Shown piece by piece: positions 1 through 64,000 of a stretch of DNA of 64,000 nt. The translations under genes and the position numbers were made by a program. Position 1 is the stretch's first letter. Each line of letters opens with the position of its first letter. Below the pieces are notes generated by a model. The model was not told where the DNA came from. It searched no databases and saw nothing but the letters and a program-made list of their open reading frames with translations. Origin of the DNA: Deltaproteobacteria bacterium (GTDB taxonomy: Bacteria > Myxococcota > Myxococcia > Myxococcales > SZAS-1); NCBI GenBank assembly GCA_018266075.1, contig JAFEBB010000043.1, forward strand, positions 1-64,000. Direction: 5' to 3'.

Positions 1-2
1 TG

Positions 3-902
3 CTCGTGGAGATCAAGGCCCGCTTCGACGAGGCCAACAACATCGCCTGGGCGCGGCGCCTCGAGGAGAACGGCGTCCACGTGGTGTACGGCCTGATTGG
101 GCTGAAGACGCACTGCAAGGTCGCGCTGGTCGTCCGCCGGGAGGCCACGGGCATTCGCCGCTACGTGCACCTCGGCACCGGCAACTACAACCAGGTCACC
201 GCGCGCCAGTACACCGACCTCTCGTTCTTCACGGCGCGTGAAGCGATCGCGGACGACGTCACCGCGCTCTTCAACATGCTCACCGGCTACTCCGAGCCGC
301 CCCAGTGGAAGAAGCTCGCCGTGGCGCCCCTGGGGCTCGAGGGCCGGCTGCTGCAGCTGATTGGCAGAGAGGCCGAGCGCGCGCGCGCCGGCGAGCCCGC
401 GCGCATCATCGCGAAGATGAACTCGCTCGTGGACCCGGTGATCATCCGCGCGCTCTACCGCGCCAGCCAGGCCGGCGTGGACACCGAGCTCATGGTGCGC
501 GGCATCTGCTGCTTGCGTCCGGGCGTGCCCGGCGTGTCGGAGAAGATCCGCGTGGTGAGCGTGGTGGACCGCTTCCTCGAGCACAGCCGCATCTTCGTCT
601 TCGGCACCGGCCCGCGGACCGAGGTGTACCTCTCGAGCGCCGATTGGATGCCGCGCAACCTCCACCGGCGCATCGAGGTGATGTGGCCCATCGAGGATCC
701 GGCGCTGAAGGCGCGCGTGCTCGAGGGCGTCCTGCGCCTGGGCCTGCGCGACGATGTGAAGGCCTGCTTGCTCCACGCCGACGGCCAGCGAACGCGGGTG
801 CCCGCGGGCGAGCAGCCGCTTCGCAGCCAGCTGGCGCTCCTCGACGCAGCCAAGCGCGGGGGCGAGCCGCCCTTGAATCCTCCCATCGTCCGGCACTCCT
901 GA
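3..902 (+). CDS. ppk1: Polyphosphate kinase 1, C-terminal part (5' end outside window)
   Basis: This is the C-terminal part (about 300 residues) of PPK1, the enzyme that reversibly polymerises the gamma-phosphate of ATP into polyphosphate. The reading frame is open from base 3, so the N-terminal and head domains lie upstream of the window. The visible part carries both phospholipase-D-like halves. The THCK segment at about base 111 holds the His that corresponds to the autophosphorylated His of the family. The segments HLGTGNYNQ and NSLVDP follow, and then the second conserved His in [15 protein letters not shown] near the C-terminus is also typical. The match to E. coli PPK1 motifs is strong along the whole length. 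The next gene, a DUF4388 protein, starts 56 bases downstream on the same strand and may be co-transcribed. Confidence 0.95.
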
Positions 903-958
903 TTCTCAGCCTTCGCGCGGCGTCGTACGATCGCGACGGCGGCGGGAAGAGGGTCGTG

Positions 959-1657
959 ATGCTGGACAAGTTTCAGGTGAACCTCGACTTCGTGCGCGCC
1001 TCGGCGCTGCTCCTCGAGGGCGGCGGCACCGGCCGGGTGGTGGTGAGCGTGGGCGACGCGCAGCGCACGGCGCACGTGGTCCGCGGCTACTTCGTGCACG
1101 CCACCTCGAACCTTCCCAAGGACCGCATCGGCGACATGCTCGTGGCCGAGAAGCGGCTCGACCCGGATCTGCTCGAGCCCATCGCCGCCGAGGCCGAGCG
1201 GCTGGGGCTGCTCTTCGGCGACCTGCTCATCATCGACGGGCTGCTCACGCCGGTGGAGCTGGCGGAGTTCCTGGAGCGCCAGGCGCTGGCGCGCTTCGAG
1301 CGCATGATGCTCATGAAGGGCGCGGTGCGCGTGGAGCAAGCGGCGCCCGGACGGCCCACCACGCGGCGGAGCGTGGCCGCGCTGGTGATGGGGCTGTTTC
1401 GCGAGAAGGTGCCGTTCGAGGCCGCAGAGTCGCTGGCGCTGGAGCGGCTGCGCAACGCGGGCACGACCGCGCCGCGCATGCAGCGTGTGCGCGACGCAAA
1501 CCTCTCGACGCACGAGCGCGTGCTCTGCAAGCTGCTCGACGGCGGCGCCAGCTTCCAGAAGGTCTTCGACGGGCTCGATCCCGCGACCGAGGACTTCCAG
1601 CGCGGGGTCCGGTTCCTGGCCGCGCTGGAGGCGCTCGGCGTGTTCGCGTCGGACTGA
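959..1657 (+). CDS. DUF4388-type signalling protein
   Basis: A soluble protein of about 232 residues. The first 130 residues resemble the DUF4388 (PatA/GspE N-terminal-like) module common in Myxococcota. The visible features are a short beta-rich start with GRVVVSVGD, then DRIGDMLVAEKRLDP and LFGDLLIIDGLLTP, which is the repeated 'low-stringency helper' helix pattern, and a FERMMLMKG segment that corresponds to the usual 'G.F.F' end. The C-terminal 90 residues are helical and not recognised. The ATG at 959 was chosen because a GGAAGAGG-like ribosome site sits about 10 bases upstream; a GTG lies immediately before it in frame. The biochemical role of DUF4388 is unknown, and a role in signalling is inferred from its usual fusion partners. 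A second DUF4388 copy is fused in the gene at 33854. Confidence 0.7.
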   Translation: MLDKFQVNLDFVRASALLLEGGGTGRVVVSVGDAQRTAHVVRGYFVHATSNLPKDRIGDMLVAEKRLDPDLLEPIAAEAERLGLLFGDLLIIDGLLTPVELAEFLERQALARFERMMLMKGAVRVEQAAPGRPTTRRSVAALVMGLFREKVPFEAAESLALERLRNAGTTAPRMQRVRDANLSTHERVLCKLLDGGASFQKVFDGLDPATEDFQRGVRFLAALEALGVFASD

Positions 1658-1671
1658 GCGCTCCTTGGCCT

Positions 1672-1708
1672 CGATGCCTCGGATTCGGCAATGTGAACGG
1701 AGGCATCG
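1672..1708. repeat. 9-bp inverted repeat between two genes
   Basis: CGATGCCTC at 1672-1680 is repeated in perfect inverted form as GAGGCATCG at 1700-1708, with a 19-base loop. It lies 14 bases after the DUF4388 stop codon and about 145 bases before the next gene. There is no T-run, so it is not a classical terminator; an operator or processing site is equally possible. The rest of the 196-bp gap shows nothing clear. Confidence 0.4.
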
Positions 1709-1853
1709 TACGCCGGTCGTAACCCGGCATGCGTGCCATCCGGCGCCGGCCTGCACGCTCGCCGAGACCGCACCCGCCAGACCGGTGTAGAACGATGCGC
1801 TCGAAATTGGGCACGCGCGCATCCCATGCGACGATGCGCACGGGGGAAATCGA

Positions 1854-2942
1854 ATGCGGCACGCCCGCTGGCTGGCCATCTTCGCGCTGTGCACGTCGAC
1901 CCTGGCGCACGCCGAGACCGACCGCGAGAAGGCCCAGCGCGAGATCGACCAGCAGATGAAGGACCTGGTGAAGCCCCTGCCGCCGCCCGCGGCGCGGATC
2001 ATCTGGGAGGGCCTCGACTCCGACAAGATCGCCATCGACGCCGCGCGCTTCGAGCTCGACGACGCCAAGCTCTCGTACGGCGAGCTCGAGGATCTCACCA
2101 GCGCCGCCAAGAGCCACAAGTCGCTCTACGACGGCGCCGTCGACGTGGGAAAGCACGCCCTCAACGTGAACCTCACGGTGCACCGCACCAAGGTCTCGCT
2201 CCTCGAGGGCCTGCGCACCACGACGTTCAAGGTCTCGAGCAGCGCCGGCTTCGCGGGCCAGAAGGGCCTCGAGGTCACCATCAAGGTGAAGCTGCGCTAC
2301 GACGAGACCCAGCAAGATCCCAAGAAGCGCCTCAAGCTCGACTTGAAGGTCGAGCCGAAGATGGTGGCCAGCGTCGACGACTCGCCGATGCCCGAGCCGC
2401 CTGCGCCCGTGGTGCACACGACCGTCACGGCCGTGGCCGCCAACGACGCAAAGCCTGAAGCCACCGCGGATGAGGCCGCGCCCGAGACCTCCGACGATGG
2501 CTCGAGCGAGCCAGCGCCGCACGGCAAGGGCAAGAAGGGCAAGAAGGCCAGGGCCGACAAGGTGAAGCCCGAGAAGGTCAAGGCCGAGAAGACCAAGCCC
2601 GAGAAGCACACCGTCGTCGCCGAGGCCGAGAAGCACACCGTGGTGCAGACGCACTACTCGCAGCCGATTGCGCAGGCGCCCACTGCCCCCGTCACGCCGC
2701 CGCTCGCCATCTCCGTGGATGCCGGCCCCCCCGACGCCGGCCCTCCCGAGGCGGGTCCGCCCGACGCCGGACCGCCGGATGCGGGCCCGATGATCGCCGC
2801 GGCGGCGCCGGATGCAGGTCCGCCCGCGGCCGCAGACCCGGCTGGAAACTCCAGCCTGATCTGGGTCGCGGTCGGTGTCGGCGTGGTCGTCTTCGGCATC
2901 GTGCTCGCGCTCGGCCTGCGCAATCGCAAGCGCGGGTTCTAG
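1854..2942 (+). CDS. Secreted/membrane-anchored protein with Pro/Lys-rich linker and C-terminal membrane segment
   Basis: A protein of 362 residues with no recognised family. A signal peptide (residues 1-20, cleavage after THLAHA-like small residues) precedes a globular alpha/beta part (20-170). Residues 185-275 are Ala/Pro/Glu/Lys-rich with the repeated pattern KxEKxKxEK. A DAGPPDAGPP-type tandem repeat follows at about 282-325, and a single transmembrane helix at 335-356 ends in RNRKRGF. This topology suggests a periplasmic sensor or structural domain held by a C-terminal anchor, which is an inference. The start is supported by a GGGGGAA ribosome site 7 bases upstream. Its stop codon overlaps the stop codon of the convergent lipoprotein gene, the two sharing the tetranucleotide CTAG. 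Confidence 0.75.
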   Translation: MRHARWLAIFALCTSTLAHAETDREKAQREIDQQMKDLVKPLPPPAARIIWEGLDSDKIAIDAARFELDDAKLSYGELEDLTSAAKSHKSLYDGAVDVGKHALNVNLTVHRTKVSLLEGLRTTTFKVSSSAGFAGQKGLEVTIKVKLRYDETQQDPKKRLKLDLKVEPKMVASVDDSPMPEPPAPVVHTTVTAVAANDAKPEATADEAAPETSDDGSSEPAPHGKGKKGKKARADKVKPEKVKAEKTKPEKHTVVAEAEKHTVVQTHYSQPIAQAPTAPVTPPLAISVDAGPPDAGPPEAGPPDAGPPDAGPMIAAAAPDAGPPAAADPAGNSSLIWVAVGVGVVVFGIVLALGLRNRKRGF

Positions 2943-3739
2943 AGGCCCGGCACCGGCACCGGCGCGAACCGGCCGTTGTCGACGCTCACCTGAATCTCGC
3001 TGTCCGAGTCGCCGAAGCGCACCGCCACGTCGTGGCCTTCGGGCGTCTGGAAGTCGAGCTCGCCCCGGTGCGGCACGCTCAGACCGGGCTCCCACCACAC
3101 CTGCTTGAAGGTCACGTCGAACGCGCGGTTGCCGGACACCACGTGCGCCGTGCCATCGAGGATGAGGTAGTCCGTGCCGATGATGAAGATGCCCGGGCGG
3201 TCGACGACCGTGCCGTGGTAGCCGAGGTCGAGCTGGGCGAAGAGCTTGTTCGCGGGCACGCGCGTGTTGGCGTCGATGTTCCAGGTGGTGAGATCGCCGC
3301 AGCTCACCCGGCCGATGCGCGCGTCCACGGGTGCGCCGTTGATCTGCATGCCCGTGAAGTCGAGCGCGACCTCGTTCCGGTCATTGCCGCCGGAGACCGT
3401 GGCCTGGAGCTGGCCCGTCCAGTTGGCGCCGAACACCTTGCAGCCCGGTGCGGCGAACGCGAGGGTCTCGATGTCGCTCGTGTCCGTGGACGCGCCCGCG
3501 TGCAGCGTGGCGCAGGGCCCGAGCCGCGATTGGAGCTCCGGAACCATGTCCGCGAACTCGACGCGCTCCGGCTCGCCGCAGGTGTACTTGGGCAGGATGC
3601 CCACGAACTGCGCGGCGTCGATGATTGCCGCTCCGGCACGCGTGGCCTGGAGCGCGTCCTGATTGGCGTCCCAGGTGTCCTGCACGTCGGCGCCGCACCC
3701 AGCGACCGCCAGACACACTGCCAACATGAGCTTGCGCAT
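2939..3739 (-). CDS. Putative lipoprotein of unknown function
   Basis: A 266-residue protein. The N-terminus MRKLMLAVCLAVAGCG is a lipoprotein signal with lipobox AVAGC, predicting a lipid-modified Cys15. The mature part contains four or five further Cys residues (for example KYTCGEP, GPCATL, PGCKV, VSCGD) that could form disulfides, and it is predicted to be largely beta-strand. No family was recognised. The ATG at 3739 was chosen over an in-frame upstream ATG because it begins the signal peptide exactly and has a GGAGG ribosome site 7 bases upstream. The gene is divergent from the PhnD-like gene at 3840, with 100 bp between them that must hold any promoters. Its 3' end overlaps the convergent gene at 1854-2942. 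Confidence 0.75.
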   Translation of the reverse strand: MRKLMLAVCLAVAGCGADVQDTWDANQDALQATRAGAAIIDAAQFVGILPKYTCGEPERVEFADMVPELQSRLGPCATLHAGASTDTSDIETLAFAAPGCKVFGANWTGQLQATVSGGNDRNEVALDFTGMQINGAPVDARIGRVSCGDLTTWNIDANTRVPANKLFAQLDLGYHGTVVDRPGIFIIGTDYLILDGTAHVVSGNRAFDVTFKQVWWEPGLSVPHRGELDFQTPEGHDVAVRFGDSDSEIQVSVDNGRFAPVPVPGL

Positions 3740-3839
3740 GACTGCCTCCGTGACCTTCCCACTGGCCTCGCAAGCAGGGACAAGCAGGCCCCGCGCGGTG
3801 CGCACCTTTTTTCTGGGCGGTGTAGGCTCGCGCATCCCC

Positions 3840-4634
3840 ATGAGCACCTCCCTTCCCTTCGGGCTGCCGCCATCGATGGGCCAGGAGCACGCCGCGCGGC
3901 GCGCCCGGCGCCTCGAGGCGTACCTCGGCAACGTCCTCGCCCGCGAAGTGGTGGTGAAGGTGGCGGCGAGCTACGAGAGCCTGGAGAAGGACCTGCTCAG
4001 CGGCGCCGTCACGGCCGCCTGGGGTCCGCCGTTCGTGTGTGCGCGCACCGAGGCCTACGGCGGGCGCGGGCTGGTGCGCGGCATTCGCGACGGCTCGGCC
4101 ACGTACCGTTCGGCGATCATCGCCCTCAAGGCGCGCAAGCTCACCCTCGAGTCGGAAGGCCTCAAGGCCGCCTGGGTCGACCGCGACTCCACCGCCGGCT
4201 ACCTCCTGCCGCAGGCGCTGCTCCGCGATCGGGGCATGCACGGCTGGAAGAAGTTCACCGAGGAGCGCTTCGCGGGCAGCTACCGCGCCGCCGTCGAGGA
4301 CGTCCTTGCAGGTCGGGCGGATCTGACGGCCGTCTGGGCCTCGGGCGAGAAGTCGGCGCCGGCCACGGCGCTCGGCGAGCTGGTCGGGCCGCGCGCGGGC
4401 GAGTTCGAAGTGCTCGCCTACTCGCGCGAGTCGCCGAACGACGGCGTGGTGCTCTCGTCGAAGTCCGACGACCCCACGGCCGCCGCGCTGGAGCGCGCGT
4501 TCCTGACCATGCACGAGGACGCGGAAGGCCTCGGCATGCTGGCCGAGGTGTTCCAGGCCGAGCGCTTCGAGCCTGCGCCGCGCGGCAGCTATCGCGCGCT
4601 GTACGATCTCGTGTTCGCGGCTTTGCCTGGCTAG
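3840..4634 (+). CDS. PhnD-like substrate-binding domain protein, no signal peptide
   Basis: A 264-residue protein resembling the periplasmic-binding fold of phosphate/phosphonate-type ABC transporters (PhnD/SsuA/transferrin-like). Typical parts are the early VKVAASYESLEKDL strand-helix, a GPPFVCART segment at the end of the first lobe, WVDRDSTAGYLLPQALL at the hinge, and DGVVLSSK before the last helices. No signal peptide or lipobox precedes the domain from any plausible start, so the protein should be cytoplasmic, which is unusual for this fold. The start at ATG 3840 is a best guess because no clear ribosome site is seen. The gene is 83 bp upstream of a membrane histidine kinase on the same strand, so it may work as a ligand-sensing partner; this is an inference from context. 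Confidence 0.7.
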   Translation: MSTSLPFGLPPSMGQEHAARRARRLEAYLGNVLAREVVVKVAASYESLEKDLLSGAVTAAWGPPFVCARTEAYGGRGLVRGIRDGSATYRSAIIALKARKLTLESEGLKAAWVDRDSTAGYLLPQALLRDRGMHGWKKFTEERFAGSYRAAVEDVLAGRADLTAVWASGEKSAPATALGELVGPRAGEFEVLAYSRESPNDGVVLSSKSDDPTAAALERAFLTMHEDAEGLGMLAEVFQAERFEPAPRGSYRALYDLVFAALPG

Positions 4635-4717
4635 CGCCTCGTCGAGCGCCAGCAACTCGAGCCCTTTAGCGTGCGCCACGGCGCCGCAAGCGCCGCTGGG
4701 ATAGACTTGTCCGTTCG

Positions 4718-6931
4718 ATGGACATCCGCACCCAGAGCGCGCTCCTCGCGTGCATCGTGTCGCTGGCGCTGGCGGTCTCGGTGCTGCTGCGCACCCCGCG
4801 CACGCGCGCCCTGACGCTCTTCGCCGTGCTCTGCGCGGCGCTCTCGGCCTTCTATCTGGGCGACTTCCTGCACGCGATCACCGCGGCGCCGCTGGGCCTG
4901 CGCGTGGCCATCGCCACCGGCGGGTTCGTGCCCACGTTCGCGCTCACGTTCTTCATGGAGTTCCTGGGGGTGAGCCCGCGCTCGGCGCGCCGCGGCCGCA
5001 CCATCGCCGTGCTCGGCGCCGCCATGGGCCTCGGCGTGGCCGCGACGCCGCTCGTCTTGCAAGATTGGTCGCGCCTGCTGGTGACGGCCTGGGTGTTCGG
5101 CGCGCTCACGGTGACCTTCTCGCTCATCGTGCGGAGGCTCCGGACCACGCAGGGCGTCGAGCGGCAGCGCTTGCTGTACCTGGCCGCCGGCGCCGCGGGC
5201 TCGGTCATCTTCTCGGCGACGGACCTGCTGCACCTCTACGGCTTGCCCTTCCCGCCGCTGGGCGCGCTGGTGACCACGCTGTACCTCTTCTTCCTCGCCC
5301 AGACGCTGCAGCGCCTCCGCCTGCTCGACCTCCAGGAACTGCTCGGAAAAGTCGCGTCGCTCACGCTGCTCGCGCTGATCCTCGCGGCCATCTACGGCGC
5401 GCTGGTGGCGTGGGTGGGTCCGCGGCCGGGCCTGTTCCTGTTCAACACGCTCATCGCGAGCTTCGTGATCCTGATTCTGTTCGAGCCGCTGCGCGCCAAG
5501 GTCGAGGAGTGGGTGGTGGCGACCTTGTTTACCGAACGGTTTCAAATGGTGCGCGTGCTCAACGGGCTCAAGACCCGCGTGGCGAGCATCATCGAGATCG
5601 ACGAGCTGGCGCGCGTGGTGCTCGACACCGTCCACGAGACGCGCCGCGTGACCCACGCGTCGATCTACCTGCTCAGCGACGACCGCCCCGGCTTCTATCG
5701 GCTCGGCTTCCGCGGCCCGGATCCCGTGCCCTTCCTCGACGCCGCGGCTGCCCGCGGCCTGCTCGCCGCCGCGGCGTCGGGCCAGAAGGCGGTGCTCCTG
5801 GAGAACGTCGACCGCCGACTGGCCGAGCTGCGCACCGAGCCCGAGAACACCCGCCGCGTGCGCGAGGAACTCAAGCGCCTCAACGACATCCTCGCGGCCA
5901 TGGGCCAGATGAAGGCCGGCATCACCGTGCCGCTGGTGGGTGGCGAGCGCATCATCGGCTTCTTGAACCTGTGGGACGAGCGCGTGGCCGAGGCCTACGC
6001 GAGCGACGAGATTGCGGGCGTGCTGGAGATCGCCGAGCACGTCTCGACCGTCGTGGAGAACAGCAAGCTCTTCGACCGCATGAAGGAGCGCGATCGCCTG
6101 GCCGCGCTGGGCGAGATGGCGGCCGGCCTGGCGCACGAGATTCGAAACCCGCTCGGCAGCATCAAGGGCGCGGCCCAGTACCTCGACCCCAAGCACATGC
6201 AAGGCGAGGACGGCGAGTTCCTGGGCGTGATCGTGGAAGAGGTGAACCGCCTCAACGGCGTGGTCACGCAGTTCCTCGACTACTCGCGGCCGCTCAAGCA
6301 GAGCTTCGGCCCGACGGATCTCAACGACGTCATCACCCGCACCGCCAAGCTGCTCCAACCCGAGTGCGACACCGCCAAGGTGGAGCTCAAGCTCGAGCTC
6401 GATCCCGCGCTGCCCAAGGCCATCGGCGACGCGGAACAGCTCAAGCAGGTGTTCATCAACCTGGCCATGAACGCGCTGCAGGCGATGTCGGGCGGCGGTT
6501 CACTCACCGTGAAGACCGTGCGGCCCGAGGAAGGCGCCTGGCGCTTGCCGGGGCTGATGCGCGGCGGTGAGCAGGTGGAGATCCGCTTCGCCGACACCGG
6601 CAAGGGTATCCCCGCCGAGCAGCAGCGGAACATCTTCGTGCCCTTCTACACCACGAAGGAAAAAGGCACCGGCCTCGGGCTCGCCATCTGCCAGCGCATC
6701 GTGAAGAGCCACGGCGGGAGCATCAGCGTGCTGAGCGCGCCGGGCCAGGGCACCGAGTTCATCATTCGGCTCCCGGCGCTCGCCGAGGCGCGTCCGGTCG
6801 CCGAGGGCACGCCGAGCCCCGAGCTCGCCCAGGTGACGACCACCGGCAGCATCCCCGCAGCCGCGCTCCCGCCCGCAGCGCGCGAGAAGCGCAGCCGGCG
6901 CGAGAAGAAGAAGCGCGGCGCCGCGAGCTGA
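4718..6931 (+). CDS. Membrane-bound sensor histidine kinase with GAF domain
   Basis: A 737-residue kinase. Residues 1-260 contain about seven to nine hydrophobic helices with little loop, a 7TM-type or MASE-like membrane sensor. A GAF-like domain follows at about 270-440 (GITVPLVGGERIIGFLNL is its last strand pair). The HisKA domain has the phospho-acceptor His473 in AGLAHEIRNPLGS. The ATP-binding domain is complete, with an N box (FINLAMNALQAM), a G1 box (DTGKGIP), an F box (FVPFYTTKEKG) and an intact G2 box (GTGLGLAIC). The C-terminal 60 residues are a Lys/Arg/Ala-rich tail. No response regulator is adjacent; the nearest receiver domain is the FHA-REC protein at 7526-8662. The upstream PhnD-like gene is a possible sensory partner. 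The 3' end faces the next gene with 2 bp between stops. Confidence 0.9.
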   Translation: MDIRTQSALLACIVSLALAVSVLLRTPRTRALTLFAVLCAALSAFYLGDFLHAITAAPLGLRVAIATGGFVPTFALTFFMEFLGVSPRSARRGRTIAVLGAAMGLGVAATPLVLQDWSRLLVTAWVFGALTVTFSLIVRRLRTTQGVERQRLLYLAAGAAGSVIFSATDLLHLYGLPFPPLGALVTTLYLFFLAQTLQRLRLLDLQELLGKVASLTLLALILAAIYGALVAWVGPRPGLFLFNTLIASFVILILFEPLRAKVEEWVVATLFTERFQMVRVLNGLKTRVASIIEIDELARVVLDTVHETRRVTHASIYLLSDDRPGFYRLGFRGPDPVPFLDAAAARGLLAAAASGQKAVLLENVDRRLAELRTEPENTRRVREELKRLNDILAAMGQMKAGITVPLVGGERIIGFLNLWDERVAEAYASDEIAGVLEIAEHVSTVVENSKLFDRMKERDRLAALGEMAAGLAHEIRNPLGSIKGAAQYLDPKHMQGEDGEFLGVIVEEVNRLNGVVTQFLDYSRPLKQSFGPTDLNDVITRTAKLLQPECDTAKVELKLELDPALPKAIGDAEQLKQVFINLAMNALQAMSGGGSLTVKTVRPEEGAWRLPGLMRGGEQVEIRFADTGKGIPAEQQRNIFVPFYTTKEKGTGLGLAICQRIVKSHGGSISVLSAPGQGTEFIIRLPALAEARPVAEGTPSPELAQVTTTGSIPAAALPPAAREKRSRREKKKRGAAS

Positions 6932-6933
6932 GC

Positions 6934-7509
6934 TCAGTGCCGCAGCAGCAGCACCGCGAGAAGCACGGCCACCAGCACCGCCACCACGACCCAGGGCAGC
7001 ACGCTCTTCTGGCGCCCCTGGAACGCCGCGAGCTCGCCCGGCGTGACCACGGGCTGGTCGGCGGTCACCCGGCGGAGCGCGGCGGCGTCGGCGGCGTCGA
7101 GGCCGGCGACAGGCAATTGCTGCGCGGCGATGGCGAGCACCGCCCGCAAGTGCCGCAGGTACTTGTCCTCGCCGGAGTAGCCCTCGAGCATGGAGACCGC
7201 GTTGAGCACGCTGGGCACGCGCACGCTCGCATCGGGCGCGAGGGTGTCACCGGCGCTGCCCTCGATGCGCATGGTGCCCGTGGTCAGCGGCCGCTGGTGC
7301 TCCCAGACCACGGCGTCGCCGCCGACGTAGGCCTCCTGGCGGGTGACGTGCCCATCGCTGTCGACGAAGGAGATGACCTCGGCGCCGTGCTCGCCCTGGT
7401 GCCAGACCTTCTTGCCGCCGCCCTCGAGCGGCCGGTCGGCCACGCGGACGCGCCGCAGCGTCGCGCCGAGCCGCGCGAAGTCTTTCAGCCGGGAGCTCAC
7501 CTGCGCCAA
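6934..7509 (-). CDS. Tail-anchored membrane protein of unknown function
   Basis: About 191 residues. The N-terminal 165 residues are soluble and unrecognised, with an early beta-strand region (GAEVISFVDSDGHVTRQEAYV) followed by helices. The C-terminus is one strongly hydrophobic helix (about 170-188), which would leave only LLRH outside the membrane. No signal peptide is seen, so the bulk is probably cytoplasmic with a C-tail anchor. There is no ATG start; either TTG at 7509 or GTG at 7500 must be used. The gene lies 16 bp downstream of the FHA-REC gene on the same strand, so the two are probably co-transcribed and the protein may act in the same signalling path (inference). Confidence 0.6.
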   Translation of the reverse strand: MAQVSSRLKDFARLGATLRRVRVADRPLEGGGKKVWHQGEHGAEVISFVDSDGHVTRQEAYVGGDAVVWEHQRPLTTGTMRIEGSAGDTLAPDASVRVPSVLNAVSMLEGYSGEDKYLRHLRAVLAIAAQQLPVAGLDAADAAALRRVTADQPVVTPGELAAFQGRQKSVLPWVVVAVLVAVLLAVLLLRH

Positions 7510-7525
7510 GCCTATGCGCCGACGC

Positions 7526-8662
7526 TCAGCCCCGCGAGAATTCGGTCTGGGGCTCCGGACAGCGCCCCAACCGGGCGAGCACGTCGTCGGCGAGGGCCAT
7601 CAGCGCGCCGCGCGCGAAGGGCTTGCTCACCACCACGGCAGCGGTGCGCGCCAGGAACGACTCGGCCCGCGGGCTGAAGGCACCGCCGGTCATGAAGGCC
7701 AGGCGCGGCAGAAGCTCGGGCCGGTGCGCGGCGAGGTGCGCGTGCAGGGCCATGCCGCCCATCTCCGGCATGGCCATGTCGCAGAGGATGACATCGAAGG
7801 CGCGCTCCTCGAGGAGCGTCAAGGCCTGGCGGCCGCTCTGCACCGCGGTGACCTCATGGCGCGCGGAGAGCGCCCGGGCGATGGCGCTGGAGACCAGCCG
7901 CTCGTCGTCGATCACCAGCACCCGCCCGCGCGATCGGGCTGCGCGCGCGCTGGCGTCGACCACGGTCCCCACCAGAAAAATCGGTCCCCGGGCTGCGTCG
8001 AGGAGCGCCTCGCCGGTGACCGAAACCCACCGCTCGCCCAGTCGGACATCCAGCGCCATCTGCGGCTTCCCCGCGAGCAGCTCACCCAGCGCCGCCCGGA
8101 GCGCGCCGCGGTGCTCGGGCGCCACCTGCTCCAGGAGCTCTTCGGGCGGACGGTTCAGTGCGCCGTAGGGAACACCGGTCACCTGGGCAAAGTTCGGCGT
8201 GGTGTACACGCGCTGCTGCAGCACGCTCCACGACCACAGCGCCGCGCTCGGGGCTGCCACCTGAACGGGCGCCTCGCGGGTGAACTTGAGATCCAGCGCC
8301 GCACCCACCTGGATGCGATCGCCCTCGTGCAGCTCGGCCACGCTCACGCTCTTGCCGTTCAAGAACGTCCCGTGGCTGGATCCGAGGTCCTCGAGCAAGA
8401 ACCCGCCGTCGCGCGTCTCCACGCGGGCATGCCGCCGGGAGATGCCCGAGTCGGGCACGCGGATCGAGGCCTCCAGGCTCCGACCGATGATCACGCTCCC
8501 GCGCACAGGATACGCGCGGCCAAGCTCCTCGCACATCGGCGAGCGAAGCACCTGCAACCAAGGCTGATCAACTTCGACGGCTCCGCCAACCACCTCGCGC
8601 ATGCGAACGAACCCCATCCCCCCGCAGCGGCGCGCAGTCAGTCCCGGCCCGAGACTGTCCAC
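7526..8662 (-). CDS. FHA-PAS-receiver response regulator
   Basis: A 378-residue signalling protein. An FHA domain (about 38-128) shows the phosphothreonine-binding motifs IIGRS, SRRHA and SSHGTFLNGK. A PAS-like region follows at about 140-235 (PNFAQVTGVPYGAL, then RWVSVTGEALLD). A receiver domain ends the protein (about 246-368) with acidic IDDE at 251-254, phospho-acceptor Asp295 in ILCDMAMPEMGG, and the conserved Lys347 in SKPF. There is no output domain, so it probably relays between a Ser/Thr kinase system through FHA and a histidine kinase through REC. The start is uncertain: GTG at 8662 gives the listed length, and in-frame ATGs lie 16 and 21 codons further in. Confidence 0.85.
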   Translation of the reverse strand: MDSLGPGLTARRCGGMGFVRMREVVGGAVEVDQPWLQVLRSPMCEELGRAYPVRGSVIIGRSLEASIRVPDSGISRRHARVETRDGGFLLEDLGSSHGTFLNGKSVSVAELHEGDRIQVGAALDLKFTREAPVQVAAPSAALWSWSVLQQRVYTTPNFAQVTGVPYGALNRPPEELLEQVAPEHRGALRAALGELLAGKPQMALDVRLGERWVSVTGEALLDAARGPIFLVGTVVDASARAARSRGRVLVIDDERLVSSAIARALSARHEVTAVQSGRQALTLLEERAFDVILCDMAMPEMGGMALHAHLAAHRPELLPRLAFMTGGAFSPRAESFLARTAAVVVSKPFARGALMALADDVLARLGRCPEPQTEFSRG

Positions 8663-8692
8663 AAACGAATCATATACCCGGCGGCGGACGGA

Positions 8693-10750
8693 TCAGCGCA
8701 ACACCAGGGTTGTGACGCTCATGGCAGGCAGCGTGGGTACCAGGGTGCAGCTTCCGCCGGTGCACGAGAGGGCCGGGGCGGTGCCGCCTGCGGCGACCAC
8801 GGCCGCGGCGCCGTCGACGAGCTGGTACGCGGTGGCCTGGGTGAGGCTGGGCGCGTTGGCGATGCTGATCGACGCGGAGAGCGCCGCGTTGGTCTTGTTG
8901 ATGGCCACGATCTCCACGCCTGGCGAGCCGTCCGAGTGGGTGAAGGCGTAGACGGTGGCGTTGGCGCCGTCGCTCGTCGTGGCGCGGACGGCCGTATCGC
9001 CCACGGTGGCGCCGTTGCCGTCGTAGTTGCGGTACGACGCGTACGCGGCCACGAGGTAGTTGTCGGTGAGCGATTGCAGCGGCCAGGCCATGGCAGCCGT
9101 CGCGCCCTCGCGGCCGAAGATGCCGAGCAGGTCGGCCTCGGCCACGCCGCCTTCGATCTGCGTCTCGCAGCCGGCGTTGTACTCGCTGAACGAGAGTCCA
9201 GGCGCCGCCGTGCCGCCCGCCGGATAGGCCGCGTCGATCTTGCCCAGCAGCCGCGGGATGATCTCGCGCGGGTACCAGGCGTCGTCGAAGTCGTTGGTGG
9301 AGTAGCCGAAGTCGATGCTGTCGGTCTGCTGCGGCGAGAGCTCGGTGTAGTTCGGGTCCCAGAACATGCGCGGCACCTGCACGCACGTGGCCGGGTCCTG
9401 CGCCACGGTGTACCAGTGCACGTCGAACACATCGACCAGCGGGTGCCCTGCGCTCGTCGACGCCGCCGCGAGCTTCTGCAGGTAGTAGTCCACGAACTCC
9501 GTGGGCAGGTGCGGGTCCGAGTAGCTGTGCGCGTAGATGATGCCGTCCTGCGCCACCACCGGGCCGTAGACCTGCGCCTGCGGCCACGCGTTCTTGATGG
9601 CCGTGGCGTACGTCACATTTCGGTTAACGATGTCGTCGTAGGTGGTGACCACGTTCTGCTGGCAGGGCACGGTGCCCGTCCAACCGCCCCAGACCTCGGG
9701 GTGCGTCGAGCCCCAGTAGTTCGGCTCGTTGTCGAGCTGGAAGAAGATGGGCGCGGCGCCGTTGCCGTAGTTCACCTTCAGGTAGTTCACGAACTCGTCC
9801 TGGTACACGGGCCCGGGGCTGGTGGGCGTGCAGCCGCCGCCGCAGCTCGGGCCGGGGCAGGTGCAGAGCGTGCTGCCCTTGGTGGGGTGGTTGGCGACGA
9901 AGTCCGCGCTGTTCGGATCCTGCGACGCGAAGTCCTGGTTGCCGGTGTTCACGCCGATGGAGGTTCCGCAGCTGTTGGTGCCAGGGCAGTTCGGGCCGCC
10001 GGGGTTGCTGCTCGCGTCTCCCCAGGGGTTGTTGATCTGGTTGCTGGTGACGAAGTCCAGGATGGGCACCGTGGCGAGGAACGCCTCACCCTTGGCCTGC
10101 GCGTTGGGGATGGAGTCGTCGCCGGCCAGGATGGCGCCCGCGATGGAGCCCGCGCCGCCTGCAGCGGGGTTGGTGTTGAAGCAATAGTCGTTGCCCGAGT
10201 CCATGAGGTTGGTGAGCCAGTTCCAGTCGGTGTACGAGTCGCCACCTGCGCGGATGACGCCGTACTTGGTGTTGCTGGCCACGAAGCCGCCGAAGCCGTT
10301 GATGCCGTACACGTAGTCCGACACGCGCACCGGCTGCGACGGCGGCTGGTGCTGGCGGTTCGGGCCCTGGTTCAGGTCGATGGAGAACGTCACGCCCGCG
10401 CCGCTGGTGCCGGTGGTGCTCGTGGACGTGCTGGTGCTGGTGCTGGTGGATCCTGTCGTGCCCGTCGTGGTGGCGGTGGTGCTGGTCGTGGAGCTGGCGC
10501 TCGACGTGGTGCCGGTGGTGCTGCTGCCGGTCGTGCCCGAGGTCGAGCTGGGACCCGTGCTGCTCGCAGCGGACGTCGTCGAAGCGCCCGTGGAGCCGGT
10601 GTGGCCTGTGGTCGAGCTCGTGCTGGCGCCTGCGCTGGCTCCCGACGCGCCGGTGCCCGTGGTGCTCCCTGAGCTCGCGGGCGTGACGGTCGCGGTGCAA
10701 GCCGCGAGCACGAGCGCAGCAGGGGACAGCGAAGCGATACGCAAAGTCAT
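8693..10750 (-). CDS. Glycoside hydrolase family 44 lipoprotein (endoglucanase/xyloglucanase/mannanase type)
   Basis: A 685-residue surface enzyme predicted to cleave beta-1,4 glycans such as xyloglucan, cellulose or mannan. The lipobox VLAAC puts the lipidated Cys at residue 18. A Ser/Thr/Gly linker runs to about 118, and then comes the GH44 catalytic domain, beginning with the characteristic YVYGINGFGGF segment. Family catalytic residues are visible: the acid/base Glu342 in QLDNEPNYW and the nucleophile Glu523 in SFSEYN. RAGGDSYTDWNW and WYTVAQDP are also typical of the family. The C-terminal 110 residues form the usual small beta-sandwich. The start ATG has a GAGGGTGG ribosome site. There is no carbohydrate-binding module and no other polysaccharide gene next to it. 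Confidence 0.9.
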   Translation of the reverse strand: MTLRIASLSPAALVLAACTATVTPASSGSTTGTGASGASAGASTSSTTGHTGSTGASTTSAASSTGPSSTSGTTGSSTTGTTSSASSTTSTTATTTGTTGSTSTSTSTSTSTTGTSGAGVTFSIDLNQGPNRQHQPPSQPVRVSDYVYGINGFGGFVASNTKYGVIRAGGDSYTDWNWLTNLMDSGNDYCFNTNPAAGGAGSIAGAILAGDDSIPNAQAKGEAFLATVPILDFVTSNQINNPWGDASSNPGGPNCPGTNSCGTSIGVNTGNQDFASQDPNSADFVANHPTKGSTLCTCPGPSCGGGCTPTSPGPVYQDEFVNYLKVNYGNGAAPIFFQLDNEPNYWGSTHPEVWGGWTGTVPCQQNVVTTYDDIVNRNVTYATAIKNAWPQAQVYGPVVAQDGIIYAHSYSDPHLPTEFVDYYLQKLAAASTSAGHPLVDVFDVHWYTVAQDPATCVQVPRMFWDPNYTELSPQQTDSIDFGYSTNDFDDAWYPREIIPRLLGKIDAAYPAGGTAAPGLSFSEYNAGCETQIEGGVAEADLLGIFGREGATAAMAWPLQSLTDNYLVAAYASYRNYDGNGATVGDTAVRATTSDGANATVYAFTHSDGSPGVEIVAINKTNAALSASISIANAPSLTQATAYQLVDGAAAVVAAGGTAPALSCTGGSCTLVPTLPAMSVTTLVLR

Positions 10751-10841
10751 GGGCCACCCTCAACGGGAGTGAAGCCCGATCAAACCACTTTTCAACGCTC
10801 GCGGGTCATCTCGCAGCTGCGTCGCACGAATGGCACACGCC

Positions 10842-11456
10842 CTACTTCCGCAGGCGGTATGAGCACATCGCTGCGCCGTTGGCGCGGCACGCGTGCTCGA
10901 TGAACGAGACCCGCTGGCCGATGAGCGCGCGCGCCAAGGCGGTGTAGAGGAACTCGGAGCTCGCGCAGATCGGCCCGCGCGTGCCCTGGATGTTCGCGCA
11001 GATCGGGCAGTGCTCGATCTCCAGGTAGTACGCCTCGCCGTCCTCGCGCAGCGACACGTCGGCCCAGATGCCGCTCAAAAAGGCCTGGATCTCGCGCACC
11101 GCCCAGCCGATGCGCTTGTCTGCGGGCACGCTCTTGGCGTCTTCGGCGCGCTTCACCATCTCCGGGTGCTTGAGCAGCATCGGCGCCATCTTGTGGCCGT
11201 AGTTGCTGAGGAACACGCGGGTGAGCGTCTCGCCGGTGAGCTTGAAGACCGTCGCGTAGAGCTTGGCGAGCTCAGACGTGCGGAGAATCGGCGGATCCTG
11301 ATCGCCGTGGGGGGCGGTGAGCATGCGCTCGAGCCCGGCCTGGCGGACGAGGTTGTCGGCCTCGCGGGGATCGAGCTCGTGGAGCGTCTCGAGCACCATG
11401 CGCACGGTGAAGTTCGAGATGGGCTTGTCGTCGTCGTGAGTGGCGGCGACGGTCAT
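10842..11456 (-). CDS. V4R-domain protein
   Basis: A cytoplasmic protein of about 204 residues. The C-terminal 70 residues match the V4R (4-vinyl reductase-like) small-molecule-binding domain. They carry IEHCPICANIQ, then PICASSEFLYTALARALIG, and end with the diagnostic HACRANGAAMCSYRL, whose Cys pairs may bind a ligand or metal. The N-terminal half is helical and resembles the all-helical partner region of myxobacterial V4R proteins. The ATG at 11456 was chosen because a CGGAG ribosome site lies about 9 bases upstream; a longer GTG start at 11489 is possible. The gene is divergent from the small gene at 11643 with 186 bp between them. The exact ligand is unknown. Confidence 0.65.
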   Translation of the reverse strand: MTVAATHDDDKPISNFTVRMVLETLHELDPREADNLVRQAGLERMLTAPHGDQDPPILRTSELAKLYATVFKLTGETLTRVFLSNYGHKMAPMLLKHPEMVKRAEDAKSVPADKRIGWAVREIQAFLSGIWADVSLREDGEAYYLEIEHCPICANIQGTRGPICASSEFLYTALARALIGQRVSFIEHACRANGAAMCSYRLRK

Positions 11457-11642
11457 GGGCGACTCCGCAGTGCGCCCCCGCACGAGCACATGATGTCAGA
11501 TGTTGGACGGAGAGTCGCGGGCCGATGCCTGACGCTCTGCCTCGCGCTCGCCGCCGCGCCCGCGCGACGCTGCAAGCGAACGCGTCGCTGCTCGCCCAGA
11601 GCGATAGGCTCGAGAAGGCGACCCGAGAAAAATGAGCGCTCC

Positions 11643-11942
11643 ATGGCTGTTCGAGTCGCAGTGACCATCCAGGACACGATGGCGTTCTGGAACGACGACC
11701 TCGGCGCCTTCCTGCACGACCCGAATGGCTACTCGCCCACGAACACATTCCTCTACGAGGTTCCCGACGCGTGGGTCGCGAACGGCACGCTCACGCCCGA
11801 CGGCTTCGAGAACGTGTTCAAGTACCTCTACGGCCCGGCCTGGCGCGGGGGAAACGGCGACGGCTCGCAGTACGTCGTGCTTCGCAAAGAGGCCGCCACC
11901 GTGGCCGACGACGACCCGCGCACCTTCAAGCCCATCTCCTGA
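11643..11942 (+). CDS. Small protein of unknown function
   Basis: A 99-residue acidic/aromatic protein starting with MAVRVAVTIQDTMAFW. It has no signal peptide, membrane segment or cysteine, and no family was recognised. The composition (TFLYEVPDAWV, FKYLYGPAW) looks like a small folded cytoplasmic domain rather than noise. The reading frame ends 10 bp before the convergent FG-GAP lipoprotein gene. Ribosome-site evidence is weak, with only GAGAAAA about 15 bases upstream. It might be a short regulator or peptide-binding domain, but nothing in the sequence decides this. Confidence 0.5.
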   Translation: MAVRVAVTIQDTMAFWNDDLGAFLHDPNGYSPTNTFLYEVPDAWVANGTLTPDGFENVFKYLYGPAWRGGNGDGSQYVVLRKEAATVADDDPRTFKPIS

Positions 11943-11952
11943 GCGCGCCGGA

Positions 11953-13263
11953 TCAATTCGACAGCAGCACCTGCACGCTTCCCGTTCCGCAGGCGCCGCC
12001 GAGGACGACGACGTCCGCCGACTGATCGCCATTGAGGTCGCCCACCGCGAGCCCCAGCGGCGGCCCCGACATCGGATAGATCCCGCCGAACACGAAGGTC
12101 CCGCCGAAGTCGCGCTCGACCGTCACGTCGTTGGATTGGGCGTTGAGCGCCACCACCGCCGGCGCGCCCGAGATGTTGGCGAAGGCCGCCCAGGTGGGTC
12201 CCACGCCCGCGAGCTGCGTCGGCGACTGCGGAACGAAGCCACCATCGCCCGCGTTCAAGTACGCGACCACGTCGTTGTTGGTGAGGCTCAAGGTCATGAA
12301 GTCCACGCGGCCGTCGCCGTCCACGTCACCCGAGGCGAGCGCGCGCTGCGGACCGTAGGCGAACGTCACCGGCGTCCCCGGCGCGGCGAGGTTGGGCACC
12401 AGCGTGACCTGCGTCGACGAGGCGATGACTGCATCGAGCCGATTTGGCGCGAGGAAGTGATCGAGCACCAGCGCGACGGGCGAGGCTGGCACGGTCAACG
12501 TCGTCGGCGTGCCTAGGTGCCCCAGACCGTCGCCGAGGAAGATCGACGCGGTGCCCTGCCCGTCCACCGCGACGACGACAGGCCCACCCGCGGGCCAGAT
12601 CGAGCCTGCAGCCAGGAGCGTCGCCTTCTGCGGCAGGCCGTATCGATCGCCGGCCGTGAACGTTCCGTCGCCACGGCCACGCCACACCGCGAGCGCGGGC
12701 CCGCCCTCGTCCGTCTGGGCCACGACGAGGTCTTCGTTCGGATCGCCATCGAGATCGAGCGCGACCACGGCCGTCGGCGCCGACGCGAGCGGCGTGGTGC
12801 CAGCGCTCGACGCGAGTCCGCCATCTGCCTGCGCCGCGAGCACGGTGAGCATCGAGGTCTCGGCCACGATCACGTCCGCGCGACCGTCGCCGTTCTCGTC
12901 ACCGAGCGCCACGCCGATGGGCTGGCCCGCGAGGGGATAGCTCACCGCGGGCTCGAGAATGCGCATGACGCCGGTGGTCCCGCTCGAGCCGAACGTGGTG
13001 CCGCTGGTGGTGGTGCTGCTGCCAGTCGTCGAGCCGCTTCCGGTGGAGCCCTGCGTGCACCCTGCCCCGGTGCTACCCGAAGAGCTGCCCGTGCTCGTGC
13101 TCGCTTCGCCGGGACACGCGCTTCCACCGGGCACGCAGAGATTCACGTTGGCGCAGCAGCTCCAGCCCGGGCCGCAGGGACACGGCCGGCCGGCCTCGTC
13201 GAGGAGCTCGGTGCAACCGGCGAGCGCGAGCGTCGCGAGTGCGATGGAGATCGTCGCGCGCAT
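11953..13263 (-). CDS. FG-GAP/VCBS-repeat lipoprotein, last gene of the ECF-caspase operon
   Basis: A 436-residue lipoprotein with lipobox ALAGC (Cys17). A Cys-rich stretch (CPCGPGWSCCANVNLC) and an STG-rich linker lead into a beta-propeller of FG-GAP/VCBS repeats. Ca-binding loops of the DxDGDGxxD type are seen several times, for example LGDENGDGRADVIV, LDLDGDPNEDLVV, GDVDGDGRVDF and GDLNGDQSADVVV. Its ATG overlaps the TGA of the caspase-like gene (TGATG), which implies translational coupling. It is therefore a likely surface partner of the caspase-like protein. Repeats of this kind act in ligand or matrix binding in other proteins; the ligand here is unknown. Confidence 0.85.
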   Translation of the reverse strand: MRATISIALATLALAGCTELLDEAGRPCPCGPGWSCCANVNLCVPGGSACPGEASTSTGSSSGSTGAGCTQGSTGSGSTTGSSTTTSGTTFGSSGTTGVMRILEPAVSYPLAGQPIGVALGDENGDGRADVIVAETSMLTVLAAQADGGLASSAGTTPLASAPTAVVALDLDGDPNEDLVVAQTDEGGPALAVWRGRGDGTFTAGDRYGLPQKATLLAAGSIWPAGGPVVVAVDGQGTASIFLGDGLGHLGTPTTLTVPASPVALVLDHFLAPNRLDAVIASSTQVTLVPNLAAPGTPVTFAYGPQRALASGDVDGDGRVDFMTLSLTNNDVVAYLNAGDGGFVPQSPTQLAGVGPTWAAFANISGAPAVVALNAQSNDVTVERDFGGTFVFGGIYPMSGPPLGLAVGDLNGDQSADVVVLGGACGTGSVQVLLSN

Positions 13264-14804
13264 CAGAAGCTCGTGGCCCACGCCACCGACGCGCTCGTTG
13301 GCGTGCCGACCAGACTCAACGAGTGATCGCCGTCGCCGTCGGGCCAGAGCAGCAGCGCCACGCCCGCGGTCTCCGCGGCGACGCCGACGCCGCCCAGGAT
13401 CCACGCGAGCCGGTTGTCGCTCCGGATGCGCGCGTTGGCGTTCGCTGCGTCCGCCTGGGATGCATGCGGCGCGACGGATCGGCGCGCCGACTCGGCCTGG
13501 CTCACGGCCACGACCGCAGCCCCACCGCCGACGATGCCCGCACCCACGCTCAACCAGCCCCAGGTGTGCCGGTCGGCAAAAATCGAAGGCTCCTCATTCC
13601 GACGGTCGAGCTCGAGCAGGGTCGGCATCGGGCCCACGTCGGCGCGCGAGAACTCGAGCGAGAACAGGAGCGAGAACGCGTCGTGCGCGGCGCCGCGCGT
13701 GGCCACCCGCGGCGTGCTCGGCTCGAGCGAGGCCACGGTCACCACGTCCTCCGCCGGCGGAATCGAGAACTCCTGATCCGTGTCCAGGCGCCGCAGGTAG
13801 AGCGGTCCCGCGCCCACGGGATGGAGGAGCCGCGTCGTCTGTGACGGGCCATTGTGGAAGTCCGCGAGCCGCACGCCGCGACCGTCCTCGAGCAGGTAGT
13901 GCGCGTGCTCCTTGCCCTGGATCTCGATGTGTCGCGACTCCGCCTGGCGCAGGTCCGCGAGCAGATCACTCCCCTTGGGCGGCCGCGCGAACACATCGGG
14001 CCGGAACTTGTCGTTGGCGATGGCGCCGTTCGCGCGCTGGATGAACGCCACCATCTCCGGATAGCTCACCCAGCCGTCGCCATCCGCGTCCGCCGCGCCA
14101 TAGAGGCCGCTGCGCACCTCGTGGCTGAACACGCCCGCTTGAAAGCCCTCCCACTCGTGGCTCTCGCGCGCCGACGACGTGGAGAGCAAGAGGCCCCACT
14201 TGTCGTTGCTGGCGAGCTCGGGCGTCTGCGTGAAGTTGCGGAGCGGTCTCCGTGAGCCGCCGGGGCCGCGGCCGTACGCGAGGAAGAACGAGTAGCAGGC
14301 GTCGACGATGAGATGCGCGCGGTCGGCGTCGATGGCCTCGAGCACGTCGTGCGCGAGCGTGTGCCCGGTGAGCCGCGCGTCCTCGAGGCTCAGGTATCCG
14401 ACGTCGCCCTCGACGTTCCCGTGCCCCGCGTACACGAAGTACAGCACCGTGCTCAGCTGCCGCGCCTTGGCTTGAGCGACGTCGGACGCGAGCTGCTTCA
14501 CCACCTCGTCGAGCTGTTTCCGCGTGGGCTCGCGCGCTTCGGCGGCGGCCTGCGGGTGGAGGCGCTGGGTGTTCTCGTCGAGCCGCGAGAGCAAGTACGT
14601 GCGCGCGCCCAGCAGACGAAAGAGATCCTCGTAGCTGGCGGCGTCGTCGTCGGCGTACTGGAGCGTGGGCAGGTTCGGCTCGGCCGCGTGGTTCACGCCA
14701 ATGATCAGCGCGAACTGGGCGACGTTCGCTTCCGCAGGCGCTGGCTTCTCGGCGCGCGCGGGCGCAGCAGCGAGCAGCAAGGCCACGAGCGCCGCACGCG
14801 TCAT
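13263..14804 (-). CDS. Caspase-like (peptidase C14) protein with EF-hand loop and two C-terminal membrane helices
   Basis: A 513-residue protein. A signal peptide (1-18) precedes a caspase-like p20 domain (about 30-230). It has the first strand FALIIGVNHA, the catalytic His128 in FVYAGHGN, and the catalytic Cys170 in LIVDACYS. Directly after the domain, residues 239-250 form a canonical EF-hand loop (D239, D241, D243, S247, E250), so Ca2+ control is plausible. Residues 290-400 are a beta-rich region, and two hydrophobic helices (about 415-435 and 467-487) follow. The signal peptide implies export, so the protease domain is probably periplasmic. Its ATG overlaps the anti-sigma stop codon (ATGA) and its stop overlaps the next ATG. 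Substrate and role are unknown; the dyad is intact. Confidence 0.88.
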   Translation of the reverse strand: MTRAALVALLLAAAPARAEKPAPAEANVAQFALIIGVNHAAEPNLPTLQYADDDAASYEDLFRLLGARTYLLSRLDENTQRLHPQAAAEAREPTRKQLDEVVKQLASDVAQAKARQLSTVLYFVYAGHGNVEGDVGYLSLEDARLTGHTLAHDVLEAIDADRAHLIVDACYSFFLAYGRGPGGSRRPLRNFTQTPELASNDKWGLLLSTSSARESHEWEGFQAGVFSHEVRSGLYGAADADGDGWVSYPEMVAFIQRANGAIANDKFRPDVFARPPKGSDLLADLRQAESRHIEIQGKEHAHYLLEDGRGVRLADFHNGPSQTTRLLHPVGAGPLYLRRLDTDQEFSIPPAEDVVTVASLEPSTPRVATRGAAHDAFSLLFSLEFSRADVGPMPTLLELDRRNEEPSIFADRHTWGWLSVGAGIVGGGAAVVAVSQAESARRSVAPHASQADAANANARIRSDNRLAWILGGVGVAAETAGVALLLWPDGDGDHSLSLVGTPTSASVAWATSF

Positions 14805-15559
14805 GGCGCGACCTCGAGGTCCTGCCGCCAGGTCAGCGCGCCAGTCGGACTCGGGACGCCGTCGGGCGCGGCCTGCACGAGCGCCTCGAGCTGCTTCACG
14901 TCCATCGGCTGGTCGAGGAAGAGGCCGACCAGGTGAAGCGCGCGGCCGTCGAAGTGCTGGCTCACGGCCTCCGGCAGCTCCTCGAGCGTGAGCGTGGACT
15001 TCGCCGCGATGGCGCGCGGCGTCTGCGTCGCATCGGTCCAGCTCGGGTGGAACCAGTACACGTGCTTGTGCTCGTCGACGCCGAAGATCATCAAGTATCG
15101 CTTGTCCGCGCGGTTCGCGTACGCGAAGGCCAGCTCGGCGTTGGCGGGGATCGACTTCGCGAGCGGCTCCGACTTCCCCTGCGCGATGCGATAGGCGCGC
15201 ACCTCCACCGAGGCTGGCGCGTTCCCGCCGCGCGCGCTGAAGCCGTCATCGCTCGGCCGATGCGCAACGTTGACAACGACCAGGAGCGCCGCCGCCGCGG
15301 CCAGACCAGCGGGCACCATCACCGGGAGCTGCAGCCAGGACTTCTTGCGGGGCGAGAAGCCAAGGCCGCGCGCGAGACGATCCTGGGCGTTCGGCGCTGC
15401 GGGATCGAGCTTGGCCAGCAGCGCCTGCTTCCCGTAGCGCCGCCGACACGCGTCGCACGTGGGCAAGTGCGCGCGCAGCTCGCGCTCCTGGTCGGGATCG
15501 ATCGCGGCCCGGAAGTGAAGGTCCACCAGGCGTTGCTTCGCGCAGGGCGTGGCGCTCAT
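14801..15559 (-). CDS. Zinc-finger anti-sigma factor with membrane helix and DUF4384-like periplasmic domain
   Basis: A 252-residue protein. The N-terminus has the HxxxCxxC pattern of zinc-binding anti-sigma domains (H31, C35, C38). One transmembrane helix follows at about 78-97. The periplasmic part (115-250) resembles DUF4384: it has VEVRAYRIAQGKSEPL, then ELAFAYANRADKRYLMIFGV, then HVYWFHPSW. This layout predicts an anti-sigma factor that holds the ECF sigma factor at the membrane and responds to an outside signal. Its ATG overlaps the sigma-factor stop codon (ATGA), and its own stop overlaps the caspase-like start, so the three genes are tightly coupled. DUF4384 often accompanies caspase-like proteins in other genomes, which agrees with the neighbour. 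Confidence 0.82.
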   Translation of the reverse strand: MSATPCAKQRLVDLHFRAAIDPDQERELRAHLPTCDACRRRYGKQALLAKLDPAAPNAQDRLARGLGFSPRKKSWLQLPVMVPAGLAAAAALLVVVNVAHRPSDDGFSARGGNAPASVEVRAYRIAQGKSEPLAKSIPANAELAFAYANRADKRYLMIFGVDEHKHVYWFHPSWTDATQTPRAIAAKSTLTLEELPEAVSQHFDGRALHLVGLFLDQPMDVKQLEALVQAAPDGVPSPTGALTWRQDLEVAP

Positions 15560-16164
15560 TCGTCCTCCGCGTTGAGCACGAAGCGGCGCAGCATGGCGCG
15601 GATGCGCAGCTCCCGGTACGCCAGCGTGGTGCGACTGATGTTCAGAGCCGCGGCCGCGGCGCGCTGATCGAGCTGGGCCAGGAACCGCTTCTCGAACACG
15701 CCCGCCCACGCCATGGGCAGCACCTCGCGCTGAAAGCGCTCCACGAGCCGCTTGGCGTGCAGATCGCCGTCGACGTCGGGCTGATCGTCGATGCGCGCTT
15801 CGACCTGCAGCGCAGCCTCCAGCGGCACGTTGCGACCCTGCGCGCGCAGCAGATCGATGGCCTGGTTCTTGGCCAGTGTGCGCAGCCACGCGCTCATCGA
15901 TCCGCCGGTGAAGCTCTGGCGCAGCTCGGCGCTGGAGAGCACGCGGAAGAAGACCTCGTGGATCACGGTCTCGCGATCGGCCACGCCGAGCATCCCCGCC
16001 ACCACGCGATCCACGGCGGCGAAGTGCTCGCGGTAGCACGCCTCGAGGACAGACCGGTCGCCAGCATGGAAGCGGGCGAGCCAGGCCTCGTCGTCGCGCG
16101 TGACCATCGCGATCTTCGCCAGGAAGCCGGCCGCTGAAAGGGAGCTCTCGACCGCCGCCGACAT
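15556..16164 (-). CDS. ECF-type RNA polymerase sigma factor
   Basis: A 202-residue sigma factor of the extracytoplasmic-function group. Region 2 spans about 33-110, with VIHEVFFRVL (2.2-2.3) and TLAKNQAIDLLRAQG (2.4). Region 4 spans about 138-195, with the helix-turn-helix RAAAAALNISRTTLAYREL. It lacks region 1.1 and region 3, as expected. The ATG at 16164 has a GGGAGGA ribosome site about 9 bases upstream; a shorter start at MVTRDDEA is possible. Its stop overlaps the anti-sigma start. The gene starts 42 bp after the propeller lipoprotein gene on the same strand, so its promoter lies either before that gene or inside its 3' end. The recognised promoter sequence could not be inferred. Confidence 0.9.
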   Translation of the reverse strand: MSAAVESSLSAAGFLAKIAMVTRDDEAWLARFHAGDRSVLEACYREHFAAVDRVVAGMLGVADRETVIHEVFFRVLSSAELRQSFTGGSMSAWLRTLAKNQAIDLLRAQGRNVPLEAALQVEARIDDQPDVDGDLHAKRLVERFQREVLPMAWAGVFEKRFLAQLDQRAAAAALNISRTTLAYRELRIRAMLRRFVLNAEDE

Positions 16165-16206
16165 TACGGAGTTCCTCCCGTGCGCTCAACCGGGCCTCAC
16201 GCCGCG

Positions 16207-18039
16207 CTACAGCGGCGCCACCCAGAGGCCGGCCATGCTGGGATCGCTGGAGGCGTCGCGGTTGAAGAAGATGCGCGTGGGCGCGGCGATGGGCGCCCAC
16301 GACTCACCGGTGACGTCGGAGGCGAGGGTGCGCGTGTTCCCGGCGGCGTCGAGCTCGACCATGACCGACGCGGTGCCGGTGGCATTGGCCTCGAGGAGCA
16401 CCACGTCGTGGCCCAGCCAGCCGCCGTAGGGGATGGCGGAGACGCCGCTGTTGAACGACTCCAGCTCGGTGCGCCCATCCGCGGTGTACATGCCGAGGTT
16501 GGTGCTGGTGACGAGCAACCGCGGCGTCGGCGTGCCCGGCTCGTAGGCGACCTCGTAGCCCGGCAGGTCGGTGGTGAGCCCGCTGGCCAGGTCCACCACG
16601 TGCACCATCTGGTCCTCGCCGACCACGGCGACGTGCGCGTCATCGGGGGTGACCACGAAGTTGTCGTTCACGTGCCCCAGCGCCGGGCTCACCAGGCGGA
16701 AGTCGCTCTGGAGCGAGCCGATGAAGAGCTGATCGTTGCCATAGTTGGTCTCATCGATGACGTAGACGAACACCAGGTTGCCGTCCGGGCTGAAGCTCAC
16801 GTTGCCCAGGTACTCGGTGTCGTTCGTGTTCGCTGGGATGCCGTGGATCGACGCGTCTTGCCCGCTGCGCAGGTCGTGAACAGCCACGCCGAAGGTGCCG
16901 TCGGCGAACTGCGTCGCATAGGCGAGCCGGCCCGAGTCGCTCGAGAAGACGGGCAGCATGTAGCCGGAGAGCGCCGCCGGGAGGTCCACGCGGTTGCCTC
17001 CGTGCGCGTCGACCACGCTGATGGCGGGCGGGCCAGCCATGGGGCCGTGCTCGAACACGAGGTGGTTCCCGTCCGGAGACCACACCGCGTTGCCGCTCGA
17101 CTCCACCGTGCCGTCCACGATCACGGTGCGCGCGGTGGTGCTCACGTCCTCGACGATCAAGGTCGGGCCAAGGCCGTTGGGCGTGGGCTCGACGATGGCG
17201 ATCGCGCTCCCGGAAGGGCTGAAGTTGACCTGGTCCTGGCCGACGTTGCCGAGATCGGTCACCGTGCCCGTCGAGAGCGTGGCCGCGAAGGTGTCGCTGC
17301 TGGCGGACTCGAAGAAGAAGAAGGTGTCGGTGTTGATCACCGCCATCGCGTAGTCCTCGAACGTGGCGCCCTGGGCAATGAGCTGCACGTTCGAGCCGTC
17401 GATATTGGCGATCTTGAGGTTGCCCTCCGAGCCGCACGGGTCCGCGATGTCGTCGACGTACACCACGTGCTGGCCGTCGCCGGTGAACGCCACCGAGTAG
17501 AAGTCGACCTGCGTGCCCAGGGTGACCGGCGCGTTGCCGCAGGTGCTCGCCAGGACCACGGTACCCACGTGCGAGTTGTAGCCGCAGCCCTCGCCGCAGT
17601 GGGTGACCGTGTAGTCGTGGGTCACAGCGACCACCGACTCCGTTGGCGCCACCGTGAGCACCCAGGCTGCAGCGGGATCGATCAGCGTCGGCCCGCTCGA
17701 GGCGGGGACGCACGCGCCGCCCGTGGTCGCCGAGCCGTTGCCGCTCGTGCCGGTGCTGATTCCGCCGAAGCTGCCCGCGCTGGTGGTTCCGCTGATGCCG
17801 CCGGAGGTCGTGCTCGTGCTGAAGCCGCCCCCTGTCGTCGTGGTGCTGATGCCGCCGTACGTCGTCGTCGTGCTGAAGCCGCTGCTCGTCGTCGTGCTGT
17901 TGATGCCGCCGCTCGTCGTCGTGCCCATGGACGTCGAGCTGGCGGTGTCATCGCCGCCCTCGTGGGCGGGGTGAAAGTCGGTGAGCCCGCAGCCCGCGAC
18001 GAGGGCGCAGACGAGGATGCTGATCAGGTTGCGGTTCAT
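16207..18039 (-). CDS. Beta-propeller (TolB/WD40-like) lipoprotein with tandem-repeat linker
   Basis: A 610-residue lipoprotein with lipobox LVAGC (Cys17). Residues 36-100 are an imperfect tandem repeat of about 11-12 residues built on GG[I/F]STTTT. The rest is a beta-propeller. Blades show the TolB/PD40-like pattern VNFSPSGSAIAIVE, VWSPDGNHLVFE, FSSDSGRLAYAT and VSFSPDGNLVFV. Six Cys residues between 105 and 205 may form disulfides. The gene is the first of a minus-strand series leading to the ECF sigma, anti-sigma, caspase-like and FG-GAP lipoprotein genes, with 42 bp to the sigma gene. It is a likely outer-membrane or surface component, possibly regulated by the sigma factor. The ligand is unknown. 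Confidence 0.8.
   Translation of the reverse strand: MNRNLISILVCALVAGCGLTDFHPAHEGGDDTASSTSMGTTTSGGINSTTTSSGFSTTTTYGGISTTTTGGGFSTSTTSGGISGTTSAGSFGGISTGTSGNGSATTGGACVPASSGPTLIDPAAAWVLTVAPTESVVAVTHDYTVTHCGEGCGYNSHVGTVVLASTCGNAPVTLGTQVDFYSVAFTGDGQHVVYVDDIADPCGSEGNLKIANIDGSNVQLIAQGATFEDYAMAVINTDTFFFFESASSDTFAATLSTGTVTDLGNVGQDQVNFSPSGSAIAIVEPTPNGLGPTLIVEDVSTTARTVIVDGTVESSGNAVWSPDGNHLVFEHGPMAGPPAISVVDAHGGNRVDLPAALSGYMLPVFSSDSGRLAYATQFADGTFGVAVHDLRSGQDASIHGIPANTNDTEYLGNVSFSPDGNLVFVYVIDETNYGNDQLFIGSLQSDFRLVSPALGHVNDNFVVTPDDAHVAVVGEDQMVHVVDLASGLTTDLPGYEVAYEPGTPTPRLLVTSTNLGMYTADGRTELESFNSGVSAIPYGGWLGHDVVLLEANATGTASVMVELDAAGNTRTLASDVTGESWAPIAAPTRIFFNRDASSDPSMAGLWVAPL
17740..17935 (-). repeat. Coding tandem repeat (Ser/Thr/Gly linker)
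   Basis: Imperfect tandem units of about 33-36 bp encode a linker of alternating GGIS/GGFS and TTTT blocks in the propeller lipoprotein. Unit-to-unit identity is highest at 17810-17925, where CTCGTCGTCGT-type blocks recur. Such a repeat can change length by slippage and so vary the stalk between lipid anchor and propeller. Confidence 0.7.
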
Positions 18040-18132
18040 CGCCTCTCCGACGGTTGAGTGGGGCCGCTTGGGGCCCTGCCCTCGAACGATCGGGGAGGCG
18101 CGTTTGGACGAAGGATTCGGCGGGCGCGCGCG

Positions 18133-18166
18133 GAAAAAAGAAAACCCCCGGGGTTACCGGGGGTTT
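18133..18166 (-). terminator. Rho-independent terminator of tRNA-Gly
   Basis: On the minus strand, AAACCCCCGG pairs with CCGGGGGTTT around a 5-base loop, and a T-rich run (TTTTCTTTTTTCC) follows. It starts 1 base after the CCA end of tRNA-Gly. This is the clearest intrinsic terminator in the window. Confidence 0.85.
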
Positions 18167-18167
18167 G

Positions 18168-18242
18168 TGGAGCGGGAAAAGGGATTTGAACCCTCGACCC
18201 TCGCCTTGGCAAGGCGATGCTCTACCGCTGAGCTATTCCCGC
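18168..18242 (-). tRNA. tRNA-Gly (anticodon GCC)
   Basis: A 75-nt tRNA with the CCA end encoded. The acceptor stem GCGGGAA pairs with TTCCCGC. The anticodon stem-loop is TCGCC-TTGCCAA-GGCGA, giving anticodon GCC, and the T-arm loop is TTCAAAT. All stems pair well. It lies about 100 bp downstream of pgsA on the same strand, with its own promoter and terminator. Confidence 0.97.
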
Positions 18243-18278
18243 ATCGAGAGGCGCGCTGCATGCCTTCGAGCGACGGGA

Positions 18279-18307
18279 CTTATCGCGCGAAGGCCCTTGA
18301 GGGTCAA
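18279..18307 (-). promoter_or_regulatory. Sigma-70-type promoter for tRNA-Gly
   Basis: On the minus strand there is a -35 box TTGACC (18302-18307), a 17-bp spacer and a -10 box GATAAG (18279-18284). This places the start about 30 bases before the tRNA 5' end. The match and spacing are good for a housekeeping promoter. Confidence 0.65.
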
Positions 18308-18342
18308 GCCCAAAGACGCATTCGCGCGCGGGCCCTGACGGC

Positions 18343-19080
18343 TCAAGCGCTCGGCCCCTTGGCCAGGGCCTCCCGCTTGGTGACCTCGTCGAGGAAAGCC
18401 TTGAAGTAGCCAAACGCGCTGGTCACGCTCGGGACCAGCGAGCCGTAGAGCATCCAGATTCCCGTGCGGTGGAAGTCGACCGGCCAGGTGCCGAACAGAA
18501 AGAACATCGGGTACGTGTAGTGGACGATCAGGCTCGACAAGCCCGAGAGCTGCAGGCCCGTCTTCCACTTTCCGCCCTGGCTCGCCGCGATCACCAGGCC
18601 CTCGCCGGCGGCGATGGTCCGCAGCCCGGTGACGATGAACTCGCGCGAGAGCAGCACGATCACCGCCCAGCTCGGCGCGCGGCCGAGTCGCACCAGCAGC
18701 ACCAGCGCGCTCATCACCATGAGCTTGTCCGCCAGCGGGTCCATGAACTTGCCGACGGTGGTGACCTTGTTCAGCTTGCGCGCCAGAAAGCCGTCGAGCG
18801 CGTCCATGCCGGCGGCCACCGCGAAGGTGATGGCCGCGAGCATCGAGTCGAAGGGATCGCCCTGGTAGATCCAGTACGAGAAGAGCGGGATGAGCAGCAC
18901 CCGCGCCATGGTGATGTAGTTGGGGACGTTCAGAAACTCCTGGCGCAGCGACATGCGCCGGAGCTTCCGCTCCTCGCGGGACAGCTTGGGCTTCTTCTTT
19001 CTGCGGCCCTTCTTACCCGTCGGCGGCTCCGGCCCATCGGGCGGCGGCGCGGCGGGCGGCTTGTCATCCGGGGCGGCCAT
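18343..19080 (-). CDS. pgsA: CDP-diacylglycerol-glycerol-3-phosphate 3-phosphatidyltransferase
   Basis: PgsA makes phosphatidylglycerophosphate from CDP-diacylglycerol and glycerol-3-phosphate, the committed step to phosphatidylglycerol and cardiolipin in the inner membrane. The CDP-alcohol phosphotransferase motif D(x2)DG(x2)AR(x8)G(x3)D(x3)D is complete (DALDGFLARK, then VGKFMDPLADK). About five membrane helices follow from residue 53 on. The 245 residues include an N-terminal extension of about 45 residues rich in Pro and Lys (GKKGRRKKKPK) that ordinary PgsA lacks; a start at the internal ATG before SLRQEFLNVPN would remove it. With the long start the gene overlaps the TPR-AIM24 gene by 17 bp, which suggests an operon. 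Confidence 0.92.
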   Translation of the reverse strand: MAAPDDKPPAAPPPDGPEPPTGKKGRRKKKPKLSREERKLRRMSLRQEFLNVPNYITMARVLLIPLFSYWIYQGDPFDSMLAAITFAVAAGMDALDGFLARKLNKVTTVGKFMDPLADKLMVMSALVLLVRLGRAPSWAVIVLLSREFIVTGLRTIAAGEGLVIAASQGGKWKTGLQLSGLSSLIVHYTYPMFFLFGTWPVDFHRTGIWMLYGSLVPSVTSAFGYFKAFLDEVTKREALAKGPSA

Positions 19081-20407
19081 GCGGGGGAGTCTGCTCCGCC
19101 AGGCTCAGCAGCGCAAACCCTTCTCCAGTGAGCTCCACGGCGAGCTTGGCCGGCTCGCCGTCCTCGGGCAGCGGCGCGATGAGCTTGGGCGTGAGCGAGC
19201 CCAGCCAGCCCACGAGCTGATCCACGCTCACCAGCGTCGGGCCCACGGGCGAGACAGCGATGGAGCGCAGCGGCCCATTCATCGCGAGCAGCACCTTGCC
19301 GTGGCCACGCAGGTGCACCAGGTGCAGGTCCGGCGCGCTCTTGCCCGGGAGCCGCCCGTTCTCGAAGGTCAGCGCCTCCTCGAACGCGAAGACCGCTTCC
19401 TCCACGAAGTACGCGGCCGCCTCGCCGAGCTCCAGGGGCAGGAAGTGCTTGCCCTCGGTGGCCACGAGGATGAGGCCCTCGCCGCTCGCGCGCGCGAAGC
19501 GACGCACACCGCGTCCAAAGGGCTTGTCCGTGGCCCGCCCGCGGAAGCGCTTCATCTCCGGCACCACGCCCACCGAGCCCGAGAGCGCCACCAGCGGCTC
19601 GAGTCGAGTGAGCACCTCGCCCGCCACACGGATGGCAGCCACCTCGCCGCGGACATCGAACGGGCTCTGCGGCACGGCGTCGATGCGGACCGAGGCCACC
19701 AGCTCCGTCACCGCGAGCTGGCCGTGGAGCATGACGCGACCGCGCGGATCCTGCGTCGCGGGGCGCGCCACCACGGCGCCCGCAGGCGTCGTCACCGGAC
19801 GCTGAGGCGCCGCGACCTCCAGCTCGGCCTCGGCGTCGGTCTCGATCTCGTGGAAGCCGTTGCGGCCATTCGCGCTCGTGGTCGGGCGCGCAGGCGGCGG
19901 CTCGGGCGCGTGGTGCGGATGGCTGCGCCCGTGCTCGGCGATGGAGCGATCCATCTTCTCCACCATGGCCACCGAGCCCGCGGCGATGAACGCCTCACGC
20001 GCGGCCACGTACTCGCCGGCCTGCGCCAGCGCCAGCCCGAGGTAGTTGTGCGCCTTCTTGTGCTCGGGCGCGAGGTCCACGCCGGCCTGGAACTCGCGAA
20101 TCGCGAGCGGCACGTTGGCCATCTTCAAGTACACCAGGCCCAGGTTCACCCGCAGCGTCGGCTCGACCGGGTTCTCGCGGACGAGCAGCTCGTAGAGCTC
20201 CGCGGCGCGATCGAGGTGGCCGAGCTTGAAGCAGGCCATGCCCAGCAGGCTCTGCAGCTTCTGGTTCTTGGGCTGCGCGGAGATGGCGCGCTCGAGCACC
20301 ACCCGCGCGCCGTCGAGGTCGTTGGCAGAGAGCAGCTCGTTGGCCTGCGCCAGCAGCGGCGCGACCTCGTCGTCGCTCACGGCGATGGACCTGGGGGAGT
20401 AGGCCAT
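19064..20407 (-). CDS. TPR protein with AIM24-like C-terminal domain
   Basis: A 447-residue cytoplasmic protein. Residues 10-165 hold about four tetratricopeptide repeats, for example AAELYELLVRENP followed by LRVNLGLVYLKM, and AHNYLGLALAQAGEY. A Pro/His-rich linker follows (165-210). Residues 220-430 resemble the AIM24/TerD-like beta-barrel family; SGSVGVVPEMKRF, LVHLRGHGKVLLAMNG and VDQLVGWLGSLTP are visible parts of the double-stranded fold. AIM24 domains occur in bacteria with unknown roles. The gene overlaps pgsA by 17 bp and is followed upstream by a lytic transglycosylase 15 bp away, which places it in a possible cell-envelope operon. Confidence 0.75.
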   Translation of the reverse strand: MAYSPRSIAVSDDEVAPLLAQANELLSANDLDGARVVLERAISAQPKNQKLQSLLGMACFKLGHLDRAAELYELLVRENPVEPTLRVNLGLVYLKMANVPLAIREFQAGVDLAPEHKKAHNYLGLALAQAGEYVAAREAFIAAGSVAMVEKMDRSIAEHGRSHPHHAPEPPPARPTTSANGRNGFHEIETDAEAELEVAAPQRPVTTPAGAVVARPATQDPRGRVMLHGQLAVTELVASVRIDAVPQSPFDVRGEVAAIRVAGEVLTRLEPLVALSGSVGVVPEMKRFRGRATDKPFGRGVRRFARASGEGLILVATEGKHFLPLELGEAAAYFVEEAVFAFEEALTFENGRLPGKSAPDLHLVHLRGHGKVLLAMNGPLRSIAVSPVGPTLVSVDQLVGWLGSLTPKLIAPLPEDGEPAKLAVELTGEGFALLSLAEQTPPHGRPG

Positions 20408-20422
20408 GGATTCCGTCGTTGC

Positions 20423-21112
20423 CTAGCGCGAGATGATGGCGTCGATCCCCGCGGGAACCGCCTCGCCCTTGTAGTGATAGTAGAGCCGCAGCACCTTGCG
20501 GACGTAGTCCTGCGTCTCCGGAATCTGGGGCACGCCCCCCGCCGCCTTCACCGCGTTCGGGCCGGCGTTGTACGCGGCCACCACCCGGACCATGTCGCCG
20601 TCGAAGGCGTTGGTGAGCTCGCGCAGGTAGCGCACGCCGCCCATGATGTTGTCGCGCGGGTCGTGGATGTCGCTCACCGCCACGTGGTCGCCGGTGTCGG
20701 GCATCAGCTGCATCAGGCCGATGGCGCCCTTCTCGCTCATGGCCTGCGGATCGAAGTTGCTCTCCGCGTTCATGATCGCGCGCACCAGCGCGGGCGGCAT
20801 GCTCCACTTCGAGCAGGCCTCCTTGATGTACGGGTCGTACTTGGCGGTCTGATCGTTCGGGATGAATTCCGTGGGCGCGCTCGACCCGGGCGCGAGCTTC
20901 TGCAGCTGCGCGTCGGCGGAGCGCGGCTTGCTGTGCCCGGAGAACGACGTCGAGCTGCCGTGCCTGCCGCACCTCACGCCGAGGTTGGTCCAGGTCTCGT
21001 TGCCGTCGGCGTCGACGATGCGACGAATGCAGTCGCTGGCCTCTGCGGTGGAGGCAACGAGGGCCAGGGACAGGCCGACGACGAGTGTGGAAATCCGCGT
21101 CCACATGGGCAT
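20423..21112 (-). CDS. Lytic transglycosylase (SLT family) with DUF4124-like N-terminus
   Basis: A 229-residue exported enzyme that cleaves peptidoglycan with 1,6-anhydro product formation. A signal peptide (1-25) is followed by a short DUF4124-like region (CIRRIVDADGNETWTN). The SLT catalytic domain spans about 90-225, with the catalytic Glu in AIMNAESNFDP, the KGAIGLMQLMP motif, and AAYNAGPNAV near the end. Both motifs are standard for soluble lytic transglycosylase family 1. The start ATG at 21112 has an AGGG ribosome site; a second ATG lies two codons in. It is 15 bp before the TPR-AIM24 gene on the same strand and probably shares its transcript. Confidence 0.92.
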   Translation of the reverse strand: MPMWTRISTLVVGLSLALVASTAEASDCIRRIVDADGNETWTNLGVRCGRHGSSTSFSGHSKPRSADAQLQKLAPGSSAPTEFIPNDQTAKYDPYIKEACSKWSMPPALVRAIMNAESNFDPQAMSEKGAIGLMQLMPDTGDHVAVSDIHDPRDNIMGGVRYLRELTNAFDGDMVRVVAAYNAGPNAVKAAGGVPQIPETQDYVRKVLRLYYHYKGEAVPAGIDAIISR

Positions 21113-21214
21113 TTCTACCCTACCAGGGCCCCCGACGACGGCTCAAGAAACCGGCCGACACCCGCGACGCCCAAAGAACAGGCTAGGCGTCGCGGCTTCC
21201 CGGCGCACGGCCGC

Positions 21215-22753
21215 TCACGGACGAGGAACAGCGAACGAGCGCTCGCCCTTCCGCTCTCCCGCGCGGAGCTCCACGGCGCCCATGGGCGCGCTTGGCAGCG
21301 CGAGCTCGACCTCGCTTCCCTCGCCCAGCGGCAGTACGGCTACGCGATCGGTCCGAAGAACCTGGCCCGCATCGTCCAGCCAGCGCGCGTCGACGTGCGC
21401 GCTGTGGACACCCACTTCGTGCGAGAGCCGAACGGGCGAGCGCCACCGCGACGATCCATCGGGCAGGAGCGCGAGGAAGCGATAGTCCCGCTGCCGGCCA
21501 CGCGCGCGCGGCGCTGCGCCGTGCACCGCGAGCAGTCGGTCGAAGATCGCGTTGTACGTGTAGTCGCTGCTCCAGGTGGGATCGCAGTAGCCCATGAAGT
21601 CGCTCTCGTCGTCGGGCGAGATGAACTGGCCGCTGCGCGCGTCGTAGCCCCAGACGCCGGTGCCGCCGCCCGCGTACGGGAAGTCGGGATCGGGGCTGCC
21701 TGCAGAGCACGGCGCGTGGTAGCGGCCGAGCTCGTGACCGACCTCGTGCGCGAGCGTCCATGCGGAGTCATCGCCGCCCCACCCCTGGCCGGCGCCGACG
21801 CGGAGATCGTCGTCGCTCGGGTCATCGACGACGTAGCTCTGGCCGGTGACGCACGAGCCGCCGCAGTAGTCGTCGAACGTGTCATCCGGCTCGACGAGCC
21901 CGTAGTAGTACGCCTTGGCATCCGCGCCGTCGGTCTGGCGCAGCGCCTGGAGCTGGCTGTTCACGTCGCCGAAGTCGATGTTGCCCGTGAAGGTGAGCCC
22001 GCCCGAGTACGGCAGCGGCGCGTGCACGGCGAGATCGACCTCCACCAGCGGATAGAGCGCTCGTAACAAATTCGTTATGCGCGCGAGCTGGTCGGGGCTG
22101 GTGTCGGGCAAGCGGCCGGAGCCGTCTCCGTTCCATTGGATGGGCACGAGGGTGATCTGGATTCCGCCCGAGTCGCTGCGCGCGCCGAGCGGCGCCAGGG
22201 TTCCATCGGCGGGCACGCGCGCGGGCGAGGGCTGCCCATCGGCGACGGCGAGCGCGTTCGCGTCGAGGATTCGCGCGGACCAACTCGTTTGCTCCGCGAT
22301 TGCGTCGGCAGGCACGTTGAAGACGAAGAACGAGCTCGGGTTCGAGTCGTCCGATGCGCGCGACACGAGCAAGTGCGTCGAGAACACCTGCGAATCGACG
22401 ACGAGCTCGCAGGTGAGCTGGCGTGCCACGAACCCGGCGCTCGGTGTCACGCCGACGCGCACCAAGGCTGCGCGATTCGCGACCACCGGCGACTTCGTGC
22501 GCGCCACGGCCGCGCCGTTGCTGGCGATGCTGACCTTAACCGATTGGTAAAGTGAGACTTCGCCGATGGCGACGTCCGTCGCGAGATGCGGCGAGGTGTC
22601 GAACTGCCCGGCGTCGACAGGCCCCGCATCGACGCCCTGCCCGGCGTCGACGTGCGCGCCGCCGTCGACAACCGCTGGACCGTTTCTTTGGACCGAGCCC
22701 GTCTCACTGCCGCAACCGGCGGCCACAACCAGCAGAATCGCGAGTGGGCGCAT
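21215..22753 (-). CDS. Metzincin-type zinc metalloprotease lipoprotein
   Basis: A lipoprotein of about 512 residues. The lipobox VVAAGC gives a lipidated Cys near residue 14. A linker with DAGQGVDAGPVDAGQ precedes a beta-rich N-terminal domain. The catalytic centre is LAHEVGHELGRYHAPC, an HExGHxxGxxH zinc motif with catalytic Glu, followed by a Met-turn candidate SDFMGYCDPTW. This identifies a metzincin-clan protease, but the subfamily could not be assigned. A beta-rich C-terminal domain of about 110 residues ends the protein. ATG at 22753 was chosen; a GTG two codons upstream (22759) has a closer ribosome site (GAGGTGA) and cannot be excluded. The gene is divergent from nadB with about 100 bp between. 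Confidence 0.8.
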   Translation of the reverse strand: MRPLAILLVVAAGCGSETGSVQRNGPAVVDGGAHVDAGQGVDAGPVDAGQFDTSPHLATDVAIGEVSLYQSVKVSIASNGAAVARTKSPVVANRAALVRVGVTPSAGFVARQLTCELVVDSQVFSTHLLVSRASDDSNPSSFFVFNVPADAIAEQTSWSARILDANALAVADGQPSPARVPADGTLAPLGARSDSGGIQITLVPIQWNGDGSGRLPDTSPDQLARITNLLRALYPLVEVDLAVHAPLPYSGGLTFTGNIDFGDVNSQLQALRQTDGADAKAYYYGLVEPDDTFDDYCGGSCVTGQSYVVDDPSDDDLRVGAGQGWGGDDSAWTLAHEVGHELGRYHAPCSAGSPDPDFPYAGGGTGVWGYDARSGQFISPDDESDFMGYCDPTWSSDYTYNAIFDRLLAVHGAAPRARGRQRDYRFLALLPDGSSRWRSPVRLSHEVGVHSAHVDARWLDDAGQVLRTDRVAVLPLGEGSEVELALPSAPMGAVELRAGERKGERSFAVPRP

Positions 22754-22853
22754 CGTCACCGCTCACCTCGGGCGCATCATTGTCGGCGCGGGCGAGCGGA
22801 GGTTGCGTGCGCGTTGGCTGGCCGCGCGCGCCTCAACCGACTAGAACTTGCCC

Positions 22854-24434
22854 ATGGTCGAACGCACGGACTTCCTCGTTCTGGGCAACGGCGTCGCCGG
22901 GCTCTCGTTTGCCCTCAAGGCCGCCAAGCTGGGCACGGTGACGGTGCTCGCGAAGAGCCGCCGCACCGAAGCGAACACGGCGTACGCGCAAGGCGGCATC
23001 GCCGGCGTGCTCTCGCCCGAAGACAGCTTCGATGAGCACATCCGCGACACGCTCGAGGCCGGCGCCGGGCTCTGCAATCCCGCCGCGGTGGAGCTCGTCG
23101 TCCGCCGCGGGCCGGACGCGATCAAGGAGCTGGCGCAGCTCGGCGCCGAGTTCGACGTGCGCGATGGCGACGGCGGCCTCGACCTCACCCGTGAAGGCGG
23201 CCACTCGCACCGCCGCATCGTGCACGCCGGCGACATCACCGGCCGCGAAGTGGAGCGCGCGCTGCTCGCGGCCTGCGACGCGGAGAAGAACATCCGCATC
23301 CTCGAGGAGCATACGGCGATCGACCTCATCGTCGACCGCTCGGCGCGCGGCGACGGCGGACGCTGCCTCGGCGCTTACGTACTCCAGGGCGACCGCATCG
23401 ACACCTACCTCGGCAAGATCACCGTCCTGGCCACGGGCGGCGCGGGCAAGGTGTACCTGTACACGACGAACCCGGATGTAGCGTCGGGCGACGGCGTGGC
23501 GATGGCGTACCGCGCGGGCGCCGAGATCGCGAACATGGAGTTTTATCAATTCCATCCCACGTGCCTGTACAGCCCCGCAGCGAAGAGCTTCCTCATCAGC
23601 GAGGCGCTGCGCGGTGAGGGCGGCATCCTGCGGCTCAAGAGCGGCGAGGCCTTCATGGTCCGCTACGACCCGCGCCGTGAGCTGGCCACGCGCGATGTGG
23701 TCGCGCGCGCGATCGACAGCGAGCTCAAGCGCACCGGCGATGACTGCGTCTACCTCGACATGACGCACCTGGGCCGCGCGTTCTTGATGCAGCGCTTCCC
23801 CAACATCTACGCCACCTGCAAGGAGTTCGGCATCGACATGGCCGTGGTGCCGATCCCGGTGGTGCCCGCGGCGCACTTCCAGTGCGGCGGCGTACGCACC
23901 GGCCTCGACGCGCAGTCCACCGTGCCCAACCTGCTCGCGATTGGTGAAGTCGCGTGCACCGGCTTGCACGGCGCGAATCGACTCGCGTCGAACTCGCTGC
24001 TCGAGGGCCTGGTGATGGGCGGCGTGGCGGCGGAGACGAGCAAGAAGCTGCTCGCCGGGTACGTGGCTCCCAAGGACACGCCGCCCGCGTGGGACTCGGG
24101 CAAGGCCGTGGAGCCGAACGAAGCGGTCGTGGTCAGCCAGAACTGGGACGAGATCCGCCGCACGATGTGGAACTACGTGGGCATCGTGCGCACCGACAAG
24201 CGCCTGCAGCGCGCGCGTCGCCGGCTCGAGGTGCTGCGCGAAGAGATCCGCGACTACTACTGGCAGTTCAAGGTCACGCGCGACGTGATCGAGCTGCGCA
24301 ACCTGGCCGACGTGGCCTGGCTGATCATCGAGTGCGCCAGCCGTCGCAAGGAGAGCCGCGGCCTGCACTTCACCCTCGACTACCCGAACCGCGACGATCA
24401 CAACGGCAAGGTCGAGACCGTGATTCGCCGATAG
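22854..24434 (+). CDS. nadB: L-aspartate oxidase
   Basis: NadB oxidises L-aspartate to iminoaspartate with FAD, the first step of de novo NAD synthesis, in the cytoplasm. The 526 residues match the family's usual length. The FAD-binding GNGVAGLS opens the protein. TEANTAYAQGGIAG, HSHRRIVHAGDITG, ATGGAGKVYLYTTNPDV and EFYQFHPTCLY are signature segments, and GLHGANRLASNSLLEGLV near residue 380 is the typical C-terminal FAD/substrate site. The start at ATG 22854 was chosen because it begins the core directly; an in-frame TTG lies two codons earlier. nadA and nadC are not in the window. Its stop lies 1 bp from the stop of the convergent small lipoprotein. Confidence 0.95.
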   Translation: MVERTDFLVLGNGVAGLSFALKAAKLGTVTVLAKSRRTEANTAYAQGGIAGVLSPEDSFDEHIRDTLEAGAGLCNPAAVELVVRRGPDAIKELAQLGAEFDVRDGDGGLDLTREGGHSHRRIVHAGDITGREVERALLAACDAEKNIRILEEHTAIDLIVDRSARGDGGRCLGAYVLQGDRIDTYLGKITVLATGGAGKVYLYTTNPDVASGDGVAMAYRAGAEIANMEFYQFHPTCLYSPAAKSFLISEALRGEGGILRLKSGEAFMVRYDPRRELATRDVVARAIDSELKRTGDDCVYLDMTHLGRAFLMQRFPNIYATCKEFGIDMAVVPIPVVPAAHFQCGGVRTGLDAQSTVPNLLAIGEVACTGLHGANRLASNSLLEGLVMGGVAAETSKKLLAGYVAPKDTPPAWDSGKAVEPNEAVVVSQNWDEIRRTMWNYVGIVRTDKRLQRARRRLEVLREEIRDYYWQFKVTRDVIELRNLADVAWLIIECASRRKESRGLHFTLDYPNRDDHNGKVETVIRR

Positions 24435-24435
24435 C

Positions 24436-24618
24436 TCAGCCGCAGCGCCAGTGACCCGGGTGCCAGTTGCCGTACGGGCCGTAGTGGCCGGGGATCCACG
24501 TCCAGTACGGGCAGTAGTACGGCGGCGGCGGCGGGCGCTGCTCACGCACGGCCACCACGCAGCCCGTGGTTCCCACGATGGCGGCCCCGAGCGCGAAGAT
24601 GGCGAAGATGCGGTGCAT
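24436..24618 (-). CDS. Small YXWGXW-like lipoprotein
   Basis: A 60-residue lipoprotein. The lipobox GTTGC sets the lipidated Cys near residue 20. The mature part is PPPPPYYCPYWTWIPGHY followed by GNWHPGHWRCG, a Tyr/Trp/Gly/His-rich pattern like that of small outer-membrane YXWGXW-repeat proteins. The ATG at 24618 has a TTGGAGG ribosome site 7 bases upstream; an earlier in-frame ATG at 24639 is less likely because it would break the signal peptide. Function is unknown; such proteins are usually stress or envelope associated. Confidence 0.7.
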   Translation of the reverse strand: MHRIFAIFALGAAIVGTTGCVVAVREQRPPPPPYYCPYWTWIPGHYGPYGNWHPGHWRCG

Positions 24619-24680
24619 GGTGGCCTCCAACCGGCGCACGTCGATTTGACGACGCTCGGGCGCCTGGATTCAACCGCGAT

Positions 24681-27600
24681 TTAGCCCGCGCGACGCTGCT
24701 CGGCGCTCACAGGACGCTTCAGAGAAACCTTGGCCCCGCCCGGTCCCTCGAGCAGCAGCCGCAGGTGGTACGCGAGCTGCGCGAGCACGCCTTGCAAGAG
24801 CTCCGGCCGGTCGGCGACGAGGTCGAGGAACTCCTGCCGCGAGATGGCGAGCAGGTGCAGGTCGTTCGCGGCGAGCGCGTCGGCCGGTCGCGGCGCGCCG
24901 TCGAGCAGCGAGACCTCGCCAAAGCTGTCCTTGGACCCGAGCCGGAAGTGCTCGTGGCCCTCGCTCACGATGCGCACCTCGCCGGACAAGATGATGAAGA
25001 GCCGATCGCCCGGGTCGCCCTTCTTGAACACCGGCGCGCCCGCGGGCACGCGCAGCTCGCGCGCGATGGCCGCCAGCGCCGCCAGGTCATCCACACCCGA
25101 GCCGGCGAAGAGCTCCACGCCCTCCAGCAGGAACATGGTCTCCACGACTTGCTCACTCATCGCGTCCTCCGAAGCTTCGACCTTCACTCCCAGTGAAACC
25201 GCCGCGTGCCGCGCCACGCCCGCGAGCACGGGATCCTTGGAGCTGCAGAGCTCGCGAATGCGCTCGGGCGCGCGCTCTGCCGAGCCAGGTGTCGCGTGGC
25301 GATGGTACGCATCGATGAGCAGCGCCATCCGCCGCCGCAGCCGCGCATCCGGCAGCACGTTCTCCACCAGCTCCGCCGCGAACGCGCGCTCCGACGGCCC
25401 GCCTCGACGCAGCCGGTGGTGCGCGTCCATCGCGGGATCGTGCGGCGCCAGCAGCGCCACCAGCCGGAACGCGACCTCGAGGCTCTGATCGAGCCGGTCG
25501 GCGATGGCGCGCACCAGCAAGCTCTTCTCGGGAAGCGCGGCGCGCAGGTCCGCGAGCGCGGGCGCATAGTGCGCGTAGGCGTCGAGGCGGCGGCCGATGG
25601 CGTCCTTCACCCAGTCGGTGTCGAGCGCGAGCCGGGGATTCGCGCGCCGCATGCCCGAGAGCGCGAGTCCGATGCGGTGCCGCAACAGCGCCAGGTCGTC
25701 GATGTTCGAGTGCAGGAGCGCGTTCGCGGCCGCGCTCGTGCCCACCTCGCGCAGCACGCGCGGGAGCTCGAGGCGAACGGGCAGCGGCAAGTCGCGATCG
25801 TTGAGCGCCTTCTCGAGCAGTGGCAGCACCGCGTCGCCGAGCGAAGCCAGCGCCATGCGCGCCGCCACGCGATCGCCGCGCGGCCCGAGTCGCGCGAGCA
25901 GCTGCGGCGCGAGCTCCACGAGCTCGAGCTTCGCCACCGACGCGTACGCGAGGTGACGAACGCTCGGCTCGGGATCGTCGACGAGGCGCTTCAGGTGCGC
26001 GAAGGCGCTGCCCGCATCGAGCGAGCCCAGCGCGAAGGCGAGCTCCCGTCGCTCGGCATCGCTCGCCTCCGGACGCGACATGACCTCCAGCGCCGCCTGC
26101 GCTGCCGCGCGCGACGGCGGATGAAACCAGAGCGCAGCGATGGCCGCACCGCGCGTGCCCGGATCCTCGTGCTGCAGCAGCGGCTCGACCTCGCTCGCGA
26201 GCTCGCCCGCCGCGAGCTGCGCCAGCGCGCGAACGGCCTGGCCTCGCACGCGCCGCTTGTCCGAGTGCATGAGCGAGCGCACCGGCGCGACGAGCTCCGT
26301 GCGACCCAGCGCGCCGGCGAGCTCCAGCGCGCGCAGCTGCACCCGCTCCGAAGCGTGTCCAAGCAGCGGCGCGAGCGCATCGGCGGGCAGCTCTTCGGGC
26401 ACCTCTTGCAAGAGCGTCAGCGACGTGAGCACCACGCCCGCGCTCGGTGACCTCAGCGCGTCGCGGAGCACCTTGCGACCTTGCGCATCGAGCGCGATCT
26501 CCGCGTCCCAGTGTGCGCGCGCGAGCCGCGCCGAGAGCTCGTTCACGTACACGCGCTGCAGCCGCGAGAGCAGCGCGACCAGCAGCGCGCCGACAGCCAA
26601 AGCAAGCGCAGGAATGAGCGGCCCCACGCGCGCGCCCGCGAGGAGCAGCGCGAGCCCGCCAAGACCGAGTCCGCCCTTCTTCACCAGGCCGTCGATCGCG
26701 GCGCGCGCGCTCGAGCGTCGATCATCCGGCATCGGTCCATAGAGGAGCTGCACCGCGAGCGGCGTCAACGACAAGCTTCCTGCGGCCTCGGCGACCTTGA
26801 GCGCGACCACGGGCCACAGGCCGTGAAACAGCAGCGACATCCCCGCGAGCACCGCGCAGATCGCGGGCACCATGCCCAGGTAGTGAAAGAGCCCGAGCCG
26901 ATCGAGCAGCGGTCGCGCGAGCACGAGCTGGAACGCGGCGGCGATGAGCCCGACCCAGACGTTGATCGCGCCAAAGAGCGACGCGAGCTGCCGCTCGTCC
27001 ATCACCTCGCCGGCGCGCGCGCGAAAGAGAAAGTCCACGCACACCGTGAGCACGCTCGCGAGCCCCACGAAGACCGCCACGCGCTGCACGAGCACGTCGT
27101 GTCCGAGCACCTTCCAGGGAAGCGCCGGCGCGCGCTGGCCGCGGCTCTTGCGCGGGCCCTTGCTGTCCATCCAGATGCCCAGCGGCGCGCAGCCGCACGC
27201 GAGCACGCCCGCGAGCGCCGCCAGCGGGACCGGGCCGAAGCTTCGCGCCAGGCTCTGCGCCAGTCCGCCGCCGAGCACCGAGCCCACCATCGACGCCGCC
27301 GCGAACGCCGCGAACAGCCGCCGCGACGCGCGGACGTCGAAGAGCTCGCCCGCGCGCGCCCAGAAGCGCACCTGGTTCAAGGTCGCGAACGCGTCGCCCG
27401 CGAGGTAGAGCCCGAGCACACCGAGCACCGAGCCCAGCGCCGACGCGCCCGCGAGCGCGAGGATCGCCGCGCCCCAGAGCGCCATCTCGCGTCCCGGCGC
27501 CCTGCCCTCCTGCGGCACCACGCCAGCGGCGAGCGCGGTTGCGAACGCGGAGGCGATGTACAGTGCCGGCAGCGACGCCGAGCTCGCGCGCGACACGACG

Positions 27601-27725
27601 AGCGCCGCGGCCACGCTCTTGAGCAGCGCCACCGCGCCCACGAACGCCACCTGGAACAGCGCCGCGGGAACGGCCTTGCGGCCCTCCTCGTCGGTCAGCC
27701 CCAGCAGCGGCGCGAGGGTGGTCAC
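24681..27725 (-). CDS. Transporter-like membrane protein fused to HEAT repeats and a cyclic-nucleotide-binding domain
   Basis: A 1014-residue three-part protein. Residues 1-400 hold about 12 hydrophobic helices similar to the ATP:ADP-translocase/MFS type (NQVRFWARAGELFDVR and a repeated G-rich helix pattern). Residues 410-830 are HEAT/armadillo-like helical repeats, seen in QLRALELAGALGRTELV, RRVRGQAVRALAQLA and PSVRHLAYASVAKLELV. Residues about 870-985 form a cNMP-binding domain with PAGAPVFKKGDPGDRLFIIL and FGEVSLLDGAPRPADALA. The start is GTG at 27725, directly after the stop of the lipoprotein gene. Regulation of transport by a nucleotide second messenger is likely but inferred; the substrate is unknown. 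Similar fusions occur in other Myxococcota. Confidence 0.8.
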   Translation of the reverse strand: MTTLAPLLGLTDEEGRKAVPAALFQVAFVGAVALLKSVAAALVVSRASSASLPALYIASAFATALAAGVVPQEGRAPGREMALWGAAILALAGASALGSVLGVLGLYLAGDAFATLNQVRFWARAGELFDVRASRRLFAAFAAASMVGSVLGGGLAQSLARSFGPVPLAALAGVLACGCAPLGIWMDSKGPRKSRGQRAPALPWKVLGHDVLVQRVAVFVGLASVLTVCVDFLFRARAGEVMDERQLASLFGAINVWVGLIAAAFQLVLARPLLDRLGLFHYLGMVPAICAVLAGMSLLFHGLWPVVALKVAEAAGSLSLTPLAVQLLYGPMPDDRRSSARAAIDGLVKKGGLGLGGLALLLAGARVGPLIPALALAVGALLVALLSRLQRVYVNELSARLARAHWDAEIALDAQGRKVLRDALRSPSAGVVLTSLTLLQEVPEELPADALAPLLGHASERVQLRALELAGALGRTELVAPVRSLMHSDKRRVRGQAVRALAQLAAGELASEVEPLLQHEDPGTRGAAIAALWFHPPSRAAAQAALEVMSRPEASDAERRELAFALGSLDAGSAFAHLKRLVDDPEPSVRHLAYASVAKLELVELAPQLLARLGPRGDRVAARMALASLGDAVLPLLEKALNDRDLPLPVRLELPRVLREVGTSAAANALLHSNIDDLALLRHRIGLALSGMRRANPRLALDTDWVKDAIGRRLDAYAHYAPALADLRAALPEKSLLVRAIADRLDQSLEVAFRLVALLAPHDPAMDAHHRLRRGGPSERAFAAELVENVLPDARLRRRMALLIDAYHRHATPGSAERAPERIRELCSSKDPVLAGVARHAAVSLGVKVEASEDAMSEQVVETMFLLEGVELFAGSGVDDLAALAAIARELRVPAGAPVFKKGDPGDRLFIILSGEVRIVSEGHEHFRLGSKDSFGEVSLLDGAPRPADALAANDLHLLAISRQEFLDLVADRPELLQGVLAQLAYHLRLLLEGPGGAKVSLKRPVSAEQRRAG

Positions 27726-28394
27726 CTACCGCGCGCTCGCCGTCGAGCTCGCGGGCGTCGTCACCTTGGGCCCGGGCGCGGGGAACTCCAGCTTGGCGTG
27801 CCCGAGCGCCGAGTCGAGCTTGAAGGTCACGGTCTTCTCGCCCGGCGGAATGACGGGCTGGCCGTTGGGCAGCGTGGACGGGAACACCATGCGGTACCCG
27901 ACCCAGAAGTCGCCCAGGTAGAAGTAGATGCCGCGCAGGTTGTCGTCCGGCTTGCTGATGCGATCGATGAGGATGGGTGTCACCTCGCCGGTGCTGGTCG
28001 AGAGCGAGATTCGCCAGATCGAGTTCGCCGTGCCGAAGTCGTTCACCTTGCGCACGGCGGTGGAGACGCCCATGAAGAAGTCGATGCCCTTCGACGCATC
28101 CGCCAGGTCGCGCGCCATCACCGCCTGGGCCTCGGCGGCGGGCAGCCCGAGGAACGACGACATGCGCTCCGAGCGGACCTGCACGAACTCCGGCGTCTCG
28201 AAGGTCGCGGCCATGAACATGCGCGTGTCGAAGCCGTCGTAGATCTCGGCGTGGCGCGTGTAGCGATCGAAGACCTCGTGGTACTGCAGCTCCTTCTGGT
28301 TGTCGGGCGCGTGCGGCGGCGCCTCGCCCACGCGGGGCGGCACCGAGCTGCATGCGGCCACGAGCGCCACCATCGCCAGCAGCACGCGACGCAT
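27726..28394 (-). CDS. Putative lipoprotein of unknown function
   Basis: A 222-residue protein with signal and lipobox VAAC (Cys15). The body has a helical N-terminal half containing EVFDRYTRHAEIYDGF and SSFLGLPAAEAQAVMARDLA, then a beta-rich half ending in PGEKTVTFKLDSALGHAKLEF. No family was recognised. Its ATG overlaps the pyrE stop (TGATG), so it is translated from the pyrE transcript. It is followed directly by the transporter-HEAT-cNMP gene. The association with pyrE may be positional only. Confidence 0.7.
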   Translation of the reverse strand: MRRVLLAMVALVAACSSVPPRVGEAPPHAPDNQKELQYHEVFDRYTRHAEIYDGFDTRMFMAATFETPEFVQVRSERMSSFLGLPAAEAQAVMARDLADASKGIDFFMGVSTAVRKVNDFGTANSIWRISLSTSTGEVTPILIDRISKPDDNLRGIYFYLGDFWVGYRMVFPSTLPNGQPVIPPGEKTVTFKLDSALGHAKLEFPAPGPKVTTPASSTASAR

Positions 28395-28975
28395 CAGCTG
28401 CCCTCCGGGATGAAGTCGCGCCGGGTGAAGAGCGTGTAGAGCTTCTGGCCCGCGGCCTCGACGGCCTCCCGACCACCGTCGAGTCGATCCACCAGCGCGA
28501 ACGCGCCGCGGACCCGGAGCCCTTCGGCCTGAACGCGCTCGATGGCCTTGAGCGTCGACGCGCCCGTGGTCACCACGTCCTCGAGCACCGCCACCGGCGC
28601 GCCGTCGGCGAACTGCGTCCGCCCCTCCATCCACTGGCCGGTGCCGTGGCCCTTGGGCTCCTTGCGCACGATGAACGCCGCCAGCGGCTGCCCGGCGAGG
28701 TAGCTGGAGAGGCTCACCGCCGACGCGAGCGGATCCGCGCCGAGCGTCAAGCCGCCGGCGCCCACGACATCCGGAGCGTGCTCGCGGATGAGCGCGCAGA
28801 AGAGCCGACCGATGAGGAAGTGGCCTTCGGCGGTGAGCGAGGTCTGCTTGCAGTCGATGTAGAAATCGCTCTCCTTGCCGCTGGAGAGCACCACCTTGCG
28901 GCGCGCGAACGACAGCGTGCGCAAGAGCTCGAGCAAGCGGGCGCGGTCGCGGGCCAGCGCCTCGTTCTGCGGCAT
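28394..28975 (-). CDS. pyrE: Orotate phosphoribosyltransferase
   Basis: PyrE joins orotate and PRPP to form orotidine 5'-phosphate in de novo pyrimidine synthesis. The 193 residues match family length. The PRPP-binding loop VAVLEDVVTTGAST is present, along with SSGKESDFYIDCKQ near the N-terminus and GLTLGADPLASAV. AFIVRKEPKGHGTGQW holds the flexible-loop lysines. The ATG at 28975 was chosen because GGAGGGAG lies 8 bases upstream; the longer GTG start is unlikely. Other pyr genes are absent from the window. The gene overlaps the following lipoprotein by TGATG. Confidence 0.94.
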   Translation of the reverse strand: MPQNEALARDRARLLELLRTLSFARRKVVLSSGKESDFYIDCKQTSLTAEGHFLIGRLFCALIREHAPDVVGAGGLTLGADPLASAVSLSSYLAGQPLAAFIVRKEPKGHGTGQWMEGRTQFADGAPVAVLEDVVTTGASTLKAIERVQAEGLRVRGAFALVDRLDGGREAVEAAGQKLYTLFTRRDFIPEGS

Positions 28976-29011
28976 GATTGCTCCCTCCACCCCGCCGTCG
29001 CGGCCCCGAAT

Positions 29012-29905
29012 CTACCGCAGCCGCGAGAGGTACGCGTGCAGCTCGCCGTAATACCGGAGCTGCTCCAGCAGCGCGCCGCGCTGGGGCCCATCGAGCTGGG
29101 CCCAGAGCTCCGTCACCAGCGACAGGTCCGCGCTGATTCCCACCAGCCGCTGCTCGAGGTCCTCCGCGAGCTCGTCGAGGTCCACCTCTTCGGCGGCGCT
29201 GGCGTTGGGATCCTCGGGCTCGAGATCGCTCCCCGGCACGGTGATGGCGGCGTCGATGAGCCCGCGCGTCATGGGCGTGAGCTGGCCGTTCTGCTCCAGC
29301 TTCTGCCGCGCGACGTCGATCTCCTCCGGCGTCAGGCTGCGGTTCTCGAGGGCCTGCGCGAGCGCGAAGATCCACGCGTCGGAGTCCGAGAGGCCCACGT
29401 GCACCCGCGCGAGCACGCTGCCGCGCTGCAGGAACTTGAGGGCCGCGAGTCGACGAAATCCGGCGATGACCTGGAAGCTCCCGCCGCGCGGGCGAACGTC
29501 GATCGGGAAAAGCTGTCCCACGCGCGCGAGCGACGTCGCCAGGCCGGCCACGTCGCCGACTTCGCGAAGCTGGAAGAGGTCGTCGGGCTCGATGGCGTCG
29601 ATGGCGATGGACGTCGGCGGGATCAGCGCGGGCCGCTCCGGTCCACGCACGGCGGCCATCTTCACGCGCTTCGAGGGCGGACGCGCAGGCGTCGGCTTCG
29701 GCTCCTCGACGGCCTTCTCCGGCTCGAGCGGCGTGTCGTTGCTCGGCGGCTCGGGTGGCGGCTCGGCAGCCTGGACGCTCGCCGGAACCTCGCCCACGGG
29801 CGCCTGCGCAGCCGGCGCTTCCATCGGCGCGACGGCAGGCGCATCGGCCGAGAGCCCGGCCTCAGGCTCGCGGACGTCGTCCGGGAAAGGGTGCGCGTCG
29901 CTCAT
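29012..29905 (-). CDS. ParB/Srx-fold N-terminal domain protein
   Basis: A 297-residue protein. Residues 1-85 are Pro/Ala/Glu-rich and probably disordered. Residues about 90-200 form a ParB-N/sulfiredoxin-like domain: SLARVGQLFPIDVRPRGG, QVIAGFRRLAALKFLQ, and DAWIFALAQALENRSLTPEEID correspond to the conserved G(E/F)RR strand-helix and the HTH-adjacent helix. GFRR replaces the GERR box of canonical ParB proteins. The acidic C-terminus (DLDELAEDLEQ) and a last helix follow. There is no parA nearby and no parS-like site was noted, so it is not the chromosomal partition protein. A nucleic-acid or nucleotide-binding role is possible. Confidence 0.7.
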   Translation of the reverse strand: MSDAHPFPDDVREPEAGLSADAPAVAPMEAPAAQAPVGEVPASVQAAEPPPEPPSNDTPLEPEKAVEEPKPTPARPPSKRVKMAAVRGPERPALIPPTSIAIDAIEPDDLFQLREVGDVAGLATSLARVGQLFPIDVRPRGGSFQVIAGFRRLAALKFLQRGSVLARVHVGLSDSDAWIFALAQALENRSLTPEEIDVARQKLEQNGQLTPMTRGLIDAAITVPGSDLEPEDPNASAAEEVDLDELAEDLEQRLVGISADLSLVTELWAQLDGPQRGALLEQLRYYGELHAYLSRLR

Positions 29906-29962
29906 GGCCGGGCGGTTATAGGCTGCACCGGAGAGAAGATCGAGCGTCGCTTCGCCGCCCGC

Positions 29963-30661
29963 TCACCTGCCTGGGCCGACGCTCGGGACGGCGCTCAGCC
30001 CAACGGGCAACGGGTCGTTCGGCCCCAGGGCTTCATCGCCCACGTGCAGCCCGAGCGACGCCGCCAGCGGCACCGCCAGGAACTGGCCCGCGAGGATCAC
30101 GAGCACGCCGACCACGGGCGACGCCAGCGTGAGCGCCACGCCCAGCAGCAGCTCGACACCTTCTGCCGCGAATCCGAAGCCGATCGACTTGGCCACGCTC
30201 CCCGCGCGCGGCGTGTTGCCAAACCACGCTTCGGCGCCCGCGACCACCAGCGGCTCCAACACGTACCAGCTGAGAAACCACACCAGCGCGGGGCCGGTAG
30301 CGTCGCGGCAAAAAACGCCCCCGCAGCTGGCCAGGAGCAAGACGCCAGCCACCGTCGATCCCACGGTCACCCCGAACGCGCCCAGGATGCCAATGCCCAC
30401 TTCGCCGCCAGCGAAGGCGTTCTTGTTCACATCAACCAGATGCAGGTCGCGCGGCGGCGTCGCGATGACCAGCGGCTCGGCTGGCGTCACCGGCGCAGCG
30501 GCGGGCGACACATCTGGCGGCGGGGCGTAAGGCGCGGGCGGCGGCTCCGACGTCGGCGGCTCGCTGGGCATCACCGGCGCCGGCGGCGCGAGCGGCGCCT
30601 GGGCCAACATCAGCCGCTTCTCGAGCAGGTGCAGCGTGAGCGCCGCGACGAGGGCGAGCAT
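29963..30661 (-). CDS. Membrane protein with Pro-rich N-terminal region
   Basis: A 232-residue protein. After a short hydrophobic start, residues 25-70 are Pro/Ala-rich. Residues 75-215 contain about four hydrophobic segments, for example GIGILGAFGVTVGSTVAGVL and VVGVLVILAGQFLAVPLAA. Two Cys (LLLASCGGVFC) lie near the second helix. It is an inner-membrane protein of unknown function. The start codon is embedded in a perfect 7-bp inverted repeat shared with the stop of the upstream HIT gene, so translation could be coupled. A later ATG (M18) is an alternative start. Confidence 0.6.
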   Translation of the reverse strand: MLALVAALTLHLLEKRLMLAQAPLAPPAPVMPSEPPTSEPPPAPYAPPPDVSPAAAPVTPAEPLVIATPPRDLHLVDVNKNAFAGGEVGIGILGAFGVTVGSTVAGVLLLASCGGVFCRDATGPALVWFLSWYVLEPLVVAGAEAWFGNTPRAGSVAKSIGFGFAAEGVELLLGVALTLASPVVGVLVILAGQFLAVPLAASLGLHVGDEALGPNDPLPVGLSAVPSVGPGR

Positions 30662-30672
30662 CGCTCGATGCT
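30657..30672. repeat. Perfect inverted repeat spanning a start and a stop codon
   Basis: AGCATCG and CGATGCT flank a CT dinucleotide. The repeat covers the ATG of the membrane protein gene (start 30661) and the last bases of the HIT gene (stop codon 30671-30673). Folded in mRNA it would occlude the downstream start codon until the HIT gene is translated. Confidence 0.55.
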
Positions 30673-31177
30673 AGCGCACGCGCGGTGCGGCCGAGAGCGC
30701 CGCGTCAAAGCGCGGCCGCAGCTTCTTCCAGGTGTCGTCGAGGTGCTCGATCATCACCTTCGTCGAGCCGAGCACGGGCATGAAGTTGGTGTCCCCGCCC
30801 CAGCGCGGCACCACGTGGTGGTGGATGTGTCCCGCGATCCCCGCGCCCGACACCGCGCCGATGTTCATGCCCACGTTGAAGCCCTGCGGCTTGTACTCCG
30901 CGCGCAAGAGGTTCACCGAGAGCTGCAGCAGCACGTGCAGGTCGAGCAGCTCGTCTTGATCCAGCGCGGTGAAGTCGTCGGTGTGGCGCCGGGGGATCAC
31001 CATCAGGTGCCCATTGTTGTACGGGTACTTGTTGAGGATGGCGAAGCTGCGCTCGGTGCGGCCGAGGATGAGGTTCTGCGCGTCTTTGTCCTCTGCGGGG
31101 AAGGTGCAGAAGATGCAGTCGCTGCGCTTCTCGGCGTTGATGAACTCGCCGCGCCACGGCGCCCAGAGGTTCTCCAC
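30671..31177 (-). CDS. HIT-family nucleotide hydrolase/transferase
   Basis: A 168-residue histidine-triad protein of the Ap4A-phosphorylase/galactose-transferase-like branch. It carries the catalytic HxHxHxx motif in IAGHIHHHVVPRWGGD. A CIFC pair near residue 21 and KYPYNNGHLMVIPRRHTDDF, with its conserved HL and Arg/His pair, support the HIT fold. Substrates are nucleoside phosphates; the exact reaction is not decided by sequence. The GTG start has a GGCGGAG ribosome site within the end of sppA, 2 bp after its stop. The two genes therefore share a transcript. Confidence 0.9.
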   Translation of the reverse strand: MENLWAPWRGEFINAEKRSDCIFCTFPAEDKDAQNLILGRTERSFAILNKYPYNNGHLMVIPRRHTDDFTALDQDELLDLHVLLQLSVNLLRAEYKPQGFNVGMNIGAVSGAGIAGHIHHHVVPRWGGDTNFMPVLGSTKVMIEHLDDTWKKLRPRFDAALSAAPRVR

Positions 31178-31179
31178 GG

Positions 31180-32124
31180 CTACTCCGCCTTGCCCGCGGG
31201 GAACGGCATCATCAGCACCGGGCCAAAAGTCGGCTGAACAGGCGCGATCTCGCCCTTGAGCCCGTCGGCCAGGCCGTGCGCGAGCGAGTCGGCGCCGTCC
31301 TTCATCAGCTCGTGGAAGAGGCCCTTCTCCTCCTCGGCCGGGTAGATGAGGTGCGGCTCGCCCTCGAGCTTGCCCAGCGACATCGCCGCGTCGATGGCAT
31401 CGGAGAAGCCACCGAGCTCATCGACCAGGCCGGCCTCCTTGGCCTGAATGCCAGTGAGCACGCGGCCGTCGGCGATGGGGAGCACCTTCTCCTTGGGCAG
31501 CTTGCGGCCATCGGCCACCGCGCCCACGAACTGCTCGTAGATGTTGGCGATGATGGACTTGAAGTACGCCTCGTCGTCGGCGTTGGGCTCGCGGAAGGGG
31601 TTGCCCGAGTCCTTGAGCTTGCCGCTCTTGTAGGTGGTCATCTTGAAGTGCGCCCAGTCGGCCACGCCGGTGAGGTTGGGCAGCTCGGTGATGACGCCGA
31701 TGCTCGCGGTGAGCGTGCCCGGCTCGGCGAAGATCTTCGTGGCGCCGCAGGAGATGTAGTAGCCGCCCGAAGCCGCCAGGTTGCCCATCGACACGACGAC
31801 GGGCTTGCCCTTCTTCATCGCGCGCTGCACCTCGTCGTGCAGCTCCTGGCTCGGGGCGACGGCGCCGCCGGGCGAGTCCACGCGCATGATGATGGCCTTG
31901 ATGTTGTCGTCCTTCTCGAACTTGCGCAGCTGCTTCACCGGCTTGTCGAGGTTGCCGATCTGGCCCTTCACCTCGATGACGCCGATGCCGGGCTTGCCCC
32001 ACGACGAGCCGTTGTCCTCGCTGCCGCCCTTGACGGCCACGTAGGCCAGCCCGAGGAAGCCGAAGAGGGCCACGAAGAGCCCGCCGAAGATGATCACCAG
32101 CACCCACGTGCCGCGCTTTTCCAT
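31180..32124 (-). CDS. sppA: Signal peptide peptidase SppA, short (36K) type
   Basis: A 314-residue membrane protease that digests leftover signal peptides. An N-terminal transmembrane helix (8-30) is followed by the S49 domain. The Ser nucleophile lies in NLAASGGYYIS and the Lys base in TYKSGKLKDSG, which is the usual Ser/Lys dyad. MRVDSPGGAVAPSQEL is the strong family signature. It is the single-domain form, unlike the two-domain E. coli SppA67K. The start ATG at 32124 was preferred over an in-frame GTG four codons upstream because it has a GAGGTGG site. The HIT gene follows after 2 bp. Confidence 0.93.
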   Translation of the reverse strand: MEKRGTWVLVIIFGGLFVALFGFLGLAYVAVKGGSEDNGSSWGKPGIGVIEVKGQIGNLDKPVKQLRKFEKDDNIKAIIMRVDSPGGAVAPSQELHDEVQRAMKKGKPVVVSMGNLAASGGYYISCGATKIFAEPGTLTASIGVITELPNLTGVADWAHFKMTTYKSGKLKDSGNPFREPNADDEAYFKSIIANIYEQFVGAVADGRKLPKEKVLPIADGRVLTGIQAKEAGLVDELGGFSDAIDAAMSLGKLEGEPHLIYPAEEEKGLFHELMKDGADSLAHGLADGLKGEIAPVQPTFGPVLMMPFPAGKAE

Positions 32125-32231
32125 GACCCACCTCACGCCAAACGGGCGCCATCAACGCCCAAGCGGGCGTCGCGGGTCAAGGAATACGCGGTGCAGGTCG
32201 CGCCGTCACCGAATTGAGGCGGATTTCGACG

Positions 32232-32780
32232 TCAGCCCGCGCGCGCGACGTCGTCGTGGCCGCTGGGCGCGAGCAGCGCCTCCTGGCAAATCCGCGCGAG
32301 CAGCGCCTCGTGACCGCCGAGGCCCATCTTGCGGTACACGCGCTTGCGGCGCACGCGCACGGTCTCCGGCGAGAGGCCGAGCTCACGCGCCGAGTCCTTG
32401 ATGGCCAGGCCGCGCGCGAGGTGCCGCAGCTCCTTGTGCTCCGAGGCCGAGAGCCCGTAGCGCCGCACGAGGCGGTCAATGAGGTGCTCCAGCCGCGTGC
32501 CCGGCGCGAGCCGCGCGGTCACGATGGCGAGCCCGCCGCCCATGTCCGCGGTGTGGATCTCGTAGCCATCCGCGGGATGCGTGGCCGAGAGCAGCCACTG
32601 CGCCTGCGCCGCCGCGCCCACCACGCCCGCACGCGCGAGCAGCGCCTCGAGCTCCGGGTTCGCATAGGCCAGCTCACCGGGATCGGTCTTCAGTACCCCC
32701 AACGGGAGCCCAGCCGCACGCCCCGCAGCCTCGAGGAGTTTGGTACCAGGAACCTGCATGAAGTCCGGACGACCCGTCAT
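32232..32780 (-). CDS. LuxR-type helix-turn-helix regulator
   Basis: A 182-residue DNA-binding protein. The C-terminal 65 residues are a LuxR/FixJ helix-turn-helix: ASEHKELRHLARGLAIKDS, ARELGLSPETVRVRRKRVY and RKMGLGGHEALLARI. The N-terminal 110 residues look like a small PAS- or GAF-type domain (GVLKTDPGELAYANPELE...) but no signal-binding motif is clear. There is no receiver domain and no adjacent kinase. Start ATG at 32780 is supported by GGGG about 8 bases upstream. The targets are unknown. Confidence 0.8.
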   Translation of the reverse strand: MTGRPDFMQVPGTKLLEAAGRAAGLPLGVLKTDPGELAYANPELEALLARAGVVGAAAQAQWLLSATHPADGYEIHTADMGGGLAIVTARLAPGTRLEHLIDRLVRRYGLSASEHKELRHLARGLAIKDSARELGLSPETVRVRRKRVYRKMGLGGHEALLARICQEALLAPSGHDDVARAG

Positions 32781-32954
32781 GAAATGACCCCACGGTGTGT
32801 GGCTTTAGTCTGCGCAGCGTGCATCGATGTGCCCCTGAGCGTCAAGCGCACGACATTGGAATTTGGACACTCTTCCTGAAATTCGCGGCGGTGAAAAGCG
32901 CCAGGGCGAATTCAGGGAAAGCGACTGCAGCTTGAATGTCGAGGTAGAAGGAAG

Positions 32955-33030
32955 CTGGAGGCGCCGGCCGGATTCGAACCGGCGAATACGGGTTTTGCAG
33001 ACCCGGGTCTTACCACTTGACGACGGCGCC
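32955..33030 (-). tRNA. tRNA-Cys (anticodon GCA)
   Basis: A 76-nt tRNA with the CCA end encoded. The acceptor stem GGCGCCG pairs with CGGCGCC, with U73 as discriminator, an identity element for cysteine. The anticodon stem-loop is CGGGT-CTGCAAA-ACCCG, and the T-arm loop TTCGAAT is standard. Confidence 0.97.
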
Positions 33031-33057
33031 GCTCCCAGACCTTCGTGAAACGCGCGC

Positions 33058-33086
33058 ACCCTACGCGCGAGGGGTGTGTCCGTCAA
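33058..33086 (-). promoter_or_regulatory. Sigma-70-type promoter for tRNA-Cys
   Basis: On the minus strand there is -35 TTGACG (33081-33086), a 17-bp spacer and -10 TAGGGT (33058-33063). The start would fall about 20 bases before the tRNA 5' end. The box is GC-rich but spacing and position fit well. Confidence 0.65.
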
Positions 33087-33111
33087 GCAACCCGGAGCGT
33101 GAAATCGGGCG

Positions 33112-33687
33112 TCACTGCCCGTGCGCGAAGAAGCGCACCGGCTGCCCGCGGAAGCCCTGCAGCACCGTGCCCGGATCGAGCGCGTAGCCCTCGGTGACCA
33201 TCACAACCGTGGGGTTCGCCGCGTTCGACGCCTCGTCGGGACAGACGATGGCCGCGAGCAGATTCGTATTCGGCCCCAGCCCGAGGACCACCGCAGGCCG
33301 GCCGTCGTTGGCGGCGATTTGAGCGAGCCCGCCGGTGACCTCGCGCCAGCCCTGGGGACGCCCGCCCTGGAGGCTCACGAACCACTCCACCAAACGCATC
33401 GGCGGGAGATCGGGCACCGGCGTTCCCGTCCGCGCGAGGATGTCCCGCACCAGCAAGAGCGAGTGGTCCAGGGTGGGCGGGTACTTGGGGTTCGCGAGGA
33501 CGTTGAAGCTCTGGATGAGCGCCTTGAGCCGCTGCCCGCGCTCGCCCACGAAGCTCTTCCACGCCGAGCCCATGTTCGACGGCGAGTCTTCGAAGCCGTC
33601 GGCGGCGCGGCGCGCCTGGTAGCGCTTGAAGGCCTGCGCTTTCTGCTGCGCGGGGTCGAGGCGACCCTTCTTGCCGGGCGGAGCCAT
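33112..33687 (-). CDS. Protein of unknown function
   Basis: A soluble protein of about 191 residues with no recognised family. The N-terminus is basic (MAPPGKKGRLDPAQQKAQAF) and helical. The C-terminal 70 residues are beta-rich (PAVVLGLGPNTNLLAAIV, VMVTEGYALDPGT). There are no membrane helices or signal. The start at ATG 33687 was chosen over an earlier in-frame ATG at 33723 because the intervening segment is atypical. It is divergent from the REC-DUF4388-DnaJ-TPR gene with about 166 bp between. Confidence 0.55.
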   Translation of the reverse strand: MAPPGKKGRLDPAQQKAQAFKRYQARRAADGFEDSPSNMGSAWKSFVGERGQRLKALIQSFNVLANPKYPPTLDHSLLLVRDILARTGTPVPDLPPMRLVEWFVSLQGGRPQGWREVTGGLAQIAANDGRPAVVLGLGPNTNLLAAIVCPDEASNAANPTVVMVTEGYALDPGTVLQGFRGQPVRFFAHGQ

Positions 33688-33853
33688 CACCCGCAGGTCT
33701 ATCACGAGATGCGCGACCGCCACCCGCAGCCGAGCACGCCCGAGTCAACGCACCGCGCGAACTTCGGCGAGATATGAGGTGTTGGGATGCGTGCGCGGCC
33801 GGGGTAGTATCGCCGCGCCGTTTGTCCGCCCGCCTCCGCGACCAGGTGACCCC

Positions 33854-36565
33854 GTGGCGAAGACCGTGACCGCCCTCATCGTCGACGACGACCGCGCCAT
33901 GCAGCGGCTCCTCGCCGACGCGCTGACCCACGAGGGCTTCAGCGTCTGCGTCGAGAAGGACGGCGAGTGGGCGCTCAAGACCTTCGCCAAGCGCAGCATC
34001 CAGGTGGTCATCCTCGACATCCTCTTGCCCGCGGTGAACGGCTACGAGGTCGCGCGCAAGATGCGGCAGCTGCCCAAGGGGCAGAACGTCCCCCTCATCT
34101 TCATCTCTGGCGTGTACCGCGCCCCCGGGCAGCGCAAAGACGCCATCGAGAAGTACCGAGCCGTCGAGTTCCTGGAGAAGCCGTTCAAGCTCCCCGCTCT
34201 GCGCGAGGCGCTCAAGAAGGCCCTCGGCGACAGCTACCCTGACGCCAAGGCCGCCCAGGCCGAGCGCGACCGCATTGAGAAGAGCGACCCGGGCATCTAC
34301 GCCGATCGCTCCGCCGCCGAAGAGGCGAAGGCCGTGGAGGAGGAGTCGCGCCAGAAGCCGGCCAACGAGCTCTCCGCGCTGCGCGGCAACCTCTCGAGCA
34401 AGTCGTTCCCCGAGCTGCTCTCGGAGATCTACCGCTGGCGCGCCGACGGGGCGCTGCTGCTCCGGCACGACAAGGTCAAGAAGATCATCTACTTCCGCCA
34501 GGGCATTCCCTACTCGGTGAAGAGCAACCTGCTCTCCGAGTGCCTCGGCAAGATCCTCGTGAAGGAGAAGATGATCAGCGAGGCCGAGTGCGAGGAGAGC
34601 CTCAAGCGGATGAAGAGCAGCAAGCGCCAGCAGGGCACGGTGCTCATCGAGATGGGCTGCATCAGCCCGCCGAACTTGCAGTACGCGCTCAACCTCCAGC
34701 TGCAGGCCAAGCTCTTCGACATCTTCTCCTGGCAGGACGGCGACTTTCAGTTCAACACCAAGGCCGAGCTCCCGCCCGAGGCCACCGGCCTGGAGATGAC
34801 GACGTCCGCGATCATCTACGAGGGCCTCAAGCGGCACTGGGAGCTCGACGCCATCCACATGGCGATGGAGCCGTTCCAGGGCAAGTTCGTGCACCCCGCG
34901 CCCGACCCGCTGTACCGCTTCCAGGACGCCGGCCTCGACGAAGAGGAAGTCGCCCTGCTCGGCGCCTGCGACGGCCGCAAGACGGTAAAGACCCTCGCCG
35001 CGCTGGCCATCCTGCCGCCCATCGAGACCATGCGCCTGCTGCTGGCGATGAAGTTCTCGCAGATGGTGGAGTTCCGTGACGAGGCGTCGGCCGCGCCCGA
35101 GCGCGCCATTCCCGCCCCTTCCAAGTCGCACGTGCCCTGGGACACCGAGCAGGAATCGGTGCGCAACACGGCCTTGAACGACACGGACGACGACGAGCAG
35201 ACGCCGCCGCCCGCCCCGCCCGCCGAGCCGCCGCCGGATGTCTTCGCCAACGCCACCCGCCGCGGCCTGGGTGACGACGACGACGCGGGCGAGGCCACGG
35301 TCGTAGACCGCAAGGCGTACGTCCCCGGCCAGGACGCGGAGGCGGAAGAGCCGCCGCTCCAGGGCGAGCCCATCAGCAAGGTCGAGAAGGTGGACCACGG
35401 CGCGCTGCCGCCCGAGTTCGAGCCGGCCGATCCCAAGGAGCGCCGCGCGGCCAAGCCGCCGCCGCCCGTGGACGAGCCGCCCGCCAAGCCCACCAAGAGC
35501 GCGGGCAAGGGCCGCCGCGAGCGATCGACGCACGCAGCGCACGTCGAAGAGGTGACCGGCTCGCGCCTGCGACACCCGAAGTCGAAGCGGCGCCGCACCG
35601 TAGACGAGGTCTCAGCGCCGCCGCCCCCGCCGCCTTCCGCGCGCCCACCGTCGGGTCGCAACGTGGTCGTGGCGCGGCCGCCTTCGAAGCCGGGGCGCGC
35701 CGTCCCGCCACCGCCGCCGCCCGTGGCCGGCCCGCCGCCGCTCCCCAAGCGCCCGGTGAGCACCGAGGGTCCGCCGCCGATCCCCGTGGGCCTGCACCGG
35801 CCGGTGACCGCGCGCGCCGCGGGCTCGCTGTTGCCAGAGCTGTCTGCGGTGATCTCGCTGCACATCAGCGCCGAGGAGCGCGCGCTGCGTGAGCGGCTTG
35901 CGGCCGCCACGGTGGCGCTGAAGAAGAAGGACTACTTCCAGATGCTGGGCGTTGCGCCCAACGCCAGCGCCGACGCCATCAAGCAGGCGTACTTCGTGCT
36001 CGCCAAGGAGTACCACCCGGATCGCGTGTACCGCTCGGCCTCGGCCGAGGTGCGCAACCTGGCGAACGAGATATATCAATTGCTCTCGACCGCGTACGAG
36101 ACGCTCAAGGATCCCGAGGAACGCGAGCGCTACGTGTCGGATCTGGCCAAGGGCATCAAGAAGGACGTCTCCGACGAGGTCTCGAAGATCCTCGCCGCCG
36201 AGGGCAAGTTCCAGCGGGGCGAAGAGCTCTTGCGCAAGCGGCAGTACAGCGCCGCGCACGACGCGTTCCAGGAAGCGGTCGGGCTCTACGATCAGGAGGG
36301 CGAGTTCCACGCCTTCTTGGGCTGGACGCTCTTCCAGACCGACCCGCGCAACCCCGACGTCGCCCGCCGCGCCATGGACGACATCGAGCGCGCCATTCGC
36401 CTGAACCCCAAGGTCGACAAGAGCTACTTGTTCCTGGGCTACATCCACAAGGCCACGGGCCGGCCGGACAAGGCCGAGCAGCAGTTCGAGCGGGCCATCC
36501 AGTGCAACCCCGATTGCACCGAGGCGCTGCGCGAGCTGCGGCTGCTGGGGAAGTCGAAGCGGTAA
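33854..36565 (+). CDS. REC-DUF4388-DnaJ-TPR fusion protein
   Basis: A 903-residue multi-domain protein. A receiver domain (1-125) has the acidic IVDDDR start, phospho-acceptor Asp55 in VILDILLP, and EFLEKPFKLP. DUF4388 spans about 170-310 (KSFPELLSEIYRWRADG, SECLGKILVKEKMIS, IEMGCISPPNLQYAL). A long Pro/Ala/Lys-rich linker (about 420-660) follows. A J-domain (about 688-755) keeps HPD (His721) in KEYHPDRVYR, so it should stimulate an Hsp70. TPR-like helices close the protein (about 780-903). The GTG start at 33854 has AGGTGA 6 bases upstream. This links phosphotransfer to chaperone recruitment, an unusual combination known in Myxococcota. Its stop is adjacent to the stop of the convergent gene. 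Confidence 0.85.
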   Translation: MAKTVTALIVDDDRAMQRLLADALTHEGFSVCVEKDGEWALKTFAKRSIQVVILDILLPAVNGYEVARKMRQLPKGQNVPLIFISGVYRAPGQRKDAIEKYRAVEFLEKPFKLPALREALKKALGDSYPDAKAAQAERDRIEKSDPGIYADRSAAEEAKAVEEESRQKPANELSALRGNLSSKSFPELLSEIYRWRADGALLLRHDKVKKIIYFRQGIPYSVKSNLLSECLGKILVKEKMISEAECEESLKRMKSSKRQQGTVLIEMGCISPPNLQYALNLQLQAKLFDIFSWQDGDFQFNTKAELPPEATGLEMTTSAIIYEGLKRHWELDAIHMAMEPFQGKFVHPAPDPLYRFQDAGLDEEEVALLGACDGRKTVKTLAALAILPPIETMRLLLAMKFSQMVEFRDEASAAPERAIPAPSKSHVPWDTEQESVRNTALNDTDDDEQTPPPAPPAEPPPDVFANATRRGLGDDDDAGEATVVDRKAYVPGQDAEAEEPPLQGEPISKVEKVDHGALPPEFEPADPKERRAAKPPPPVDEPPAKPTKSAGKGRRERSTHAAHVEEVTGSRLRHPKSKRRRTVDEVSAPPPPPPSARPPSGRNVVVARPPSKPGRAVPPPPPPVAGPPPLPKRPVSTEGPPPIPVGLHRPVTARAAGSLLPELSAVISLHISAEERALRERLAAATVALKKKDYFQMLGVAPNASADAIKQAYFVLAKEYHPDRVYRSASAEVRNLANEIYQLLSTAYETLKDPEERERYVSDLAKGIKKDVSDEVSKILAAEGKFQRGEELLRKRQYSAAHDAFQEAVGLYDQEGEFHAFLGWTLFQTDPRNPDVARRAMDDIERAIRLNPKVDKSYLFLGYIHKATGRPDKAEQQFERAIQCNPDCTEALRELRLLGKSKR

Positions 36566-36994
36566 CTACTCGTGCTTCGGCGCGTGGTCCTCGCCAATTT
36601 GCTCGAGCTGCTCGTCGACGTGCGACGACCGCACGATCACCAGTGACGCCACCGGCGGCGGCTTTCCGTTCACGTCGACCGAGCCCATGCGGATGACCGG
36701 CGTGACCTCGATGCTCGTGGCCACACCCTCGTCGTGCAACACGGCCTTCGACCAGCTCTCGCCGTCGCGCTTGCTGCGCAGCGTGACCGTCTCGCCCTTC
36801 TCGTCGTGGCCGCGCGTGAAGGAGATGCCGGCGTCGCCCTTGAAACTCTGGCGGTAGAACCGCTCCACCAGCGCCAGCCCGTGCGGCACGTGGAAGCGCA
36901 GCGCCTTCATGTCGAGCACCTGGCCCTTCTCGCCGGGCACGGGGAACGTACCGGGCGCGCTGGTCAGGGCAACCGCAAGCAGGACCGAAATCAT
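36566..36994 (-). CDS. Small secreted protein of unknown function
   Basis: A 142-residue protein with a signal peptide (MISVLLAVALTSAPG). The mature part is beta-rich: QVLDMKALRFHVPHG, AGISFTRGHDEKGETVTL and GVATSIEVTPVI. There are no Cys and no lipobox. No family was recognised. The ATG at 36994 has GAGGTG about 4 bases upstream. It lies tail-to-tail with the REC fusion gene with no base between stops, and 20 bp downstream of the amidohydrolase gene on the same strand, so it may share that transcript. Confidence 0.6.
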   Translation of the reverse strand: MISVLLAVALTSAPGTFPVPGEKGQVLDMKALRFHVPHGLALVERFYRQSFKGDAGISFTRGHDEKGETVTLRSKRDGESWSKAVLHDEGVATSIEVTPVIRMGSVDVNGKPPPVASLVIVRSSHVDEQLEQIGEDHAPKHE

Positions 36995-37014
36995 GGGCAC
37001 CTCGTGGAACGAGC

Positions 37015-38523
37015 CTACACCGGCTCGCCGTCGAGGAAGGTGATCACGGCCTGGGCTGCGCGCGGATCGGTGCGCAAATCACCACGGAATACCGACACAT
37101 CCGCGCGCCGGCCGGCCGCCACCAGCCCCACCTGGCCCTCCTGGAACGACGCCCAGGCCGCACCCAACGTGAAGGCCCGCAGCGCCTCGTCGCCCGTGAG
37201 CCGCTCGTCGGGATCGCCATTCGACATATCTCGATATATCGCAGACTGCAGCCCGTGCCGCACGTCCTCGGTCTCGATGGGGAAGTCGGAGCCGAAGGCC
37301 AACGGGACGCCGGCCTCGAGCATCATCTTCCACGCGTACGCGCCCGCGTAGCGCTCGCGACCGAGCCGGGCCTTCGCCCATGGCCAGTCGCTCGCGTGGT
37401 GGCTGGGCTGCATCGACGCGATCACGCCGAGCTGCGCGAACCGGGTCACGTCGCGCGGGCGCACGTGCTGGGCGTGCTCGATGCGCGGGCGGGCGTCGCG
37501 GACGTGGGTGTGCGCGAGCGCGTCGGCGATGGCGTCGAGCGCGAGCGCGTTGGCCCGATCGCCAATTGCGTGGAGCGCGACCTGGAAGCCCTGGCGCATG
37601 CGCTTGGCCAGCTGGTGTGCGAGCTCTCGACGCGACTCGAAGAGCAGCCCCGTGCCGCCCTGCCCGTCTGCGTACGGCTCGAAGAACGCCGCGCCCCGCG
37701 AGCCGAGCGCGCCGTCGCAGAAGAACTTCACGCAGCGAAGCGTCAGGCGGTTCGTGGCGATGGGGCCGCCCTCGAGCACCGCGTCGGCCTGGGGATCGAG
37801 CTGGCGCTCCATGCCGTACACGCGAATGGGCAGCTCTCCGCGCGACTCGAGGCGCAGGAGGCTCTTCCACATCGCCGCGTCGAGCCCGCAGTCATGCACG
37901 CAGGTGAACCCCGCCTTGGCGCAGCGCTGGGCCGCCAGGAGCATGCGCGCGTCGAGCTCGGCGTCGGTCGGCGTGGGCAAGAGCCGCTCCACCAGCTCCA
38001 TGGCCTTGTCGACGAGGACGCCGGTCGGCTCGCCATTTGCGTCGCGCTCGATACGCCCGCCCGATGGGTCCGGCGTCTCGCGTCGAATGCCTGCCGCCTC
38101 GAGCAGGGCCGGGCTCACCCAGACAGCGTGAAAGTCGGCACGTTCGAGATATATCTTGTCTCCGCGCGCCGCCTCCGCCAGGTGCTTCGCGCTCGCCGGC
38201 TCGGGCCAGCCCGCGTCGCTCCAGCTGCGTCCGCGAACCCAACCCTTCCGTCGAGGCGCCTCACGGACGAGCGCAGCGACCTCTTGCGCGCTCCGACACG
38301 CCCGCAGGTCGAGCTGCTCCACGGTCTCGCCGAGCAGCGCCAGGTGGCCATGCGCGTCGCTCAGGCCGAAGACGGCGAACCCGCCGCCGACGTCGCGCAC
38401 GCGCTCCGAGGGCGCCTGCGTCCGCAGATCGCGAAAGCCGCCCGCGGCCACGATGCGGCCCTCGCGAACCAGGACCGCCTCGACGCCGTCCGCTCCCCAG
38501 AAACGCGCGCCCGCCAGGATCAT
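37015..38523 (-). CDS. Amidohydrolase family protein (YtcJ-like metal-dependent hydrolase)
   Basis: A 502-residue cytoplasmic enzyme of the amidohydrolase-3 type. Metal ligands are visible: the first HxH in GLSDAHGHLALLG, a conserved CDGALGSRGA loop, and HAIGDRANALALDAI with the third His. FGSDFPIE near the C-terminus carries the Asp of the fourth ligand. The N-terminal beta-sandwich (MILAGARFWG...) is present and the length matches the family. Substrate cannot be fixed; close relatives are exoenzymes acting on N-acyl amino acids or similar. The ATG at 38523 was chosen because GGGAGGG lies 5 bases upstream. It is divergent from recQ with 67 bp between. Confidence 0.85.
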   Translation of the reverse strand: MILAGARFWGADGVEAVLVREGRIVAAGGFRDLRTQAPSERVRDVGGGFAVFGLSDAHGHLALLGETVEQLDLRACRSAQEVAALVREAPRRKGWVRGRSWSDAGWPEPASAKHLAEAARGDKIYLERADFHAVWVSPALLEAAGIRRETPDPSGGRIERDANGEPTGVLVDKAMELVERLLPTPTDAELDARMLLAAQRCAKAGFTCVHDCGLDAAMWKSLLRLESRGELPIRVYGMERQLDPQADAVLEGGPIATNRLTLRCVKFFCDGALGSRGAAFFEPYADGQGGTGLLFESRRELAHQLAKRMRQGFQVALHAIGDRANALALDAIADALAHTHVRDARPRIEHAQHVRPRDVTRFAQLGVIASMQPSHHASDWPWAKARLGRERYAGAYAWKMMLEAGVPLAFGSDFPIETEDVRHGLQSAIYRDMSNGDPDERLTGDEALRAFTLGAAWASFQEGQVGLVAAGRRADVSVFRGDLRTDPRAAQAVITFLDGEPV

Positions 38524-38590
38524 GCGCCCTCCCACGATCGACGCGGGATTGTGGCATGGCTTTCCTGCTACAGGCCGCTACACTCCGCCC

Positions 38591-40183
38591 ATGCTGGCCC
38601 GCTGCGAGGCGTTGCTCCACGAGATCTTCGGCTACGCGGCGCTGCGCGAGGCGCAGAAGCAGGCCATCTCTGCGCTCTCCGAGGGCCGCGATGTCCTCGC
38701 GGTGATGCCCACCGGCTCCGGCAAGAGCCTGTGCTACCAGCTGCCCGCGCTCGCCTGCGACGGGCTCACGCTGGTCATCTCGCCGCTGCAGGCGCTGATG
38801 AAGGACCAGGTTCAGGCGCTGGAGCGGCGCGGCGTGCGCGGCGTGGGCTTTCTCAACGCCCTGCTCTCGCCCGACGAGCAGCAGAGCTGTCTCGCCGAGC
38901 TGGGCAACCGCGAGCTGAAGCTGCTGTATGTGGCGCCGGAGCGGTTCGCATCGCCCGGGTTCGTGCGCGCGCTCTCGCGCAACGACGTGAAGCTGGTGGC
39001 CATCGACGAAGCCCACTGCATCAGCCAATGGGGCCACGACTTCCGTCCCGAGTACCGCGAGCTCGCGCCGCTGCTCGAGCGGCATCCGAACGCGCTGCGG
39101 CTGGCGTTGACGGCGACGGCCACGCCTCGTGTCCGCGACGACATCGGCCACAGCCTCTCGCTGCGCCGTCCCCTTCAAGTGGTCACCGGCTCCGACCGGC
39201 CGAACTTGCGGCTCGAGGTGGAGCCGTGCCCGAGCAAGTCGAAGCTCGAGCGCATCGTCGACCTGGTTCGCGAGATCGACGGCTCGGTCATCGTGTATGC
39301 GGGCAAGCGGCGCGACGCCGAGGAGATCGCCGAGGCGCTGCAGCAGCGGCGTCAGAAGGCGATGGCGTACCACGCGGGCATGCGGCCCGATGAGCGGCAC
39401 GAGGCGCAGGACGCCTTCCACTCCGGCGAGATCCGCGTCATCTGCGCCACCATCGCGTTCGGCATGGGCATCGACAAGCCCGACGTCCGCGCCGTCATCC
39501 ACCACCGCCACCCCGCCTCGCTCGAGGGCTACTTCCAGGAGGCCGGCCGAGCCGGCCGCGACGGAAAGCCCGCGCGCGTCATCCTGCTGTCCGCGGAGAA
39601 GGACGCCTCGCTGCACCGCTTCTTCGTGGCCAACGCGTTCCCCACGCTCGACGAGCACCGGCACATCTACAAGCTGCTCCGCAAGGGCACGCTGCCGGAG
39701 CAGATGGAGTCGGTGGACGAGGAGCTGACGGCGTCGAAGGTGAAGGTGGCGCTGCGCACGCTGGAGTCTGCGGGCTACGTGGAGCGCGAGGGCTGGAGCT
39801 ACCGCACCCTCGTGCCCGCGAATCCCAAGCCACTGGATCTCACGCACCACGACGCCCAGCGCGAGCACGCGCTCACGCTCCTGCAGCACATGATCGACTA
39901 CGCGCAGAGCACCACCTGCCTGCGCGCGCGCATGCTGCGCTACTTCGGCGAGTCGCCGGTGGAGAAGTGCGGCAACTGCTCCGTGTGCCGCGGGCAGCCG
40001 ACGACTAGCCCCAAGCGCAAGCGCAAGAAGCGCCGCAGCGGTCCGGAGTGCCCGGAGTGCAGCGGCGAGATGCGCCGGCGCGAGAACCGCGCGGGCGAGC
40101 CGTTCTGGGGCTGCAAGCGCTACCCGCTCTGCAAGGGGACCATCGACATCCCCGACGAAGATCGGCCGAGCAGCGACTTCTAA
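38591..40183 (+). CDS. recQ: RecQ-type DNA helicase with topoisomerase-type zinc finger in place of HRDC
   Basis: A 530-residue 3'-5' DNA helicase. SF2 motifs are complete: motif I MPTGSGKSLCYQLP, motif II AIDEAHCISQWGHDFR with the RecQ-specific aromatic loop, motif III LTATATP, and motifs V-VI ATIAFGMGIDKPD and QEAGRAGRDG. The RecQ zinc module (CLRARMLRYFGE, CGNCSVC) is present at about 430-470. After it, instead of RQC-winged helix plus HRDC, a Lys/Arg stretch leads into a topoisomerase-I-like C4 zinc finger (CPECSGEMRRR, FWGCKRYPLCKGTI). That finger normally binds DNA in type IA topoisomerases. The start ATG at 38591 is the only good one. The 3' end is tail-to-tail with the next gene, with no gap. 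Confidence 0.9.
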   Translation: MLARCEALLHEIFGYAALREAQKQAISALSEGRDVLAVMPTGSGKSLCYQLPALACDGLTLVISPLQALMKDQVQALERRGVRGVGFLNALLSPDEQQSCLAELGNRELKLLYVAPERFASPGFVRALSRNDVKLVAIDEAHCISQWGHDFRPEYRELAPLLERHPNALRLALTATATPRVRDDIGHSLSLRRPLQVVTGSDRPNLRLEVEPCPSKSKLERIVDLVREIDGSVIVYAGKRRDAEEIAEALQQRRQKAMAYHAGMRPDERHEAQDAFHSGEIRVICATIAFGMGIDKPDVRAVIHHRHPASLEGYFQEAGRAGRDGKPARVILLSAEKDASLHRFFVANAFPTLDEHRHIYKLLRKGTLPEQMESVDEELTASKVKVALRTLESAGYVEREGWSYRTLVPANPKPLDLTHHDAQREHALTLLQHMIDYAQSTTCLRARMLRYFGESPVEKCGNCSVCRGQPTTSPKRKRKKRRSGPECPECSGEMRRRENRAGEPFWGCKRYPLCKGTIDIPDEDRPSSDF

Positions 40184-41728
40184 CTACCGCACCAGCTGCT
40201 TGGCCTGCTCCACCCACGCCTTGGCCAGCGGCTTCTGGTTGGCCTTGTTGAGGCGGTTGGTGACGTCGTCGAGCAGCCCGTCGATCTGCGCGCGATCGAT
40301 GTTGGCGGTCTTCATCTGCACCAGCGCGTTGGCGAAGTCCTCGAGCGCGTCCTCGTACTTCTTGGCCGCGAACTTGAGGTTGCCCAGCTGCACCTGCGCG
40401 TCGGGGAAGTTGTGCTGCGCGGCGAGCGCCTTCTCGAACTCGGCCTGGGCCTCGGGCGCCTTGCCCTTCTCCTGCAGCACCATGCCCAGCTGGTAGTGCG
40501 CCTTGGCGTTGAAGCCATTGGCCGCGATGGCCGCCGTGTACTCCCTGGCCGCCTTGTCCAGGTTGCCCATGCCCTTGAGCAGGTCGCCGTAGATGAGGTG
40601 GTAGCGGTCGTCGACCTTCATGGTCTTGGCGTACTTGCCCATGTACTCCTCGGCCTTCGCGGGCTGCTTGAGCAGCGCCAGCGACTTCGCGGCGTCGAAG
40701 TAGAAGAGCCCCACGTGCTCGTCGAGGCCCATGGCCTTCTCGAACGATGCGGCCGCGGTCGTCTTGCCCGCCAGCGCCTCGGCCTGACCCTTGGCGTCGT
40801 AGGCCCAGGCGTAGGTGGAGTCGGCGGCGATGGCCTGGTCGGCCAGCTTGGCGGCCTCGTCGTACTTCTGCTCGAAGCGCCGCAGCTCGCTGCGCGCGGT
40901 GAGCGCCATGGCGGTGATGCGCGGCGCGGTGTCCGACGGACCCAGCGCCTGCACGGCATCGAGATCATCCGAGGCCTTCTTCAAGTCTTGCCCGCGGGCG
41001 ATGCGCGCGCGCGCCAGGCCCACGATGGAGCGCAGGTGCTGCGAGTTGGCCTCGAGCGCCTTGGCGTAGAACTCCTGGGCGTTGATGGCGTCGCCGTCGT
41101 CGAAGTAGCTCGTCGCCAGATCGCAGGCGAAGCGCGGGCTGCGCCAGGCGATGTCCTGGGCCTTCTTCAGATAGGCGCGGGCCTCGTCGAGCTTGCCCTG
41201 CTGGTGCCGCACGCGGGCCAGCGCGTTCGCCAGACCCGAGGGCAGGCCGCCCTTGCTCTGCACGCCCTTGATGTAGCTGTCGGCGTCCTCGAGCTTGTGC
41301 TGGTTGATGAGCCAGAGCGCGTACGCGGTGAAGTGCTCGTCGATGGGCGCGTTGGTGCCCTCGGCCTGCTGCACGAAGCGCTCGGCGTTGGCCGCCTCCG
41401 ACTGCACGCCGTAGTCCGTGGCGAGCAGCACCTCGGCCAGCGCGGTCGAGGAGATCGCGAAGGAATCGGAGCTGTCGAGGGCCAGCGACTCGGCGAACTT
41501 GTCGCGAGCTTGTGCAAGGTCCTTGGGGTTGTCGCGCACGAGGATGTCGCGCGCGGCCTTGTCGAGCTCGTAGACGTTCTTCTTCGTCTGCGCGTGGCGG
41601 TAGTAGAGGAACACGCCGCCGCCGAGCACCAGCGCCGCGACCAGGATTTGCCCGAAGGCCGAACCGGCAGATTGCTTGTTTTGCCAGTCCGCCTCGTCAA
41701 CCTGAGGTTCGGGCGGGTTCGCGGCCAT
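40184..41728 (-). CDS. Membrane-anchored TPR protein
   Basis: A 514-residue protein with one N-terminal transmembrane helix (about 24-42, GQILVAALVLGGGVFLYY). The rest is tetratricopeptide repeats, about ten by pattern: ARDKFAESLALDSSDSFA, AQEFYAKALEANSQHLR, AKAHYQLGMVLQEKGKAP and others. Most of the protein should be periplasmic or cytoplasmic depending on topology; the short N-terminal tail suggests an outside-facing body. It probably acts as a scaffold. Its own gene neighbours, a lipoprotein upstream and the converging recQ, give no function. The ATG at 41728 has a GGGAGA ribosome site. Confidence 0.8.
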   Translation of the reverse strand: MAANPPEPQVDEADWQNKQSAGSAFGQILVAALVLGGGVFLYYRHAQTKKNVYELDKAARDILVRDNPKDLAQARDKFAESLALDSSDSFAISSTALAEVLLATDYGVQSEAANAERFVQQAEGTNAPIDEHFTAYALWLINQHKLEDADSYIKGVQSKGGLPSGLANALARVRHQQGKLDEARAYLKKAQDIAWRSPRFACDLATSYFDDGDAINAQEFYAKALEANSQHLRSIVGLARARIARGQDLKKASDDLDAVQALGPSDTAPRITAMALTARSELRRFEQKYDEAAKLADQAIAADSTYAWAYDAKGQAEALAGKTTAAASFEKAMGLDEHVGLFYFDAAKSLALLKQPAKAEEYMGKYAKTMKVDDRYHLIYGDLLKGMGNLDKAAREYTAAIAANGFNAKAHYQLGMVLQEKGKAPEAQAEFEKALAAQHNFPDAQVQLGNLKFAAKKYEDALEDFANALVQMKTANIDRAQIDGLLDDVTNRLNKANQKPLAKAWVEQAKQLVR

Positions 41729-41853
41729 GAAGAGATCTCCCAGTGGAATCGCGGACGACGGCGGGCAGCGGGCAATAACACCCGGCCGAACGTGACGTCA
41801 AGAAACCGCGGGAGGATCGCTCGCTTGCCCGTCCACCGACAAGTCGAATCGGA

Positions 41854-42336
41854 TCAGATGCCGCCGGTGATCTTCCAGCTGCCGTTCTCGCGGGCGAGCT
41901 TCATCTCGGCCACGTCGGCGGCGGTCTGGAAGCCGCCGTTGGCGCCGGCGTCGGCCATCTGGAAGCGGCTGGCGTAGTAGTAGTCCACGCTGGCCTTGTC
42001 CTCGGAGTTGTGGGCCACGCTCACCTTGCGCACGTCGAGGTCCAGTGCCGGCTGCGACACCGCCTTGAACTCGTCGGTGAGGATGCGCTCCAGCCCCTTG
42101 TAGTCGTAGTCGTCGCTGGGGTCGGGGGTGCCGTTGGTCTCGTAGAAGTTGGGCGAGACGAGCTTCAAGATGCCGGGCACGTCCTTGGCCTCGTAGGCGG
42201 TCTTGTAGTCCGCCACCACGCGCAGGATGGCCTCGTTGTCCTCGGTGGCCTCGATGTTGGTGCCGGGGATGAGCCGCGGCCCGCAGCCCACGAGGCCCAG
42301 CGCCACCACCCCCAACGCCGTCGCCAGCTTCCGCAT
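41854..42336 (-). CDS. NTF2/SnoaL-like lipoprotein
   Basis: A 160-residue lipoprotein with lipobox GLVGC (Cys18). The mature part has the cone-like alpha/beta pattern of the NTF2 superfamily: ILRVVADYKTAYEAKDVPGI, LKLVSPNFYETNG, a beta-sheet with VRKVSVAHNSEDKASVDYYY, and a final MKLARENGSWKITGG strand. Such domains often bind hydrophobic ligands or are non-enzymatic. No catalytic residues can be assigned. Start ATG at 42336 follows GGAGG by 11 bases. It sits 125 bp downstream of the TPR gene on the same strand. A 237-bp gap before tsf holds nothing clear. Confidence 0.7.
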   Translation of the reverse strand: MRKLATALGVVALGLVGCGPRLIPGTNIEATEDNEAILRVVADYKTAYEAKDVPGILKLVSPNFYETNGTPDPSDDYDYKGLERILTDEFKAVSQPALDLDVRKVSVAHNSEDKASVDYYYASRFQMADAGANGGFQTAADVAEMKLARENGSWKITGGI

Positions 42337-42573
42337 CCGATGCCGCCTCCAGTTGCGCTGCCCTGCTCTTCAAGAAGCTTGCCGCCAGGGCCTTGTACCC
42401 GCTCCGGCGGCGAAACCGCTGGGAAAACCGCCTGCGAACGCACGGCGCCGGCGCCCATTCCACCCGCGCCTGCCTGACAAAATGTCAGCGAGCAGGCAGC
42501 GCGCGGCCCAACATGACAACGGCCGGCCACGCCCAAGCGCAGCCGGCCGCAGTCGGTTTCGACGAAGACCGAG

Positions 42574-43239
42574 CTAGTGCTTGGCCGCGTTGATCTGCTC
42601 GGCCACGGCGGCGGCCAGGTCTTCCTTCTTCTTCTCGATGCCCTCGCCCACCTGGAAGCGGGCGAAGCGGCGCACCTGGATGTTCTCGCCGATCTTGGCC
42701 ACGCGCTCCTTCACCAGCGCCTCGACGGTCTTGTCCGGATCCTTCACGAAGGGCTGGTTCAGCAGGCACACGTCCTGGAACCACTTGCTCATCTTGCCCT
42801 CGAGCACCATGGGCCACTTGGCCTCGGGCACCTTGCCCTCTTCCTTGAGCTTGGCGCGCTGGACGTCGGCCTCGCGGGCCTTGTCGGCCTCGGGGATGTC
42901 CTCGGCCTTCACGTAGAGCGGGTTCGACGCCGCGATGTGCATCGCGATGTCCTTCACCAGCGCCTGGAAGTCCTCGTTGCGGGCCACGAAGTCGGTCTCG
43001 CAGTTCACCTCCACGAGGACGCCGATCTTGCCGCCCATGTGGATGTAGCTGCCGACCAGGCCCTCAGCGGCGGTGCGGCCGCCCTTGGAGCCCGCCTTGG
43101 CGATGCCCTTGATGCGGAGCCACTCCTCCGCCTTCTGCATGTCGCCGCCCGTCTCCGAGAGCGCCTTCTTGCAGTCCATCATGCCCGCGCCGGTCTTCTC
43201 GCGGAGCTCCTTCACCAACTGCGCCGAAATCTCAGCCAT
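42574..43239 (-). CDS. tsf: Translation elongation factor Ts
   Basis: EF-Ts catalyses GDP release from EF-Tu. The 221-residue protein starts with the canonical N-terminal helix VKELREKTGAGMMDCKKAL, and continues with the core VEVNCETDFVARNEDF. It is the short form (one core repeat) seen in myxobacteria and Thermus rather than the E. coli 283-residue form. The C-terminal helix with EKKKEDLAAAVAEQINAAKH is intact. Start ATG at 43239 has GAGG 8 bases upstream. It lies 96 bp downstream of rpsB on the same strand, the conserved rpsB-tsf order. The gap between them holds two hairpins. Confidence 0.97.
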   Translation of the reverse strand: MAEISAQLVKELREKTGAGMMDCKKALSETGGDMQKAEEWLRIKGIAKAGSKGGRTAAEGLVGSYIHMGGKIGVLVEVNCETDFVARNEDFQALVKDIAMHIAASNPLYVKAEDIPEADKAREADVQRAKLKEEGKVPEAKWPMVLEGKMSKWFQDVCLLNQPFVKDPDKTVEALVKERVAKIGENIQVRRFARFQVGEGIEKKKEDLAAAVAEQINAAKH

Positions 43240-43253
43240 GGGTTGCCTCGTCA

Positions 43254-43299
43254 GGTGTTGTGGAACACCGAGGGCCCGCGGGAAATCCCGTGGGCCCTC
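43254..43299 (-). promoter_or_regulatory. Two stem-loops between rpsB and tsf
   Basis: On the minus strand, a long stem (43270-43299, GAGGGCCC with one mismatch to GGGCCCTC) is followed by GGTGTT-CCAC-AACACC (43254-43269), just before the tsf ribosome site. Neither has a T-run, so full termination is unlikely. They may act as an attenuator or mRNA-stability element that sets the rpsB/tsf ratio. Confidence 0.55.
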
Positions 43300-43335
43300 A
43301 GTTGAAAATGGATGACGCTCGAGACGCCGGGCGCC

Positions 43336-44355
<1,020 letters not shown>

Positions 44356-44398
44356 AGCGTTCTCCGTTTCGGGTTGTGTTCCGCCACCCCTGTCATCT

Positions 44399-44461
44399 CG
44401 CCTCCACCACCGGAGGAAGAGAGCCCCATGCTCTCAACCGGTCTCCGGCACCACGGAGGCG
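44399..44461 (-). promoter_or_regulatory. Nested stem-loop in the rpsB leader
   Basis: On the minus strand three nested helices form: CGCCTCC/GGAGGCG (outer), CCGGAG/CTCCGG (middle) and GAGAGC/GCTCTC (inner) around an ATGGG loop, separated by internal loops. All pairs are Watson-Crick. It ends 43 bases before the rpsB start. Such a layered hairpin in an r-protein leader is a candidate autoregulatory site for S2. A palindrome CGGCAGCTGCCG lies further upstream at 44482-44493. Confidence 0.6.
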
Positions 44462-44534
44462 ATCGAGGGGTGTGTGTATTTCGGCAGCTGCCGTCTGTTT
44501 GGGAGGACTTACGACCTTCCAACAGCACCTGGCC

Positions 44535-44562
44535 ATTAGCATAACGCTTCGGGCGCATTCAA
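44535..44562 (-). promoter_or_regulatory. Possible promoter for rpsB-tsf
   Basis: On the minus strand, TTGAAT (44557-44562), a 16-bp spacer and GCTAAT (44535-44540) form a weak sigma-70-like pair. It would give a leader of about 170 bases containing the nested hairpin. Confidence 0.35.
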
Positions 44563-44676
44563 GCTTTTGTGCCCCGATCTGTCCGAACCGTCCGGCCGCC
44601 CGAAGGCCGTGGCTGCGCAAAGGTGCCCCAAAGGCGAGGGTTTCCGCCGGGGTGACACGCCGGTAAGCTGCCGCCC

Positions 44677-45192
44677 ATGCGTCGGCTCGCCCTGGCACTG
44701 ACAATCGCGCTCTTCGCCTCCCGGGCGGTGGCCGAGCCGTGCCGCGACGCGCCGCCCCCCGAGACGTCCGCGGAGCGGTCGATCAGCGACGTGCCCTACG
44801 CCATGCCCGAGGCGCGCCCGGCGCCCTGCCCGCCCAGCGCCGCAGCGAGCGACGTCGGCCGCGAATCGTGGGCCGCCGACGGCAGCGAGACCAAGCGCGG
44901 CTTCTCCCGGGCGGGCATGTTCGGCGTGGCCTTTGGGACGATGCTCATGGTCACCGGGGCCGCGTTCGCTGCGTGTGCGAAGCACCCGGTGAGTGGCCAG
45001 AGCGCATCGTTCTGCCACGACGGCACCGCGCCGCTGCTCATCGTGGGCGGCGCGAGCACGGTGCTCGGCCTGGGGAGCCTGGCTGTCGCCACCTGGGTCA
45101 TCAAGGACGACCCGGCGACTGCGAGCCCGGGCCGCTCGGGTTTGTCCGCGGGGCTGTCGCTCCGGCTCTCGCTCGATTTTGCCCAGCGCTGA
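44677..45192 (+). CDS. Secreted/membrane protein of unknown function
   Basis: A 171-residue protein with a signal peptide (1-19). Residues 20-75 are Pro/Ala/Ser-rich with several Cys. Two hydrophobic helices follow (about 80-100 and 118-140; VAFGTMLMVTGAAFAAC and LLIVGGASTVLGLGSLAVA). The last 30 residues are Ser-rich with alternating hydrophobics (GLSLRLSLDF) that could be a beta-strand. No family was recognised. It is divergent from rpsB and 44 bp upstream of a membrane-protein gene on the same strand. Confidence 0.6.
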   Translation: MRRLALALTIALFASRAVAEPCRDAPPPETSAERSISDVPYAMPEARPAPCPPSAAASDVGRESWAADGSETKRGFSRAGMFGVAFGTMLMVTGAAFAACAKHPVSGQSASFCHDGTAPLLIVGGASTVLGLGSLAVATWVIKDDPATASPGRSGLSAGLSLRLSLDFAQR

Positions 45193-45236
45193 TACGCCTG
45201 GAATTGCGGCACGCGCGCGTTTAGCTTGCTGCCTCG

Positions 45237-45947
45237 ATGCCCACCATCCTGCGCGTCTACGGCGAGTGCCTGGCCCGTGTCCCGGGCGACATCGCGCGAA
45301 ACGTGTGGGTGCTCATCCTTCCGGTGCTCGCGTCGATCGCGTTTGCGGTGCTGGGCTCGCTGCTGGGCGCGCTCGGGATCGTGGGCGGGTTCATCATGGG
45401 CCTGGTGGAGTGCGCCATCTTCGCCTCGTTCCTGTACTTCCTCGACGAGGTGGTGAGCCGCTCGCCCACCCACATCCGCGAGCTGCTCACCAGCGTGAAG
45501 CGCTACTTCTGGCCGGTGATGAACGTGCTCTTCGTGCTCTGGATCGCGCAGCTGGTGCTGGGCATGGTGCTCTCGGGCCTGCCCAATGGCGGCGTCATCC
45601 AGATGGGCATCGCCCTGGTGCTCTTCATCCTGCTCAACGCCACGCCGGAGGTCATCTACCAGCGCCGCGCCTGGAACGGCATGGACGTCATCATGGGCTC
45701 GGTGAACTTCATCCAGGAGAACTGGATCGAGTGGTTCATCCCCAACCTCGCCTTCGGCGCGGCGGCGGTCTTCGGCGTGGGCCCGCTGGCGTCGCTCCTC
45801 GCGATGGCGCTCGGCGGGTTCGGCCTCGTGGCCACGGGCGTGATCGTCGGCGCGCTGCTGATGCCGGTGATGGTGTTTCGCGGGCACCTGTTCCGCGCGC
45901 TCGACGGCTCTTCGTCGCGGGCGCGCCGCTTCAAGTACGGCCGCTGA
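45237..45947 (+). CDS. Polytopic membrane protein of unknown function
   Basis: A 236-residue inner-membrane protein with about five to six helices: VLILPVLASIAFAVLGSLLG, IVGGFIMGLVECAIFASFLY, VLFVLWIAQLVLGMVLSGL, IQMGIALVLFILLNATPEVI and others. A conserved-looking loop PEVIYQRRAWNGMDVIMGS separates helices 4 and 5. No family was named. The ATG at 45237 is the only plausible start. The stop is 2 bp before the PaiB-like gene (TGACGATG), so the two are co-transcribed. Confidence 0.65.
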   Translation: MPTILRVYGECLARVPGDIARNVWVLILPVLASIAFAVLGSLLGALGIVGGFIMGLVECAIFASFLYFLDEVVSRSPTHIRELLTSVKRYFWPVMNVLFVLWIAQLVLGMVLSGLPNGGVIQMGIALVLFILLNATPEVIYQRRAWNGMDVIMGSVNFIQENWIEWFIPNLAFGAAAVFGVGPLASLLAMALGGFGLVATGVIVGALLMPVMVFRGHLFRALDGSSSRARRFKYGR

Positions 45948-45949
45948 CG

Positions 45950-46567
45950 ATGTACCTGCCCAAGCTCTTCGAAAACCCGGAGCGCGCGCAGCTCGTCGAG
46001 CTCATGCGCGCGCATCCCTTCGCGACCGTGCTCGCGCTCCGTGACGAAGCGCCGGAGATTTCGCACCTGCCCGTGCTCGTGGCGCGGGACTCGCCACTCA
46101 CGCTGCACGCGCATGTTGCACGCGCGAACCCTCTCGGAAAGCTCGTCGCCGAGGGCGCGCGGCTCACGGTCATCTTTCACGGGCCGCACTGCTACGTCTC
46201 GCCGCGGCTCTACAAGAACGCCGACAACGTCCCGACCTGGAACTACGCAGTCGTCCACGCCAGCGGCCGCGCGCGCGTGCTCCCGCCCGACGCCGCGCTC
46301 GCGCACCTCACCGCGCTCGCGGCGCGCTTCGAGTCCAACGTCGCCGAGCCCTGGGCGCCCGCGCACGCCGGCGATCTCGCGCAGGAGCTGGTTCCAGCGC
46401 TGGTCGCGTTCGAGCTCGAGGTGGAGCAGCTCTCGGGCAAGTTCAAGCTGAGCCAGAACCGCAAGCCCGAGGACTGGCAGGGCGTCGTCGACGCGTTCGA
46501 GCGGTCGCCGAACGCCGACGAGCGCGCCGTCCTGACGCTCATGAAGCGGCAAGGCCCGCCCCGATAG
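45950..46567 (+). CDS. PaiB-like FMN-binding protein
   Basis: A 205-residue protein of the PaiB/FMN-binding split-barrel family. It starts with MYLPKLFENPERAQLVELMR, then has HPFATVLAL, ISHLPVLVARD, LHAHVARANPLGKL, FHGPHCYVSPRLY and NVPTWNYAVVHASG; the last is the most typical signature. The C-terminal helices contain LSGKFKLSQNRKPEDW, also conserved. Bacillus PaiB regulates sporulation and degradative enzymes, but other family members may be flavin-binding enzymes. The gene starts 2 bp after the membrane protein gene. It converges on secA, with 45 bp between that hold short CCAGCCACC direct repeats. Confidence 0.85.
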   Translation: MYLPKLFENPERAQLVELMRAHPFATVLALRDEAPEISHLPVLVARDSPLTLHAHVARANPLGKLVAEGARLTVIFHGPHCYVSPRLYKNADNVPTWNYAVVHASGRARVLPPDAALAHLTALAARFESNVAEPWAPAHAGDLAQELVPALVAFELEVEQLSGKFKLSQNRKPEDWQGVVDAFERSPNADERAVLTLMKRQGPPR

Positions 46568-46612
46568 TCGGGAGCGGGCCAGCCACCAGCCACGAGCCAC
46601 CAGCCGCTGCAG

Positions 46613-49528
<2,916 letters not shown>

Positions 49529-49632
49529 GGTCTCTCTTCCCACCGCGGGTGCCGGGCAAAGGCCCGACAGTCCACCAATGTAATGCGCCTGGCGCTTCGC
49601 GCCGCGGCGAAACGCGACGCTCTACCACATGT

Positions 49633-49672
49633 TCCCCAGCTGGGGAGAAGCCTGGCGCCCGGCTGATCAGCC
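49633..49672. repeat. Two perfect palindromes upstream of secA
   Basis: TCCCCAGCTGGGGA (49633-49646) and GGCTGATCAGCC (49661-49672) lie 14 bases apart in the 213-bp gap before secA and after the zinc-motif gene. They could be operators for secA or terminator stems for the upstream gene; no T-run is seen. The rest of the gap shows nothing clear. Confidence 0.4.
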
Positions 49673-49741
49673 GCCCAGCGCAGGGTTTCCAACCGCTTGC
49701 CTGCCGTTCGTCATCCCAACCGGCTTGCCCGAACAGTGCGG

Positions 49742-50101
49742 CTACTTCTTGGCGAAGCGGGTCTTCCGTCCGTCCTCGGCGAGGCCGGCGAGGGCCTTGG
49801 CGTCGAAGGGCTCGTTCATGTTGAGGCGGCGGGCCTTGCGGTAGTGCGTGGCGCAGAGGCCCTTGGCGACCGCCCGGCGGGTGCACGCCGGCACGTGGCA
49901 AGGCGAGCCGCCAACGGCCGCGGCGCTGGTGCGTCCCCGGAGCGCGCCCTCGAGCCCGCCCGCGCTCTGCACCCCGGCGCTCATGCCCGCGACCAACGCC
50001 TGCCCGAGCGCCACGCCGAGCTGCTGGCCGACTTGCTGGATGAGCAGCTCCAGCCCGGCGAGCTCGGGGTTGCCTGTCGCTGCGCGACGACCACGCGGCA
50101 T
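49742..50101 (-). CDS. Small protein with C-terminal Cys/His zinc motif
   Basis: A 119-residue protein. The N-terminal 65 residues are helical and rich in Gly/Gln/Ala (LELLIQQVGQQLGVALGQAL). The C-terminal part has CHVPACTRRAVAKGLCATHY, a CxxxxCx8CxxHY arrangement likely to bind zinc, followed by basic KARRLNM. Similar C-terminal modules occur in several myxobacterial proteins and could bind DNA or RNA. ATG at 50101 is preferred (GGCGGA about 9 bases upstream); an upstream TTG exists. It is about 210 bp upstream of secA, with its own transcript likely. Confidence 0.6.
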   Translation of the reverse strand: MPRGRRAATGNPELAGLELLIQQVGQQLGVALGQALVAGMSAGVQSAGGLEGALRGRTSAAAVGGSPCHVPACTRRAVAKGLCATHYRKARRLNMNEPFDAKALAGLAEDGRKTRFAKK

Positions 50102-50258
50102 GTTCAATCCGCCTTTCTTCGGCGCCCGAAGCTCGAATGTCCTACGAAATGCGACGGGCGCGGCCCAGAGGCCACGCCCGCGATTTAGACCGACTTGCCT
50201 ACAACATCCAGAACATTCAACGGCCAGTGTGCAGGCCGGTTGAACTGTACAGTCGCGC

Positions 50259-51164
50259 TTACTCGAGGATGAACTTGCGCGGGTTCTGGGGGATGCCGTT
50301 CACGCGCACCTCGTAGTGCACGTGCGGGCCGGTGGAGCGGCCGGTGTTTCCCGAGAGGGCGATCTTGTCGCCGCGGTGCACCTTCTGGCCGGCCTTCACC
50401 AGGATCTGCGAGAGGTGCCCGTAGCGGGTCTTGATGCCGTAGCCGTGGTCGAGCACGAGCACGTTGCCGTAGCCGCCCTCGGTGCTGGCGAAGACCACCG
50501 TGCCGTCGGCCGGCGCGACCACCGTGGTGCCGAACGGCACGCCGATGTCGAGGCCCTTGTGCATGGTGCGCTCGGCCGTGTACGGGTCGAGCCGGTGGCC
50601 GAAGTCGCTGGTCACGAAGCCGCGCGCGGGCCAGACGCTGGGCGCGCTGGCCAAGAGGGACTTCTGGTCCTCGAAGTACTCCTGCAGCTCCTGCAGGCTC
50701 TGCTCCTGCTTGGCGGCCTCGGCGGAGAGCGAGTCGAGCTTGCTCTCGACGGTGGGGCCGTCTTCCGGATCGAGCACGAGCTGCTTGCCGTCGAGCTCGC
50801 CCTCGCCTTCCTTCGTGCCCACCGGACCAATCGCGAGGTTGCGATCCGGATCCGAGAGCATGGAGATCTGGCGGAGCTTCTGATCAAGCTGCTCCACCCG
50901 ATCCAAGGTCTTGTTGATGGTGGCGACCTTCTGCTGGATCTGGAGGAGCTCGCCGCGGAGCTGGACGTTCTCCTCTTTGATGGCGCGGTCGTCGGTGACC
51001 TGCGACACCACGTGCGCGTAGTGGAACATGGCGCCCACGGCGGCGAGCGCCAGGACACCCACGATGGCAGCGAACCGGAGGATGGTGGCCCGCGGCACGC
51101 GGAAGCGCATCGTCGAGGACGAGCGGTCCGGAACCACGAGCACGGTGTAGACGGTCTTCGCCAC
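50259..51164 (-). CDS. M23-family peptidoglycan endopeptidase with membrane anchor and coiled coil
   Basis: A 301-residue envelope protein. One transmembrane helix (about 30-48, FAAIVGVLALAAVGAMFHY) is followed by a coiled coil (about 60-165). The M23/LytM domain spans about 175-298, with zinc ligands in SDFGHRLDPYTAERTMHKGLD and PHVHYEVRVNG; the HxxxD and HxH pattern is complete, so the enzyme should be active. The GTG start at 51164 has GGGAGGG 8 bases upstream. A good promoter lies at 51313-51341. It probably acts in cell-wall remodelling from the periplasmic side, as EnvC- or NlpD-like proteins do. Confidence 0.9.
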   Translation of the reverse strand: MAKTVYTVLVVPDRSSSTMRFRVPRATILRFAAIVGVLALAAVGAMFHYAHVVSQVTDDRAIKEENVQLRGELLQIQQKVATINKTLDRVEQLDQKLRQISMLSDPDRNLAIGPVGTKEGEGELDGKQLVLDPEDGPTVESKLDSLSAEAAKQEQSLQELQEYFEDQKSLLASAPSVWPARGFVTSDFGHRLDPYTAERTMHKGLDIGVPFGTTVVAPADGTVVFASTEGGYGNVLVLDHGYGIKTRYGHLSQILVKAGQKVHRGDKIALSGNTGRSTGPHVHYEVRVNGIPQNPRKFILE

Positions 51165-51312
51165 TCAGGCCCTCCCTACATGGCCGCCCTGGCCCCACCT
51201 GCCCCATCCGCTGGCCAGCTCGACAGCCCCGGGAGCAACCTAATCACTGCCCGGGCGTCACCTGCCACCTCGTCCAACCCTGCGTTCCCACGGCGGTCAG
51301 GCGGCGCCGAGG

Positions 51313-51341
51313 GTTAAACCGTTCCCGCATCAACGCGTCAA
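51313..51341 (-). promoter_or_regulatory. Sigma-70-type promoter for the M23 gene
   Basis: On the minus strand there is -35 TTGACG (51336-51341), a 17-bp spacer and -10 TTTAAC (51313-51318). It lies about 150 bases upstream of the GTG start in a 244-bp gap. A TTGACA just upstream (around 51348) is not followed by a -10 at the right distance. Confidence 0.5.
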
Positions 51342-51408
51342 GGAGATTGTCAAGAAATCAGCTCCCGAATTTTCAGCACACGCGTAGACCGGCCCTGCGC
51401 TCCTGCGT

Positions 51409-52257
51409 TCACGGCGCGACGACGCGCACGGCGATGACGGTGATGTTGTCGTCGCCACCGGCCTCGTTGGCGAGATCCACCAACCGCGTGGGCACCTGCT
51501 CCAGCGGGAGCTGGCGCACGGTGTCGCGGATGCTGCGGTCGTCGACCAGGTTGGAGAGACCGTCGCAGCAGATGATGAAGGTGTCGTTGGGCTCGACCAC
51601 CAGGCCCATCACGTCGACGGCGACTTCCTCTTCGAAGCCCACCGAGCGGGTGATGATGTTCTTGAAGCGGCTGTTGCGCGCTTCATCGGCGGTGATCATG
51701 CCCGCCTTGATCTGCTCGTTGACCAGGCTGTGGTCCTCGGAGATCTGCTGGATGAGGTCGCCGCGCACCAGGTACACGCGCGAGTCGCCCACGTGGCCCA
51801 CGTACGCGTTGGAGCCGTGGATGACCAGCGCCGAGGTGGTGGTGCCCATGCCCTGGAGGCGCGCGTCTTCCTGGGCGGAGCGGAAGATGGCCAGGCACGC
51901 CGACTCCACCGCTTCGCGCAGGGCGTCGGGGATGGGGCTCTCGGCCAGGCCGGTGGCCCGGACGAAGGGGTTGGTCGCAGCGTCGCGCGCGCTGCGCAGG
52001 GTTTTGTCGATGGTCTCGACGGCGATGCGCGAGGCGGTGCCGCCGCCCGCGTGACCGCCCATGCCATCGCACACCACGAACAGCCCGATCTCTTCGTCGA
52101 TCAGGTAGCTGTCCTCGTTGTGGTCGCGCTTGCGACCCACGTCGGTGTGGCCCTTACTGATGAGCTTCAGCCCCCCGTTGGGCCCAGAGGGCACAGGTAC
52201 CAGCGGCGCGCTGGGGTCAGGGTTCGTCGCTCCACGTCGGATGGTGATCTCAGCCAT
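51409..52257 (-). CDS. PP2C-type protein serine/threonine phosphatase
   Basis: A 282-residue cytoplasmic phosphatase that would oppose Ser/Thr kinases. Metal-binding motifs are present: GRKRDHNEDSYLID, VVCDGMGGHAGGG, YVGHVGDSRVYLVR, ICCDGLSNLV and GGDDNITVIAV. It has an N-terminal extension of about 40 residues before the first motif. The ATG at 52257 (MAEITIRRG) was chosen; a longer frame to 52413 has no support. No kinase is adjacent in the window; the FHA-REC protein may read the same phosphorylation state. It lies downstream of recN on the same strand. Confidence 0.93.
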   Translation of the reverse strand: MAEITIRRGATNPDPSAPLVPVPSGPNGGLKLISKGHTDVGRKRDHNEDSYLIDEEIGLFVVCDGMGGHAGGGTASRIAVETIDKTLRSARDAATNPFVRATGLAESPIPDALREAVESACLAIFRSAQEDARLQGMGTTTSALVIHGSNAYVGHVGDSRVYLVRGDLIQQISEDHSLVNEQIKAGMITADEARNSRFKNIITRSVGFEEEVAVDVMGLVVEPNDTFIICCDGLSNLVDDRSIRDTVRQLPLEQVPTRLVDLANEAGGDDNITVIAVRVVAP

Positions 52258-52375
52258 TGGCGCAGGATCAAGCAGATGGAGGACGGCACTCGCGGCCGGC
52301 CGCAAGTAGCCTAGGCGTGCCTCCGAGCAAAGATCAACCATCCTGCGCACGGCACTTGGCTTTTTTCGGACCGCC

Positions 52376-54082
52376 TCATGCCCGAACTTGACGCGCGGCC
52401 CGGCGTGTCGCACGCCGAACAGCCCCCTTCTCCTCGCGGCGGGCCGCCTGGAGCAGCTGCGCCGCGTGCTCCAGGGCTGCCGGGCTCACCCGCTCGCCGC
52501 CCAGCATGCGCGCGAGCTCGCTCTGTCGCGCGGGGGGCTCGGACAACACGCGCACCGCCGAGACGGTCCGTCCGCGGGTGACGTCCTTGCGGACCGCGAG
52601 GTGGTGATCAGCGAACGCGGCCACCTGCGGCAGGTGGGTCACGCAGAGCACCTGCCGCTGCGCCGAGACTTCTTGCAGCGCGCGGCCCACGGCCGAAGCG
52701 ACCGCACCACCAATGCCCGCGTCGACCTCGTCGAACACATACGTCTGCACCGGGTCGGCGCCGGCGAGCGCGCAGCGGATGGCGAGCAGCGCGCGAGAGA
52801 GCTCGCCGCCCGAGGCCACGCGCGCGAGCGGCAAGAGCGGCTCGCCCGGGTTCGGCCCCATGAGCAGCTCCACGTGATCCATTCCCGTCGCGCCCAGCTC
52901 GGCGGCCGAGAGCGCCACTTCGAAGCGCGTCTGGGGCATGCCCAGCTTGCCCAGCTCCTTCGCCACCGAGCGCGCGAACCGCGCCGCCGAGCCGCGTCGG
53001 AGCGCGGTGAGCCGCTGCGCCGTGGACTCGGCCGCGTTCCGCGACTTCACCACCTCCGCATCCAGCGACGCGCTCCGCGCCTCGTGGTGCACCAGCCCGT
53101 CGAGCTCGCGGCGCGCGTCGGACAGCCGCTGGGGCAGCTCATCGGGCTTGCACCCGTGCTTGCGCGCGAGCTGACGAAAGAGCTCCAGCCGCTCGTCCAC
53201 CTCGGCCAGCCGCTCGGGCTGCGCCTCCAGCACGCGCACGTGCCGCGCGAGCGAACGCGAGGCTTCCTCCAACTCGGCCAACCCCGCATCGAGCCCGCGC
53301 GCGACGGGCTCGAGCTGCGCGTCCAGGGAGACGACCTCGGCCAGCTTCGCGCGTGCGCGCTGGGCCTGCTCCAGCGCGCCGCCCTCGAGCAGCTCCAGCG
53401 CGGCCTCGCTCGCGGCCCGCAGCTTCTCCACGCCCGACAACCGCCGCCGCTCGATGGCCAGCTTCGCCTCCTCGCCTTCGTTCGGCTGCAGCGCCTCGAG
53501 CTCGCGGACCTGGAACGCGAGGTAGTCCGCGCGTCGGGCGCGCTCGGCGGCATCGGAGGCCAGCGCGTCGCGGGAGCGCACGGCGAGCAGCCAGCTCTGG
53601 TGCGCGGCGTGGTGCGCCTCGAGCAGCGCGGCGGCCTCGGCGAAGGCGTCGAGCAGCTGAAGATGCGTGCCCACGTCCATCAGCGACACGTGCTCGTGCT
53701 GCCCCGACAGCTCCACCAGCCCGCGCCCGAGCTGCCCGAGCATGCCCACCGTGGAGAGCGCGCCGTTGAGCCACACCCGCCCGCGCCCGCCCTTGGCGAT
53801 GGCACGCCGCACGAGCAGCTCGTCGTTGGCCGAGGGCAGCCCGAGCGCAGAGAGCCGCGCGTCGATGCCTTCGCCGGCGAAGTGGCCCTCGACCACCGCC
53901 TCGCTGGCCCCCGCGCGCACGGCGTCGGGCTGGGCGCGCCCGCCCAGCAGGAGCTGGACGGCGTCGACGAGGATGGACTTCCCCGCGCCCGTCTCGCCGG
54001 TGACCACGTTCAGCCCCGGGGCCAGCTCCACCTCGAGCTGATCCACGATGGCCAGGTTCTGGATTCGAAGCGTCGTGAGCAT
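52376..54082 (-). CDS. recN: DNA repair ATPase RecN
   Basis: RecN is an SMC-like ATPase for double-strand break repair. The 568 residues match the family. Walker A is VTGETGAGKSILVDA, and the coiled-coil arms run about 150-370. The ABC signature VASGGELSRALLAIR is followed by Walker B QTYVFDEVDAGIGG and VTHLPQVAAFADHH. The extreme C-terminus is basic (RRATRRAARQVRA). The ATG at 54082 follows AAGGTG by 9 bases; the frame from 54112 has no support. The gene lies 48 bp after the small membrane protein, in the same minus-strand series as NAD kinase. Confidence 0.95.
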   Translation of the reverse strand: MLTTLRIQNLAIVDQLEVELAPGLNVVTGETGAGKSILVDAVQLLLGGRAQPDAVRAGASEAVVEGHFAGEGIDARLSALGLPSANDELLVRRAIAKGGRGRVWLNGALSTVGMLGQLGRGLVELSGQHEHVSLMDVGTHLQLLDAFAEAAALLEAHHAAHQSWLLAVRSRDALASDAAERARRADYLAFQVRELEALQPNEGEEAKLAIERRRLSGVEKLRAASEAALELLEGGALEQAQRARAKLAEVVSLDAQLEPVARGLDAGLAELEEASRSLARHVRVLEAQPERLAEVDERLELFRQLARKHGCKPDELPQRLSDARRELDGLVHHEARSASLDAEVVKSRNAAESTAQRLTALRRGSAARFARSVAKELGKLGMPQTRFEVALSAAELGATGMDHVELLMGPNPGEPLLPLARVASGGELSRALLAIRCALAGADPVQTYVFDEVDAGIGGAVASAVGRALQEVSAQRQVLCVTHLPQVAAFADHHLAVRKDVTRGRTVSAVRVLSEPPARQSELARMLGGERVSPAALEHAAQLLQAARREEKGAVRRATRRAARQVRA

Positions 54083-54130
54083 GGGCGGCACCTTACCACG
54101 CCACCCAGACATTTGTTCAGTATGCCTTGT

Positions 54131-54433
54131 TCAGGGGTCGTCCCGGCGGCTCTTCACGAGCACGAACACCGCCGTTCCCACCAGGCCCAGGCCCACCAAC
54201 GCCGCGCCGCAGCCCGTGGTGACCACGATGCTCGCCACCCAGCTCCCGGCTTCGTCCGCAGCGCCGCGCGCCGAGCCGCCGCCCAGGAGCGCCGCCAGTC
54301 CGCCGCCGACGAGCACCAGGCCCGCGCCCATCAGCCACCACGCCGAGCGCCGCCGCGACGCGCGGATCGCCTCGCGCACCGCCTCCAGCTCCGGCTCGTC
54401 GGGGTCGGGCCGCAGCGGCGTGACCTCGGCCAT
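54131..54433 (-). CDS. Small membrane protein
   Basis: A 100-residue protein with two transmembrane helices (about 32-50 and 66-92; WWLMGAGLVLVGGGLAALLG, GCGAALVGLGLVGTAVFVLV) and a short charged N-terminal tail (PDPDEPELEAVREAIR). No family was recognised. It starts 3 bp after the NAD kinase stop, so the two are probably co-transcribed with recN following. It could be an assembly or regulatory subunit; this cannot be told from sequence. Confidence 0.6.
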   Translation of the reverse strand: MAEVTPLRPDPDEPELEAVREAIRASRRRSAWWLMGAGLVLVGGGLAALLGGGSARGAADEAGSWVASIVVTTGCGAALVGLGLVGTAVFVLVKSRRDDP

Positions 54434-54436
54434 GCG

Positions 54437-55312
54437 CTACCGCTCTCCCCACCGCAGCTTGGCGCGCAGCAGGCCGAAGAAGTCGATCTGCGGGTTCTTC
54501 ACCAGCACCATGGCCTTGTTGGCGCGATGCAGCCGGAGCACGTCGCCTTGCTGCATGGGCAGGCCCGACTGGCCGTCGAGCGTGAGGAACACCTCGCCGT
54601 TGCTGCTCGTGAGCTGCAGCTCCACGCGCGACTCCGCGGGCAGCACCACCGGCCGCTGCGCCAGCGAGTGCGGACAGATCGGCGTGAGCAGCACGGCATC
54701 CAGCGTGGGCACGACGATCGGCCCGTTCGCGGAGAGCGAATACGCGGTCGAGCCCGTGGGCGTGGAGACGATGATGCCGTCGGCCTTGTAGGTGGTGAGC
54801 CGCCGGCCGTCGACGCGCGCTTCCAGATCGACGATTCGCGCGAGCGCGCCCTTGTTGATGACCGCGTCGTTGATGACCTCGCCCGCGAGCACCACGCGCC
54901 CGCCCCGCTCCACCTCGACCGTCAGCCGGATGCGCCGCTCGAGGATGCACTCGCCGGCGAGGAACTGGTCCAGCACCGGGTACATGTCGGCGAGCGGCAC
55001 CTCGGTCATGAACCCCAGCGAGCCCAGGTTCACGCCGAGGATGGGCACCTCGCGCTCGGTCTGGCGCAGGATGCCCGCGGCATAGATGAGCGTGCCGTCG
55101 CCGCCGAGGACGACCACCAGATCCGCCTCGGCCGCCACCTGCTCGCGGCTTGCCGGGGTCTCGCGCAGCTCCACGGCCACGTGCCCCTCGAGGAGCACGT
55201 TGCGCCCCAGCGAGCGCAGCTTGGCGGCGAGCTCGCGCGCGGCGCTGGCCGCGTTGGGCGCCCCCGGCTTGGCCACGATGGCCACGTTCTTGATCTCGGC
55301 CCCTGCGGACAT
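54437..55312 (-). CDS. nadK: NAD kinase
   Basis: NAD kinase makes NADP from NAD and ATP (or polyphosphate). The 291 residues match the family. The GGDGT motif is in VVVLGGDGTLIYAA, and the NExx-type segment is present as VINDAVINKGALARI. VSTPTGSTAYSLSANGPIV forms the other conserved loop. The ATG at 55312 was chosen over an upstream TTG. It precedes the small membrane protein gene and recN; NAD kinase next to recN is a common bacterial arrangement. nadB elsewhere in the window shares the pathway. Confidence 0.96.
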   Translation of the reverse strand: MSAGAEIKNVAIVAKPGAPNAASAARELAAKLRSLGRNVLLEGHVAVELRETPASREQVAAEADLVVVLGGDGTLIYAAGILRQTEREVPILGVNLGSLGFMTEVPLADMYPVLDQFLAGECILERRIRLTVEVERGGRVVLAGEVINDAVINKGALARIVDLEARVDGRRLTTYKADGIIVSTPTGSTAYSLSANGPIVVPTLDAVLLTPICPHSLAQRPVVLPAESRVELQLTSSNGEVFLTLDGQSGLPMQQGDVLRLHRANKAMVLVKNPQIDFFGLLRAKLRWGER

Positions 55313-55474
55313 GGCCAATTTTCTAGCACGTCATTCGGGCAGGGAGGGCGCGTCGAATTTCAAGCGCGCCCCGTCGAATCGAAACCGCGCGGAACAGGCC
55401 TTGGGACGTGGATTTCACGGGTTGTGTGGTGGCACGTGAACTGCTCTGGGTGCAGCCACCACCCGGAGGCTGCC

Positions 55475-55849
55475 GTGAGCCCCATGTCCGCGCTGGTCCT
55501 CGCTGTGGCGCTGAGCGCCCAGCCCTCCTCGCAGGCGCTGATCTCCGATGACGGCGAGCGGGTGGTCGCGGCGGAAGATCCCGTCATACCCGTCGCGCCG
55601 ATCGCGCCGCCGCCGGAGTCGGACCCGCCGGCGCGCGTTCCGGTCGTCCCCGCGCGAAGGGCCGATGTGCCGCGCGCCGAGCCGGACCTCGCGCCGTATC
55701 AGCACAGAACCACCCGCGCAGACGTGGACGCCGCGCGCGCGAGCTGTCTCCCCTGCGCGAACGGAACTGCGCTGGTGGTGCTGCTCGTGGTGGCCGCCAG
55801 CACGGCGGTGATTCTCTCCGCCGCGCATTTCGTGGGCGCAGGCGGATAA
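55475..55849 (+). CDS. Small secreted protein with C-terminal membrane helix
   Basis: A 124-residue protein. The N-terminal hydrophobic MSALVLAVALSAQPSSQA looks like a signal peptide. A Pro/Ala-rich central part (VAPIAPPPESDPPARVPVVP) follows, then a CLPC pair and a C-terminal transmembrane helix (about 98-118). The GTG at 55475 has GGAGG 5 bases upstream and is preferred to the ATG at 55484. The function is unknown. It ends 4 bp before the convergent histidine kinase gene. Confidence 0.5.
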   Translation: MSPMSALVLAVALSAQPSSQALISDDGERVVAAEDPVIPVAPIAPPPESDPPARVPVVPARRADVPRAEPDLAPYQHRTTRADVDAARASCLPCANGTALVVLLVVAASTAVILSAAHFVGAGG

Positions 55850-55853
55850 CCGG

Positions 55854-57470
55854 CTACTGCTTCTTCTCCGCCTGGATCACCGATCGGATCGCCGCGAGCA
55901 CACGCGGCAGGTTCAGCGGCTTCTCGAAGAATCCATCGATGCGGTCTGGCCCGTCGGGCTTGAAGCTCGCAGCCTCGCTCACCGCGCCGCTCATCACATA
56001 CACCGGCAGGTCCGCGAGCCCCGGCGTCGCGCGCACGTGCTGGATGACCGCGCGCCCATCGCCCTCGCGCAGGCGCAGGTCCACCAGCAGCAGCGCCGGC
56101 CGCATCTTGCCCAGCGCCGCGATGGCCTCGTCCGACGTCGCCACCGCCGCGACCTCGATGTCCTCCGCGCGCAAGAGCTCCTGCACGCCCTCGCGGCAGT
56201 CGTCGTCGTCCTCCACGAGGAGCACGCCGCCGCGCTGGGTGTCGGGCAGCGGGTGCACGTCCGCGGCGGTGACCATCCCCGCGAAGAGCGGCAGCCGCAG
56301 CGTGAACGTGGTGCCCTGATCGGGCGCGCTCACCACCTCGAGCGCGCCGCCGTGCAGCTGCGCCACCTGCCGCGCGCGCACCACCGACGACGCCGGTCCC
56401 TTGCGTCGAACTTGAAGGGCGCTCGTGGGATCGAACGGCTCGAAGAGCCCCGCGACGGTCTCCGGGGTCATGCCGCGTCCGGTGTCACCGAGCGAGAGCA
56501 CCGCCGTGGCCCCCTCGCTCGAGAGCCGCACGAACACGCGGCCGCCGGGCTTGTTATAGCGAATGGCGTTGTCGAGCAGGGCCAGCACGCTCTCGCGCAG
56601 GTGCTCGCGATCGCCACGCACGAAGAGCTCGCCACCCTGCGGCGGCTCGAGGGTGATCTGCGCGAGCTGCGCGGCCTTCGCTGACGTCGCCCAGCACTCC
56701 TCGAGCAGCTGCTTGAGCCCGAACGGCTTGTCCTGCAGCGACATCTGCCCCACGGAGAGCCGCGACACGAGCAGCAGATCATCGATCAGCCGCAGCAGCC
56801 GATCCGAGTTGCGATCGGCGATCGCGAGCGCGCGCTCCTGGTCGGGCTGGAGCTCGCCCATCCGGTGCCGGAGCAAGAGCGCGAGGTACGTCTTCACCGT
56901 CGTCAGCGGCGTCTTCAGCTCGTGCGAGACGCGGCCCAGGAACTCGTCGCGCTGACGATCCAGCGCCTTCATGGTCGAGGTCAGCCGCTCCAGCTCGGCC
57001 TTGCGCTGCCGCAGCTCCTCCTGCGCGTGCGCACACTCCAGCGCCGCCTGCAGGCTCGCGCCCAGACCCGCGAGCACCTCGTCGCGCGGCCGATTCTTGA
57101 TGCCCAGGAGCTCCACCGCGCCCACCGGCTCACCCGCGCGCGAGAATCCAATCGCCAGCTCGCTGCCCGAGTCGACCGGCCGCTGCGTGGTGAACGCGCG
57201 CCCGAGCGGACCTTCCTCGATTCCCTGCGCGCGCACCCGCGGATCCGCGCGACCGCGAGACGCAATCACCGAAAGAAGCCCGCGCGGCGCGTCGAGCAGC
57301 GCGACATACGACGTCCGCGCGCCCGTGAGCTCGTGGAGCACGCCGAGCTGGGCCCGCAGCGCCTCGGACACGCTCGTGCCCGTGCCCACCAACCGGCTGG
57401 CCTCGGCGAGCGCGGCGATCGCGTCCGGCCGGGGGCCGTCGTCGATCTGGAGCTCGTCGGGCTTGCGCAT
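55854..57470 (-). CDS. GAF-type hybrid histidine kinase with receiver domain and degenerate G2 box
   Basis: A 538-residue soluble kinase. A GAF domain spans about 20-150 (GARTSYVALLDAPRG). HisKA carries His183 in GRVSHELKTPLTTVKTYL. The ATP-binding domain has an N box (LLDNAIRYNKPGG), a G1 box (DTGRGMTPE) and an F box (LFEPFDP). Where a G2 box GxGxG is expected, the sequence reads RKGPASSVVRARQ, so the ATP-lid glycines are missing. A receiver domain follows (about 415-535) with VEDDDD, Asp in LLVDLRLREGDG, and FFEKPLN. The kinase may be weak or regulated by another enzyme. ATG at 57470 was chosen; the upstream TTG is unlikely. Confidence 0.85.
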   Translation of the reverse strand: MRKPDELQIDDGPRPDAIAALAEASRLVGTGTSVSEALRAQLGVLHELTGARTSYVALLDAPRGLLSVIASRGRADPRVRAQGIEEGPLGRAFTTQRPVDSGSELAIGFSRAGEPVGAVELLGIKNRPRDEVLAGLGASLQAALECAHAQEELRQRKAELERLTSTMKALDRQRDEFLGRVSHELKTPLTTVKTYLALLLRHRMGELQPDQERALAIADRNSDRLLRLIDDLLLVSRLSVGQMSLQDKPFGLKQLLEECWATSAKAAQLAQITLEPPQGGELFVRGDREHLRESVLALLDNAIRYNKPGGRVFVRLSSEGATAVLSLGDTGRGMTPETVAGLFEPFDPTSALQVRRKGPASSVVRARQVAQLHGGALEVVSAPDQGTTFTLRLPLFAGMVTAADVHPLPDTQRGGVLLVEDDDDCREGVQELLRAEDIEVAAVATSDEAIAALGKMRPALLLVDLRLREGDGRAVIQHVRATPGLADLPVYVMSGAVSEAASFKPDGPDRIDGFFEKPLNLPRVLAAIRSVIQAEKKQ

Positions 57471-57573
57471 GCGGGCATCGGACGACGCGCCCGCGCGCGG
57501 TGTCAAGCACGCCCGCCCAGCTGTCCGACGGCCGACGCGCGAGGCGTTGAAAGCCCGTCGCTCCAGCCGATTT

Positions 57574-58299
57574 TCAGGGTTTGCGGCCGATCACGCCGTC
57601 CTTGCCCAGCGTGAACGGGTCGCTCACCAGCGGCGCCAGCTTCTCGCGGTGGCTGTCGACCTTGAAGCCGCCCGTCGAGAGCGCGTCGAGCAGCGCGGCC
57701 TGCACCCGCTTCTTGTCGTGGTCGCGGAGCAGCCCTTCGATCAAGGCCACGCGCACCGCGTCGTCGTCCTTGGCCTTGGCCAGCACCTTGGCGCTCGTGG
57801 TCTTCACGTCGTCGGCCGGATCCTCGAGGAACGGAATCACCGCCGCGGGGATGCGCGCGTCGTCGAGGTCCGAGAGCTGGTTGAGCAGCACGACCTTCTT
57901 CTCGGGATCGCGCGTGTAGTCGTTGCCCAGCTTCTGCAGCACCGTGATGACATGCCCCGCGAGATCCGGCGGCGCGATGAGCGCGTTCAGCGCCTTGAGC
58001 GCCCAGGCGATGCCCGACTCCGAGCCCATCACGAACTGCTTGAGCGGCTCCACCGCGGTCTCGCCCTTGTCCACGACGGCGCGGTAGGTGAACTCCTTCT
58101 CGTCGCGGTCGGTGATGCTCGGGTCCACCTGGATGGTGAAGCGCTTGAGCAGCGCGGAGATGGCCTCGGGCGTGCCGATGTCGACGAGCTGGTCGAGCGC
58201 CTTCTGCCGGTTCTCCGGCGGGCCGAACTTCTGGGTGGCCGCCTTCTGCAGCTTCTCCACCTTCGTCCCGCCACCGCCCAAAAAGTCGAGCAAGCCCAT
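57574..58299 (-). CDS. HEAT-repeat-like protein
   Basis: A 241-residue protein with helical repeats. After the start MGLLDFLGGGGTKVEKLQ, HEAT-like pairs follow: QKALDQLVDIGTPEAISAL, GETAVEPLKQFVMG, PEKKVVLLNQLSDL and DPADDVKTTSAKVLAKA. The arrangement resembles a HEAT/PBS-lyase scaffold, probably for protein-protein contacts. ATG at 58299 with AGAGG 6 bases upstream was chosen over the longer 58449 frame, whose N-terminal part is atypical. It has no recognised operon partner. Confidence 0.7.
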   Translation of the reverse strand: MGLLDFLGGGGTKVEKLQKAATQKFGPPENRQKALDQLVDIGTPEAISALLKRFTIQVDPSITDRDEKEFTYRAVVDKGETAVEPLKQFVMGSESGIAWALKALNALIAPPDLAGHVITVLQKLGNDYTRDPEKKVVLLNQLSDLDDARIPAAVIPFLEDPADDVKTTSAKVLAKAKDDDAVRVALIEGLLRDHDKKRVQAALLDALSTGGFKVDSHREKLAPLVSDPFTLGKDGVIGRKP

Positions 58300-58382
58300 G
58301 GAAACCTCTTCGGTCTTCGTACGAGGGCGCGACTTGTAGGGCGCGCTCGTGCAGGGGTCAAGCAGAGTGGTAGGAACGAGGC

Positions 58383-59318
58383 ATGCCCATCGCTCCCCTG
58401 CTCGCCTTGTCCTTGTGCGCAGCGCCGGCCGCTTTCCAACCTGCTTCACCCGACCAGATTCCCAACTACTTCAACCGGCCGGTGACGGAGATCGACCTGC
58501 GGGGCAAGGGCCTGCGCGAGCTGGCCATCCTGCGCAACACCATCTACTCGCGCTACGGCTGGGACGGCTACCGCAAGCAGTGGCTGCACGACTACTTCCA
58601 CGCGCAGCCGTGGTTCAAGCCGAACCCCGACTTCAAGTACACGCTGCTCTCCAAGCTCGACCACGACAACGCCCACGCCATCGCCAAGCACGAGGCAGGG
58701 CTCTCGCGCGGCGAGCTGGAGAAGATGGAGCTCGACCTCTTCAAGAAGTACCGCGTGACCTTCAACGACATGCCGACCTGGAAGCTCAACGACGGCAAGG
58801 TGGTAACGACCTGTGAGCCTGGCGAGCGCGGCGGCTTGCTCGAGCAGATCTCGGGCCCGCAGCAGAGCCGCGATTGCCTCTACGCGAACGAGTACAAGCG
58901 CGACCCCAAGAGCACGCTGGCCACGATTCCCAGCGAAGCGCGCACGGAGCTCGGGCTCATCCAGCGGGCGATGGGCTTCTTCGCCCTCGACGGCGACGAC
59001 CACCTGGCCGATCCGAACGCGCTCGACAAGCTGCTCAAGCTCGGCGATCTGCGCCAGCTCTCGGGCCGCGACCTGCGCATCCTGCGCAACACCATCTATG
59101 CGCGCCGCGGACGGCCGTTCAAATCACCGGTGCTGAAGGACTACTTCCACGACAAGGACTGGTACCACGAGGACGCGAAGTACACGGACGCGCGCCTGAC
59201 CGACATCGACAAGCGCAACGTGGCCCTCATCAAGAGCGTGGAAGAAGAGCTCGGCGGGCCGGTGACCGACGACGAGCAGCAGAAATCGCTGCAAGACCCA
59301 AACTTCGACGGGGCTTGA
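58383..59318 (+). CDS. Secreted protein with two YARHG domains
   Basis: A 311-residue protein with a signal peptide (1-17). Two copies of the YARHG-type extracellular domain are seen: LRELAILRNTIYSRYGWDG with WLHDYFHAQPWFKPNPDF (about 45-85), and LRILRNTIYARRGRPFK with DYFHDKDWYHEDAKY (about 235-280). The name-giving Tyr-Ala-Arg-His/Arg-Gly core is IYARRG in the second copy and IYSRYG in the first. The domain is thought to be peptidoglycan-associated or to act outside the cell. Start ATG at 58383 follows AGGAACGAGG directly. The 3' end converges on dnaJ. Confidence 0.85.
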   Translation: MPIAPLLALSLCAAPAAFQPASPDQIPNYFNRPVTEIDLRGKGLRELAILRNTIYSRYGWDGYRKQWLHDYFHAQPWFKPNPDFKYTLLSKLDHDNAHAIAKHEAGLSRGELEKMELDLFKKYRVTFNDMPTWKLNDGKVVTTCEPGERGGLLEQISGPQQSRDCLYANEYKRDPKSTLATIPSEARTELGLIQRAMGFFALDGDDHLADPNALDKLLKLGDLRQLSGRDLRILRNTIYARRGRPFKSPVLKDYFHDKDWYHEDAKYTDARLTDIDKRNVALIKSVEEELGGPVTDDEQQKSLQDPNFDGA

Positions 59319-59345
59319 TAGCCCCGAAGCGCCCGGTCGGGCGCT
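59310..59345. terminator. Two stem-loops between convergent genes
   Basis: GGGGCT-TGAT-AGCCCC (59310-59325) contains the stop codon of the YARHG gene. AGCGCCCG-GT-CGGGCGCT (59328-59345) follows, 25 bp before the dnaJ stop. Both are perfect but lack T-runs, so a bidirectional termination role is plausible and unproven. Confidence 0.5.
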
Positions 59346-59369
59346 CCCAGAAGACGAAGAAAGCAGAAC

Positions 59370-60515
59370 CTAGACGTGCACGTCGGCGCGCACGTTGTGG
59401 TGGTAGAGCTTGCCCAGGGTCTCGGCGGCCTTGCGGGCCTCGGCCGAGTCCTCGGGCACCATCACTTGAAGGACGACGTAGAGGTCGCCGCGACCGCCGC
59501 CCTTCAGGTGTGGCACGCCCTTCCCGCGCAGGCGCAGCTTCTTGCCCGTCTGCGAGCCCGCGGGGATCTTGAGCGTGACGTTGCCTTCAAAGGTGGGCAG
59601 CGTCACCTCGCCGCCGAGGATGGCCTCGGCCACGGTCACCGGCAGGCGCATCTCGAGGTCGTCGCCGTCGCGCGCGATGAGCGGGTGCTCGCGGACGTTG
59701 ACGATGATGTAGAGATCGCCCGGCGGACCGCCGCTGCGCCCGGCCGCGCCCTGCTTGGCGAGGCGCACCTTCGAGCCCGTCTCCACGCCCGCGGGGATCT
59801 TCACCTCCAGGTTCACCTGCTGCGAGACCACGCCCGCGCCGCCGCAGTTGCGACAGGCGTCGCCGACCTGGCCCGAGCCGCCACACGTGGGGCACGTGCC
59901 CTGGAACGAGATGGGCCCGCGGCTGGAGCGCGCTTTCCCGCTGCCGTGACACGTCGGGCAGGTGGCGCGCTTGCCGCCCTTGGCGCCGGTGCCCTTGCAG
60001 ACCTCGCAGGTCGCCGAGCGCGTGACGGAGACCGTGCGCGTGGTGCCCAGCACCGCGTCGCGCAGGTCGATGGAGACCTCGCCCTCGATGTCGGCGCCCT
60101 CCATGGGCTCGGGCTCGCGGGCGCGCCGGTTGCCGCGGCGGCCGCCGCCGAAGATGTCGCCGAAGATCTCGCCGAAGTCGAAGCCCTCGCCGCCCTCGCC
60201 GAAGTCGAAGGGGATGCCGGCCCCGCCGCCGTGGCTCTGCTGCTCCCGGTACTGGCGGTATTGCCGCGCCTTCTCGGGGTCGAACCCGAGCTTGGCCGCG
60301 TCGGCGCCGAACTCGTCGTAGAGCTCGCGCTTCTTGGGGTCGGAGAGGATCTCGAACGCCGCCGAGACCTCCTTGAACTTCTCCTCCGCGCCCTTGTCGC
60401 CCGGGTTCACGTCGGGGTGGAACTTCTTGGCCAGGCGGCGGTACGCCTTCTTGAGCTCGTCCGCGGACGCGCTCTTGGGCACACCGAGCACTTCGTAGAG
60501 GTCGCGTTCGGCCAC
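59370..60515 (-). CDS. dnaJ: Chaperone DnaJ
   Basis: A 381-residue Hsp40 that stimulates DnaK. The J domain keeps HPD in [13 protein letters not shown]-like region ([20 protein letters not shown]) follows. The zinc-binding domain has all four CxxCxGxG repeats: [32 protein letters not shown]. The C-terminal substrate-binding domain carries [15 protein letters not shown] and [19 protein letters not shown]. The GTG at 60515 has GGGGAG about 8 bases upstream; the longer frame to 60557 is not supported. dnaK and grpE are not in the window. It is divergent from the SurA-like gene with 119 bp between. Confidence 0.97.
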
Positions 60516-60634
60516 AATCCACTCCCCGTGAGCGGGCCCCGGGCCCGGCCACTGCAACCTTACATAAGACCGGTTGCCCGCGGCGCAAGCACCGTGCCGC
60601 GCGAACCCGGTCGGGCTTGGCTATTCTGCGCGGC

Positions 60635-61306
60635 ATGACGTTCGCCCCCATCGCCCTCGGCCTGCTGCTCGCCGCCTCTCCCGGCGATGCCAAGGTCTTC
60701 GATCGCGTGGTGGCCACGCTCGACGGCGAGGTGATCACCCTCTCGGAGCTCGAGTTCGAGTCGCGGGTGGAGACGATCGAGCGCGGCGGGCAGGACGCAG
60801 CGCTCGACGCCCTGCCCCACCAGACGCTCGCCCAGAACCTGACCCTGGCCATCAGCAACCGGCTGGCCGCCCGGGAGGCGCAGCGCCTGGGCATCTACGA
60901 CGTCAGCGGCGACCAGCTCAACGCGGCCGTGGTGAAGTTCACGGGCAACCTGCCCATCGGGCTCGATCAGTTCCTCGCGTTGAACGAGGTCACGCGACCG
61001 GAGTTCGAGCACCTCTTGCGACGCGACATCCAGGTCAACAACTACCTCACCAGCCGCACCCAGCTGCACGCGCCCATCAGCGACGCAGAGGTCGACCGCG
61101 CCATTGCCCAGCAGGCAGCCGACAAGACGGCCAAGTCCTCGAAGGTCGTCCGCGACAAGGTGCGCCAGGACCTCACCGAGGCGCGGAACGCGCAGCTCGT
61201 TCTGGCAGAGCTGCGCCGCTTGTACGCCCGGGCCAAGGTGCGCATCGTCGATCCGAACTTCAGCGGCGCGGACGCACTGATGCTGCCCGCTGCCCCGGGA
61301 GGCTGA
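60635..61306 (+). CDS. SurA N-terminal-like periplasmic protein without PPIase domain
   Basis: A 223-residue exported protein. A signal peptide (1-19) is followed by the SurA/PrsA-type chaperone helices: VFDRVVATLDGEVITLSELE, QTLAQNLTLAISNRLAAREA and EVTRPEFEHLLRRDIQVNNY. No parvulin (PpiC) domain follows; the protein ends with RVRIVDPNF-like sequence. It could bind unfolded outer-membrane proteins without isomerase activity. ATG at 60635 was chosen over the in-frame TTG at 60617. rimI follows with no gap (TGA then TTG). Confidence 0.7.
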   Translation: MTFAPIALGLLLAASPGDAKVFDRVVATLDGEVITLSELEFESRVETIERGGQDAALDALPHQTLAQNLTLAISNRLAAREAQRLGIYDVSGDQLNAAVVKFTGNLPIGLDQFLALNEVTRPEFEHLLRRDIQVNNYLTSRTQLHAPISDAEVDRAIAQQAADKTAKSSKVVRDKVRQDLTEARNAQLVLAELRRLYARAKVRIVDPNFSGADALMLPAAPGG

Positions 61307-61798
61307 TTGCGCCGTCCCTCGCACGACCTGCCGGCCGCGCCCTCGCACGGCTACGCGTTCCGCAAGATGGTCGCCGCGGACCTCGACGAGGTCATGCGTG
61401 TGGAGCGGCTCGCCTTCGCGCACCCCTGGTCGACCGACCTGTTCAAGCGCGAGCTGGAGCACGACTGGTCGACCGTCCTGCTGGCCGAGGAGCCGAGACC
61501 CGACGGCATCTCGCTCCTGGGCTTCGTCATCTTCTGGCTGGTGCACGACGAGCTGCACATCCTGAACGTCGCCATCGACCCGCCCCAGCGACGCCGCGGG
61601 GTCGCGCGCGCGCTCCTGCACGAGGTGCTGCAGCGTGGGCAAGCACACGGCGCCGTGCTCGCCACGCTCGAGGTGCGCAAGAGCAATGTGGCCGCGCTCG
61701 CGCTGTATTCGGGACTCGGGTTCCGATCGGTCGGCGTCAGGCCGAACTATTACGTCGATGAGGGCGAGGACGCGGTGGTCATGCTGCGGGATCTCTAG
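61307..61798 (+). CDS. rimI: Ribosomal-protein alanine N-acetyltransferase
   Basis: A 163-residue GNAT enzyme that acetylates the N-terminus of S18 in E. coli; relatives may have other protein targets. The acetyl-CoA loop RRRGVARALLHEVL is canonical, and LEVRKSNVAALALYSGLGF plus VGVRPNYYVDEGEDAVVM match the RimI end closely. The start is TTG at 61307, right after the TGA of the SurA-like gene, with GGGAGG 6 bases upstream; no good ATG exists before the domain. The two genes form an operon by position. Repeats begin about 11 bp after its stop codon. Confidence 0.88.
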   Translation: MRRPSHDLPAAPSHGYAFRKMVAADLDEVMRVERLAFAHPWSTDLFKRELEHDWSTVLLAEEPRPDGISLLGFVIFWLVHDELHILNVAIDPPQRRRGVARALLHEVLQRGQAHGAVLATLEVRKSNVAALALYSGLGFRSVGVRPNYYVDEGEDAVVMLRDL

Positions 61799-61809
61799 GG
61801 TCGATCTGT

Positions 61810-62048
61810 CGCCTCCCACATCCTCACTTCTACCTCGATCCTTCCAGATTGGTTTGTGGGAGGTGGTCGGCGCTGGGAAGCGCCTCCCACATCCTCACTT
61901 CCACCTCGATCCTTCCTGCTTGGGGCCTGAGCCCTTGTGGGAATCGATCCTCCAGCTTGGAGCCTGAGCTTTTGTGGGAGGTGCTCGGTCGGCGCTAGGA
62001 AGGAAGCGCCTCCCACATCCTCACTTCCACCTCGATCCTTCCTGCTTG
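61810..62048. repeat. Short repeat cluster with inverted TGTGGGAGG/CCTCCCACA blocks
   Basis: Three copies of a 36-40 bp unit lie at 61810-61845, 61881-61920 and 62007-62048 (CGCCTCCCACATCCTCACTT, then a [CT]ACCTCGATCCTTCC tail). Two of them are followed by inverted TGTGGGAGG (61855-61863 and 61973-61981). Between copies 2 and 3, GCTTGGRGCCTGAGC-type sequence occurs twice (about 61918 and 61955). The block starts about 11 bp after rimI and ends at the apparent 5' end of the next gene. It looks like a dispersed repeat element or MITE-like block. Coordinates of the copies come from direct reading. Confidence 0.75.
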
Positions 62049-62669
62049 GTACGAACGACGGCCGTCAATCTCAGCGATGGTCGATATCGACCCCACGTCC
62101 GAATCAGCGGGACCCCGGAGTACCTCGGCGTCGGGTTCCGCGAGGGCGCGGCCTCGCTCAGACCAGGTGAGTCCGGACCAGCCCTGATGGTTGCTCTGTA
62201 CCCGCAGGTCGACTACTCGGGCCTCACCGCGGGGGTCGAGTTCGAGCTGCTGGAAGGACCGCACGTGGTTGGGACAGGCCGCGTGTTGTGCGGCGTTGCC
62301 GTGAAGGGCGTTGCGATGACCGAACACGAGCGCTCGACAATTCGGTCTTCAATTCATTCGGACCACAGGCCGGGCAGTCAGGTCCTTCTGGAACTCGAAA
62401 GAATTGGCGAGCCGGCGTTCGATGAGATTTCCCGCGCAATCCGCGAAGCGGGGCTTCGGCCGCTGGAACAGATACGTGCGCTTCGAATGTTGGCCCTCCT
62501 CACCCGACAGGCTTGCCAATCGCGCCGACGTGACCTGCTCGACCTTGCTCTATCTCAAATGCAATCCACGGATATTCGCGTTCGCTCGGCCGCTGCGAAC
62601 ATGGCAATCGGAGTTACTTCAATCTTCAGGACGCTGTTGCCACCCCTGAGGGAATCGGTGAAGCCCTGA
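61974..62669 (+). CDS. EF-Tu-domain-2-like protein with 5' end inside the repeat block
   Basis: The reading frame is 231 codons. Codons 1-25 come from the third repeat copy; the rest looks like a gene. Residues 35-105 resemble EF-Tu domain 2: YRPHVRISGTPEYLGVGF, then PALMVALYPQVDYSGLTAG, and LLEGPHVVGTGRVL. Residues 120-230 are helical (ISRAIREAGLRPLEQIRAL, LALSQMQSTDIRVRSAAANM). No native start codon with a ribosome site is visible between about 62049 and the first conserved strand, so the original 5' end appears lost to the repeat. The base composition is lower in GC than neighbours. It may be a pseudogene or a fused gene. Confidence 0.4.
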   Translation: MGGARSALGRKRLPHPHFHLDPSCLVRTTAVNLSDGRYRPHVRISGTPEYLGVGFREGAASLRPGESGPALMVALYPQVDYSGLTAGVEFELLEGPHVVGTGRVLCGVAVKGVAMTEHERSTIRSSIHSDHRPGSQVLLELERIGEPAFDEISRAIREAGLRPLEQIRALRMLALLTRQACQSRRRDLLDLALSQMQSTDIRVRSAAANMAIGVTSIFRTLLPPLRESVKP

Positions 62670-62719
62670 CAGGATTGCCCCTCATCGGCCCGTCATCCGA
62701 AGCGAGGGAGGATCCCGTG

Positions 62720-63331
62720 GTGAATCGAGCCCTGCTTCTCTGCACCTCTGTGCTTGCACTCGTGGCGTGCTCGGGCGGCGGCACCGGAAGCGGCTCGACC
62801 GCCGGGAGCTCTGGCGGGAGCTCGGGCACGGCGCACGGCAGCACCACGACGGGCGGCTCGAGCGGTGGCTCCACGAGCGGAACGTCCGCCGGCAGCGCCA
62901 CCGTGACCGGAACGATCCTCGGGGCCTCGTTCACACCCCAGGACGCCATCTCCGAGGTCAGCAGCAGCTCGACCTTCGTGGTGCTCACCAGCTACAGCGG
63001 CGTCTGCGCCCTGGCCATGGCCGACCCCAACGCGAGCAAGGCCAACTCCTCGACCTTGGTCTTCGACTTCTCCGGTGGAGCCACGGCGCGGGCCTTCAGC
63101 GCGCCGAACGACGTGGACGCCCAGTTCGCCAACTTCGATGCCACGTGCGGCAGCCCCAGCGGCGAGTCGGCGTCGGGAGGGACGGTGACCGTCACCCGGG
63201 CCGACGCCACGGGAATCGACGGGACCTTCGACCTCTTCATGGACAGCGCCACCACCGGCCACATCACGGGGACGTTCTCGGCGCCGACCTGCGCGGCCCC
63301 CGCTTCGGACGGCGGCTTCAGTTGCCGGTAG
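62720..63331 (+). CDS. Lipoprotein with Ser/Gly/Thr linker
   Basis: A 203-residue lipoprotein with lipobox LVAC (Cys15) and an STG-rich linker to about residue 70 (GSGSTAGSSGGSSGTAHGS-type). The C-terminal 130 residues are beta-rich with TVTGTILGASFTPQD, DFSGGATARAF and GTFDLFMDSATTGHITGTF, and four Cys. The fold may be a beta-sandwich; no family was recognised. The GTG at 62720 has GGGAGGA 7 bases upstream; a GTG three bases earlier is less well spaced. Two ClpX-zinc-finger genes follow after 78 bp. Confidence 0.7.
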   Translation: MNRALLLCTSVLALVACSGGGTGSGSTAGSSGGSSGTAHGSTTTGGSSGGSTSGTSAGSATVTGTILGASFTPQDAISEVSSSSTFVVLTSYSGVCALAMADPNASKANSSTLVFDFSGGATARAFSAPNDVDAQFANFDATCGSPSGESASGGTVTVTRADATGIDGTFDLFMDSATTGHITGTFSAPTCAAPASDGGFSCR

Positions 63332-63409
63332 CGGTCCGCCGGGCGCTCTCAATCTCACATCCCGCTAGTCTAGGCCGAGGTCGCGGCCAGAATTCCGTCC
63401 GAGGCGCAC

Positions 63410-63748
63410 ATGGCAGACACGAGGACACCAGGAGGGCATCCGGCTGGAGGAAGCCCGAGGGCCTGCAACTTCTGCGGCAAGCCGCGGAGCGCCGTGGCCT
63501 GCCTGGTGTCCGGGCCGACGGTGGCCATCTGCGACGAGTGCGTCGGGCTGTGCAACGACATCATCGCCGAGGAAATCGACCGCGAAGACCAGCGGGCTGC
63601 GCCGAAAGCACGCGCGTTGGCACCGCTCCGACAGGCATTGCCGGTCCTCGAATCGCTGGGTGTTCCGGCTGGCCTGCTTGCGGAGCTCAGAGACACCCTC
63701 TCGGCGGTGGAACAATCTGAACCGCCCAGCACGGCGGGGGCGTCTTGA
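63410..63748 (+). CDS. ClpX-type C4 zinc-finger domain protein, no AAA domain
   Basis: A 112-residue protein. Residues 17-53 contain a ClpX zinc-binding domain (ZBD) with [20 protein letters not shown] and [13 protein letters not shown], the CxxC...CxxC pattern that dimerises and binds adaptor proteins in ClpX. The rest is helical ([20 protein letters not shown]) with no Walker motifs, so the protein lacks ATPase function. It could be an adaptor-like or decoy protein for Clp substrates (inference). Start ATG at 63410 is well placed. Its stop overlaps the start of the next gene (TTGA). Confidence 0.75.
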
Positions 63749-64000
63749 GACGCAAGCTCGAGAACCTGTGCTGCTCGTTCTGCGGGAAGGGCCAGCGCGA
63801 GGTGAAGAAGCTCATCGCCGGTCCGACGGTCTACATCTGTGACGAGTGCATCCGACTCGCAAACGATGTCATCGCGACGAGCGCGGCGCGCCGTGAACCG
63901 CAGAATGCGCCCCAATCGCCCCCGGCCTCGGCCAACCTCGATGAACAGCACTACGCGCTCGTTGTCGTGCGTTCGTTCGCCCGCGGTGAAGTGGAGCTCC
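63745..64000 (+). CDS. Second ClpX-type zinc-finger protein (3' end outside window)
   Basis: The visible 85 codons start with TTG at 63745, overlapping the previous stop (TTGA), so the two genes are translationally coupled. Residues 8-43 are a ClpX zinc-binding domain: [20 protein letters not shown] with the second pair in [15 protein letters not shown]. After this the sequence is Ala/Pro/Gln-rich ([18 protein letters not shown]), and the frame runs off the window end at base 64000. It cannot be told whether a ClpX ATPase domain follows. If it does not, this is a second ZBD-only protein beside the first. Confidence 0.65.

Follow-up and report, generated by a model that had tools for sequence, protein, structure and literature searches.

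A candidate self-regulated unit of an ECF sigma factor, an anti-sigma factor, an exported caspase-like protein and modular lipoproteins in Myxococcota

The role of bacterial caspase homologues is a long-standing question. Class I membrane anti-sigma pairs, of which RpoE-RseA of E. coli is an example, comprise a sigma factor followed by a one-pass anti-sigma factor with a cytoplasmic anti-sigma domain. The main text of a 2012 study places four of the five metacaspases of M. xanthus in operons with sigma-70 factors, reports that sigma-70/metacaspase operons recur in Anaeromyxobacter, Haliangium, Sorangium, Ralstonia and Fibrobacter, and suggests the Myxococcus metacaspases as possible autolysis enzymes (PMC3501461). 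ECF54 sigma factors have CHAT, subtilase or carboxypeptidase neighbours (PMC8999054), and bacterial conflict systems include caspase-like proteases (PMC8195603).

The locus analysed here lies in a window of 64,000 nucleotides from a Deltaproteobacteria bacterium of the phylum Myxococcota (assembly GCA_018266075.1, contig JAFEBB010000043.1). It consists of five genes on the minus strand, all of them present as listed in the first-pass annotation, which encode a PD40/TolB-like lipoprotein (16207..18039), an ECF sigma factor (15556..16164), an anti-sigma factor (14801..15559), an exported caspase-like protein (13263..14804) and an FG-GAP lipoprotein (11953..13263). The coordinates also bear out the reported gene overlaps, which are ATGA between the sigma and anti-sigma genes (15556-15559), ATGA between the anti-sigma and caspase genes (14801-14804), and TGATG between the caspase and FG-GAP lipoprotein genes (13261-13265). 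These overlaps favour co-translation of the last four genes, although sequence alone does not justify the earlier wording that they "must" be co-translated. The PD40 lipoprotein and sigma genes are separated by 42 bp, and a terminator scan found no terminator between them. The unit is bounded upstream by an intrinsic terminator (18142..18166, minus strand; terminator scan) 3' of a tRNA-Gly gene (18168-18242, ARAGORN). Its downstream boundary is a small convergent ORF of 99 aa (11643..11942, plus strand), called with a codon model, with about 10 bp between its stop and that of the FG-GAP lipoprotein gene.

A promoter-like motif was derived by comparing the regions 5' of the sigma gene in 12 representatives of the unit. 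The two-block word TTCGTCCA-N16-CGTT was present in seven of these; in 20 mononucleotide-shuffled sets, no two-block word reached more than three. Immediately 5' of the window's sigma gene the motif is absent. A perfect copy, P1 (TTCGTCCA AACGCGCCTCCCCGAT CGTT; 18085..18112, minus strand), stands before the PD40 lipoprotein gene, and the 7.84 Mb genome contains no other exact copy. As the sole exact copy, P1 supports one self-regulated transcript of five genes; the conserved ATGA overlaps in relatives point in the same direction, and the single transcript proposed earlier thus gains support at the level of sequence. The position of P1 makes it less likely that the PD40 gene forms a separate, unrelated unit upstream and suggests that, in this window, the PD40 gene came to sit between the promoter motif and the sigma gene. 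The classical ECF promoter GGAAC-N-GTC was rejected as a candidate, having a single match in the window that is not kept in relatives, and no sigma-70 consensus promoters were found in the region.

In 15 unit-bearing genomes, 28 of the 34 exact motif copies fall within the unit. Fourteen of the 28 precede the sigma gene and 11 lie between the caspase stop and the lipoprotein gene, while one is found before a divergent Cys-module lipoprotein gene, one just past the lipoprotein gene, and one is the window copy. The 14 copies that do not precede the sigma gene are independent of the motif derivation. Exact copies shared by genomes G129 and G131 were set aside, as they belong to a conserved housekeeping-gene region with the same letters in G120 and G132. 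Four loci (L053, L056, L057 and L062) have only a one-mismatch motif, which faces a divergent gene; both of the two divergent genes that were scanned encode CotH-kinase lipoproteins. No motif was found at locus L060. Since motif copies are almost confined to the unit, its sigma factor very probably has few targets other than its own operon and the associated lipoprotein gene; that this sigma factor is the one to read TTCGTCCA-N16-CGTT is suggested by the position of the motif. Degenerate sites could widen the regulon, though a search of the own genome that allowed up to one mismatch gave no more matches (10) than the reversed control pattern (11).

The sigma factor has regions 2 and 4 without regions 1 and 3, the domain composition of ECF sigma factors. 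Region 2 is recognised by Pfam (Sigma70_r2, 4.7e-7), and region 4 is divergent (RTTLAYQE type; alignment A3). Of 12 aligned sigma sequences, 11 match Sigma70_r4_2 at E up to 1; the window protein gives no such match, but its alignment with the relatives extends through region 4. More distant loci have a sigma factor of another, canonical type (LRF..LSY.EIA..L..PLGTVKSR; in L071 Pfam confirms it), and the anti-sigma, caspase and Cys-module lipoprotein genes remain clustered there.

The product of the adjoining gene has the organisation of class I zinc-finger anti-sigma factors, with an H-x3-C-x2-C domain followed by one membrane helix at about residues 78-99. The H-x3-C-x2-C motif is kept in 19 of 22 homologues, and the Pfam family zf-HC2 matches the window protein with 18.5 bits (E 0.002), under the cut-off of 22.2. 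A structure model (pLDDT 86.7) comprises a helical anti-sigma domain, a single membrane helix (residues 83-99 in the model) and a periplasmic beta-sandwich; a PDB fold search with this model returned no significant match. The first-pass annotation had likened the periplasmic part to DUF4384. At the Pfam gathering score this domain was not detected in the window protein, and only two of the 22 homologues matched it at E up to 1. The resemblance holds at the family level, because a paralogous anti-sigma factor of the same genome (contig C9) scores 71.8 bits with the family profile and 31.7 bits, over the cut-off, with DUF4384. The anti-sigma factor presumably binds its cognate sigma factor.

The caspase-like protein carries a Peptidase_C14 domain (6e-10; 39.7 bits, cut-off 21.4) with the His-Cys dyad of this family. 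His128 (codon 14421..14423, minus strand) and Cys170 (14295..14297, minus strand) are intact, as had been noted, and each is invariant in 24 of 24 homologues. The EF-hand-type loop DADGDGWVSYPE (residues 239-250; 14055..14090, minus strand) was likewise correctly recognised. It has the canonical form D-x-D-x-D-G-x-V-S-x-x-E, yet scores below the Pfam cut-off; D239 and E250 are conserved in all 24 homologues, and positions 3 and 5 are D or N in all 24. In the structure model (pLDDT 83.6), a signal helix is followed by a caspase domain (about residues 28-258), a beta-sandwich (about 268-360) and C-terminal helices within residues 408-485. The AlphaFold helices 408-443 and 450-485, together with hydropathy, define a putative two-helix membrane anchor (13341..13571, minus strand). 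Because the loop that joins them is net positive, the catalytic part is predicted to face the periplasm. The best PDB matches to the model were to MALT1 paracaspase with its Ig3 domain (E 7e-7). The protein is presumably an active periplasmic protease.

The first and last genes encode lipoproteins with Ser/Thr/Gly linkers and propeller domains, as proposed, and Pfam backs both assignments. The PD40/TolB-like protein has the lipobox LVAGC (PD40, 5.2e-8; TIGR02800, 1e-9), and the last protein matches FG-GAP_3 (1.7e-22). From its lipid-bearing cysteine onward, the FG-GAP lipoprotein reads CTELLDEAGRPCPCGPGWSCCANVNLCVPGGSACP and opens with a constant Cys module, C-x10-CPCxxGWxCC-x5-C-x6-C (13093..13215, minus strand; alignment A4). 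In relatives, the lipoprotein next to the caspase opens with the same module; across 19 aligned sequences, nine columns are invariant. A profile search of the own genome found one copy (E 1.5e-13); the runner-up (E 0.005) crosses a stop. The module is present in 42 of 195 genomes of the phylum, mostly as one copy per genome and mostly adjoining a caspase gene, and in close relatives the lipoprotein adjoins the caspase gene in nearly all cases. The exceptions are three genomes (L129-L131) in which no caspase gene is nearby, and a few weaker matches away from any caspase gene. Past the module the protein varies, with FN3 and FG-GAP domains, a Big_6 Ig-like domain, a weak VWA or weak tectonin-like match, or nothing recognised. 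By sequence comparison, the caspase-adjacent lipoprotein is thus a constant anchor joined to an exchangeable display part.

Caspase homologues that are 45-57% identical over nearly their full length occur in about 25 genomes of the phylum; some caspase match was found in 158 of 195 genomes, in many of them to the caspase domain only. A search for related loci restricted to named genomes gave six. Searches with profiles from the aligned anti-sigma (A1), caspase (A2), sigma (A3) and Cys-module (A4) sequences showed that the order sigma, anti-sigma, caspase, lipoprotein recurs across loci of the phylum. Most related loci have ATGA at both inner junctions (sigma/anti-sigma and anti-sigma/caspase), and in one genus (L126-L128) the lipoprotein gene stands before the trio. 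The gene set proposed as conserved therefore holds in other genomes for these four genes and fails for the PD40 gene, which has no homologue in the ortholog loci examined. Within the own genome there are eight caspase genes (seven and the window copy), and the order sigma, anti-sigma, caspase is found at seven of the eight, the window included. At three of these loci (C62, C9 and C50) the sigma gene was assigned by eye on the basis of its position, its length and its sequence, its profile score being below threshold, and the same applies to the C62 anti-sigma gene. A lipoprotein gene lies directly 3' of the caspase gene in six of seven units, compared with 44 of 336 identically scored background genes (13%; binomial P = 3e-5). 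Lipoprotein genes 5' of the sigma gene, the arrangement of the window, were not significant (two of six units checked). Gene calls for the paralogues came from a simple codon model, and individual starts may be off.

We consider that the unit is probably a dedicated, self-amplifying envelope-signalling switch. The membrane-spanning zinc-finger anti-sigma factor would hold the ECF sigma factor until an extracytoplasmic signal, probably acting via the lipoproteins and/or the periplasmic caspase-like protein, frees it. The freed sigma factor would fire almost only its own promoters of the TTCGTCCA-N16-CGTT type, a single one ahead of the operon, joined in many relatives by another ahead of the partner lipoprotein gene. 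The output would then be the products of the unit, namely a membrane-anchored, EF-loop caspase-like protein and a Cys-module lipoprotein with an exchangeable display domain. The caspase would most likely act on the DUF4384-like periplasmic domain of the anti-sigma factor or on the partner lipoprotein. Release of the sigma factor by a surface signal and Ca2+-linked proteolysis, as put forward in the first-pass annotation, is plausible.

Two versions of this switch, which may both hold, differ in the place given to the caspase. It may, tentatively, be the effector, so that sensed envelope damage leads to more periplasmic protease and hence to lipoprotein processing or shedding, or to cell death or predation. 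The near restriction of the motif to the unit's own genes makes the unit's products its output, which fits an effector, as does the suggestion in PMC3501461 that Myxococcus metacaspases are autolysis enzymes; however, the anti-sigma/caspase pairing outlasts a change of sigma type, suggesting that the caspase is more than an output. That persistence, seen in the ATGA overlap of the two genes in relatives even across sigma types, fits a caspase that activates the switch, where Ca2+ or a lipoprotein-borne signal would trigger a site-1 cut of the anti-sigma factor and regulated proteolysis would free the sigma factor. The intact dyad and Ca2+-type loop, and the predicted periplasmic location beside the periplasmic domain of the anti-sigma factor, agree with such a role, but co-transcription is also explained by autoregulation alone and the caspase could be mere output, and we regard an activating protease as possible but somewhat doubtful. 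Its most specific form, in which a Ca2+-gated, anchored periplasmic caspase is the site-1 protease of its anti-sigma factor, the Cys module couples the lipoprotein to the switch, the display domain sets the signal and the sigma factor amplifies only the unit, appears rather unlikely. If true, it would represent a modular caspase-based device for outside-to-inside signalling, with up to seven paralogous copies per genome.

Readings outside the envelope-signalling switch are harder to reconcile with the data. The two lipoprotein genes might be chance neighbours of the sigma/anti-sigma/caspase trio, given that 13% of sampled genes of the genome are lipoprotein-like and that relatives lack a counterpart of the PD40 gene. 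This is improbable, as the Cys module is largely specific to the caspase neighbour, the motif precedes the PD40 gene rather than the sigma gene, and the last two genes are joined by the TGATG overlap. An anti-phage or conflict system with a caspase effector seems more improbable still. Caspase-like proteases do occur in conflict systems (PMC8195603), and the EACC1-associated caspase model NF047832 gives the window protein a weak match of 28.7 bits, with a cut-off of 140. Against this, none of the five proteins has a PADLOC match at E 0.1, the caspase is exported, phylum-wide and present in several copies per genome, and no NTPase or nuclease partner was seen.

In this unit a caspase homologue is tied to a sigma switch whose one promoter can be located, and to a lipoprotein with constant and variable parts, so that myxobacteria with close relatives of the unit offer a way to test signal, switch and output separately. 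The promoter motif could serve directly as a reporter, and the two-part build of the lipoprotein suggests that what is sensed or displayed differs between related units.

Compared with known systems, the unit resembles RpoE-RseA-type pairs in its sigma gene followed by a one-pass anti-sigma gene and in its apparent autoregulation. It differs in that an overlapping caspase-like gene replaces the DegS-type PDZ protease, the regulon is apparently almost confined to the unit, and sigma region 4 is unusual. ECF54 factors likewise tie an ECF sigma to a caspase-superfamily protease, but they are discussed as proteolysis-regulated without an anti-sigma factor, whereas the unit has an anti-sigma factor and an exported C14 protein instead of CHAT (PMC8999054). 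MALT1 shares the succession of caspase domain and beta-sandwich (Ig3 in MALT1); the similarity is distant (TM about 0.3 by query, 11-15% identity), and the bacterial protein adds a membrane anchor and the EF loop. The EACC1, EACC2 and TRADD-N systems combine caspase domains with ECF sigma factors in some neighbourhoods, but are different, conflict-type architectures, and the window caspase scores well under the cut-off of the EACC1 caspase model (PMC8195603). An NCBIfam search gave no specific family for the proteins of the unit, and a literature search covering mostly openly available papers found no description later than the 2012 study of a caspase gene with an anti-sigma factor, DUF4384 or lipoprotein in such a unit. 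The closest relatives are the operons of PMC3501461, in which, as described there, a sigma-70 gene shares a predicted operon with a prokaryotic caspase gene, an arrangement that recurs within a genome (here at seven of eight caspase genes); the window locus likewise has both genes in one predicted operon. Since such operons were reported in 2012, the idea of the system is not wholly new, and the earlier view of it as undescribed stands only in part. The caspase predicted to face the periplasm from a two-helix anchor is one point that goes further than the 2012 study. The main text of PMC3501461 names only shared sigma factors, without a DUF4384-like anti-sigma factor, Cys-module lipoprotein, EF-type loop or promoter motif, and the Cys-module lipoprotein and the private promoter seem to be the new, previously undescribed parts of the unit.

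Besides the sigma/anti-sigma/caspase trio in the window, this genome encodes six more such units (contigs C62, C25, C9, C4, C50 and C42; loci L141-L145 and L147), most of which include a lipoprotein of their own. A lone caspase gene with no unit around it is found on contig C23 (L146). The PF00656 family search of this genome omitted the window caspase despite its hmmscan score of 39.7 bits, and the counts from this search are therefore lower bounds.

The operon is bounded by a small convergent ORF of 99 aa (11643-11942). Past this ORF, the strand of the operon encodes a V4R-domain protein (10842-11489), and the region 8693-10750 encodes an exported glycoside hydrolase family 44 protein with a Ser/Thr/Gly-rich linker like those of the operon lipoproteins.

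In four related loci (L053, L056, L057 and L062), a copy of the promoter-like motif that ends in N16-CGTT has one mismatch and faces a divergent gene located upstream of the sigma factor gene. The two divergent genes scanned among these four, those of L053 and L062, encode CotH-kinase lipoproteins, which makes the divergent gene a likely additional regulon member in these genomes. Exact motif copies are also retained in related genomes at sites distant from the unit (L208, position 4236, and L209, position 4044), close to a gene for a large exported protein with FG-GAP-like sequence, as judged by eye; in L209, a methyltransferase-like gene is also nearby.

Three related genomes encode lipoproteins with the N-terminal cysteine module (CPCxxGWxCC) and no caspase nearby (L129, 4130-7954; L130, 7276-7659; L131, 7698-11516), which are possibly orphans left after loss of the trio. 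The caspase itself (13263-14804, minus strand) has a predicted β-hairpin followed by a C-terminal residue that is Phe or Trp in 18 of 24 homologues. In this respect the C-terminus looks like a candidate recognition tail, for example one for a PDZ domain.
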